A DNA stretch of 39,259 nt, taken from positions 1-39,259 of the IMG/VR virus record IMGVR_UViG_3300024520_000199. The stretch is one strand, 5' to 3'. Both the position numbers and the translations under genes were made by a program. Positions within the stretch are counted from its first letter, which is position 1. Each line of letters starts with the position of its first letter. Source of the DNA: a virus. The notes beneath the pieces were generated by a model that had not been told where the DNA came from, searched no databases, and saw nothing but the letters and a program-made list of their open reading frames with translations. Shown piece after piece: positions 1-39,259 of the stretch.

Positions 1-843
1 GCTGATTTTTCTGAAATGCTAAAAGATGAAGGTGTCAACCTGACACAGATTACCAGCAATAAGAGAAAGGCCCTTACACCGTCACACAAACCTTTATCCG
101 ACGAGGGCCGCAAAGAATTAGAGAGACAGGTTAATACTATTTTCGATGTTTTTGTTGGAAATGTTGCGAGAAATCGCGATCTAGATGAAGAAACAATAAA
201 GGAAGATCTTGAAGGGATCCTTTTGTTTGGTGAAGAATCAGTAAGTCAAGGTTTAGCCGATAAGGTTGAAACTCTTGATAGTGTTATAAATAATTTGAAT
301 TCACAATTGGAGGATATCATAGTGGGCGCTAATAATGCAACAGGTTTAAATCTTGCAGCAAACGTTGAACCGATCAACATGGGGTTGATTGAAACGAAAC
401 ACCCGGAAGTTTTTAAGGCGATTAAAGATCAAGGTTATGATCAAGGCTTTGAAAAGGGGAAAGCGGAAGGGAAAACCGAACAAGCCGATAACGAAACAGT
501 GAAAAAGGAATCGTTTGAAAGCGGATTGCAAACGGGATTGCAACGAGGGGCCGAACAAGAGAGAAAGCGGATCGTTGGAATCCAGAAAGCAACCCAAGAG
601 GGATATGAAAAGGTTGCAAGGAAAGCGGTCAATGACGGCACAACGACAGCAGAACAGTTTTCACTTGTTCAGGCTAAAGATATAGGTGACAAAGGCGGGT
701 TGACGATGAACAAGATCAAGAATGATAACGACGCTGTCCCCCATGCGGGCGGATCTGAATCAGAAGAGGAACAAAACGCTATTGTTGCTGGAATTGTGCG
801 AGGGGCTGAAAATCATAGAGAAGCGCTAGCAATCGGAAAGTAA
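1..843 (+). CDS. S49-family head maturation protease, C-terminal part (5' truncated by window edge)
   Basis: The reading frame is open from base 1, so the N-terminus, with the catalytic Ser/Lys of an S49 (SppA/lambda gpC-like) protease, lies outside the window. The visible start matches the end of the S49 fold: an ADFSEML segment, then an LSDEGRKEL helix and a GLADKV segment (about residues 85-90 of the visible part), the usual end of the protease domain. The remaining ~185 residues are charged and helical with repeated Gly-Phe/Gly-Leu heptads and resemble a lambda Nu3-type scaffold fused to the protease. The family processes the prohead and self-cleaves during capsid maturation. The downstream decoration and major capsid genes fit the lambda C-Nu3-D-E order. 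An internal scaffold-only start is possible; the ATG at 379 (MGLIETK) is one candidate but has no obvious ribosome binding site. Confidence 0.8.
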   Translation, partial: ADFSEMLKDEGVNLTQITSNKRKALTPSHKPLSDEGRKELERQVNTIFDVFVGNVARNRDLDEETIKEDLEGILLFGEESVSQGLADKVETLDSVINNLNSQLEDIIVGANNATGLNLAANVEPINMGLIETKHPEVFKAIKDQGYDQGFEKGKAEGKTEQADNETVKKESFESGLQTGLQRGAEQERKRIVGIQKATQEGYEKVARKAVNDGTTTAEQFSLVQAKDIGDKGGLTMNKIKNDNDAVPHAGGSESEEEQNAIVAGIVRGAENHREALAIGK

Positions 844-880
844 TTTTTTCAATCAATTTGTTTTTTTAAGGATCGAGACA

Positions 881-1453
881 GTGAAAACGAAAATAAAATT
901 TTCTTCGATGAATGAACACAAAATAGTTTTGTGTGATCGTTCGAGTTTTAAAGTCGGTTCGATTTCGAGGCAAGCAAAAAGCAACGACGGGAAACCGTAT
1001 TTTGAAGCTATTGGACTTGTCAAGGATCAAAATTGCGTCGGTGTTCAGGCTATATTTTACCCTGATTCAGACTGGACACCTTCAGAGGCTGCGAATCATG
1101 CCAGTCTAAAATATGAGGGATTCCAATCAATGCAACCCTCGATAAATACTCAGGACGACGACGACGACGACGACGACGACGAGGAAGCGAAAAAGAAAAA
1201 ATCCAAAGACGACGACGATGACAAAAAATCCAAAGACGACGACGATGATGACAAAAAATACAAAGACGACGACGACGACGACGATGATGACAAAAAATCC
1301 AAAGACGACGACGACGATGATGACAAAAAATCCAAAGACGACGACGACGACGACGACAAGAAAGCTCCTCATAATGACGATAAAGAAGCAAAGGGCGGTT
1401 TTGATTTGATGAGCGCAATAAGTACAGGCGCAAAGAGGCGAAAACAAAAATAA
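881..1453 (+). CDS. Head-region protein with long Asp/Lys repeat tail
   Basis: Starts with GTG at 881 behind AAGGATCGAG. 190 residues. Residues 1-90 look like an ordinary small domain and include a WTPSEAANHA segment, similar in style to the W-(S/T)-x-x-EA-x-x-HA segment of several phage prohead protease-linked proteins; that likeness is from memory. Residues ~92-165 are runs of 5-9 Asp separated by KKSK or KKYK, giving repeated DDDDK motifs, encoded by GAC/GAT triplet runs. The C-terminus turns basic (GAKRRKQK). It sits between protease/scaffold and the gpD-like gene, so a virion or assembly role is likely. The acidic tail could bind cations, mimic DNA or act as a charged spacer; all of this is inference. 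GAC runs are prone to slippage, so repeat number may vary between isolates. Confidence 0.75.
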   Translation: MKTKIKFSSMNEHKIVLCDRSSFKVGSISRQAKSNDGKPYFEAIGLVKDQNCVGVQAIFYPDSDWTPSEAANHASLKYEGFQSMQPSINTQDDDDDDDDDEEAKKKKSKDDDDDKKSKDDDDDDKKYKDDDDDDDDDKKSKDDDDDDDKKSKDDDDDDDKKAPHNDDKEAKGGFDLMSAISTGAKRRKQK

Positions 1454-1498
1454 TTTTCATTCGGTTTAAATCTTAATTTTTTTATTGGAGATATAGCA

Positions 1499-1885
1499 AT
1501 GGTTGAAGCTTTTTTGAGTACAGACATAAACACAGAGGATAATTTGATTTTTGATATTTCAATCCCTCGAAAAAAAAGAACCGTAACATTGTTAACCGGT
1601 AACGTTGTTACCAGGGGAACAGTTTTGGGACGGGTTACGGCTAGCGGCAAGTATATCGCAAGTTTGGCGGCGGCTAGTGATGGATCCCAACTTTTGGGAA
1701 AGGCAGTTATCGCAGACCAAGATCGCGACGCAACAGCGGCGGATCTGAAAATCATTGTTTATGAAACAGGCCATTTCAATCAATTGGAAATGGATTTTGG
1801 AACACACGATCCAGACACGGAAGCGGTTCGAGAAAGCTTGAGAGGAATAGGGATCTTTTATGACAAGGCGGTTGAAGCGTTTTAA
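1499..1885 (+). CDS. Head decoration protein, lambda gpD-like
   Basis: 128 residues, ATG at 1499 after TTGGAG. The sequence has the lambda gpD-family (HDPD) layout: a flexible N-terminus, a conserved VTRGTVLGRVTASGKY strand region (about residues 40-55), then AVIADQDRDA and a C-terminal segment ending before KAVEAF. gpD-type trimers bind the expanded capsid and stabilise it against packaged DNA pressure. Its place immediately before the major capsid gene is the canonical lambda D-E order. The length is close to lambda gpD (110 residues). Confidence 0.85.
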   Translation: MVEAFLSTDINTEDNLIFDISIPRKKRTVTLLTGNVVTRGTVLGRVTASGKYIASLAAASDGSQLLGKAVIADQDRDATAADLKIIVYETGHFNQLEMDFGTHDPDTEAVRESLRGIGIFYDKAVEAF

Positions 1886-1940
1886 TCGTTTGGGCACTGT
1901 GATTTTTTTGTAAATACGTTTTTTTTGAGAGGTTTTTAAA

Positions 1941-2984
1941 ATGGCTATTACTGTTGATCTTTATTCAACCGTTACACTTGTTCAGGCGTTGGATAAACTG
2001 AATGCTTTTAAACCGCGACAGTTTCTAAGTAAGCTTTTTTTCGCAGCGGGCGAAGATGTTACCGGGGAAGTTTTGCAAATCGATATCCGAAAAGGCGGGC
2101 GTCGCCTTGCTCCTTTCGTGCATCCGAAGTCAAAGGGTCGGTTGGTTGAAAAACGACCTTTCGACACGAACGAGATCCGGCCCCCTTATATTAAATCGTT
2201 GGCGGAATCGGAAGCGGGCGAAATGCTGGTTCGAAAATTCGGTGAGACGATTTATCGGGCCGGAAAATCGGGAGCACAAGCGGCGGCTGAAAAGCTCGGG
2301 GAAGAGTTGATCGAACATATTGATATGATCATGCGTCGGATCGAATTTATGGCGGCGGAAGCGTTAAGAACTGGGAAACTAGTTATTGACGGGCTTGATT
2401 TCGATGCGGAAATTGATTTCTTACGCGACGCAGGAAACGACATTGTGTTGACGGGTACTGATCTCTGGACGGATGCGGCTAGCAATCCATTATCTCAGCT
2501 ACTCGCAAACAAAACGATCATTGCGAAAGCAACCGGTTTATCGGCTGATTATTTGATTTTGGGATCGGATGCGTTAGACGCGTTTCTTGAAAATGACAAG
2601 GTACAGAAAATCCTTGACAATCGGCGAATCCAGTTGGGCGGCGGTGTCGATAAGCTCGAAGAAATCGACGGCGTTTCGGTTTATGGTCGAATTCATGGGG
2701 TGACTATCGTTCACTATGAAGAATTCTATGAAGATTCAACAGGAACTCTTGTTCCTATGATCGATCCTAAAGAGGCTATTCTTGCAACGTCGGCACCAAG
2801 GGCAAAGAACAAATTGCATTATGGCGCGATTCAAGATGTTGAAGCGGGCGTTGTAGCGGCTCCTTTCTGGCCTAAATCTTGGGTTGAACAAAACCCATCG
2901 AGCCGACAATTGATGGTACAAAGCGCACCGTTGATCGCTCTTCATGAGCCAGATACTTGCTTAAGATCTAAAGTTTTGGCGTAA
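1941..2984 (+). CDS. Major capsid protein, lambda gpE-like
   Basis: 347 residues, close to lambda gpE (341). ATG at 1941 follows a strong GAGAGG ribosome binding site with the leader GTTTTTAAA, which recurs before other well-expressed genes here. Family features visible: an N-terminal LVQALDKL segment, a GGRRLAPF stretch, IRPPYIKSL, the MIMRRIEFMAAEALRTGK helix typical of the gpE P-domain spine, and a C-terminal FWPKSWVEQNPS segment. It assembles the T=7-type HK97-fold shell. A small perfect hairpin follows its stop codon. Its position after the gpD-like gene makes the call secure. Confidence 0.92.
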   Translation: MAITVDLYSTVTLVQALDKLNAFKPRQFLSKLFFAAGEDVTGEVLQIDIRKGGRRLAPFVHPKSKGRLVEKRPFDTNEIRPPYIKSLAESEAGEMLVRKFGETIYRAGKSGAQAAAEKLGEELIEHIDMIMRRIEFMAAEALRTGKLVIDGLDFDAEIDFLRDAGNDIVLTGTDLWTDAASNPLSQLLANKTIIAKATGLSADYLILGSDALDAFLENDKVQKILDNRRIQLGGGVDKLEEIDGVSVYGRIHGVTIVHYEEFYEDSTGTLVPMIDPKEAILATSAPRAKNKLHYGAIQDVEAGVVAAPFWPKSWVEQNPSSRQLMVQSAPLIALHEPDTCLRSKVLA

Positions 2985-3001
2985 CGAAAACAGAGTTTTC
3001 G
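2985..3001 (+). other. Small hairpin just after the capsid gene
   Basis: A perfect 7-bp inverted repeat (CGAAAAC / GTTTTCG) with a 3-base loop starts one base after the capsid stop codon. It lacks an immediate T-run, so it is unlikely to be a strong terminator. A 3'-end stabilising or processing hairpin for the capsid message is an inference. AT-rich stems of this length also occur by chance. Confidence 0.35.
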
Positions 3002-3056
3002 GATCTCTAAAACCGAACGTTTTTATCGTTTTATTTGCTTTTTAGGAGTTGTAGAA

Positions 3057-3290
3057 ATGCCAAAGATTTTTATTGATGCCAGAAAAAAAACTTTATCAAT
3101 TTCAGGGCGAAAGCCGAAACACAATGAAGAGGTAACGGTTGATCAAAAAGAGGCTGATTATATTATTGGTATGGGTTGCGGGAGCGCGAAACGGTTGCCA
3201 GAGTTGGGAAACGTTGTAAAACCGGTCAAAGCCGAACCGGTAACGGTTGCACCGGAAGGAAACCCAGGGGAAAAGGATCCGAAAAAATAA
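3057..3290 (+). CDS. Small head/neck-region protein, unknown function
   Basis: 77 residues, ATG after TTTTTAGGAGTTG. N-terminal half has a pattern common in small proteins encoded right after capsid genes: a short beta strand, then NEEVTVDQKEADYIIGMGCGSAKR, that is a strand, an Ala-rich helix and a G-x-G-x-A turn. The C-terminal third is a Pro/Val/Lys/Glu linker with no predicted fold. It lies four bases before the connector gene, so it is probably co-translated with it. I do not recognise a named family with confidence; a head-completion accessory role is inferred from position only. Confidence 0.65.
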   Translation: MPKIFIDARKKTLSISGRKPKHNEEVTVDQKEADYIIGMGCGSAKRLPELGNVVKPVKAEPVTVAPEGNPGEKDPKK

Positions 3291-3293
3291 GTT

Positions 3294-3635
3294 ATGAGTT
3301 TACGGGATATATTTTTAGAAGATCTGGATCTTCATTTTGACACTGTTAATTATTGGGCGTTACCTGCAACCGTTACACCCTCGGGCGGTGGGGCTGATTT
3401 TCCGATTGTGGTAATTCCAAATTATGACGGCGATTTTGAGATCGAGGAATCTGGACAATTCGACAAAGCGATCTTTGAGATTCGACTTGATCAATATATT
3501 CCGGCTCCAACTTTCTACGATAAAATTTTGGTTGATGGTGTTTTGTGGATAGTTAGACAGATTCCAAACTCGGGCGGCCGGGCAGGTTTAACGAAAGAGC
3601 TTTTTTGCACCAACAAAGAGAGAGTTGTTTTTTGA
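3294..3635 (+). CDS. Head-tail connector / head-tail joining protein (FII-like position)
   Basis: 113 residues, ATG at 3294. Compact beta-rich sequence with PIVVIPNYDGDFEIEESG in the middle and ILVDGVLWIVRQIPNSGG near the end, resembling the stopper/attachment protein family (lambda gpFII-type, Phage_attach) in length and style. Such proteins cap the filled head and form the docking face for the tail. Its stop codon overlaps the next start (TGATG at 3633-3637), so the two genes are translationally coupled. Order capsid - small protein - connector - tail completion supports the assignment; sequence support alone is moderate. Confidence 0.65.
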   Translation: MSLRDIFLEDLDLHFDTVNYWALPATVTPSGGGADFPIVVIPNYDGDFEIEESGQFDKAIFEIRLDQYIPAPTFYDKILVDGVLWIVRQIPNSGGRAGLTKELFCTNKERVVF

Positions 3636-4360
3636 TGGCAACAGTAACATTTATTCCAGATAAAAAAAATAAGCTTATTCTCAAAGCTCTTGGGAACATG
3701 AAAAACGATATGGATAATGCACAAAAAAGCTCTTTGAGTTCGTCGGGGTTTGCAATGTCAAGATCGGTTCAATTTTGGATGAAAAGCCGGGGAAACGAGA
3801 TTTGGCCTAAAATTCATCCATTTACAAAGACATTCCAAAAGCTTAGAGCCCCAAATAAAATCTTCGGGCAAGGTTTGCTTTTCGGCGATACTGTTTCATT
3901 AAAAAAGCGTGATGATTTCTTTGCGGAACATTTACCCGAGATCGGGCTATTTGCAAAATATATTGTTGATAGAACAAAACAGGTTAGAACTGGGTTTGCT
4001 TTTAAGAGCGATCCTAGTCGATTTGATCCCAAGATGATGAAAGCAGTCTCAAAGGCTGAAAAGAAACAAATAACGCGAGTTACGCCAAAGATGCGTCGTT
4101 TCTTTGCAGCGGCAACAGAACAAGCGGGCGGCCGAAATTTAGGCGTTGATTTTTTCCCTCTAAGAAAAGCTAGAACACAATTGATCAATCCAGCGCGAAA
4201 AACAGAAGAGCCACTATCAAAGATTATTGCTCCTAAGATTTTCCCGTTTTGGGGCAAGAAATTTTCAAAGTCTTTGGGCAGGAAAAATCTATTTGCAGAC
4301 AAAGAGTTTTTAAAAGGTGAATCTGCTGCAAAAGACAAAATGAAACCGAGGTTTTTTTAA
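3635..4360 (+). CDS. Minor tail / tail completion protein (gpZ-like position)
   Basis: 241 residues. I chose ATG 3635, which overlaps the TGA of the previous gene and has AAAGAGAGAG upstream. An in-frame TTG at 3605 would lie deep inside that gene and has no ribosome binding site. The protein is very basic (many Lys/Arg), with an N-terminal helical part including SSSGFAMSRSVQFWMKSRG and a C-terminal Pro/Phe/Lys-rich part. Basic gp10/gpZ-type neck proteins in this position control tail completion and often have this composition. No catalytic motif is visible. The ATG of the next gene overlaps its stop (TAATG), continuing a coupled neck operon. Confidence 0.6.
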   Translation: MATVTFIPDKKNKLILKALGNMKNDMDNAQKSSLSSSGFAMSRSVQFWMKSRGNEIWPKIHPFTKTFQKLRAPNKIFGQGLLFGDTVSLKKRDDFFAEHLPEIGLFAKYIVDRTKQVRTGFAFKSDPSRFDPKMMKAVSKAEKKQITRVTPKMRRFFAAATEQAGGRNLGVDFFPLRKARTQLINPARKTEEPLSKIIAPKIFPFWGKKFSKSLGRKNLFADKEFLKGESAAKDKMKPRFF

Positions 4361-4878
4361 TGACGATTCCAGCGGTAAGATCTGATCAAATTATGGCGAA
4401 GATTTCAGAACGGATTAGAGCCAGTTTGCCCTTAAAAACCTTTATTGATACCCATTTTCCAGGCGGCAAGATTTACACGGCGGAAGGGATTAAAAACGAG
4501 TTAAATTTTAAGGAAGAGAATACCCCTTTAGTTGCGTTTTCGACGATAGAACGGACAGAAAAAGGAGATTCAGCGCATGATGAAACTTTTGGTTTGATGG
4601 TTGGTACTGCTATTTTTGATGAAGCTGATTACGTTGTGACAGACACGGCCGCAACGGCAACAACGCCAGAGATTTCAGAGAGAGTGTTACCAGGAAGAAA
4701 AAGAAGCGAGGAAATTAGAACGATTATCGAAAACGAAATTTTAGGTTTAAAGGGGATCACTGCAAAAATAAAGATCGATGGTGAAAATTTGTTCGAAGAT
4801 GCTTTTCCTATTTTTAAATCAACGGGTACGGTGACATTTACTTTTAAGAAGTCGATGAGAACCGGATCCCGCAGATAA
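4360..4878 (+). CDS. Probable tail terminator (gpU-like position)
   Basis: 172 residues, ATG overlapping the previous stop codon. An alpha/beta sequence with a central NTPLVAFSTIERTEKGDSAHDE strand-turn region, a long helix EEIRTIIENEILGLKGI, and a C-terminal FPIFKSTGTVTFTFKK strand. Tail terminator proteins (lambda gpU family) share this size and helix-strand layout, and lie directly upstream of the major tail tube gene, as here. They cap the growing tube and provide the joining face for the head. Sequence-level recognition is weak; the call depends mainly on gene order. Confidence 0.55.
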   Translation: MTIPAVRSDQIMAKISERIRASLPLKTFIDTHFPGGKIYTAEGIKNELNFKEENTPLVAFSTIERTEKGDSAHDETFGLMVGTAIFDEADYVVTDTAATATTPEISERVLPGRKRSEEIRTIIENEILGLKGITAKIKIDGENLFEDAFPIFKSTGTVTFTFKKSMRTGSRR

Positions 4879-4891
4879 AGGAGTTTTTAAA

Positions 4892-5659
4892 ATGGCTGAT
4901 GACAATGTTTTGGTAGCAGATAATCCTTACACTTTAGGACGGGGCAAAATGCTCATTCAAAAGGACACGGATCCAGCGGGAGAATGGCTTGATTTCGCCC
5001 ATGTTTTAGAAGTTAACGTAACGATTAACACTGAAACTTTGGAACACAAATCAAGCCGAAGCGGCTTGAAGATTCGAGACAAGATCATCACGACGGAGTT
5101 GACAGCGTCGGGAACTTTGATCGTTGACGTTCCGATAATTGAAAACATTAAGTTGTTTTTCATGGGTGACGGTTTTACCGACGTTTCACAAACGGGAACA
5201 ACGTTGACAGATGAAACCATTGTGGTTCATCATAATCGTTGGTCGGAGATTAGCAAACGGGCTCTTTCTGCGGTCGTTGTTACGGGTCCGGTCGGTACTC
5301 CCGTCTATGTGATCGATACGGATTACATTTTGGATGCTGAAAACGGGCTTATTGCTCCTCTCACAACCGGATCTATCGCGGACGGTGGGACGATTGAAGT
5401 TGACGCAACAGTTGCAGCGGAAACAATTTTGAAGGTTTCCGGCGGTGTCGTTCCGGATCAAAGGCGGCATGTGTGGTTTATTGGCGACGCGGCTGCAGGT
5501 ATTGACCAACAGATCAAAGGGTTTGTCAATCTTATTCCATCCGGAGATCTTTCGATGATCGGTGAGGATTGGCAACAATTTACACTTGGTTTGGAGTTCG
5601 AGTTGCATAGTCGATACTCAAGTATCATTGAGTATTACGACCTAGGTAAAGTAGCGTAA
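4892..5659 (+). CDS. Major tail tube protein
   Basis: 255 residues, ATG after AAAGGAGTTTTTAAA, one of the strongest ribosome binding sites in the window, fitting a highly expressed structural gene. N-terminal part: NPYTLGRGKMLIQK, then a beta-rich body with FAHVLEVNVTINTETLEHKS typical of tube proteins. A middle insertion (about residues 110-180, rich in Val/Thr/Asp/Gly) may be a surface Ig-like or decoration domain. The C-terminus returns to tube-like strands (QQIKGFVNLIPSGDLSMIG, then WQQFTLGLEFE). It polymerises as stacked rings around the tape measure. It is followed by a hairpin with a short T-run and then the chaperone gene, the usual order. Confidence 0.85.
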   Translation: MADDNVLVADNPYTLGRGKMLIQKDTDPAGEWLDFAHVLEVNVTINTETLEHKSSRSGLKIRDKIITTELTASGTLIVDVPIIENIKLFFMGDGFTDVSQTGTTLTDETIVVHHNRWSEISKRALSAVVVTGPVGTPVYVIDTDYILDAENGLIAPLTTGSIADGGTIEVDATVAAETILKVSGGVVPDQRRHVWFIGDAAAGIDQQIKGFVNLIPSGDLSMIGEDWQQFTLGLEFELHSRYSSIIEYYDLGKVA

Positions 5660-5671
5660 AAAAAACTGATT

Positions 5672-5700
5672 ACGGCTTGGGATTTTCCCGGGCCGTTTTC
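5672..5700 (+). terminator. Hairpin terminator/attenuator after the major tail gene
   Basis: 10-bp stem ACGGCTTGGG / CCCGGGCCGT with two G-T wobbles and a 5-base ATTTT loop, followed by TTTCTC. The T-run is short, so partial termination is likelier than a full stop. That would give more capsid and tail tube message than chaperone and tape-measure message. Genes downstream have no visible promoter of their own, so transcription must read through. Confidence 0.65.
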
Positions 5701-5720
5701 TCTTATAAGAGGTGCAAAGA

Positions 5721-6230
5721 ATGAGTGAAAAACAAGTTAGTTTCTCAATAGAAGGAAAACCGTCGATTGTAATTCGTGAAATGAAAATGAAACAGATCGT
5801 TGCATTTGGTGAAGATGTTGTAGCGGTGGCCTCTGGGAATATTGGGTTAACGGAAATTTCTTCGTTGATGAAAACGTTGTTGCCACAGTGTACCGATATT
5901 TCTTATGACGATTTTATGGATCTTGCTCCCAGTGAGATCAAGGGGATTAGAGCGAAATTCGAGGAGGCAAATAACGATTTTTTGTTGACGTTGGAGGACT
6001 TCGGAATAACGCAACATTTCAAAAAACAATTGGAGTCAATGAAGATTTCAGCGGATTTGGAAGTAAACGAGGATCCCAAGGTTATGAAAGGGAACGGCTC
6101 AGAGCAAAGCTTAACGCAAAGCGAGAAGCTCGCAGAAAACACGTTGCAAAACTCAGAGCGAAACACCCTGAGCTTTTCAAACAACAAGAAAAGCGAAATT
6201 CCAACAATGATAACTATTCCAAGAAACTAG
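5721..6230 (+). CDS. Tail assembly chaperone, short form (gpG-like)
   Basis: 169 residues. ATG 5721 has TAAGAGGTG upstream; an in-frame GTG at 5712 falls inside that ribosome binding site and was rejected. The N-terminal ~110 residues look like a tail chaperone core: short strands, then IREMKMKQIVAFGEDVV, SSLMKTLLPQC and a long helical EEANNDFLLTLEDFG segment. The last ~45 residues are low-complexity Ser/Asn/Gln, typical of an out-of-frame tail translated only when no frameshift occurs. The gene lies between the tail tube and tape measure genes, the conserved place for gpG/gpGT pairs. The chaperone coats the tape measure before tube assembly. Confidence 0.8.
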   Translation: MSEKQVSFSIEGKPSIVIREMKMKQIVAFGEDVVAVASGNIGLTEISSLMKTLLPQCTDISYDDFMDLAPSEIKGIRAKFEEANNDFLLTLEDFGITQHFKKQLESMKISADLEVNEDPKVMKGNGSEQSLTQSEKLAENTLQNSERNTLSFSNNKKSEIPTMITIPRN

Positions 6231-6421
6231 CAAGGGTTATTTCACATTTGATTGTTTTGGGACATCGTGACGCGTGGGAATACGGGTATAGTTTTTTTAA
6301 AATCTGTTGTGAAGAAATGCAACATGTAGAAAAAAAGCAAATAAGCAATATGATCTTTTCGATCCAATTAGCTTTTGCAAAAAAAAGAGAAGTCGAAAAG
6401 TTTTTCAAAGGTGAAAAATAA
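5721..6421 (+). CDS. Tail assembly chaperone, long form by -1 frameshift (gpGT-like)
   Basis: The -1 frame relative to the short form is open from 5975 to the TAA at 6419-6421, directly abutting the tape-measure ATG. It encodes a protein-like extension: a basic helical linker (RERLRAKLNAKREARRK) then a domain containing LARVISHLIVLGHRDAWEYG and, near the end, REVEKFFKGEK. It lacks a convincing start codon with a ribosome binding site, so a frameshift fusion of about 233 residues is the best reading. The only canonical in-phase heptamer I find in the open stretch is T-TTT-TTG at 5978-5984. Composition suggests the crossover may be nearer 6085-6095 (ATG-AAA-GGG-AAC), where the -1 frame becomes clearly protein-like. 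Known gpG/gpGT pairs use exactly this arrangement. Confidence 0.75.
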
Positions 6422-9400
6422 ATGGGCGTTTTCAAACTAACCTTAAAAATTGATCGCAAAGGCGCAGAAGTCTTTGAGGAAACGAAAAAAGACGCGGAAG
6501 AGCTTAATAAAGAGCTTTCAAAAACTGGATCATCGGCTGAAAGCTTCAAAGAGATAGAGAAAACAACCGCGTCAATTGGTAAGAATATCGACAGTCTTAC
6601 TAAGCAAATTTCGGGATCCATTCGATCTGTTGTATCTCAAACGGTCGGCGCGGTTTCTGACACAACGGAAAATCTTAGTATTTCTTTTGGCAAGACGATG
6701 GAAACCATTCTAGGAAGAATGGCAATTTTAGGCGTTGGTGTGAAGATCGCGTTGTCCCAATCGTTTTTAGATTTCAAATCAAAGGCAATTTTACAATCGA
6801 CGGGCTTGTTTAGTTTCATAGCGGCGTTTGGTTCAAATGCAATCTCGTCTTTAGGCGGTGTTTTTAGTTCTGTTTTTGGAGTTGCGGTTGAAAAGGTTAG
6901 TATTCTTAAAACAGCAATGACAGAAGTTTCAGGTATAGTGGGACAGTCAACTGGCCGGATCGCGGGGTTTGTAGCGGGTTTATTTGCGTCAGCTTCAAGA
7001 GCTAAAGACGTTGCATTTTTCTTCGGCAAGATCGGGCAAAGTCTTTCGTTTTTTACGGGCAGCGCAACCGTTTTATTTGGGATCAATCTTGCGTTAAAAG
7101 AAAGCGTTTTACTTGTCAAAAGGTTTTTTGGTTTCGGTGTTCAAGCGGCGAAACCATTAGAACGGGTTACAAATATTGTTGTAACAATTGACAATACGTT
7201 TCGATCAATCGGTTTAACAACGGGTGGATTGCTTCGAACTTTGGGGTTGCTTGGGCTTTCGGTTGCAGGTTTTGGCGGGCCCGTTCTAGCATTTGCAACA
7301 GGTTTAGCCGGGATAAATTCGCTAATATCAAACACATTAGCTTTGGGTACTAGGTTTAGATTGCGAACGTTTGCATTTTTCGGATCGGCTCGGGCCCAAA
7401 TAGGATTGATATTACTTGATCTAAAACGGTTGGCGTTGGATACTTTACCCACTATAGCGGATAAAGCGAAATCGTTTAAGGTATTACAGCAAAACGCAAA
7501 AGACGCGGATAAATCATTAAAAAAAGTTGGTGATGATGTTAACCGAATCAACCAAGCAACGGCCGTTAAGCGTGGAAATCTACCCATACAAAAACAGTTT
7601 GCTTTATTTGCTCTTGAAGTGAAAACCCTTTTTGCAGCGGTTTTGCAATCGGTTAATACTGTTTCCTTATTGCTTAAAGGTGCGTTTAAATTTTCAGATG
7701 TTGCATTTAAGAACGTTACAAGCCAAGCTAAAAAAGCAACCGATACAACGATCCGAGGTGTAGAGAAAACTTCGAATGGTGTTCAAGATATTTTTGAACG
7801 TGGGACGAAAACGGCCGGGGTATTCGGCAAAATGGGATCCGTAATTCGTCGAACGTTTCTAGGAAAAAACCCTATTGTTGATTCGTTGGAACAATCAGAT
7901 AAAGCGGCTTTAAAGTTACAGGCAAGATTTCAAAAAGTGGCAAAGGCAACAGAAAACGGATTTAAAAAAGCTTTTAAATTTCTAAATTTTGGAGTACCAA
8001 ATTTTCTCGGAAGGATTGGCAAAGGTTTAGCTCGGGCTTTTACATTCAAAAAAACCTTTGGAGCGGGCAAAACACCACAAAGCAAAGAAGCTACGGCAAG
8101 AGCAAAGGTTGCGTCTCAAGCTACGATCCAGTTGCAGATACAAAGGCAAATCACAGCGGCCGCTATAAATACAAATAAACAGATATCAAAAACAATTGAT
8201 TTAACGAATAAAGCAACAAAGGCAAAGATTAGCGCGTCGGTGATTCAGATCATTGATCCTAAAAAGATCAAACCGACTCAAAAAAGCTTAGGATTATTGC
8301 TAAGGGACTTCATAAAGCTTGGAGGACTTCCAATCTTTGCACCGGGGAAAGGCATTGGGTTTGTTAATCAAAAACAACGATCTTTATTAAATCAATTCGG
8401 GGCCGAATTACAAAAGCTAGTATCATCTGGCAAGAAATTTTCATCGACAGAGCTTGCAACCGTTTTCAAGAAACTTCAGGACGGGATGCAAGGTTTTGTC
8501 AACGCGATTCCAAAGGGAGCGGGCCGCGATAAGTTGAAAAACTTCCTTGGTGGCTTAACCGATCCCAAGTTTTTAAAAATTCCGGCGAATATAAAAGCGG
8601 TTTCTGATGGACTAAAAGATTTTAAAAAGATTGCAGCTTCAGAGCTTGGAGTTAAAAAGTTTAAGGGCCTCGGGGATGCGATCAGCGGCGTTGCAAATAT
8701 TGCGTCAAAGAGTTTTAGCAGTAATAAGATTTTAAGAGGTATTGAAAATTCTGTTGTAGCGTTTGGTAATGTGATAGCAAGTTTTTTAAAACCAAAATCC
8801 CCGCCGAAAAAGGGCCCTTTAAACACTATTGATAAATGGGGCGTTGGGCTTGTAAAAGAACTTACAAAGGGAATGTTCAAAAGCGTTGGGCTTGTTGGGA
8901 AAGCGGCTCTTGCGCTAGCAAAAAGGATCGCGGGTTTCTTCCCACAATCGCCGGCGTTGTTTGGGCCTCTTGTTGCATTACCAAAGGCCGGATTTAATAT
9001 TGGTATGCAATTAGTATCGGGAATGAAAAGGAGCTTTTCAGCGGTCGGATCGGCTGCGGCTTCACTTGGCCAAGTTATATTTGGCAATTTAACAAACGCG
9101 TTTCAAGCTGATTTATTTTCCGAGAGATTCGGGATCGGTGTTGAAACACTGACCAGTTTTAACCTTGCGTTATCTTCAGTTGGTGCAAGCACAACCGATT
9201 TACAGTTTTCATTAACGGGATTAAATAGGATCCTCAATAAGACTTTAACGCAGGAAGACAAAGAAAAGTTTGCAAGTCTCGGCTTGGATCTCGAAAAGGC
9301 AAAGAACGCGACAGAACCGACAGCGGAATTATTGTTTCAGATTTCGTCAGCTTTAGATGGAATCCCACCACAAGCGGAAAAATTCGGTAAAACATTAGAG

Positions 9401-11467
9401 GCGGCCGGGCTTATAGCAACATCCCCCTTGATAAATTTCTTGCAAATCGGGCGGCCAGGGTTGGAAGCGTTTCAACAAAAAGCGGTTGAAACTGGAACCG
9501 TTTTGACATCGGCATTTACAGAGGCAGCTAGAAAAGCGGTTGGCTTGTTAAACCAACTAAAAGAGATTCGTAAAACGTTTTTAAACCCTCTTATCGAGGA
9601 AATTTTACCCGTAATTAACAGCGCGTTGGAAGATGTGATAGATCTGTTTCAGAAAAATCAAAGGGTGATTGAATCGTTTTTGCGGATATTAGGAAAAGCT
9701 TTCGGGGCTCTTCTTAATTTGATTTTTAATTTTGTGCGAATTGTAGTAACAGAGCCAAGAAAAGCTTTTGAAATCGTTTCAACCTTGGCGTCGGCTTTGG
9801 CTTTATTCTTAAAGGATATTTTCTTTATATTGCTTGATGAGCTTGTTGGTTTAATTACTCGATTTGTCAAAGGCCTTGGGCCTCTTGCTATTCAATTATT
9901 GCGCGTTGCAATCAATAAAATTTCATCGTTTGTTTTAACCGGCGTTGGTTTGATTGTCGGCGTTTTATTTACTACTGTTGACGCGTCTTTCATTGAAGGA
10001 TTAAAGGGACTTCTTACAAATGTTTTGATCAGGATTGGATCATTTACAAGAGAGATCGCTTTAGGGTTGGCGATTGGAATATCGGATGGTTTAAAATCTC
10101 TTGGTGCAGTTGGTGAGGGAATCGGGGATCTATTTGGTTTCATTTTAACCGAGCAAGACGTGTCAAATGCTGGTGACGAGATCAAGAGGCTTGAAAAAAA
10201 TTCGATTTCTTTTACTTCTGTAATAGAAAAAGTTTTTACAGAAGCGGCCGGAAAAGCTCAAACATTCGGCGGAGTGACAAAAGAAGCGTTTGCCGGTGTT
10301 TTTGATGAGAAAGCTCAAGCAAAATTAAAAAATTCTTTAGGAAAATTAACCGGAACATTTAAGACAACCTTTGGCGAGATCGCAAATTTCAAGATCACGA
10401 ATACAGATCTTACAAAGAGTATTAGTGAAGCCGGGGATCTATTCAAAGAAAAATTCGGCGACGGGATAGAACTTGCTTTTGGTGAATCGGCCAGAGAGAA
10501 AACAGAAACTTTCTTTTCAAATGTTGGCGATAAAGTTTTAGAATTCGGGGGCAAGCTATCGAGTGCCCTTAATATCGATGTGGATTCCATTAGAAATCAA
10601 GTGAATTCGGTAATGGGATTTCTAAAAAATCTGGTAACAGTACAGGAAGACAGCGGATCAAAACGGCAAGCGATTGAAGCGAATCGAGTTGAAGAATGTG
10701 AAGTGATTGCAAAAAAAGAGATCAGTTGTGCTCAAAAGAAATTTGACGCACAGTTAAGCCTTGCTTCTCAATTTAACGGGGCCGCGTCTAAACTTGCAAG
10801 CGGATTAACAACGTTAATCGGTAAGGAATCCGAAGAATTATTCATAATCAATAAAGCGTTTGCTGTTTCCCAGGCGATAATAAATACGGCGCAAGGTGTC
10901 TCAAAAGCTCTAGCGGAAGGGGGGATCGCAGGGATCGCTCTTGGTGCGTTGGTTGCGGCTGCGGGGGCAATAGAGATTGCTAACATTTCAGCGCAACAGC
11001 CCCCCTCTTTAGAGGTTGGCGGTATGTTGGGCGGGCCTTCTCACTCCCAAGGCGGGATCCCGGTTTCGGTTGGCGGGCGGGGAATGGTCGAAGCGGAAGG
11101 GGGCGAGTTTGTAGTTAACAAGCTCTCTACAAATGTTTTGGGCCCGATGTTTATGAATGCGATCAACAGCGTAAGAAGCGGCAGCGACGCGGCGTTGATG
11201 ATGCGGCAAGCGAATATCCCGAGTCCCGTTTTTCAAGTACCAAGCAATTTGAAGTTTGAATCCGGCGGGTTAATCCCAGGGCAAAACCCAACGACACAAG
11301 AAAAAAAATCGGGCGGCGAGACAAGAGTTTTTCAAAATGTGAATCTAATTGATCCAGATATTTTCGATTCATTCCTTGCAACAAATGAAGGTATTGATCG
11401 GATATTAAATATTATTTCAAATAATCCTGAATCGGTGAGGGAATCGATCCAACTTCCAACGAGCTAA
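6422..11467 (+). CDS. Tail tape measure protein
   Basis: 1681 residues, the longest gene in the window, immediately after the frameshifted chaperone. N-terminus is coiled-coil (VFEETKKDAEELNKEL and on). The body is Ala/Gly/Phe/Lys-rich with many hydrophobic helices, including candidate membrane-spanning segments near residues 215-300 and 1110-1200. The C-terminal ~180 residues contain the typical tape-measure ending: AAAGAIEIANISAQQPP, then Gly-rich GGMLGGPSHSQGGIPV, GEFVVNKLSTN. Tape measures set tail length and help DNA cross the inner membrane. By the usual ~1.5 angstrom per residue rule, this length suggests a tail near 250 nm. No lysozyme or peptidase motif is evident within it. Confidence 0.93.
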   Translation: MGVFKLTLKIDRKGAEVFEETKKDAEELNKELSKTGSSAESFKEIEKTTASIGKNIDSLTKQISGSIRSVVSQTVGAVSDTTENLSISFGKTMETILGRMAILGVGVKIALSQSFLDFKSKAILQSTGLFSFIAAFGSNAISSLGGVFSSVFGVAVEKVSILKTAMTEVSGIVGQSTGRIAGFVAGLFASASRAKDVAFFFGKIGQSLSFFTGSATVLFGINLALKESVLLVKRFFGFGVQAAKPLERVTNIVVTIDNTFRSIGLTTGGLLRTLGLLGLSVAGFGGPVLAFATGLAGINSLISNTLALGTRFRLRTFAFFGSARAQIGLILLDLKRLALDTLPTIADKAKSFKVLQQNAKDADKSLKKVGDDVNRINQATAVKRGNLPIQKQFALFALEVKTLFAAVLQSVNTVSLLLKGAFKFSDVAFKNVTSQAKKATDTTIRGVEKTSNGVQDIFERGTKTAGVFGKMGSVIRRTFLGKNPIVDSLEQSDKAALKLQARFQKVAKATENGFKKAFKFLNFGVPNFLGRIGKGLARAFTFKKTFGAGKTPQSKEATARAKVASQATIQLQIQRQITAAAINTNKQISKTIDLTNKATKAKISASVIQIIDPKKIKPTQKSLGLLLRDFIKLGGLPIFAPGKGIGFVNQKQRSLLNQFGAELQKLVSSGKKFSSTELATVFKKLQDGMQGFVNAIPKGAGRDKLKNFLGGLTDPKFLKIPANIKAVSDGLKDFKKIAASELGVKKFKGLGDAISGVANIASKSFSSNKILRGIENSVVAFGNVIASFLKPKSPPKKGPLNTIDKWGVGLVKELTKGMFKSVGLVGKAALALAKRIAGFFPQSPALFGPLVALPKAGFNIGMQLVSGMKRSFSAVGSAAASLGQVIFGNLTNAFQADLFSERFGIGVETLTSFNLALSSVGASTTDLQFSLTGLNRILNKTLTQEDKEKFASLGLDLEKAKNATEPTAELLFQISSALDGIPPQAEKFGKTLEAAGLIATSPLINFLQIGRPGLEAFQQKAVETGTVLTSAFTEAARKAVGLLNQLKEIRKTFLNPLIEEILPVINSALEDVIDLFQKNQRVIESFLRILGKAFGALLNLIFNFVRIVVTEPRKAFEIVSTLASALALFLKDIFFILLDELVGLITRFVKGLGPLAIQLLRVAINKISSFVLTGVGLIVGVLFTTVDASFIEGLKGLLTNVLIRIGSFTREIALGLAIGISDGLKSLGAVGEGIGDLFGFILTEQDVSNAGDEIKRLEKNSISFTSVIEKVFTEAAGKAQTFGGVTKEAFAGVFDEKAQAKLKNSLGKLTGTFKTTFGEIANFKITNTDLTKSISEAGDLFKEKFGDGIELAFGESAREKTETFFSNVGDKVLEFGGKLSSALNIDVDSIRNQVNSVMGFLKNLVTVQEDSGSKRQAIEANRVEECEVIAKKEISCAQKKFDAQLSLASQFNGAASKLASGLTTLIGKESEELFIINKAFAVSQAIINTAQGVSKALAEGGIAGIALGALVAAAGAIEIANISAQQPPSLEVGGMLGGPSHSQGGIPVSVGGRGMVEAEGGEFVVNKLSTNVLGPMFMNAINSVRSGSDAALMMRQANIPSPVFQVPSNLKFESGGLIPGQNPTTQEKKSGGETRVFQNVNLIDPDIFDSFLATNEGIDRILNIISNNPESVRESIQLPTS

Positions 11468-11476
11468 AGGCAAAAA

Positions 11477-12967
11477 ATGGCATATGTAACCGGCGGAATA
11501 TCAACGTCAACAAATCGAAGCATCACAATTCCAGAAATAATTGGAACGGGTGACGGGATCGCTACCGTTTTTGCTCTCAGTTTATCGAGCCCCGCAGTTT
11601 TTTTGCTCGGCGTAAAGATTGAATATACCGTAGGATCAACCGTTTTTACTTCAACAAGTGACGGCTTTGGGGTTTTTACTGGTACACATATCACAAGCGG
11701 ATCGGTAACGGTTGGCGGGGCTATCGCGTTAACGTTTTCGACGGCACCGGATGATTTAACTTCTATCAGAGCGTTGGAGTTTGATACAAAAGGGCTGTTA
11801 CATAAACTTTTGGATCACGTTCACGGCGCACAGTTTACGCAGATCGTCGGAACCGGAAACGGTGTTTTGGTGACGTTTGCTTTCACTATTACAAACACTG
11901 TGATCGCAAAGGGCCAGTTACGGATCAAATATAAGATAGGATCGCAGGTGTTCGATGTGTGGGACAACGGCGCAGGGGAGTGGATTAGTAGTAATATTTC
12001 CGCGTCGGCGATTGATTATACAACTGGGATTTGTTCGATTACTTTTACGGTTGCCATTGATGATCTTTTTGCGATAGAATGTCTTTATAGTACTGGAACA
12101 GCTGGAAAAGACTGGATCATCATGCACGATCTATTTACTCAAGATTCATCTTTGGCTGATGCTTTTCCGGGTTTGGCTTTGCGGCAAGTTGTTTTAAAAA
12201 ACAGCGGGAAATCTTTTGAAGAGCCTATATATATAGGAATAAGGGAAACAGAAAACGTTGCAACAAATCAATATTTATTGAATTTTAATCTTTATAAAGC
12301 TTGGGACGATCAACACGAAACGACAGACGATTGGAATTATAACAAGACGGAAACAACCCGGGATCTATATGACGCAACGACAGAGAATTGGCGAGAGCTA
12401 CCGAGCACAGCTTACAACGATGATGATCAAACCTATTTTTTTTCGTCAACAAAGAATAGAATTATTGGAGCTGTCAAAGTTTCAAACTCGGTGACGACTA
12501 GTTTTTATTTGGGACTCGGGATCAGGTATTCAAGTAGAGCCAACTATCCATTTCCTCTTTGCGTTATTGGTAACAATGCTGGAAATTTCAATTTTACGAG
12601 TACAGCGACACAACATCGAATGTTTATTTCACCGGGTACAGCTTTTGCCGGTTTATTTCTTGATAATATTGACGTTTACAGGCCAGCTTTTGCTGGACAG
12701 GTTTTATCATATCCTACTCAAGATTATTCTGGATCTTTAAATCTTGAAAAGATAACAAACGCAAAGATTTTATTGAGTGAAATTTTCATGGTTTATACAG
12801 GATCCAATCCTGATGTTTTTCTATTCCAACTTGACGGGGCGTATCATGCACCATATGTGGAAAATGCAAATGAGGATACGGTTGACGTTGGCGGCTCGAT
12901 TCATTTAGTAATACAAGATATTTTCAGAACAACAACGGAAGATTTCATGGCATTTTTAGAGGAATAA
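11477..12967 (+). CDS. Tail protein with duplicated N-terminal beta domain
   Basis: 496 residues, ATG with AAAGGCAAAAA upstream. Two N-terminal repeats are visible: IIGTGDGIATVFAL ... ALTFSTAPDD (about residues 20-95) and IVGTGNGVLVTFAF ... SITFTVAIDD (about 120-200). Each begins I(I/V)GTG(D/N)G and ends in a (T)F(S/T)xAxDD strand. Similar repeats occur in several phage baseplate/adhesin proteins. The rest is beta-rich with many aromatic residues and no enzymatic motif. It lies between the tape measure and tail-tip genes, so it is probably part of the distal tail. The stop lies two bases from the next ATG, so translation is likely coupled. Confidence 0.65.
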   Translation: MAYVTGGISTSTNRSITIPEIIGTGDGIATVFALSLSSPAVFLLGVKIEYTVGSTVFTSTSDGFGVFTGTHITSGSVTVGGAIALTFSTAPDDLTSIRALEFDTKGLLHKLLDHVHGAQFTQIVGTGNGVLVTFAFTITNTVIAKGQLRIKYKIGSQVFDVWDNGAGEWISSNISASAIDYTTGICSITFTVAIDDLFAIECLYSTGTAGKDWIIMHDLFTQDSSLADAFPGLALRQVVLKNSGKSFEEPIYIGIRETENVATNQYLLNFNLYKAWDDQHETTDDWNYNKTETTRDLYDATTENWRELPSTAYNDDDQTYFFSSTKNRIIGAVKVSNSVTTSFYLGLGIRYSSRANYPFPLCVIGNNAGNFNFTSTATQHRMFISPGTAFAGLFLDNIDVYRPAFAGQVLSYPTQDYSGSLNLEKITNAKILLSEIFMVYTGSNPDVFLFQLDGAYHAPYVENANEDTVDVGGSIHLVIQDIFRTTTEDFMAFLEE

Positions 12968-12969
12968 AA

Positions 12970-13917
12970 ATGACGGTTTTAGGATTCGAGATACACGAAA
13001 ACCTCGTTGATCATCACGATCTGATCGATAAAATGCGGGCGTTTGCAGTTACTAAAGGTTGGACTGTTGCATTATATCAGACTAATTCTGTATGGGCAAA
13101 TCAGGGCGGCGGAGTTTACGCTTGGGATCCCGGTTCAGAGGATTTTTTGATTTTAACCTCGCCCGGTTTCGGGAGCCAGGATTTACAATTCCGATTTCGG
13201 GTCGAAGACTCGGGAGCGGTTGCAACCCATGAATGGGTACAGATCAACGGATACACAGGATCAACGGCTCTTGATCCTATTTTCACACATCCATTAATAC
13301 AAACGACAATAGGAACACCCTGGACACAAGCAAACCGGCATCATTCCTTTCCCTCTCAAACGATTCCTAAAACTTGGTTTTTCGGTAACGACAAAATCAT
13401 AATTGTTGTTGTTGAAGTTGATTCGACGTTTTGCGTAACAATGGTTTTTGGCAGTGTGAATCTATTTGATACAACGGAAATTGAAGGAAATCTATATATG
13501 CCGAGAGGGTCAAGCTCTAGTGTAAATCATTGGTTCAATCATAATACTTTGGTTTCGTTCGATTTTAGTGTATCGGATTTGGTGTTTTACGATGCGGAAG
13601 GTAAAGTTAATTCCGGTACAAACTTTTCTTTTAATACAAGCGGCTTGTCAACAAATACCAGGTTCGGATCCTTGGGTGATTGTGTATTACGCAACGCGTT
13701 TTCTGAAATTCGGCCGATGTTTAAACAAACGATTTACACCCAAAGAAATTCAGATAGCAGATATTTACCATTGGGTGATCCGTGGGTATTCCGTCTTGAT
13801 ACTGAAGGGCTCGGAATCGGCGAAAAAATTTGTCTCGGCACAAAAGAATTTCTTGCTTTCCCAAATGGCAGAGTCAACGAGAGATTTAAGGGTTTTGCTG
13901 TTCAGATTGCGAGCTAA
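12970..13917 (+). CDS. Distal tail structural protein, unknown
   Basis: 315 residues, ATG after TTTTTAGAGGAATAAAA, two bases behind the previous gene. N-terminal segment HENLVDHHDLIDKMRAFAV is helical; the remainder is beta-rich, with many Trp/Phe/Gly/Asn and a C-terminal EFLAFPNGRVNERFKGFAV. Paired genes of this size between tape measure and DUF2460-like tail genes are common in phages with gene-transfer-agent-like tails, but I do not recognise a named domain. A baseplate hub or host-binding accessory role is inferred from position. Confidence 0.6.
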   Translation: MTVLGFEIHENLVDHHDLIDKMRAFAVTKGWTVALYQTNSVWANQGGGVYAWDPGSEDFLILTSPGFGSQDLQFRFRVEDSGAVATHEWVQINGYTGSTALDPIFTHPLIQTTIGTPWTQANRHHSFPSQTIPKTWFFGNDKIIIVVVEVDSTFCVTMVFGSVNLFDTTEIEGNLYMPRGSSSSVNHWFNHNTLVSFDFSVSDLVFYDAEGKVNSGTNFSFNTSGLSTNTRFGSLGDCVLRNAFSEIRPMFKQTIYTQRNSDSRYLPLGDPWVFRLDTEGLGIGEKICLGTKEFLAFPNGRVNERFKGFAVQIAS

Positions 13918-13923
13918 AAAAAA

Positions 13924-15027
13924 ATGGTTGCACATACTGGATTATTTTTAGAGCCAATTGAAACAGCAGAGGATCCGAATAATTCCGGTGATTTAGTCGT
14001 TGATCCGGCTATTTTCGATCTAATCGAGGCGGGCCCTTTTATTCTTGGTATTCATGCGGCCGGTGTCTCGTCGATTATATCTCAAGTTCATATTGGATTG
14101 ATTGCGCCCGAAGGGCCGAGCGTTAGTATAGGATCCATTTTCTTTTTCCCGGTTGATTCCGATTGTTTACATAAAATAAATGCGGGCGTAATTTCAACGG
14201 ATGTTCAATTTGTTTTAAGGTTTTGGAATTCGTCGCCAGACACGGCGAGAAGTCTTGACACGATTACTTTTATTGATCCCACAAGTTTACTTTTAGATAA
14301 CGCAACACTTCCAATTGATCTAACGGCCGGGAGTGATCTGTTTTTAAATCTTACGATCCAGGGCGAGGGCCCGCCAACAACAGATACAACGATCCAATTT
14401 ATAATAGATGGTGAGTTGTTTATACTAAGCGTTTTCGCTCAAAGGTTGCAACCCTTGCAACCCTACTTCGAACCAAATTGGAATTCACCGGTAAAACTTT
14501 CTTATGCTTTTCAAACGGTACTTGATCGATCAAAGACTTGGTTTGAACGTCGGCGGCCGTTATTTAATAATGTGAAGAGATCCCAAGAATGTTCGTTTTT
14601 ATTCAATGCGGATGACGCGCAACAGGTTTCAAACGATCTTAGGCGATTCCATGAAAGCTTTCTAGCTGTTCCGATTTATCCCGAGGCTTTAGAGGTTGCA
14701 AATACGCCAATAGTAGGTGCGTTGACATTAACGTTTAATGTTGCGATTTCAGGCTATTACAACTTGGTTAACTTATCGACGATCCTTTTGATGAAGAGTA
14801 CAAAGGATCCCAATATTAACGAAACGTTTTCGATTGTTGCAGTTGATGAAATCTTAAACACGTTAACGCTCAATAGTCCTGTTCCCCCGGGTTTCGTTGA
14901 CGGCGAAACGTTTATTTTCCCGATATTTATCGGCGTTATCGATAAGTTTGCCCCTCAATATATCACCGACGATCTAATCGAGTTTACTTTAAAATTCGAC
15001 GAGATCCGGCGTAAGGTAAGGTTGTAA
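13924..15027 (+). CDS. Distal tail protein, probable baseplate component
   Basis: 367 residues, ATG at 13924 reached from the preceding stop through an A-run. There is no clear Shine-Dalgarno, so translation probably depends on coupling. N-terminal 170 residues are a beta-sandwich-like segment with GPFILGIHAAGVSS and ILFINL-type strands. The C-terminal half starts at PYFEPNWNSPVKLSYAFQT and has LDRSKTWFERRRPLF, a pattern also present in the next gene (IEPDWKSPIKTELELSRA). The two may therefore share a structural module. The stop codon overlaps the next ATG (TAATG). Confidence 0.6.
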   Translation: MVAHTGLFLEPIETAEDPNNSGDLVVDPAIFDLIEAGPFILGIHAAGVSSIISQVHIGLIAPEGPSVSIGSIFFFPVDSDCLHKINAGVISTDVQFVLRFWNSSPDTARSLDTITFIDPTSLLLDNATLPIDLTAGSDLFLNLTIQGEGPPTTDTTIQFIIDGELFILSVFAQRLQPLQPYFEPNWNSPVKLSYAFQTVLDRSKTWFERRRPLFNNVKRSQECSFLFNADDAQQVSNDLRRFHESFLAVPIYPEALEVANTPIVGALTLTFNVAISGYYNLVNLSTILLMKSTKDPNINETFSIVAVDEILNTLTLNSPVPPGFVDGETFIFPIFIGVIDKFAPQYITDDLIEFTLKFDEIRRKVRL

Positions 15028-15647
15028 TGGCTGATTTCTTGAATGGTTTATCTACCTTTCCAGTTTTACGAATCGAGCCAGATTGGAAGAGCCCGATCAA
15101 AACCGAATTAGAACTTTCGAGGGCTATTTTAACCTTTATCGGTACGGTTGAAGTGATAACAACATTTGATGATGAACGGCCATTCCTTGCAGATCTAAAC
15201 TTTACGCAATTAGATAAGGTTGATGAAAAGAATTTGACCGAGTTTTTCATTGCGCGAAAAGGAAGACATGAAAAGTTTTGGTTGCCAGCTCCTTACAATT
15301 ATTTTACTCTTGCGGTTGATGCGTTGTCGGCGAATTCGGAATTGATTGTGAAAAACAATCTTTTTGCAGATGCGTTTCGAGGGCATGAAAGGCTGATGGT
15401 ATTGTTAAATAATGGGGATATGTTAACCTTTACAATCTCTTCAGTTTCTGCGGGGCCCGTACCAAGCCAAGAAACAATAACGATTTCCCCGGCTTTGGAT
15501 CGGTCGTTTTCAATTTCAGACGTTCAGAGAATGAGCTTTATTCATTTGGGACGGTTTCAGGCTGATAACATAACGTTTTCATATCAAGCTAGTTTTGCGA
15601 GTGAAGCAAATCAAAAGTTTATTGAACTGATAAAGGAATATCCTTAG
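15027..15647 (+). CDS. DUF2460-like distal tail protein (GTA tail-tip type)
   Basis: 206 residues, ATG overlapping the previous stop. It begins FPVLRIEPDWKSPIKTELELSRA and ends FQADNITFSYQASFASEANQKFIELIKEYP, with FWLPAPYNYF in the middle. In length, order and overall pattern it fits the DUF2460 (TIGR02217) tail proteins found upstream of DUF2163 proteins in gene transfer agents and siphophages; these form distal tail rings. The assignment rests on synteny with the next three genes as much as on sequence. The TAG stop overlaps the next GTG start. Confidence 0.65.
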   Translation: MADFLNGLSTFPVLRIEPDWKSPIKTELELSRAILTFIGTVEVITTFDDERPFLADLNFTQLDKVDEKNLTEFFIARKGRHEKFWLPAPYNYFTLAVDALSANSELIVKNNLFADAFRGHERLMVLLNNGDMLTFTISSVSAGPVPSQETITISPALDRSFSISDVQRMSFIHLGRFQADNITFSYQASFASEANQKFIELIKEYP

Positions 15648-16477
15648 TGACCTATTCGACCGAGATAGCAAAAATAGAAATCCTACCCTTTGCGGAATTG
15701 TACAAAATTTCCGCTGGATCAGAGACATTCTATTATACTTCATTCGGTGATAATGTGATCTTTGACGGGAACACATACGCAACAGCGGGGATCAAACGCA
15801 GCACGTTTACATTTAATGAAAAGTTGCAAGCTCATTCAGTTAAGATCACGATGGAACCGGCGCAACCGTTACCTAGATATATTTCAAACTCGCCAACGGT
15901 GCCAGTAATTATAGAAATCACTCGGGTTTTTATTCACGATCTATTAGCCTTTAAAAAGATTTTCGTCGGTGATGTAATAGGGGTTACGTTGCAGGAAAAA
16001 ACGGTTGAAGCAGATTGTGAGGGCGGATCTATTATTTTTAGAAACAAGATCCCGAGAATACTTTATCAATCGTTTTGCAATAACACTTTGTACAAGTCAA
16101 GTCAACCGGGGTTGCCAGATTGCAACGTCGATCCAACTTCTTTTTTGACGTCGGTTTTGCAAGCTGATTTCACTATTCTAAATTCTACAATCACAGCTTC
16201 GATTTTTGGTAGTTTTCCTGTGGATCGTTTTCGAAATGGTGAGGTTGTGATCGACGGCACAGGGGATCGGCGAATGATTACAAATCATGTGGGCAGTGTG
16301 ATAACGTTAAACATACCATTCAGGACAATAGATATTGATACGGCCGGTTTTATAGATGTTTTCGCAGGTTGTGACAAATCGCCGGGAGTTTGCCAAACGA
16401 AATTTAACAACTTTGCAAATTTCCAAGGTTTTCCTTACATACCAAACAATAATCCTGTTTTATGGGGCTTTAGATAA
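15647..16477 (+). CDS. DUF2163 / BR0599-family tail-tip protein
   Basis: 276 residues, GTG start at 15647 overlapping the previous stop (TAGTG). The C-terminus carries the diagnostic BR0599-type signature: FAGCDKSPGVCQTKFNN followed by FQGFPYIPNNNP, plus an earlier Cys pair (CNNTLY ... LPDCNVDPTSF) that probably binds an iron-sulfur cluster or zinc in family members. Domain order matches TIGR02218/DUF2163. In gene transfer agent structures the homologue forms the hub/iron-sulfur cluster layer of the tail tip. The stop overlaps the next ATG (ATAATG). Confidence 0.85.
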   Translation: MTYSTEIAKIEILPFAELYKISAGSETFYYTSFGDNVIFDGNTYATAGIKRSTFTFNEKLQAHSVKITMEPAQPLPRYISNSPTVPVIIEITRVFIHDLLAFKKIFVGDVIGVTLQEKTVEADCEGGSIIFRNKIPRILYQSFCNNTLYKSSQPGLPDCNVDPTSFLTSVLQADFTILNSTITASIFGSFPVDRFRNGEVVIDGTGDRRMITNHVGSVITLNIPFRTIDIDTAGFIDVFAGCDKSPGVCQTKFNNFANFQGFPYIPNNNPVLWGFR

Positions 16478-16773
16478 TGAGTGATGTTGTTAAACATTTA
16501 CGGGCGTTTGTTAATGATTTGCCGTCGGAAGTCGAAGAGCTTACACCAGAAAAAGCGTTGACGTTGGGAATGATTAAGGCGCAACGGGCAGCAAAAAAAA
16601 CGGTGATGAACAAGCGCAACGAGTTGATGAAAAATTATGACGCAAATATTTTCAAGGTTATGAAGATTTCAAACGGTGTCATTGAAATACCAGAGGAAAA
16701 TCTAAAATATTACGGCGAGGATTTGGTTAAGGCGGTTTCGGGAATACCAAACGCAACGATTAAAGCGGTTTAA
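16477..16773 (+). CDS. Small hypothetical protein in tail-tip operon
   Basis: 98 residues, ATG overlapping the previous stop. Mostly helical and basic (KAQRAAKKTVMNKRNELMKNYD in the middle, about residues 34-55), with a short C-terminal EEIPEEN-type strand-turn and ending GIPNATIKAV. No family recognised. It is inserted between the DUF2163-like and NlpC/P60 genes, so an assembly or tail-tip accessory role is possible but not shown. Confidence 0.6.
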   Translation: MSDVVKHLRAFVNDLPSEVEELTPEKALTLGMIKAQRAAKKTVMNKRNELMKNYDANIFKVMKISNGVIEIPEENLKYYGEDLVKAVSGIPNATIKAV

Positions 16774-16775
16774 AA

Positions 16776-17267
16776 ATGGATTGGTTTTTTGCAAAAAAAG
16801 AAGCTCGGGATCGAGCCCATGAAATCATGAAAAAATGGGAAGGTACGCCCTATCATCATATGGGAGCGGATCGGGCTGGTATGGATTGCACAAAGTTAAT
16901 GGGTAAAATCATGATTGACTTGGGAACATTGAAGCAATTGATCCCGGATTTATACTATACAAAAGACTGGTATATACACGGCGACAAAGAGGTTGTTTTG
17001 AATACCTTTGAGGAACATTTAAGGCTTTATCAAGTCGAAGGATTCGAGCTTAAAAAATACCATTATACCCACGGGAAAAGCGTTTTGTTGTTTGGTGATT
17101 TTCTCGGGTTTGCAATCGGCAAAAAGGGCCTAGTTAACCATACGGCGTTTTATTTGAACTCGAAACAAATGTATCATGTGATCAATAAATCGACGGCGCA
17201 AGTTTATCAATATTCTAAAACGTGGGAATCGAGATTGAAAATTTATTATCGGATTTTTAGGAAGTAG
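16776..17267 (+). CDS. NlpC/P60-family tail peptidase
   Basis: 163 residues, ATG two bases after the previous stop. The catalytic Cys is C38 in GMDCTKLMGKI, preceded by a WEGTPYHHMGADRAG segment typical of phage NlpC/P60 peptidases. The catalytic His is H122 in VNHTAFYL, with H134 in MYHVINK as a candidate third polar residue. Homologues at the tail tip (gene transfer agent gp14, lambda gpK class) cut peptidoglycan peptide crosslinks for DNA entry. Between a DUF2163 protein and a J-like tip protein is the conserved position. It lacks the JAB domain of lambda gpK. Confidence 0.85.
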   Translation: MDWFFAKKEARDRAHEIMKKWEGTPYHHMGADRAGMDCTKLMGKIMIDLGTLKQLIPDLYYTKDWYIHGDKEVVLNTFEEHLRLYQVEGFELKKYHYTHGKSVLLFGDFLGFAIGKKGLVNHTAFYLNSKQMYHVINKSTAQVYQYSKTWESRLKIYYRIFRK

Positions 17268-17273
17268 TTGAAA

Positions 17274-19604
17274 ATGGGAATCCCAGAGATTGCAAACTTC
17301 GGAATACAGTTGATCGCCCCGGGCGTAAAATATCGGGTGCGAGGTGGGAAACGTTCGAGGCAAGAGCAGTCTGACGAATTCGGAGCGAATGATCTAGAAG
17401 ATTTCAACGTAACTAGCGCAAATGAAGGAAAAGTTGTAAAGCTTCTTTATGGTCGAACTCGTAACGAATTAAATATTATTGCATACAAGAATTTATTGAC
17501 GCAAACAACCTTTGATATTAGCGGCGGCGGCGGTGGCAAAGGCGGATCGTCTAGCTCGGCGTCTTCAACCCCCTCTGGGTTTCGGTACTTCCTTGATATT
17601 TGGTACGCGTTAGGATTGGGTAAGCTAGACTTTACCCGGGCCTGGGTAAACAATCAAGAAATCGTCAACCTTGCGGTGTTCGAACCCTTGTGGACATATG
17701 TTGCATTACAATTTAATGACGGTGAAAACGGCGTTTTTCCAACTATATTCGACGGCAACCCGGGATTCGGAGCATTTACAAACGCGATCCCGGGTGTATC
17801 ACATTTGTTTTTTCATTGGTATCTTTTAGGGGAAAACGTATCAAGCGTTTCAACGTTGCATTTATTGCTAGAACGCGAATTAGTTACCCCTCTATCATTC
17901 CCTAACATGGCAAGCGGATCGAATCCGGCAAGCGCAGTTTATGATCTTTTGAGGCGGGCCGGGGTCGTTTCGAGTCAATTTGATGTTGCTTCTTTCGAAG
18001 CGGCTTCGGTGTTTTGGAATACTAAAGAATATGGAATCAATGTTGCATTTACCAAATTATCGACGGTTCAATCTTTGATCAATCAAATTCTCGGTTTGCT
18101 TGACGCAACGGTTGCAATCAACACCGAGGGGAAATATGTTTTAAAATATCGGGATCCTTTGCTTGCAAGTTCAGCGCATATCACCGACGATTTTTTTATC
18201 GATCTAAGTTTAAGACGGGTAACATATACACAAGTACCCAACGATTTTAAAGCAACGTTTAAGGATAAGGATCAAGAATACACAGATAGAACGATCAACG
18301 TCCAAAACCAAGCGGCGATCAACTTAAACGGTAACATAGTTACCGAGTCGATTGACATGAGAATGTTTGATAATGTGACTTCAGCAAGTCGAAGACTTAT
18401 CGAGATAATGAAAAACCTTTCATTCCCTCTTTTGGAATGCCAGGTTACAACCTACTTAACATTCAGTGAACTTTTGCCCGGTGACAAGGTGACGTTGACT
18501 AATGCAAAATTCGGGGTTTCGGGTGCGGATTTTTGGATTACGGAAGTTAGCCAGAAAGATCTCGATAAAAATCTGTTTTCCTTCAAAGCGATCCAGGTGA
18601 CAGAAACATTATTTGACGATATATTTTTCGACGTTGGCGGCACTGAAACGGTGCCGGTTGCGGGTACGATGACAGACTTTGCAAACGTGAAGGTATTTGA
18701 ATTACCTTACACGTCAACCTATGGATTCGAACCAGCGTTTCTGTTTTTAGTACAGCGCAACTTTCAATTTGAAACGGGCTTTGATGTTTTAGCATCACCT
18801 ACAACCGGCGGGCCCTTTACGAATATTGGTGGGTTTGCAACGTTTTCGCAACATGGCGCAACGGCCGAACTATACCCGATAACGCATGAGATCGATAACG
18901 ACAACGGGATCCTTTATACGCCAACGATCAACGATCCAACTTTCGATAGCATTTCGGAATCTCAATTATACACAACCCCCCGGTTTGCTTTAATCGGTGG
19001 CACTGAGTTGGTGGCGTTTCAAACCGTTACCCCCGAGGGCGGGGCTAGCTTTCGATTAACCGGCGTTATACGTGGGATCCTTAATACTCCTGTCTCTTCT
19101 CATATTCTCGGGGCCGAGATTTGGCTAACAACTTTAGGCTTGAATGTGATTCAATCGGCACTGGCAACCGGGACGTTTTTCCACAAGGTGATCCCGACGT
19201 TTGCCGGAACACCGGAACAGGTATTTGATCCAACGGGCGCAACAGAGCGATCACAAACGACGGTTAACACGGCGAAGATTCCCCGGATCCCGTCTTATGT
19301 GACCGCAACCCGAACGGGATCTAGTATCGCGTTGTCTATATTCCCAAATACGCCAGACGTTGGAGGGACGGGAGACGGGATACCGGAGAACGTTACAGAC
19401 TCACCTTCCCCGTTTCCGTTTATCGGCGAGTTATTAGTGGAATATGATGCGGCGATCAAACACACATTACAACAGGGAACAACAGAGGTTGCAACGATAA
19501 GAGCGGGAGCGGTGACGATTACAATAAAGCATAGGCGGGACGGTTTTACCTCGGGAGCGCGAACCGTTTTCGTCGCGGCGTCGGATGGTTTTTATCATGG
19601 CTAG
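17274..19604 (+). CDS. Tail tip / host-specificity protein, J-like (phage tail protein 3 family)
   Basis: 776 residues. I chose ATG 17274 (MGIPEIANFG); a TTG at 17268 is too close to the AGGAAG ribosome binding site. N-terminal part carries the J-like signature VVKLLYGRTRNELNIIAY followed by a Gly/Ser spacer (SGGGGGKGGSSSSASS, about residues 85-105). Central region includes NQILGLLDATVAINTEGKYVLKYR and LLPGDKVTL, matching the hub domains of PF13550-type proteins. C-terminal part has RLTGVIRGILNTPVSSH, typical of the family, then a beta-rich end likely to contact the receptor. It is shorter than lambda J (1132 residues). Confidence 0.85.
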   Translation: MGIPEIANFGIQLIAPGVKYRVRGGKRSRQEQSDEFGANDLEDFNVTSANEGKVVKLLYGRTRNELNIIAYKNLLTQTTFDISGGGGGKGGSSSSASSTPSGFRYFLDIWYALGLGKLDFTRAWVNNQEIVNLAVFEPLWTYVALQFNDGENGVFPTIFDGNPGFGAFTNAIPGVSHLFFHWYLLGENVSSVSTLHLLLERELVTPLSFPNMASGSNPASAVYDLLRRAGVVSSQFDVASFEAASVFWNTKEYGINVAFTKLSTVQSLINQILGLLDATVAINTEGKYVLKYRDPLLASSAHITDDFFIDLSLRRVTYTQVPNDFKATFKDKDQEYTDRTINVQNQAAINLNGNIVTESIDMRMFDNVTSASRRLIEIMKNLSFPLLECQVTTYLTFSELLPGDKVTLTNAKFGVSGADFWITEVSQKDLDKNLFSFKAIQVTETLFDDIFFDVGGTETVPVAGTMTDFANVKVFELPYTSTYGFEPAFLFLVQRNFQFETGFDVLASPTTGGPFTNIGGFATFSQHGATAELYPITHEIDNDNGILYTPTINDPTFDSISESQLYTTPRFALIGGTELVAFQTVTPEGGASFRLTGVIRGILNTPVSSHILGAEIWLTTLGLNVIQSALATGTFFHKVIPTFAGTPEQVFDPTGATERSQTTVNTAKIPRIPSYVTATRTGSSIALSIFPNTPDVGGTGDGIPENVTDSPSPFPFIGELLVEYDAAIKHTLQQGTTEVATIRAGAVTITIKHRRDGFTSGARTVFVAASDGFYHG

Positions 19605-19615
19605 GAGATAGATTA

Positions 19616-19996
19616 ATGACAGTATTAACGAGCGGTTTAATCATTTTCGATCATGGGGCACAGGGTTGGAATGCAAGCTATAGCGCGAACTTTCAGCTTA
19701 TCCATGATACGTTTGTAGAGATATTTCTAGCGGGCGTAATACCCGGAACAGATACTATAGCGGCTGTTCCTTCTATATCTTCGGCGGTGTTGACCGATTC
19801 CAGTACTGGAACACCGGGATCAATAATTGCAGATGGTACAGCGGCATATTCTCAAGTAATTACGAACGATAACAACGCGAGTTTGACCGATCAAATAAAC
19901 AAACTGATCGATGATGTTACAGATCTACAAGCCTCACATAATGATTTACTTGTGAAGCTGCGGAAGTCAACCGGCGTTGGAATATTAGCAGGATAA
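19616..19996 (+). CDS. Tail appendage protein, hypothetical
   Basis: 126 residues, ATG after CTAGGAGATAGATTA. Starts with a beta segment TVLTSGLIIFDHGAQGWNASYSAN, a pattern seen in small proteins encoded after J-like genes (HG-x-x-x-W with Asn-rich follow-up). A Ser/Thr/Gly middle part and a C-terminal coiled coil (LTDQINKLIDDVTDLQASHNDLLVKLRK) follow. The coiled coil suggests a trimeric fibre or fibre-attachment role; this is inference. Confidence 0.6.
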   Translation: MTVLTSGLIIFDHGAQGWNASYSANFQLIHDTFVEIFLAGVIPGTDTIAAVPSISSAVLTDSSTGTPGSIIADGTAAYSQVITNDNNASLTDQINKLIDDVTDLQASHNDLLVKLRKSTGVGILAG

Positions 19997-20008
19997 AAGG
20001 GGGAAAGA

Positions 20009-20386
20009 ATGCAAGATCCAGCAGAATTATTATTAAAGGCGGTTGTTGTTTTGGCCGGTGTTATTGGTGCCTTGTGGGGATCCTATTTGGCGTTGCAGAA
20101 AACCAAAGAGAACGCGATTCAGGCTTTGAGGGATGAACACGAAAAGAATACAAAGAGTCTTTTAAAACAGATTTCAACGTCTTGTACGGTTCATCGAGAA
20201 TCTTTGAAGGTCGAACGGTTGCAGCAAAAAGAGGAAATCGAGAGGACGGTTGATCATTATGAGCGGTATATCAAGACGTTGAAACGGATTGCGAAATTAC
20301 CGATAAACGGGAAAGCGGATCTAATTTTTAAAGAAGAAACTGATCGAATCAGAAAGGAGATTGATCGGAAAAATGGGAAAATCTAA
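20009..20386 (+). CDS. Membrane-anchored coiled-coil protein, candidate inner-membrane spanin
   Basis: 125 residues, ATG after AAAGGGGGAAAGA. One N-terminal transmembrane segment (about residues 7-29, LLLKAVVVLAGVIGALWGS), no signal cleavage site, then a long charged helical region to the end. This N-in, periplasmic coiled-coil topology and length match i-spanins (Rz class), and a lipoprotein gene follows immediately, as in Rz/Rz1 pairs. A Cys at about residue 60 could form a disulfide dimer. I-spanins link to an outer-membrane lipoprotein and disrupt the outer membrane at lysis. Alternative: a superinfection or other membrane protein. Confidence 0.6.
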   Translation: MQDPAELLLKAVVVLAGVIGALWGSYLALQKTKENAIQALRDEHEKNTKSLLKQISTSCTVHRESLKVERLQQKEEIERTVDHYERYIKTLKRIAKLPINGKADLIFKEETDRIRKEIDRKNGKI

Positions 20387-20447
20387 AAAATTATTTGTGT
20401 GGTTTGGTGATACGTTTCATCATTTTTTTTTACGAAAGGATATTCTA

Positions 20448-20744
20448 TTGCGACAAAAAATATTTAATGCAACGAGCGTTGCAATCCTTCTGTTAGCCGC
20501 TTATTTGCTGGTTTCTTGCTCATCGATCGATCAACGTTTTGTTGACGCAATGATCAGAACAAACGGCGATATCAGAAAGGCGCATACAGAAGACATAGAG
20601 AAAGCTCCGGGCTTTCTCGAAATCAAAACGACAAAGGGCGAGGTTTATTACAACGACCTTTTACGCGATTTGCTCTTTGCGGAAGAAGCGCAACTTAACG
20701 AAATCAAAGCGTTTCAAGAAAAGGAAGGCCTAAAGAATGAATGA
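20448..20744 (+). CDS. Lipoprotein, candidate outer-membrane spanin
   Basis: With TTG at 20448, seven bases behind GAAAGGA, the protein is 98 residues and starts as a textbook lipoprotein: Arg/Lys N-region, hydrophobic core SVAILLLAAYLL, lipobox LVSC with Cys followed by SSID. An upstream in-frame ATG at 20373 (after AAGGAG) would add 25 residues with Trp/Phe/His that do not suit a lipoprotein signal; an in-frame TTG at 20361 sits inside the ribosome binding site. The mature part is helical and charged. Placement directly behind a one-TM coiled-coil protein supports an o-spanin role. It is longer than Rz1-type o-spanins (about 40 mature residues), so another lipoprotein function remains possible. 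Confidence 0.6.
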   Translation: MRQKIFNATSVAILLLAAYLLVSCSSIDQRFVDAMIRTNGDIRKAHTEDIEKAPGFLEIKTTKGEVYYNDLLRDLLFAEEAQLNEIKAFQEKEGLKNE

Positions 20745-21072
20745 AATCGAACTAGCAAAAAGATCACTTGAAGTTGCGGGAATGATCTTGAAAAACGTTT
20801 CGAGTGATAACCCACAAGCTAGAACGTGGGCTGAAAACGTCGGCGGCCGGATCGCGAATCGCGAATTAAAATTGAAGGAAGCCAACGACGAAGGCAACGA
20901 AATTCTAGCAAAATACAACCGGGAAGCTCTTGATCGACTTGCCCGGGGCGGTGCAGAATTAGCGGCGTTTGCTGATGTTGTGAAGGATAAAACCCTTTTA
21001 GAGATGTTAGAAAAAGCCGCTCTTGAGGTAATAGGTTTCTTAATTGACGCCATCCTCAAGGGCGGCGGGTGA
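20737..21072 (+). CDS. Hypothetical helical protein in lysis region; ends at an in-frame TGA
   Basis: 111 residues, ATG at 20737 after AAGGAAGG, overlapping the preceding stop. Largely helical and soluble, with NPQARTWAENVGGRI and a C-terminal hydrophobic helix TLLEMLEKAALEVIGFLIDAIL ending KGGG. After the TGA the same frame stays open and continues into the next gene (see findings), so the two may derive from one ORF. No lysozyme, amidase, endopeptidase or holin motif is visible, though the C-terminal helix is hydrophobic enough to touch membrane. Confidence 0.6.
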   Translation: MNEIELAKRSLEVAGMILKNVSSDNPQARTWAENVGGRIANRELKLKEANDEGNEILAKYNREALDRLARGGAELAAFADVVKDKTLLEMLEKAALEVIGFLIDAILKGGG

Positions 21073-21159
21073 GGGGTTGATAATCCTCTTGTAGCTGATG
21101 GAGTCAAGGCCGTTGTTGGCATTGAACCAGAAATGAAAAATGTGAAGGAAAGGATCGAA

Positions 21160-21495
21160 ATGAGTTTAAGAGCCCGACACGTTGCAGATCATGTTAAGGG
21201 AGTATTAAAAGAAGTAGAGGAAAAAGATTGGTTAGACGCGTTAGGAAAGGCGCAACGGTTAGCGGTTGAAGCGGCCAAAACTTGGACGGAATTAACAACC
21301 AACGAAAGCGGAACGCAGGAAGAGGCGAACGTTGACGGGGCGAAAAAGAAAGCCTTTATCGTTGAAGGATTCGGGATTGCTCTTGATGAATTTAAAGCAG
21401 AGGGTTATCTTGATTTCGTCGATGACGGTTGGATAGAACTAATTAAGGTAATGTTGCCAGCGGCGATTGAAACGATCTACCGGGCAACCGGGTAA
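21160..21495 (+). CDS. Hypothetical protein, second half of possible split ORF
   Basis: 111 residues from ATG 21160, which has GGAAAGGATCGAA upstream. An in-frame ATG at 21133 (9 residues longer) has no comparable site. Helical: RHVADHVKGVLKEVEEKDWLDALGKAQRLAVEAAKTW, an Asn/Glu/Gly turn, then GFGIALDEFKAEGYLDFV and a C-terminal helix ending ETIYRATG. No known domain recognised. It is the last gene of the late operon; a strong terminator starts about 20 bases after its stop. Confidence 0.6.
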   Translation: MSLRARHVADHVKGVLKEVEEKDWLDALGKAQRLAVEAAKTWTELTTNESGTQEEANVDGAKKKAFIVEGFGIALDEFKAEGYLDFVDDGWIELIKVMLPAAIETIYRATG

Positions 21496-21515
21496 AGATA
21501 TCTTAGCACCGTGGC

Positions 21516-21549
21516 AAAAAGGGTCCGATTCATCACTCGGATCCTTTTT
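21516..21549 (+). terminator. Strong terminator, probably bidirectional
   Basis: 13-bp stem (AAAAAGGGTCCGA / TCGGATCCTTTTT, one G-T wobble) with an 8-base loop, followed by a long T-run on the + strand and flanked by an A-run on the other side. It ends the late + operon, and because the minus-strand gene at 21551-21751 stops right beside it, it can also end that transcript. Confidence 0.85.
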
Positions 21550-21550
21550 T

Positions 21551-21751
21551 TTATTGATTGGCAAATTCTTCGATTACCTCGTCGAGCTTTTCACTTTGCC
21601 CGGAATCGATACAATCAATAATTCTTTGAAGCGAATTTTCTACCTCACTCATACCGAACGAATCGGCAAAATCTCGGGCGGTTGCGATTTTTACGATCAA
21701 GTCGGCTTGATTTGCGGCGTGAGTTGCGGCCATTTCTTCGGGTGTGCTCAT
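21551..21751 (-). CDS. Small acidic protein, the only convincing minus-strand gene
   Basis: 66 residues reading leftward, ATG complement at 21749-21751. On its own strand AAAAGGATAG lies eight bases before the ATG, a normal ribosome binding site. Sequence is Glu/Asp/Ala-rich and helical (MSTPEEMAATHAANQADLIV; ending DEVIEEFANQ) with natural amino-acid composition, unlike the overlapping + frame. It stops one base from the shared terminator. Function unknown. Its place between the late operon end and early operon start, transcribed oppositely, suggests a regulatory or establishment role, but nothing in the sequence proves it. Confidence 0.7.
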   Translation of the reverse strand: MSTPEEMAATHAANQADLIVKIATARDFADSFGMSEVENSLQRIIDCIDSGQSEKLDEVIEEFANQ

Positions 21752-21779
21752 TTTTTCTATCCTTTTTTTTATTTTTATG

Positions 21780-21807
21780 TTGCAATCGTGTTAAGATTCT
21801 GTATTTT
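21780..21807 (+). promoter_or_regulatory. Candidate early + promoter (TTGCAA / TATTTT)
   Basis: TTGCAA at 21780-21785, 16-base spacer, TATTTT at 21802-21807, then a start at 21831 behind CGAAAGGAGCG. TTAAG falls five bases after the -35 box, similar to the six accessory-region promoters. On the opposite strand TTAACA with a TAAAAA 17 bases on could serve the minus gene, so divergent promoters may overlap here. Confidence 0.45.
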
Positions 21808-21830
21808 CTTATCACGAAAGGAGCGTAATT

Positions 21831-22064
21831 ATGGAAAAAACTGTTTCAAAATTTTATCCGGTTGAAAAAACTATTCCAATGAGGATTGATTTTCGATCAA
21901 ATCCCTACAACAAAGCCCTACTAAAACGATACAAGGCTTTGTTGCGGGATCAAGGAAAAAAAATCGGTTTTGGTGCCGGATTGGATTTTATCGACATGGT
22001 CGAAAACGTTTTACTAGATTCCAAAATCGAATTACCCGAAGGGAAAAAAATAAAATATGGTTGA
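21831..22064 (+). CDS. Small early protein, unknown
   Basis: 77 residues, ATG after GAAAGGAGCGTAATT. Starts MEKTVSKFYPVEKTIPMRIDF, then basic NPYNKALLKRYKALLRDQGKKIGFG and a helix FIDMVENVLLDSKIEL. No domain recognised. First gene of the replication operon; its stop codon lies within the next gene's first codons (overlap of 8 bases), so the two are coupled. Confidence 0.65.
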   Translation: MEKTVSKFYPVEKTIPMRIDFRSNPYNKALLKRYKALLRDQGKKIGFGAGLDFIDMVENVLLDSKIELPEGKKIKYG

Positions 22065-22932
22065 ATATGCTGATAAGCAAGTTTGGTATAAAGCGATCCA
22101 AATGGGGCTAATGGTGACAAAAGCCGGGGCTCCCTTCAAAGCCGGTTGGGTAGAAATGAACGTTCCGAAAATCGAAAACGGCGAGCAAACGGTATTTGAT
22201 AATTGGAAAACAGCTTATAATCAAGCCAAAGCAGCGATGACGGGAACACCGGCAGCGCAACCGGCACAGGCGCAAACGACCCAACCTACGGAAAGTGAAA
22301 AATTGCCCGAGCCACAAAACGGCGAACGGTCACAGCTCTTTATTATCGGCCGAGAGTTGGATTTCTCACAATGGCCAGAGTTGATCAAGGCAACTATAAT
22401 GGTTTGTACCAAGGAAGAGCCCCGAGCGCGTTGGTTTTCCGCTGTCCATTCGTGCCCTTCAGATTGTGTGGATGCGGAAGGGGAAAGCCTAAAGGCGACG
22501 AATAAAGCGATTATGTTAGGGTACAAGGTTCATGGTACAAACCTTGAGAGCCACTATCGGCGGGCCATAGGGGAAGAGAAAAACAAACCGGCTAGCGACG
22601 GGAAAAAAACGCAGATCGTTATGATGCTGGAAAAAAAGATCAATCAAAACGCCCAACATTGCACCGAAAAAGAAGCAACGTTGATCGCGTCGAATTGGCG
22701 GCGGGATGAAATATCAAGGCTATTCCCAGGCAAAAGCAGTTTGACGGATTTGACCTTTGGCCAAGCTGAAAAACTGATCGCTTCAATCAATGAGTTTTCA
22801 AATCGTAATATCCGCAACGAGATAATTGCTCATCAGAACGACGCGAAAAACGCGAGCGGGCCAACGGTTGAACCTTCAAAGTCTTCAAACGAGGCGATTG
22901 ACAGCATTGATGATGATGAAATCCCATTCTAA
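22057..22932 (+). CDS. Probable ssDNA-binding/recombination accessory protein with SSB-type C-terminal tail
   Basis: 291 residues. The last residues are DSIDDDEIPF, close to the SSB C-terminal interaction tip (acidic run then I-P-F) used to recruit helicases, nucleases and primase. Residues ~65-95 are an Ala/Pro/Gln/Thr linker. Residues ~95-180 form a mixed segment with Cys (CPSDC) and aromatic residues. Residues ~190-255 are helical, with TEKEATLIASNW and SSLTDLTFGQAEKLIASI, a small helical module common in phage recombination proteins. I cannot identify an OB fold by eye. Neighbours are an SF2 helicase, VRR-NUC nuclease and primase-helicase, all potential partners of such a tail. Start ATG 22057 overlaps the previous gene. 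Confidence 0.6.
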   Translation: MVEYADKQVWYKAIQMGLMVTKAGAPFKAGWVEMNVPKIENGEQTVFDNWKTAYNQAKAAMTGTPAAQPAQAQTTQPTESEKLPEPQNGERSQLFIIGRELDFSQWPELIKATIMVCTKEEPRARWFSAVHSCPSDCVDAEGESLKATNKAIMLGYKVHGTNLESHYRRAIGEEKNKPASDGKKTQIVMMLEKKINQNAQHCTEKEATLIASNWRRDEISRLFPGKSSLTDLTFGQAEKLIASINEFSNRNIRNEIIAHQNDAKNASGPTVEPSKSSNEAIDSIDDDEIPF

Positions 22933-24463
22933 ATATGAGCTTAAAACCTATAGCCTAATGGATCATCAGATCAAAGGGGCTCGGGGCGTTAAGCGTTTGT
23001 TGCTACAGGGCTTGTTTCGGATCCTGGTAGTTTCCCCACCGGGATCCGGAAAAACCAAGTTAATGATCTGGTTTCTGTATTGGCTTGTCGATTCGGGAAT
23101 CCCCGTTTTGCTAATCGTTCCCAAGGGTTATATTTTGGATCAATTCTTGGTCGATCTGGATGCGTTAGGGCTCGAATACGGGATCATTCGTAGCGGCTGC
23201 AAAGAAAACCGAGGGCCATTGATCCAGATTGGAACGTACCAAACCTTGATCCGTCGAAATTTGCCCCCCGCAAAATACGTTTTCATTGATGAGGCTCACA
23301 GAACCATGTGTGATTCCATCCAAAAGATAATTGATCACTATAGCAACCCTCGCGTTTTGGGCTTTTCCGGATCACCTTGCAGATCAGACGGGCGGCCGTT
23401 GGGAGGGCCTGATGGATTCCAGGCAATGTTTGAATGTTCGACGGTTCAAGAGCTCATTGATTGTGGGATGCTGGTCAAAGGTGAGTATTACGGGGCCGAC
23501 ATATACCCGGATTTGTCAGAAGTAGAAAAGAGCGGGGCTGATTACAATCAAGAACAGTTATCGAGAAAGGCAAATACAACCCAGTTGAACGGCGAAGCGG
23601 TGAAACTGTGGTTAGAATTAGCAAAGGGATTCCAAACGATTGTTTTTTCTGTGGATATCAAACACGGTTACGAATTAGAACAGAAATTTAATGCAACGGG
23701 TTACTCGTTTTGCATGATCGATTATAAAACACCAAAGAAAAAGCTTGATCAAATATTGTACAAGTTCAGGCAAAAATTGATCACAGGAATTGTAAACTGT
23801 GGAAAGCTCGGGGAAGGGCTCGATATATCGGGGATTGATTGTTTAGTCGATTGCAAACCCACATTGAGCCCCGGAAACCAGATCCAAAAATGGGGGCGGC
23901 CGAGCCGATGTGAACCGGGAAAGGATAAATGGATTTGCATTGATATTGCAAATAACATAGAAACCCATTCATTTTCACATACTTTAAGAGAATGGAATCT
24001 TGAAAAGAAAAGAAAGGCAAAGCTTGAACCGATCCGACGTTGCCCGATGTGTTACCGGCTAGCGGAAGGAAAAACCAAGGTTTGTTTTTGCGGCTATGAA
24101 TGGAAGACAGAAACGGAAGGAATGAAGAAGCGATCAATAGAGGTTGTCGAGCAAAGATTTAAAAAGGTCGAAGAGGAAGATCTGATCCGAAAGGAAATAT
24201 TTTCGATTTGTCTTAAAGTTTCAATGGATCTATACCGAAATATAGATTTCCAACAGAAGGCCAAACAACTAACAATAATTAAATTAGAAGGGGGGCTATT
24301 AACGCAACGCGAAGAGCTTGCATATTCGGCGATCAAAAACGGTGTTACGGATAAGCAACGCGGATTTCTTTTGGGGCTTGGGTATTCGGCTATAGAGATC
24401 AACGGGATTTCAAAGAAAAAGGCGGGCTATTTAATTTCTTTAAAATCAAAGGTAAGAATATGA
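22910..24463 (+). CDS. SF2 (DEAH-type) helicase with zinc ribbon
   Basis: About 517 residues. Three consecutive in-frame ATGs at 22910-22918 overlap the end of the previous gene; which is used is unclear, and an upstream opening at 22826 lies too deep in that gene. Walker A is PPGSGKT (about residues 42-48), DEAH box FIDEAHR (about 127), motif III-like GFSGSPCR, motif VI QKWGRPSRC (about 325-332). A CPMC ... CFCG zinc ribbon follows at about 378-396. The C-terminal ~55 residues (TDKQRGFLLGLG ... KKKAGYLISLK) resemble a small helical module found in other phage helicases. UvsW/RecG-like roles in phage replication and branch migration are likely. Confidence 0.85.
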   Translation: MMMKSHSKYELKTYSLMDHQIKGARGVKRLLLQGLFRILVVSPPGSGKTKLMIWFLYWLVDSGIPVLLIVPKGYILDQFLVDLDALGLEYGIIRSGCKENRGPLIQIGTYQTLIRRNLPPAKYVFIDEAHRTMCDSIQKIIDHYSNPRVLGFSGSPCRSDGRPLGGPDGFQAMFECSTVQELIDCGMLVKGEYYGADIYPDLSEVEKSGADYNQEQLSRKANTTQLNGEAVKLWLELAKGFQTIVFSVDIKHGYELEQKFNATGYSFCMIDYKTPKKKLDQILYKFRQKLITGIVNCGKLGEGLDISGIDCLVDCKPTLSPGNQIQKWGRPSRCEPGKDKWICIDIANNIETHSFSHTLREWNLEKKRKAKLEPIRRCPMCYRLAEGKTKVCFCGYEWKTETEGMKKRSIEVVEQRFKKVEEEDLIRKEIFSICLKVSMDLYRNIDFQQKAKQLTIIKLEGGLLTQREELAYSAIKNGVTDKQRGFLLGLGYSAIEINGISKKKAGYLISLKSKVRI

Positions 24464-24774
24464 GTATGGTAACAGATGTGATTTTGATAACGATGTGCGG
24501 CGAAGGTGAAGAAGGGCTTGGTTTATCACAGTTGCAAGAATGGTTGAAGGCTAATGAATCCGGTCAAATTTTGAATCAGGTTGATCAATATGCAAAACAG
24601 AAAAAAGGCATCCAATGTGATATTTATATTGGAGGTTTTAATCATTTTGATATTGATGGATTTGTAAAAAAGTTGAATGATTGTGAGTTTAAATTTCCTG
24701 AATGCGTACAACTTTTTATAAAAGAGGAAGACTATGATCAATTTGAAATTTGGAATATCGAGGTGGAGTTATGA
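24460..24774 (+). CDS. Hypothetical protein
   Basis: 104 residues, ATG at 24460 overlapping the previous TGA (ATGA). Mixed alpha/beta with a Cys near the start (TMCGEGEEGLGL), an Asn/Gln-rich helix (QEWLKANESGQILNQVDQY) and an aromatic/acidic C-terminus. No family recognised. The coupled start shows it belongs to the replication operon. Confidence 0.55.
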   Translation: MSMVTDVILITMCGEGEEGLGLSQLQEWLKANESGQILNQVDQYAKQKKGIQCDIYIGGFNHFDIDGFVKKLNDCEFKFPECVQLFIKEEDYDQFEIWNIEVEL

Positions 24775-25040
24775 AAAGTTGCAAAAATTGCAAGTATTGG
24801 GTTAGCCGAAACAAAGACAAAGTGTTTGGAATTTGTAAAAATGACGATCCGTTTTCTTGTGACTTTATCAATATAACAGATAGTTGTGTTTTCACATTAG
24901 ATCCAACGAAATTCTTGGTAGGTCGAAACTTTGGTTGTATTCATTTTATCGGAAACGAGATTTTTCGAAACCACCAAAGACACGTTGAAAACCAAGAACC
25001 CGAAGAACAAAACGATTACGACGAAAGGCAAGAGGTATGA
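24771..25040 (+). CDS. Small Cys-rich (zinc-ribbon-like) protein
   Basis: 89 residues. ATG 24771 follows GAGGTGGAG and overlaps the previous stop; an earlier TTG at 24750 has no such site. N-terminal MKSCKNCKYWVSR, GICKN, FSCDF, SCVF and GCIHF give six Cys in the first ~70 residues, the CxxCxxW ... C pattern seen in many small phage proteins that probably bind zinc. The C-terminus is Glu/Asn/Asp-rich. Function unknown. Confidence 0.6.
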   Translation: MKSCKNCKYWVSRNKDKVFGICKNDDPFSCDFINITDSCVFTLDPTKFLVGRNFGCIHFIGNEIFRNHQRHVENQEPEEQNDYDERQEV

Positions 25041-25303
25041 TAAACATAGACGGAATCCAAAACGATTTGATAAAACTCGGAAGAAAACACGGTCTAAAAA
25101 TGATCGTTTGCATGGTGTCTGATGACGGGAAAAAGTTTACTACAACGGCGTCGGGCAGTAGCCCAGAAAATACAATAGAAGCGTTTGCAATCGGGAAAGT
25201 TGCTATTTCGGCCGTGTTCAAAACAAATCTAGAGGCTATTAAAGCTACTATTCATCATGCTAACGAAGTAGAGGAAGACGACGAAAAATGGAAAAGAAAT
25301 TAA
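25037..25303 (+). CDS. Hypothetical protein
   Basis: 88 residues, ATG at 25037 behind AAGAGGT, overlapping the previous stop. A regular alpha/beta layout: GLKMIVCMVSDDGKKF, TTTASGSSPENTIEAFAIGKVAISAVFK, then a charged helix ending DDEKWKRN. No motif recognised. Its tail overlaps the nuclease gene start. Confidence 0.55.
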   Translation: MINIDGIQNDLIKLGRKHGLKMIVCMVSDDGKKFTTTASGSSPENTIEAFAIGKVAISAVFKTNLEAIKATIHHANEVEEDDEKWKRN

Positions 25304-25728
25304 AAGAAAAAAATCCGTTGGAAGCAGAGGTTCGAAATAGTTGTCACGTGCAGATCGCGAAATGGCAACAATCAAACGATTTTAACGGGATCCATTATAA
25401 GCAACAAAGCGGTTTAGCGTTTGGATTCTCTCAAGTTCAAAAGGCAATGGAATCTTTACCGGGCGGTCGGCAAGCTTTCAAGAAATTAGTGCCGACAAAA
25501 TACGGGTTAGAGGGGCTGGCAGACGAGTTATTGATATCGTTTGGTGGTTGGTGCGGGCAGCTAGAATACAAGCGGGAAAAGGGCGGAAGACAAACCGAAC
25601 AACAAAAACAGTTTCAAAAGGCTTGTGATTATTACCAGATTCCCTATGGTATAATTCAAAATTCCCAACAGCTCGAATCGTTTTTAATCAAAAATAAGCT
25701 TTTACATTTGAGGAAAAATGGAAAGTGA
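25288..25728 (+). CDS. VRR-NUC family nuclease
   Basis: 146 residues, ATG overlapping the previous gene. Catalytic core is recognisable: GLADELL (D79), then QLEYKREKGGRQTEQQKQF, giving E93 and K95 of the E-x-K motif and Q105. The C-terminus IPYGIIQNSQQLESFL is typical of VRR-NUC domains. Phage members are Holliday-junction-like or flap endonucleases that act with helicases in replication and recombination, fitting the neighbours. The stop overlaps the primase-helicase start. Confidence 0.85.
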   Translation: MEKKLKEKNPLEAEVRNSCHVQIAKWQQSNDFNGIHYKQQSGLAFGFSQVQKAMESLPGGRQAFKKLVPTKYGLEGLADELLISFGGWCGQLEYKREKGGRQTEQQKQFQKACDYYQIPYGIIQNSQQLESFLIKNKLLHLRKNGK

Positions 25729-28234
25729 AACACAAAAATCTATCAGTGAATATATTGAAAATCTAGATCGATTTCCAGAGGAGCTTAAAAAATTGAGGCG
25801 TTGGGTTTGTTGGAAATCGATTCCACATTCGAACCCGAAAAAAAAGAATATTAAAAAACCGATTTCACCGATCACCGGTTACGGTGCTAGCAGTACCGAT
25901 TCGAAAACCTGGGTCAGCTTTGATCGGGCTCTTAATTATTTGATTGAAAACGTTGAAACTCAAAGCCTATCGGGGCTGATGTTCGCGATTGATAAAGATG
26001 ATCCATACTCGGGCATCGACCTAGATAATTGTGTGACTAGCAAGGGCAAGGCAACGAGTTGGGCCGTTGACATCATAAAGCAAATCAACAGCTATACCGA
26101 GTTTTCCCAATCCAAAACGGGCTATCATATTTTAATTCGTGGGAAACTCCCAGAGGGGCGACGGCGAAAAGGCGATCTAGAAATGTATGATTCGGGCCGG
26201 TTTTTTGTTTGTACAGGGCTTAAGCTCGAATCTTTACCGGTCGAAGTTTGCAACCGCGAAATAGAGATCGCTAGGTTTCATTCGGAATCATTCGCCGAAG
26301 AGATCCAGAAAGCAAAGGAAGCGGAAGAGAGAGAACGCAACAGGAAACCCGTTGAAGCAACAGACATAGATGATCAAAAGCTTGTTGAAATAATGACAGG
26401 CGCAAAGAACGGGGCGAAGTTTTTAAAATTATGGGGCGGTGACTGGGGTGAAAATCATAGCTCTTCAGATTTGGCTTTGTGTGATATCCTAGCGTTTTAC
26501 TGTCAAGGTGATTTTGATAAAATAGATCGCTTCTTCAAAATGTCAGGACTCTATCGCGAGAAATGGGATCGGGATAATTATAAAAAATCAACAATTCGTC
26601 TTGCAATCGATTCATGTGTAGATTTTTTCGATCCCAATCGGAACAGATTGGATCCGGAAACGAAAACGGAAGATCCCCCCGAAGGTTTCGACGTAAAATT
26701 CGTTTTAAAATGTCTTCACAACGACGAATTCGGCGACGCTAGGCTGTTTAGTCACTACCAAAAAAAACATTTTTGCTACGATTGCAGCGCAAAACGTTGG
26801 TACTATTTCAAGAATTATTGGATCGAAGATAAAACCTTGCTAATCAAGGGAGACATTGAAACGGTGATCGTAGATACTTACGCGAAATTAGCGGGCCATT
26901 TCGGGAAGATGATAGCAACCGAGAAAGGGAAACAGAAGGGGAAAACAGAGATTGATACTAAGATTGAAGCCAGGGTTAAGGCGTTGGACGGGAAAAAAAC
27001 AACGGTTTATTCTCGAATTGCAAAGCTTCGGCAGGTCCGCAGAATAAATGCAATCAAAGAAATCGTACAGACGGGCCATTTCTTAGGGATCACGGGTGAA
27101 CAATGGGATCGCAACCCTTGGCTACTCGGTACAAAGAACGGTGTTATTGATCTAAAGGATGGAAGCTTTAGAAAGCAAGATCCCGAAGACTATCTTCGGA
27201 AAGTCGCACCGGTCGATTGGAAAGGGCTAGACGAGCCATGCGAACGTTGGATCCAATTTCAAAAGGATGTGTATTTTGAAAAAGATCAGGACGAAATGAT
27301 CGAGTTTAAGCAACGGCTACTGGGTCAATCGATCTCGGGTGAAAAGCCGGAACATTTGATCCCGATTATTTGGGGCGAAGAGGGGCGAAACGGAAAGGAA
27401 ACCGAATTTGAAATCATAAGAGAAGTGCTCGGAACGTTAGCGGGCCCGATTTCTAAAGATGTTATTATGTCGTCAAAGACTCCAAGCCGGGGAGCGGCCG
27501 AGCCAGAGCTTTATGATTTGTGGGGGCTCCGGATCGGGTGGCTATCGGAAACGGGCGAGAATGAGCATTTCAACGTATCAAGAGTCAAGTTTCTAACGGG
27601 CGGCGGTACGATAAGTTGTCGCCCGCTACACGGCAATATTGTAAACTTTCCCCCCTCACATACCCTATTCGTTTTCAGCAATCACAAACCTCACGCGCCA
27701 GCAAACGATCCGGCTCTTTGGGAGCGCATGCTTCTAATCGAATACCCGATCCATTTTTGCGATAATCCGATCAAGGAAAACGATAGGAAAAAAGATAAGG
27801 GGATGAAAGCGAAGCTGAAAAAAGAGTTACCGGGAATCCTCGCATGGCTAGTTAATGGTTGTCTTAAATGGCAAATAGACGGTTTGATGATACCCGAGAA
27901 AGTGAAGCAAGACACCAAAGATTATCGTGATGAAGAGGACGTTATAAAACGATTTATCGACGATTGTTGCACAGTATCGATTGACAAAGACGACGAGGTT
28001 TTGTGGACAGTTGGCGCAAAGGACGTTTACGCAGCTTATAAATCATGGTCGAACGAATGCAACTTGAAACCGTTAGGGAGCCCGAACTTTTCAAAGCGAT
28101 TTGGAAAGGTGTTCAAGTCGAAGAGGAAAAATTATGGTAAGATTTATTTGGGCGTTGCATTAAAAGAGGAATTGGTTGAAGATCGGTCGGAAGAAACAAC
28201 AGAAAGGCGGGATCTGTATGGCGGAAGATACTAA
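25718..28234 (+). CDS. Primase-polymerase / SF3 helicase (D5-type) replicative protein
   Basis: 838 residues, ATG behind TTTGAGGAAAA. N-terminal prim-pol-like domain: YSGIDLDNC has the metal-binding D101/D103, and SKTGYHILIRG (about residues 132-142) the partner segment. Residues ~330-510 are a D5-N-type linker with QWDRNPWLLGTKNGVIDLKDG. SF3 helicase core: WGEEGRNGKETE (about 552-563) is the Walker A, with K560 followed by Glu instead of Ser/Thr; then GWLSETGENEHF (Walker B region) and HTLFVFSNHKPH (motif C). It unwinds and primes the phage origin. The unusual GKE variant is near the GRNGKDT form I recall from related phage proteins, so it is probably functional. Confidence 0.85.
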   Translation: MESETQKSISEYIENLDRFPEELKKLRRWVCWKSIPHSNPKKKNIKKPISPITGYGASSTDSKTWVSFDRALNYLIENVETQSLSGLMFAIDKDDPYSGIDLDNCVTSKGKATSWAVDIIKQINSYTEFSQSKTGYHILIRGKLPEGRRRKGDLEMYDSGRFFVCTGLKLESLPVEVCNREIEIARFHSESFAEEIQKAKEAEERERNRKPVEATDIDDQKLVEIMTGAKNGAKFLKLWGGDWGENHSSSDLALCDILAFYCQGDFDKIDRFFKMSGLYREKWDRDNYKKSTIRLAIDSCVDFFDPNRNRLDPETKTEDPPEGFDVKFVLKCLHNDEFGDARLFSHYQKKHFCYDCSAKRWYYFKNYWIEDKTLLIKGDIETVIVDTYAKLAGHFGKMIATEKGKQKGKTEIDTKIEARVKALDGKKTTVYSRIAKLRQVRRINAIKEIVQTGHFLGITGEQWDRNPWLLGTKNGVIDLKDGSFRKQDPEDYLRKVAPVDWKGLDEPCERWIQFQKDVYFEKDQDEMIEFKQRLLGQSISGEKPEHLIPIIWGEEGRNGKETEFEIIREVLGTLAGPISKDVIMSSKTPSRGAAEPELYDLWGLRIGWLSETGENEHFNVSRVKFLTGGGTISCRPLHGNIVNFPPSHTLFVFSNHKPHAPANDPALWERMLLIEYPIHFCDNPIKENDRKKDKGMKAKLKKELPGILAWLVNGCLKWQIDGLMIPEKVKQDTKDYRDEEDVIKRFIDDCCTVSIDKDDEVLWTVGAKDVYAAYKSWSNECNLKPLGSPNFSKRFGKVFKSKRKNYGKIYLGVALKEELVEDRSEETTERRDLYGGRY

Positions 28235-28457
28235 CATTTCAGAAGGGCTTGAAATTCTCACAATGATTAACAGTAGAAAAAACTCTTGGCGAATGAATAC
28301 TGGAAAAGAACCCAGGAAAATATTTTTAGGATCAGAAGAGATCCAGAAATTATTGGTACTTGCGACGGAAAAAAACTTAGATTTTGATTGTGAAAATCAG
28401 GTTTTAGGGCTACAAATAATCGAAGTAAAACGGGAATCCTATATTTTCATTTGCTAA
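28218..28457 (+). CDS. Small hypothetical protein
   Basis: 79 residues. ATG 28218 follows AAAGGCGGGATCTGT and overlaps the end of the primase gene; an upstream TTG (28176) would extend into that gene. Helical N-terminus (EDTNISEGLEILTMINSRK) and a beta C-terminus ending KRESYIFIC. No family recognised. It closes the replication operon before the regulatory gap at 28458-28648. Confidence 0.6.
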   Translation: MAEDTNISEGLEILTMINSRKNSWRMNTGKEPRKIFLGSEEIQKLLVLATEKNLDFDCENQVLGLQIIEVKRESYIFIC

Positions 28458-28461
28458 TCGA

Positions 28462-28487
28462 TTGAATATTTGATAGTCTGTATTCAA
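28462..28487. repeat. Inverted repeat TTGAATA ... TATTCAA
   Basis: A perfect 7-base inverted repeat with a 12-base centre lies just after the replication operon. It is the size of an operator for a dimeric regulator or could form a weak RNA hairpin. No T-run follows, so it is not a terminator. Confidence 0.4.
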
Positions 28488-28558
28488 AATTATTACTCTT
28501 GAAAGGATGTTTGTCATGCTAAATTAAAAATAAAAATTCGGGTTTGGAATAAGCAAAG

Positions 28559-28588
28559 AAAGTCTCGTTTAACAGCGGGGCTTTTTTT
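28559..28588 (+). terminator. Terminator of the replication operon
   Basis: 9-bp stem AAAGTCTCG / CGGGGCTTT (two G-T wobbles) with an 8-base loop and a T-run. It ends 2-3 bases before the -35 box of the next promoter, so termination and restart are fused. Confidence 0.75.
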
Positions 28589-28590
28589 AT

Positions 28591-28619
28591 TTGACAATGA
28601 TTAAGAAATAGTTTAAGCT
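28591..28619 (+). promoter_or_regulatory. TTAAG-class promoter 1
   Basis: TTGACA at 28591-28596, 17-base spacer carrying TTAAGAAA four bases after the -35 box, TAAGCT as -10 at 28614-28619. It drives the helix-turn-helix gene at 28649. Member of the repeated promoter family described in findings. Confidence 0.8.
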
Positions 28620-28648
28620 ACCACCAACTATTTTTTAAAGGATACAGA

Positions 28649-28924
28649 ATGGAAAAATTACCCGAATGGTTGACGTTTTCCCAAGCATCAGATCTAAAAA
28701 ACATTTCAAGGCAGACGCTATATCAGTGGAAAAACCAAAAGAAAATCATAATCAAGGAAGGTGAAAACGGCGTTTTGCTGATCCGGAATAATAAGAAATT
28801 CCAAAACCTCAAACCCGAAAGCAACCGGAAGCGGCGAGATCTATTGATGGAAAGGCTTGAATCTATTGAAGGTGAAGTAAAACGGTTGAAGAAAAAAATT
28901 AAAAAATTGGAGGGAATGAAATGA
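28649..28924 (+). CDS. Small helix-turn-helix protein with coiled-coil tail
   Basis: 91 residues, ATG behind AAAGGATACAGA. Residues ~8-32 (TFSQASDLKNISRQTLYQWK) match a MerR/excisionase-type helix-turn-helix: a short helix, a turn after N, and a recognition helix with ISRQTLYQW. Residues ~30-50 form a possible wing. Residues 60-91 are a Lys/Glu/Leu coiled coil (MERLESIEGEVKRLKKKIKK), suggesting a dimer. It is the first gene behind a TTAAG-class promoter, so it is the best local candidate for a regulator of that promoter family, or an excisionase-like factor. No experimental link exists; the assignment is by fold only. Confidence 0.7.
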   Translation: MEKLPEWLTFSQASDLKNISRQTLYQWKNQKKIIIKEGENGVLLIRNNKKFQNLKPESNRKRRDLLMERLESIEGEVKRLKKKIKKLEGMK

Positions 28925-29112
28925 TTTTTTTGGAATTCCAATGCAACGGAAATTCAACATTGCTAAATGCTGATCGATTAGAAGGGATAGTTGAAAACAA
29001 AAAATCGGGAATTTGTACAATTATTGAAAAATGTTTTGGAGATGTTGGCACAGAGATTATTCCCGATGAAACCTACGATCAGTTAATGAAACAATTTATT
29101 ATTTTTAGATAA
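28921..29112 (+). CDS. Small hypothetical protein
   Basis: 63 residues, ATG overlapping the previous stop (ATGA). A short beta-rich sequence beginning IFLEFQCNGNSTLLNADRLE with three Cys and a C-terminal helix DETYDQLMKQFIIF. No family recognised. It is probably co-transcribed with the helix-turn-helix gene. No hairpin terminator is visible before the next promoter. Confidence 0.55.
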   Translation: MIFLEFQCNGNSTLLNADRLEGIVENKKSGICTIIEKCFGDVGTEIIPDETYDQLMKQFIIFR

Positions 29113-29126
29113 ATTCTTTTTTCTAC

Positions 29127-29154
29127 TTGACACTGCTTAAGAAAGAGGTAAACA
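29127..29154 (+). promoter_or_regulatory. TTAAG-class promoter 2, overlapping a ribosome binding site
   Basis: TTGACA at 29127-29132, TTAAG four bases later, best -10 TAAACA at 29149-29154 with a 16-base spacer. GAAAGAGG inside the spacer is also an ideal ribosome binding site for the TTG at 29155. If both are real, transcripts starting here would be leaderless and read-through transcripts would use the site. Confidence 0.55.
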
Positions 29155-30078
29155 TTGACAAGCGAGCTAATCAAAACCACAAGAGATCAGATCGCCGATC
29201 TAATCCAAGATCCTGAAAAGGTTTCGGGACTGCTGGATCGGATCAAAATCGAGATCAATTCACTCGGGCAACCGAACGCGGCCAGCAAATCAACCCGGGC
29301 TATGGTGAAGAAAAACGCTATGTTGATCACGAAAACGAAGACTTTGATCGACGGATACGGGAAGGAGCTGGTAGCGGAATACAAAGCGATCCCGAAAAAA
29401 ATCGACGCGAGCCGGAAACGGATCCGGGATCAATTGGACGAATGGAAGGAACAATATCGATCACCGTTGACGGCTTGGGAAGAGGAAGAGAAAAAGAGGG
29501 CTAAAGACATCCAAAAGGATATCGATTTCCTTAAAAATGCAGACAATATCTTTAGAGGCGACGGGACGATTACAGATTCAAAATATTTCATCGAACAACT
29601 GCAAATCGTTGAAGAATTTATTATTCTCGATTCGTTTGCCGAGTTCAAAGCGGAAGCGGAACAAGAAAAACAATTGGCAATCAAGGCATTGAAGGTGAGG
29701 ATAGAAGAGAAGGAAAACGAAGAAGCCAATCAAGCTGAACTTGAAAAGCTGCGGAAGGAAAAAGAAGACGCGGATCAGATTGAACGGGAAAAACGGATCG
29801 CAGAACAGGCGGAAGAGAAAGGAAAACGGGAAGCGGAAGAGAAAGCGAATCGGGAAAAGGAAAAAACGATCCGGGAAAAAGCCAGACAAGATCAAAAAGA
29901 GGAATCGGAAAGGGCGGAAGCTCGGCGGAAAACAGAGGACAAAGAACACCAACGAAAAATCAACCAAGAGATTTTGAAAGCGTTGGTTGAATTCTCTGAA
30001 ATGAAGGAATACAATGCAAAGCTTTTAATCCGAGAAATTGCAAGCGGGAAGATTCCTCATGTTATAATCAATTATTAG
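29155..30078 (+). CDS. Coiled-coil protein, DUF1351-like (phage recombination-associated)
   Basis: 307 residues, TTG start at 29155 with GAAAGAGG upstream; the next in-frame ATG is at 29302 (residue 50) and would remove a conserved-looking N-terminus. N-terminal ~100 residues contain SKSTRAMVKKNAMLITKTKTLIDGYGKELVAEYKAIPKKIDASRKRIRDQLDEW-like helical text typical of DUF1351, which lies beside phage RecE/RecT-type genes. Residues ~170-270 are an almost uninterrupted Glu/Lys/Arg/Gln coiled coil. The C-terminus ILKALVEFSEMKEYN ... IASGKIPHV looks like a small folded domain. A RecE-like exonuclease lies about 1.7 kb downstream. Exact role unknown. Confidence 0.7.
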   Translation: MTSELIKTTRDQIADLIQDPEKVSGLLDRIKIEINSLGQPNAASKSTRAMVKKNAMLITKTKTLIDGYGKELVAEYKAIPKKIDASRKRIRDQLDEWKEQYRSPLTAWEEEEKKRAKDIQKDIDFLKNADNIFRGDGTITDSKYFIEQLQIVEEFIILDSFAEFKAEAEQEKQLAIKALKVRIEEKENEEANQAELEKLRKEKEDADQIEREKRIAEQAEEKGKREAEEKANREKEKTIREKARQDQKEESERAEARRKTEDKEHQRKINQEILKALVEFSEMKEYNAKLLIREIASGKIPHVIINY

Positions 30079-30090
30079 GGATGAAAAAAA

Positions 30091-30252
30091 ATGAAATACA
30101 AAGAATTCGTTGCATTAGTTGATCAAATGATGCAGCTCCAAACGACTTATTTTAGATTTCGAGATTCAAAAATTCTCGAAGAATGCAAACGCAAAGAACG
30201 GGAAGTTCGAAAAGCAATCACAGCTTATAATAGCAACCAAAAGGAGTTCTAA
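30091..30252 (+). CDS. Small hypothetical protein (53 aa)
   Basis: Reads from ATG 30091 to TAA 30252: begins MKYKEFVALVDQMMQLQ, ends TAYNSNQKEF. Strongly helical and basic (ECKRKEREVRKA). AGGGATG about nine bases upstream serves as ribosome binding site, and the next gene's AAGGAG lies within its last codons, so the pair is compactly arranged. No family recognised. Confidence 0.65.
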   Translation: MKYKEFVALVDQMMQLQTTYFRFRDSKILEECKRKEREVRKAITAYNSNQKEF

Positions 30253-30255
30253 AAA

Positions 30256-30453
30256 ATGATAAAAAAGAAATCAGATCTGCTAATGGGAGTATCGGTAATT
30301 ATGTCTTGTTGCCTGTTTACTCTGTGGTTTTGGTGGCTTGATATATCACCTACGCTTTTATTTATCCTACGGTTAAGCGGCTATTTCAGCGGGTTGATTT
30401 TAATTGTGGTTTTCTTCGGATTCCTCACAATGGGATTGGAGCGGGACAAATGA
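30256..30453 (+). CDS. Small membrane protein with two transmembrane helices
   Basis: 65 residues, ATG after AAGGAGTTCTAAAAA. Two hydrophobic spans: about residues 9-28 (LMGVSVIMSCCLFTLWFWW) and 33-58 (TLLFILRLSGYFSGLILIVV), with positive N-terminus (MIKKK) and charged C-terminus. Such a layout fits holins, superinfection-exclusion or other small phage membrane proteins; sequence does not decide. It overlaps the start of a second small membrane protein. Confidence 0.7.
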   Translation: MIKKKSDLLMGVSVIMSCCLFTLWFWWLDISPTLLFILRLSGYFSGLILIVVFFGFLTMGLERDK

Positions 30454-30629
30454 AAAAATACGGATTTATTGATTTTGTGATCGTTGCAACTTTTTTAACC
30501 TTCACTATCCATTTTTGGATATCGGCAAACAAAGCTGTTGTGATCGCCGAATGGTCCGGATATATTATTTTCATGGCAATTTTGCTTTTAGCCTGGGTTG
30601 GTTTACTTAATTTATCAGAAAAAAAATAA
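30450..30629 (+). CDS. Second small membrane protein with two transmembrane helices (59 aa)
   Basis: ATG 30450 overlaps the previous gene's TGA, and TAA is at 30627-30629. Starts MKKYGFIDFVIVATFLTF, contains HFWISANKAV, ends GLLNLSEKK. Two hydrophobic segments (about 7-24 and 38-54), like its neighbour, and a comparable Trp-rich loop, so the two may form a hetero-oligomer or be diverged duplicates. GAGCGGG precedes the ATG. Function unknown. Confidence 0.65.
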   Translation: MKKYGFIDFVIVATFLTFTIHFWISANKAVVIAEWSGYIIFMAILLLAWVGLLNLSEKK

Positions 30630-30645
30630 AAGATCTATCATCCTT

Positions 30646-30694
30646 AAAACCCCATAGAATCTAGTGAAAGGCTAGAGGGCATGGGTTTTTTTTT
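30646..30694 (+). terminator. Composite hairpin terminator
   Basis: Outer stem AAAACCC(C)AT with ATGGGTTTT, inner stem TCTAG / CTAGA, small internal loop, then a run of nine T. It ends the operon of the coiled-coil and membrane proteins. The next TTAAG-class promoter follows 21 bases later. Confidence 0.75.
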
Positions 30695-30714
30695 GCTTAA
30701 AATTAAATCTCTAC

Positions 30715-30743
30715 TTGACAAGGCTTAAGACATTTGCTACAAC
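30715..30743 (+). promoter_or_regulatory. TTAAG-class promoter 3
   Basis: TTGACA at 30715-30720, TTAAGA four bases later, 17-base spacer, TACAAC as a weaker -10 at 30738-30743. It drives a single-gene cassette (30787-31083). Confidence 0.75.
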
Positions 30744-30786
30744 CTTACATAGTTAATCAATTACTTACCTTTAAGGAGAGAAAAAA

Positions 30787-31083
30787 ATGGAAAAGCAAAT
30801 TTTAGATTTAGACGGGTTGGTTTTACATGGCGACGGATGGAAATTCGCAGAGAAATTGGTTAAGGACGAAGACACCTATACTGATAGCGAATGGCCTGGA
30901 TGTGATTACCGGGTGATGTTGTCTATTATTCAAGTTACTATCGGCGTCAACGTCAAAATCACGGGCCGCGTTCATCATTATGTAGGCTGGAAGCGTTACA
31001 AGATGAGAGCAAAGATCGAATATGTTGGCGACGGAGAGCCGAGTACCTTCGGCGGCGGGTGGGTTTTCTTTGACCACAGCTAA
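30787..31083 (+). CDS. Hypothetical protein of a single-gene cassette
   Basis: 98 residues, ATG behind AAGGAGAGAAAAAA. Beta-rich with an N-terminal helix: GWKFAEKLVKDEDTYTDSEWPGC, then RVMLSIIQVTIGVNVKITGRVHHYVGW, GGGWVFFDH near the end. No domain recognised. It has its own promoter and its own terminator nine bases after the stop, so it is expressed independently. Confidence 0.65.
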   Translation: MEKQILDLDGLVLHGDGWKFAEKLVKDEDTYTDSEWPGCDYRVMLSIIQVTIGVNVKITGRVHHYVGWKRYKMRAKIEYVGDGEPSTFGGGWVFFDHS

Positions 31084-31091
31084 CAACGGAC

Positions 31092-31113
31092 GGGCCCTTC
31101 GGGGCCTTTTTTT
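31092..31113 (+). terminator. UUCG-tetraloop terminator
   Basis: GGGCCC-TTCG-GGGCCT stem-loop (six pairs, one G-T wobble, stable C-UUCG-G loop) followed by a seven-T run. It ends the 30787 cassette. Confidence 0.85.
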
Positions 31114-31122
31114 ATTTCTTCA

Positions 31123-31151
31123 TTGACAAGGGTTAAGAAAATGAGTAAGCT
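31123..31151 (+). promoter_or_regulatory. TTAAG-class promoter 4
   Basis: TTGACA 31123-31128, TTAAGAAA four bases later, 17-base spacer, TAAGCT at 31146-31151. It starts ten bases after a terminator. The -10 box and TAAGCTACC downstream match promoter 1. Confidence 0.8.
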
Positions 31152-31181
31152 ACCTAGATTCTCAATTTAGGAGGTTTAAAA

Positions 31182-31493
31182 ATGGATTGGCTGACAAACC
31201 CCTCTAACATGGCACCGTTGCCATTCGATCAGGACTTTATGCAGTATTTAGCTGTGAAAAAATTACCTCTGGATTTGCCGTTTAAGTTACGATTTAGAAA
31301 CGTCCGGCGGCCGGTGACGGTGACGGCAAAACAGATTTACGAATATATTTGTTCGAAACCGGAAGATCACAAAATGGTTAAGGCTATTTTAATTAAAATC
31401 GAAACACAAATTCCCGCGACGGCTAATAGTCGGTTGCTTTCCTTCCTTTCTACTTATGCGAAAAAAATGGTGATTGATAAATATTATGAGTGA
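31182..31493 (+). CDS. Hypothetical protein
   Basis: 103 residues, ATG behind AGGAGGTTTAAAA. Basic, with LPLDLPFKLRFRNVRRPVTVTAKQIYEYI and a C-terminal helix. No family recognised. First gene of a long module that includes the RecE-like exonuclease and repeat proteins. Confidence 0.6.
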   Translation: MDWLTNPSNMAPLPFDQDFMQYLAVKKLPLDLPFKLRFRNVRRPVTVTAKQIYEYICSKPEDHKMVKAILIKIETQIPATANSRLLSFLSTYAKKMVIDKYYE

Positions 31494-31547
31494 AAAAGAA
31501 ATTCACTTGAGACGATTTCGGATACGTTTAAACCAAGGGATCTACAA

Positions 31548-31754
31548 ATGGCAGCGATCAGACTACCAGTAAAGAAAAGACTACCGGCAAAGAGAAAACC
31601 GGCTAAAAGGATAAGCGTTTGCACTGTGAAAGGATGCGGGTTTTGCGGTGTTCCTGTTTTTGATTTTTATTTCAAAATAACATGCAAAAGGATTGATTAT
31701 TTTTATTGCAACATGGCTTGTTATATTGATTTTCTAAATGAGGATCGTAAATAA
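31548..31754 (+). CDS. Small basic Cys-rich protein (zinc-binding-like)
   Basis: 68 residues, ATG after AAGGGATCTACAA. N-terminal 20 residues are Lys/Arg/Pro-rich (LPVKKRLPAKRKPAKR), likely nucleic-acid binding or disordered. Then VCTVKGCGFCGVPVFDFYFK and FYCNMACY give two pairs of Cys suited to a zinc ribbon. No named family. Confidence 0.6.
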   Translation: MAAIRLPVKKRLPAKRKPAKRISVCTVKGCGFCGVPVFDFYFKITCKRIDYFYCNMACYIDFLNEDRK

Positions 31755-31772
31755 CTTTAAGGAATCAACAAA

Positions 31773-32567
31773 ATGAAAATACCAAATTGGCTTATCGTTG
31801 AAGAGTATTCGGAATATGAAAAAACGGGTAAGGAATACCTTAGATCGCACGATTTCAGCTTGTTTTGCTATTGTCCTGAACTATACAATGATAAGCAATT
31901 AGGCAGATTAACCGATCAGGATCGGCCGGATTTGGCGCTAGGTCGAGCTGGCCATACATTGATATTAGAGGGCGCAAAGAAGTTTCAAAAACTGTATCAC
32001 GTCGGCGGGGAGATCAACACCAAAACCGGTAAGCCTTTCTCTCATGGAACGAAAAAACAAAACGCATATATCGAAGAAAACGGAATCGAAAAGCCTTTGA
32101 TATTCCCCTCAGAAGCTAAAATCATGGGGAAATGCAGGGTTTCGGTGCTAACCCATGAAAAAATCAAAGAGTTTTTATCAACTGGAATCGCTGAAACTAC
32201 TGTCCGGACAGAATACAAGGGGGTAAAACTTCAGGTTCGGATCGATTGGTTTAACGGTGTTTATTTGTTGGATCTTAAAACCACAAAAGATCTTGATAAG
32301 TTCAAGTTTGATGCGCGAAAATATAACTATGAAATGCAAGCGTTTTACTACCACAAAACGGTATTGATCGCAACAGGGCTATACTACCCGATTTGTGTCT
32401 TTGCCGTGGAAAAAAAACACCCTTTCCGATCCGGCTATTGGCTGATTAGTGATGATCGATATGAATCCCTTGAAATCGAATTTGATCAACAGATTGATAA
32501 GCTAAAAGAGTGTAGAGCCCGCAACATATGGCCGACAGGATTTGAGGAAGCGAGGTATTTTGATTGA
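31773..32567 (+). CDS. RecE-like PD-(D/E)XK exonuclease
   Basis: 264 residues, ATG after TTAAGGAATCAACAA. PD-(D/E)XK signature: RIDWFNGVYLLDLKTT gives D158, D167 and K169, followed by YEMQAFYYHKTV (Q189). An upstream GRAGHTLILEG (H61) matches the conserved His of the DUF3799/RecE-VIII class. These 5'-3' exonucleases resect double-stranded ends for single-strand annealing recombination. No RecT/Erf-like annealing protein is recognisable by eye; the SSB-tail protein at 22057 or the DUF1351-like protein may be its partner. Length agrees with phage members. Confidence 0.85.
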   Translation: MKIPNWLIVEEYSEYEKTGKEYLRSHDFSLFCYCPELYNDKQLGRLTDQDRPDLALGRAGHTLILEGAKKFQKLYHVGGEINTKTGKPFSHGTKKQNAYIEENGIEKPLIFPSEAKIMGKCRVSVLTHEKIKEFLSTGIAETTVRTEYKGVKLQVRIDWFNGVYLLDLKTTKDLDKFKFDARKYNYEMQAFYYHKTVLIATGLYYPICVFAVEKKHPFRSGYWLISDDRYESLEIEFDQQIDKLKECRARNIWPTGFEEARYFD

Positions 32568-32628
32568 TGGATCTAAGATGATACAACACTGTAAATAGAT
32601 TCTTAAACGAAGAAAAAAAGGGTGAATT

Positions 32629-32931
32629 ATGAAAATTGAAGATAACGAAATCGCTTATCTCGTATGTTGTGAGCCAAGAGTTGTTTTATTTGGCTATGCA
32701 ACAGTGGTTGAAATCAAAAAGGCAAAACCAACGCTAAAAAATTGTCGGATGCTTGTATATTGGTCGGTCGAAACCAAAGGTGTTTTAGGAGCTGCCATTG
32801 ATGGCCCAGCGAGCGGATCAAAAATCAGCAAAGCAATCGATGAGTGGACGATTACAAAGAAAGTAGAGGGGTACGGTCCATGCAGTGAAAAAGCAGTTAA
32901 AGTCTTCGAATCTGGAATGTGGGATGAATGA
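32629..32931 (+). CDS. DUF6948-like small protein
   Basis: 100 residues, ATG after AAAGGGTGAATT. Pattern fits DUF6948 as I recall it: IAYLVCCEPRVVLFGYATVV, then LKNCRMLVYWSVE, a Gly/Ser-rich turn, and GYGPCSEKAVKVF near the end. In related phages this domain is often joined to, or followed by, Gly/Ser/Tyr/Asp repeat sequence. Here a separate repeat protein follows immediately (32928), which supports the identification. Function unknown. Confidence 0.7.
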   Translation: MKIEDNEIAYLVCCEPRVVLFGYATVVEIKKAKPTLKNCRMLVYWSVETKGVLGAAIDGPASGSKISKAIDEWTITKKVEGYGPCSEKAVKVFESGMWDE

Positions 32932-33353
32932 TCGATAAAATAAACACGCTCCGAAGATCAGGATACACGGACAGGGAAACATTTAAAGCATGTTTCCCGG
33001 GATCTATATCAAGCGAAGATCAAATTATTCTAATGCAACACCATAATCTATTGCGCTATGGAATGAATCGCGTTGATAGGGATTATCTAGCTGAGGGGTT
33101 ACGGCTTTCAAAGTCGGGTTACGGTTACGGTTACGGTGAAGGTTTCGGTTTCGGTTCAGGTTACGGTTACGGTTTCGGTTTCGGTTACGGTGAAGGTGAC
33201 GGTGACGGTTACGGTGAAGGTTACGGTGAAGGTGCCGGTTACGGTGCCGGTTACGGTGAAGGTGCCGGGGAAGATTACGGTTTTGGTTCAGGTTTCGGTT
33301 CCGGTGACGGTTTAGGGGACATAAAACTAAAAAAAGCATTCGGGGTAGAGTGA
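32928..33353 (+). CDS. Tyr/Phe-Gly repeat protein A
   Basis: 141 residues, ATG overlapping the previous stop. Residues 1-64 are a folded-looking helical domain (LRRSGYTDRETFKACFP ... QHHNLLRYGMNRVDRDYLAEGLRLSKSG). Residues 65-130 are GY/GF/GE/GS/GD/GA dipeptides, coded by GGTTnCGGT-type hexamers (33118-33312). It ends with a short DIKLKKAFGVE tail. The next gene repeats the same plan. Aromatic-Gly repeats of this type can form condensates or spacers, but no function is established here. Confidence 0.7.
   Translation: MIDKINTLRRSGYTDRETFKACFPGSISSEDQIILMQHHNLLRYGMNRVDRDYLAEGLRLSKSGYGYGYGEGFGFGSGYGYGFGFGYGEGDGDGYGEGYGEGAGYGAGYGEGAGEDYGFGSGFGSGDGLGDIKLKKAFGVE
33118..33312 (+). repeat. Imperfect GGTTnC hexamer array, copy A
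   Basis: Tandem 6-base units of GGTTAC/GGTTTC/GGTGAA/GGTGAC type, all in frame to give Gly-X dipeptides. Third-base patterns vary, so selection or slippage acts at protein or DNA level. Confidence 0.85.
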
Positions 33354-33782
33354 ATGATCGGTAAAATCAACATACTCCGAAGATCTGGATATACGGATCA
33401 AGAAATATTTAAAGTATGTTTTCCTGGGAAAGTATCCAATGAAGATCAACTTATTCTAATGCAACATCATAATCTGTTGCGTTATGGAATGGATCGCATT
33501 AACAGGGATTATCTAGCTAAGGGGTTACGGCTTTCAAAGTCGGGTTTCGGTTACGGTGAAGGTTTCGGTTTCGGTTCAGGTTACGGTTCGGGTTCCGGTT
33601 ACGGTTCAGGTTTCGGTTTCGGTTCAGGTTACGGTTCGGGTTCCGGTTACGGTTCAGGTTTCGGTTTCGGTTCCAATTACGGTTCGGGTTCCGGTTACGG
33701 TTCAGGTTTCGGTTTCGGTTCGGGTTCCGGTTACGGTTCAGGTTCAGGTGACGCAAAACTAAAACAAGCTTTTGGACACTGA
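33354..33782 (+). CDS. Tyr/Phe/Ser-Gly repeat protein B, paralogue of A
   Basis: 142 residues, ATG directly after the stop of A. Residues 1-64 differ from A at about 13 positions (roughly 80% identity by eye). The repeat is more regular: GFGFGSGYGSGSGYGS blocks recur three to four times. It ends AKLKQAFGH, matching the A tail. The higher-order repeat (about 48 bases) shows recent expansion. Tandem duplication with distinct repeat sets suggests both copies are kept. Confidence 0.7.
   Translation: MIGKINILRRSGYTDQEIFKVCFPGKVSNEDQLILMQHHNLLRYGMDRINRDYLAKGLRLSKSGFGYGEGFGFGSGYGSGSGYGSGFGFGSGYGSGSGYGSGFGFGSNYGSGSGYGSGFGFGSGSGYGSGSGDAKLKQAFGH
33544..33759 (+). repeat. Hexamer array with ~48-base higher-order unit, copy B
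   Basis: GGTTnC hexamers with GGTTCA/GGTTCG interspersed. A block of FGFGSGYGSGSGYGSG type recurs, so an expansion of about eight hexamers is visible above the basic repeat. Confidence 0.8.
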
Positions 33783-33839
33783 AAACAAAACGAAACGTTG
33801 TTTCATTAAATAAACAGTTTTTAAAATGGAGGTTGTTTC

Positions 33840-33953
33840 GTGATCTTTAATAGTATTTTAATAGGGTTTATTTTTGATGTTGACAGGATTTTGCTGCCAG
33901 CTACTTATTTAAATCAAAACAAAGGGGTGGCACATGAAAGCAGATCAAATTGA
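33840..33953 (+). CDS. Possible small ORF (37 aa)
   Basis: GTG at 33840 lies seven bases after GGAGG, a strong ribosome binding site in otherwise non-coding sequence. The product would begin MIFNSILIGFIFDVDRIL and overlap the next gene's start by 20 bases. It also covers the candidate promoter at 33880, so it may be a leader peptide or chance. Confidence 0.3.
   Translation: MIFNSILIGFIFDVDRILLPATYLNQNKGVAHESRSN
33880..33907 (+). promoter_or_regulatory. Candidate promoter without the TTAAG element
   Basis: TTGACA at 33880-33885, 16-base spacer, TACTTA at 33902-33907. No TTAAG in the spacer, so it is different from the repeated class. It would drive the 33934 gene and the methyltransferases. 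Confidence 0.55.
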
Positions 33954-34278
33954 AATAGGAGCTTATAGAGTTGAACTAATTTATCAGCCCTACGATTATA
34001 TTGCAGTTGTCTTTGAGGGGCCCCCTTGTATTAATTATACTATTGTAGATCTAATGTTTGGGAGCGTTGGGAATCGCGACGAGATCGAATTTGATCATAT
34101 CGTTTGGGGATCCAAGATCGGATTCCCTAAAGATGACATAATAGATAATGCAACATTATTTGCGGCCGAAGGAATCGGGGCTATTAGATGTTATTGGGAC
34201 ACGGATATTAAGGAAGAGGATCAAAACAAAATTATTGAGAAGATAAAACGGATCAATTCCAAAAGAAAATCAAGCTGA
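33934..34278 (+). CDS. Hypothetical protein
   Basis: 114 residues, ATG behind AAAGGGGTGGCAC. Mixed alpha/beta: YRVELIYQPYDYIAVVFEGPPC, VDLMFGSVGNRDEIEFDHIVWG, then a Lys/Glu helix at the end. No motif recognised. Upstream of the methyltransferase cluster. Confidence 0.6.
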   Translation: MKADQIEIGAYRVELIYQPYDYIAVVFEGPPCINYTIVDLMFGSVGNRDEIEFDHIVWGSKIGFPKDDIIDNATLFAAEGIGAIRCYWDTDIKEEDQNKIIEKIKRINSKRKSS

Positions 34279-34303
34279 TGCGAAACAAATATTGGGAGAT
34301 TGA

Positions 34304-36476
<2,173 letters not shown>

Positions 36477-36480
<4 letters not shown>

Positions 36481-37313
36481 GTGATTTAAGAATCGGCGAT
36501 TGCACCGAAATATTAAAAACGTTGAAAGCCGAATCAATCGATCTAACAGTGACCAGCCCACCATACGATAACCTGAGAACCTACGGAGGGAACAACGACC
36601 AATGGGGTGATCACGTTTGGAAAGCGGTTATCACAGAATTGTACCGAGTAACCAAGATCGGCGGGGTTGTAGTTTGGATTGTGAATGATGCAACCATAAA
36701 GGGAAGCGAAACGGGTACAAGTTTTAGGCAAGCGTTATGGGCTAAAGAATGTGGGTTTAATTTGCATGATACTATGATTTGGGAAAAATCAACAACCCCT
36801 TTTATGACTCCAAATCGATACAGAGATAAGTTTGAATTTATGTTTATTTTTTCAAAGGGGCCACCAAAGAAAGCAAACCTTATTAGAGATCGATTAAACA
36901 AACACAAAAAAGCGGGTAGTATTAATGAGCGGTTAAAGGATGGCTCTATAAAAAGAAGGGGGGGGTTTAAGATCCAGCATCTCGGCGCAAGGTTTAATAT
37001 TTGGAAGATTAACGAGATCAAGAATAATGACACAACGCACCCGGCAATTTTCCCCTATCAACTAGCCCACGATCATATTATTTCTTGGAGTAATAAAGGC
37101 GATAAAATCTTTGATCCATTCATGGGCAGCGGGACCACCGGGATCGCTGCAAAAAGAACCGGGCGAGATTTTGTCGGAATCGAACTATCGCCAGAATATT
37201 TCGAGATCGCAAAGGCTCGAATATCAGCCGATGATCCAAAACAAGACGATAAAGGGTTATACGAAAACGTAAGGACCAAGGATGAGACATACAAGCAAAG
37301 GAGATTGTTTTGA
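36477..37313 (+). CDS. DNA methyltransferase 3 (beta-type, SPPY)
   Basis: 278 residues, TTG start overlapping the previous TGA, GAGGAGG upstream. Motif IV TSPPYDNLRTYGG at about 25-37; motif [16 protein letters not shown] at about 213-227. Shares the 86-base block with enzyme 2 (36540-36625). Its final 39 bases (37263-37301) match enzyme 1 rather than enzyme 2. The central region (WEKSTTPFMTPNRYRDKF, GGFKIQHLGARFN) is distinct, implying a different target. The stop again overlaps a TTG. Confidence 0.85.
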
Positions 37314-37362
37314 AGGATCACGATCTATATTCTATTTCAGGAATGGATGAATTTAGGCGGAA

Positions 37363-37479
37363 TTGAACCGACAAGATATCCCGATGAAATATTTTTGTGA
37401 ATTAAAGAAACGGATAAAAGCCAGGGTTGATCGTTGGGTTAAGATTTATTTGGATCAATGGAAAAAAAAGCAATGCTAA
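37363..37479 (+). CDS. Possible small basic protein (38 aa)
   Basis: TTG 37363 follows TAGGCGG by five bases and ends at TAA 37479: starts MNRQDIPMKYFCELKKR, with a C-terminal VDRWVKIYLDQWKKK. An upstream 18-codon frame (TTG 37310 to TGA 37366) overlaps it in the same TTGA manner as the methyltransferase genes. It could be a remnant or a real small gene; evidence is limited to the ribosome binding site and overlaps. Confidence 0.35.
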   Translation: MNRQDIPMKYFCELKKRIKARVDRWVKIYLDQWKKKQC

Positions 37480-37727
37480 CATTCGATCATAACGTATGGG
37501 GATTCCCCGACGGGCCAAAGAGCGGATCACTATTGCCCGATGAATTGGCCGACGTAATATTTCAGGGCTACCCAGATCTGAAAACAGAACATTCGATCAC
37601 ACTCGGAAGCGCTGCTATAATATTTCTTGATCGGTGGGACAAAAAATTTCCGGGCGTACCAACGATCCAAAGTCTAATTGATACGATTCGAGATCGCGGG
37701 GAGCTTTTGATCGTCCAAAGGAGATAA
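37458..37727 (+). CDS. Small hypothetical protein
   Basis: 89 residues from ATG 37458; an ATG at 37473 (MLTFDHNVWG) is an equally plausible start, as neither has a strong ribosome binding site. Contains VWGFPDGPKSGSLLPDELADVIF, a Ser/Gly turn and a C-terminal helix DTIRDRGELLIVQRR. No family recognised. Last gene of the methyltransferase operon. Confidence 0.55.
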   Translation: MEKKAMLTFDHNVWGFPDGPKSGSLLPDELADVIFQGYPDLKTEHSITLGSAAIIFLDRWDKKFPGVPTIQSLIDTIRDRGELLIVQRR

Positions 37728-37753
37728 ATCTTAAATTTTTTATTCCAGCAATT

Positions 37754-37785
37754 ACGCGGGTTTCGGCGGGAATTCGCGTTTTTTT
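37754..37785 (+). terminator. Hairpin terminator after the methyltransferase operon
   Basis: ACGCG / CGCGT stem closing a GC-rich imperfect inner stem, followed by TTTTTTT. The next TTAAG-class promoter follows about 22 bases later. Confidence 0.6.
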
Positions 37786-37807
37786 GTGCTCATTCTCGAT
37801 TTGCCAC

Positions 37808-37836
37808 TTGACACGGGTTAAGAAATAGTTTAAGAT
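37808..37836 (+). promoter_or_regulatory. TTAAG-class promoter 5
   Basis: TTGACA 37808-37813, TTAAGAAATAG four bases later, 17-base spacer, TAAGAT at 37831-37836. The spacer is identical to promoter 1 after the first four bases. Confidence 0.8.
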
Positions 37837-37877
37837 TCATGCAGTTAAGTTAATCAAATCATTAAGGAGCAAAAAAA

Positions 37878-38363
37878 ATGTTTTTCAAATCACCTATAAA
37901 AAACCTTTCAGAACTTCGGGAACAATACAAAGCACTAGTAAAAAAGTTTCATCCTGATTGCGGCGGAAAAAATGAAGATATGATTTCTGTGAACAACGAA
38001 TATGAAAAACTCAGAGATCACATTTTGAAAACTGGTGAAGCTTACACCACTTGGTCAGATGAACGAAAAGACAAAGAAGTTGAAATCGATGAAACCTTAA
38101 GAGCGAAGATCGTTGAAATTATCAACTTGGTTGGCCTGAAGATAGAAATTTGCGGTTGTTGGATATGGGTTGGAGGAAACACCCGCGATAATAAAGAAGC
38201 GCTTAAAACAGCAAAATTTCGATGGAATAGCAAAAAAAAGTTGTGGTCTTGGGGCCAAAAAATGAGCAATAGCCGGGGATCCTATTCAATGGCTAATATT
38301 CGTGACGCTTACGGATCTGCAATCGTTACGAAAAAAGAAAAAGAAGTTAAGAAAATCAAGTAA
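37878..38363 (+). CDS. J-domain protein
   Basis: 161 residues, ATG behind AAGGAGCAAAAAAA. Residues ~10-50 form a J-domain: YKALVKKFHPDCGGKNEDM with HPD at 25-27, followed by a helix ending YEKLRDHI. The C-terminal part (CGCWIWVGGNTRD ... KFRWNSKKKLWSWG) is a small domain often paired with phage/ICE J-domains. J-domains recruit the host Hsp70 DnaK, usually to remodel replication proteins. First gene of the hairpin-separated module. Confidence 0.8.
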   Translation: MFFKSPIKNLSELREQYKALVKKFHPDCGGKNEDMISVNNEYEKLRDHILKTGEAYTTWSDERKDKEVEIDETLRAKIVEIINLVGLKIEICGCWIWVGGNTRDNKEALKTAKFRWNSKKKLWSWGQKMSNSRGSYSMANIRDAYGSAIVTKKEKEVKKIK

Positions 38364-38371
38364 ATCAAACC

Positions 38372-38385
38372 GGGGCGAAAGCCCC
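38372..38385 (+). other. Intercistronic GAAA hairpin 1
   Basis: GGGGC-GAAA-GCCCC, a perfect 5-bp stem with GNRA tetraloop, between the J-domain gene and the next start. No T-run. Followed by ATTTAACGGAG, the ribosome binding site of the 38406 gene. Two near-copies follow (findings). Confidence 0.8.
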
Positions 38386-38405
38386 CATTTAACGGAGTTT
38401 TTAAA

Positions 38406-38783
38406 ATGGAAATCAGCAAACTAGTAAAACGTCAAGCGTATATCATTAAATCAGAAATCAATGCAAAACTTGCAAGGAACAGCGAAACAAAAGATCTTCG
38501 AATCGGCGGAAGAATGACAATAAAAGAAACGATTCGTTCAAATCGTGATCCACGTCTAACAGTATCTTTTGATATTCATGAGATTTCTTTTGAATATTCT
38601 AAAAACGGAAATCTTGACATTTGCAATGATGCAAGAGTTGCAGGGCTAGAAATCGAAATTGAAGAAAACACAGGCAAGGCCAGTATTTCAGATTTCCATT
38701 CTACTGTTTTACGAATTCAATTAGCTGTAACCGTTCAAGAAATTTGTGAAGGTGTGATTTTTTTAGCTAGATCTGAGCTTTAA
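38406..38783 (+). CDS. Hypothetical protein
   Basis: 125 residues, ATG behind GGAGTTTTTAAA. Mixed alpha/beta, including MTIKETIRSNRDPRLTV and IEIEENTGKASISDF. No domain recognised. It lies between hairpins 1 and 2 and has its own ribosome binding site. Confidence 0.6.
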   Translation: MEISKLVKRQAYIIKSEINAKLARNSETKDLRIGGRMTIKETIRSNRDPRLTVSFDIHEISFEYSKNGNLDICNDARVAGLEIEIEENTGKASISDFHSTVLRIQLAVTVQEICEGVIFLARSEL

Positions 38784-38790
38784 TCAAACC

Positions 38791-38804
38791 GGGCCGAAAG
38801 GCCC
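38791..38804 (+). other. Intercistronic GAAA hairpin 2
   Basis: GGGCC-GAAA-GGCCC, perfect 5-bp stem with the same GAAA loop, followed by CATTTAAGGAG. It differs from hairpin 1 by compensatory base changes in the stem, which supports RNA structure. Confidence 0.8.
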
Positions 38805-38823
38805 CATTTAAGGAGCTTTTAAG

Positions 38824-39036
38824 ATGAAATATTACATGATTTTAGTTGATGTTTTTGCAAATTATGACAGTGAAGTTTTGAGCGGGATTGGTGTTAAAAT
38901 TATTACGTCTTCAACATGGTTGAACGCATGGGAAAGGGTCAAATATTTAGGGTATTCAATTGATGATGTTGCACTAAGGGAAGTCCCAAAAGGGACTAAA
39001 ATTCAAAAAAATAGAACTTTAAAATTCAAAATGTAA
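38824..39036 (+). CDS. Hypothetical protein
   Basis: 70 residues, ATG behind AAGGAGCTTTTAAG. Beta-alpha-beta layout, MILVDVFANYDSEVLSG then NAWERVKYLGYSIDDVAL, ending in a basic tail. No family recognised. Third gene of the module. Confidence 0.6.
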   Translation: MKYYMILVDVFANYDSEVLSGIGVKIITSSTWLNAWERVKYLGYSIDDVALREVPKGTKIQKNRTLKFKM

Positions 39037-39043
39037 ACGCAAC

Positions 39044-39057
39044 GGGGCGAAAGCCCC
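39044..39057 (+). other. Intercistronic GAAA hairpin 3
   Basis: GGGGC-GAAA-GCCCC again, followed by TATTAAAGAG. The stem sequence equals hairpin 1. What follows is a short, uncertain ORF and then a terminator. Confidence 0.8.
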
Positions 39058-39121
39058 TATTAAAGAGCTAGGTTGTGTGATGGGAAATGGATCCCGGCTA
39101 AATGGAAAAAAAGTTGAAAAC

Positions 39122-39145
39122 GGGCCCTTCGGGGCTTTTTTTTTA
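39122..39145 (+). terminator. UUCG-tetraloop terminator
   Basis: GGGCCC-TTCG-GGGCTT (two G-T wobbles) plus a long T-run. Closely related to the terminator at 31092. Confidence 0.85.
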
Positions 39146-39228
39146 ATTATTTTTTCACCAACAATTGAGGTTTTACAAGGGGTTGCGGCCGTTGCGTTAT
39201 TTATTTCTAGTTATTTTCTGTTTTCTTA

Positions 39229-39257
39229 TTGACACGGGTTAAGAAATAATCTATACT
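39229..39257 (+). promoter_or_regulatory. TTAAG-class promoter 6
   Basis: TTGACA 39229-39234, TTAAGAAATAA four bases later, 17-base spacer, TATACT at 39252-39257: the best sigma70 -10 box of the set. Its gene lies beyond the window. Confidence 0.85.
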
Positions 39258-39259
39258 CT

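Follow-up and report, generated by a model that had tools for sequence, protein, structure and literature searches.

Several consecutive genes at the end of this phage DNA are separated by near-identical hairpins, which raises the question of what such a hairpin belongs to; namely, whether it marks the ribosome-binding site (RBS) of the gene that follows or the end of the gene that precedes it. The original prediction took hairpin and ribosome site together as one repeated linker. To the window, by which we mean the whole stretch of 39,259 nucleotides (nt) that was analysed, we added comparisons across viral contigs and bacterial and archaeal genomes.

Three hairpins in a predicted operon

The exact sequences and positions of the three GAAA hairpins were reconfirmed on the + strand, and the measured spacings place each of them shortly behind one of three consecutive stop codons, as originally described (Table 1). 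No other GC-only GAAA hairpin with a 5-bp stem occurs among the bases of the window, and shuffled sequence does not reproduce them: the real window has 3 copies versus a mean of 0.0125 and a maximum of 1 in 400 dinucleotide shuffles. Hairpins 1 and 2 are predicted to fold as drawn at −11.1 kcal/mol each, as is hairpin 3 at −16.2 kcal/mol (z = −3.0). Hairpin 3 sits within a 7-bp outer stem (39037–39043 with 39072–39078, ACGCAAC/GTTGTGT), by which a candidate start codon, the GTG at 39077, would be covered. Taken alone, hairpins 1 and 2 have modest shuffle z-scores (−1.3 and −1.5) because the composition of the linker itself favours hairpins; the case for the hairpins rests on position, repeat and comparison rather than on folding z-scores.

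Linker copies 1 and 2 have the flanks AATCAAACC...CATTTAA.GGAG.TTTT in common, and copy 3 is more diverged (67% identity). Copies 1 and 2 have a single stem difference, a G–C pair that became C–G through changes on both sides and is thus compensatory. T-runs are absent behind all three stems, which continue as CATTTAAC, CATTTAAG and TATTAAAG with no U-tract, and no + strand terminator was called at any of the three sites; they are therefore not intrinsic terminators, in agreement with the original prediction. The terminators near the cassette differ from them in having UUCG loops and T-runs. The window had no Rfam match above the gathering score, and its tRNA scan was empty.

Table 1. Features of the cassette and further post-stop hairpins in the window.
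Feature	Positions	Strand	Remarks
Hairpin CGAAAAC-AGA-GTTTTCG	2985..3001	+	Different from those of the cassette; directly behind major head protein gene 1941–2984
Hairpin ACGGCTTGGGA-TTT-TCCCGGGCCGT	5672..5696	+	Different from those of the cassette; 12 nt past major tail protein gene 4892–5659
Terminator-like hairpin with T6	37754..37779	+	Upstream boundary of transcription unit
Predicted promoter TTGACA-17-TAAGAT of the cassette	37808..37836	+	One of six TTGACAnnGnTTAAGA repeats
ORF 1, 161 aa, DnaJ-domain-like	37878..38363	+	PHROG 15863, E = 8e-34
Linker repeat copy 1, comprising hairpin and flanks	38363..38401	+	Repeat family D7
Hairpin 1, GGGGC-GAAA-GCCCC	38372..38385	+	8 nt past ORF 1 stop
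ORF 2, 125 aa	38406..38783	+	No family match
Linker repeat copy 2	38782..38820	+	85% identity to copy 1 over 39 nt
Hairpin 2, GGGCC-GAAA-GGCCC	38791..38804	+	7 nt past ORF 2 stop
ORF 3, 70 aa	38824..39036	+	No family match
Hairpin 3, GGGGC-GAAA-GCCCC	39044..39057	+	7 nt past ORF 3 stop
UUCG-loop terminator-like hairpin with T-run	39122..39137	+	Cassette end

The cassette is predicted to form one operon, from the promoter through the UUCG terminator. Behind the stop of all three of its ORFs stands a hairpin, and the ORF 1 leader (37837–37877) contains no hairpin (−0.7 kcal/mol). The proposed linkage to a ribosome site is only partly right here: besides the bare ORF 1 leader, copy 3 lacks a good RBS and a convincing gene, the sole frame behind it (39077–39232) crossing the terminator. 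A tblastn search with ORF 2 gave no match. No close relatives were found in viral contigs using the DnaJ-like protein or the primase, or in the phage collection using megablast, and conservation was therefore tested phage-wide and not at the window's own orthologous sites. The window's two further intercistronic hairpins without clear terminator character are those behind its major head and major tail protein genes.

Other repeats were observed in the window. Six exact, promoter-like copies of TTGACAnnGnTTAAGA occur on the + strand in the right arm (28591, 29127, 30715, 31123, 37808 and 39229), upstream of small transcription units; the TTAAGA conserved in their spacer may serve as the operator of a single repressor. 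Three consecutive DNA methyltransferase-type genes (34307–37313) share 300-nt blocks (repeat families D2 and D8) and are apparently tandem duplicates. The adjacent ORFs at 32928–33353 and 33354–33782 have starts that are 80% identical, with an internal 12/18-nt repeat structure (D1 and D3).

Stop codons and ribosome sites around the hairpin

We searched for the pattern GGGGCGAAAGCCCC-N2-14-GGAG-N4-12-ATG, using the same pattern with the hairpin reversed as a control. At least 120 stretches of viral contigs match, compared with 1 for the control, which supports recurrence of the hairpin in many phages; 110 matches came from 257 Gb of bacterial and archaeal sequence (84,980 genomes), and the UUCG version likewise matches at least 120 stretches. 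The element is present in very different phages, and phi92 and a Pseudotevenvirus are among the annotated phages that have it with a GAAA loop. In five loci from uncultured Pelagibacteraceae (L154, L172, L176 and L180 by title; also L226), a GAAA hairpin with an A/T-extended stem and a T8 tail precedes the RBS of one conserved gene. At three other loci (L108, L130 and L254), the same kind of post-stop linker as in the window carries a GCAA loop on the GGGGC stem.

The upstream stop codon lies outside the search pattern. Among the matches listed, 109 of 112 distinct GAAA linkers nevertheless have one within 200 nt of the hairpin, the median distance being 9 nt (quartiles 7–12). In these RBS-selected linkers, the hairpin begins 5–12 nt past the stop and leaves about 20 nt to the ATG. 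To separate the two neighbours, a sample that was not selected for an RBS was drawn using the plain 14-mer GGGGCGAAAGCCCC (n = 106 copies in viral contigs; reversed control, n = 95). Within 30 nt past the stop of an upstream ORF lie 86 of the 106 hairpins and 18 of the 95 controls, and within 5–15 nt the figures are 63 and 0; 12 hairpins are inside long ORFs, compared with 72 controls. An RBS and start close behind were found for only 31 hairpins, a number to be read with the tight packing of phage genes in mind, as stop and RBS distances are not fully independent. The constant neighbour of the hairpin is the upstream stop codon. The hairpin-plus-ribosome-site linker is thus not supported as a unit, and our initial view of a start-associated linker was dropped for the same reason.

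The onset of the stop distance is abrupt at 5 nt, with 13 hairpins at exactly 5 and none at 2–4. This would fit the distance over which a terminating ribosome extends to its helicase site, and a hairpin lying farther out would not have to be opened. The placement of the RBS-selected hairpins between two ribosome footprints, and the excess of these stretches over the control, would also suit a translational insulator that shields the next initiation site from ribosomes that terminate or slide, or from sequence farther upstream. We regard such a role as improbable, given that most copies in the non-RBS-selected sample have no RBS and start close behind, that hairpin 3 has no convincing next gene and that the leader of ORF 1 is free of hairpins.

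A T-tract (at least 6 T in the 8 positions after the stem) follows 34 of the 106 copies, 22 of which have no near RBS and start. The hairpins might accordingly be weak or decayed intrinsic terminators, at which pausing or partial termination after each gene would step the transcript level down along the operon; capsid genes are often upstream, and the T7 terminator Tphi lies just behind gene 10. Against this, a T-run, which the window's own terminators have, is missing from all three copies in the window, and T-tracts are less frequent at copies with a start in the next 60 nt (10 of 39 versus 22 of 47; P = 0.048, Fisher's test). Although we consider weak termination unlikely, the T-tracts elsewhere make partial termination a real alternative to an exonuclease barrier.

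Orthologous sites and neighbouring genes

At orthologous gene starts in other phages, the hairpin is kept while its loop changes among GAAA, UUCG and GCAA and its stem also varies. Examples are the pairs L030 (GAAA) and L084 (UUCG), 79% identical; L026 (GAAA) and L108 (GCAA), 92% identical; and L014 (GAAA) and L357 (UUCG), 82% identical; there are further loop-exchange pairs beyond these. Outside the selected matches, 47 of the 63 orthologous sites lack a strong tetraloop hairpin, mostly at lower identity, which indicates that turnover is common. Together with the compensatory pair in the window, the exchanges substantiate the original view that the structure is selected. Of that interpretation as a whole, selection, the non-terminator character and recurrence stand, and the ribosome-site linker unit does not.

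Exchange of loop and stem with pairing kept implies that the structure matters rather than a loop-specific receptor. Three near-identical copies within one operon could be sites at which a phage or host protein recognizes the GAAA tetraloop hairpin and regulates the operon; the replacement of GAAA by UUCG or GCAA at orthologous positions, and the occurrence of the element in very different phages, make this protein-binding role, which had been suggested earlier, very unlikely. Scarcely more credible is the idea that the linkers are direct repeats through which gene cassettes move by homologous recombination or duplication, the hairpin having no RNA role of its own. The 39-nt repeats on both sides of ORF 2 and the tandem duplication among neighbouring genes (D1–D3) would fit; but pairing is kept while stem and loop vary, orthologous sites included, and the post-stop placement is strand-specific, whereas plain homology would need no pairing. 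Compensatory changes in orthologous linkers whose flanks are unrelated, which would speak against recombination, have been observed in part.

Major capsid, major tail, single-stranded DNA-binding (SSB) and Hsp20 proteins are over-represented among the products of the genes in front of the hairpin; these are high-demand genes. Major head proteins account for about 15 of 100 upstream genes in the UUCG set and for 6 of the 78 from GAAA linkers, which also have about 3 major tail proteins upstream, in both cases among the matches listed, and for about 7 of 78 in the non-RBS-selected sample, in which SSB and Hsp20 proteins recur; these family counts are approximate, as one protein may match several families and the first 25 families are listed, and they come from unweighted samples that possibly include related phages. 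Downstream genes gave just one major head match among the families listed. The association with high demand is suggested by the gene families of other phages, ORFs 2 and 3 of the window being without a family match.

A possible 3′-end element and related systems

We favour the reading that the hairpins are 3′-end elements of the preceding genes, most likely barriers to 3′-to-5′ exonucleases, and give it a probability of about one half. It is favoured because stop-linked copies far outnumber those near an RBS and start; because a hairpin stands behind all three ORFs of the cassette and not in the leader of the first; because post-stop hairpins are also present at the window's genes for the major head protein and the major tail protein; because major head proteins are enriched upstream, where several SSB and Hsp20 proteins occur as well; because orthologous gene starts keep the hairpin through loop changes; and because a start close behind goes with fewer T-tracts. 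The shortness of a 5-bp stem speaks against an exonuclease barrier.

At 7–8 nt past the stop, just outside the terminating ribosome, the hairpin could stay folded during translation of the upstream gene. Once the polycistronic mRNA is cut or decays, we infer that it would block 3′-to-5′ exonucleases, which would protect the upstream message and give unequal yields for neighbouring genes on one transcript. The same hairpin with a U-tract would be a terminator, and some copies elsewhere may thus act as weak terminators as well; at the copies in the window, which have none, RNA polymerase should read on into the next gene.

More tentatively, the element may be a convergent one: a stable GNRA or UUCG tetraloop hairpin at least 5 nt past the stop, unopened by the terminating ribosome, that raises the yield of high-demand genes in operons of unrelated tailed phages. 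We hold this broader view to be possible, though somewhat less than evenly probable. If it is true, a 14-nt motif readable from sequence would flag high-yield genes of phage operons at their 3′ ends, would account for genes of one transcript being expressed unequally and would provide a compact part for operon design.

Among known systems, intrinsic terminators likewise have a GC hairpin past the stop, and some copies elsewhere carry T-tracts; unlike them, the copies in the window lie inside an operon and have no T-run. The ESAS of Cluster K mycobacteriophages (PMC3203893) are also inverted repeats that recur among phage genes, but these 17-bp imperfect repeats occur near translation starts and are tied to a 13-bp start-associated sequence, GGGATAGGAGCCC, which is absent from the three linkers; our hairpins have 5-bp stems and are tied to stop codons. 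Structures at 3′ ends block exonucleases and stabilize the upstream gene in operons (PMC5927463). As in the malE–malF and puf stem-loops (models in PMC5927463), a stable post-stop hairpin without a U-tract lies between genes inside an operon, often behind high-demand genes, with the third copy here behind the last ORF; unlike those, the present hairpins are much shorter, have a standard tetraloop and lie 7–8 nt from the stop, with a putative effect on decay.

The hairpins also resemble the CUUCGG hairpins, which are described as frequent in many phages, T4 above all, and as lying mostly between genes (Tuerk et al. 1988, cited in PMC8948821); one of these, in the leader of T4 gene 32 mRNA, stabilizes that message (PMC8948821). 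Both are very stable tetraloop hairpins that are intercistronic in the mRNA of many phages, those of the cassette lying between consecutive + strand ORFs or behind the last one. A link to a stop codon 5–12 nt upstream was measured here; no such link was found for the T4 hairpins in the literature searched, nor was a GAAA counterpart of the CUUCGG hairpins found in the open-licence papers searched. If the broader view holds, the old T4 CUUCGG observation would be widened to GNRA loops, with a defined rule for the distance to the stop. Unlike the C(UUCG)G of T4, the loops here are GAAA: the intercistronic tetraloop hairpin is a kind already known, and its GNRA-loop form is new.
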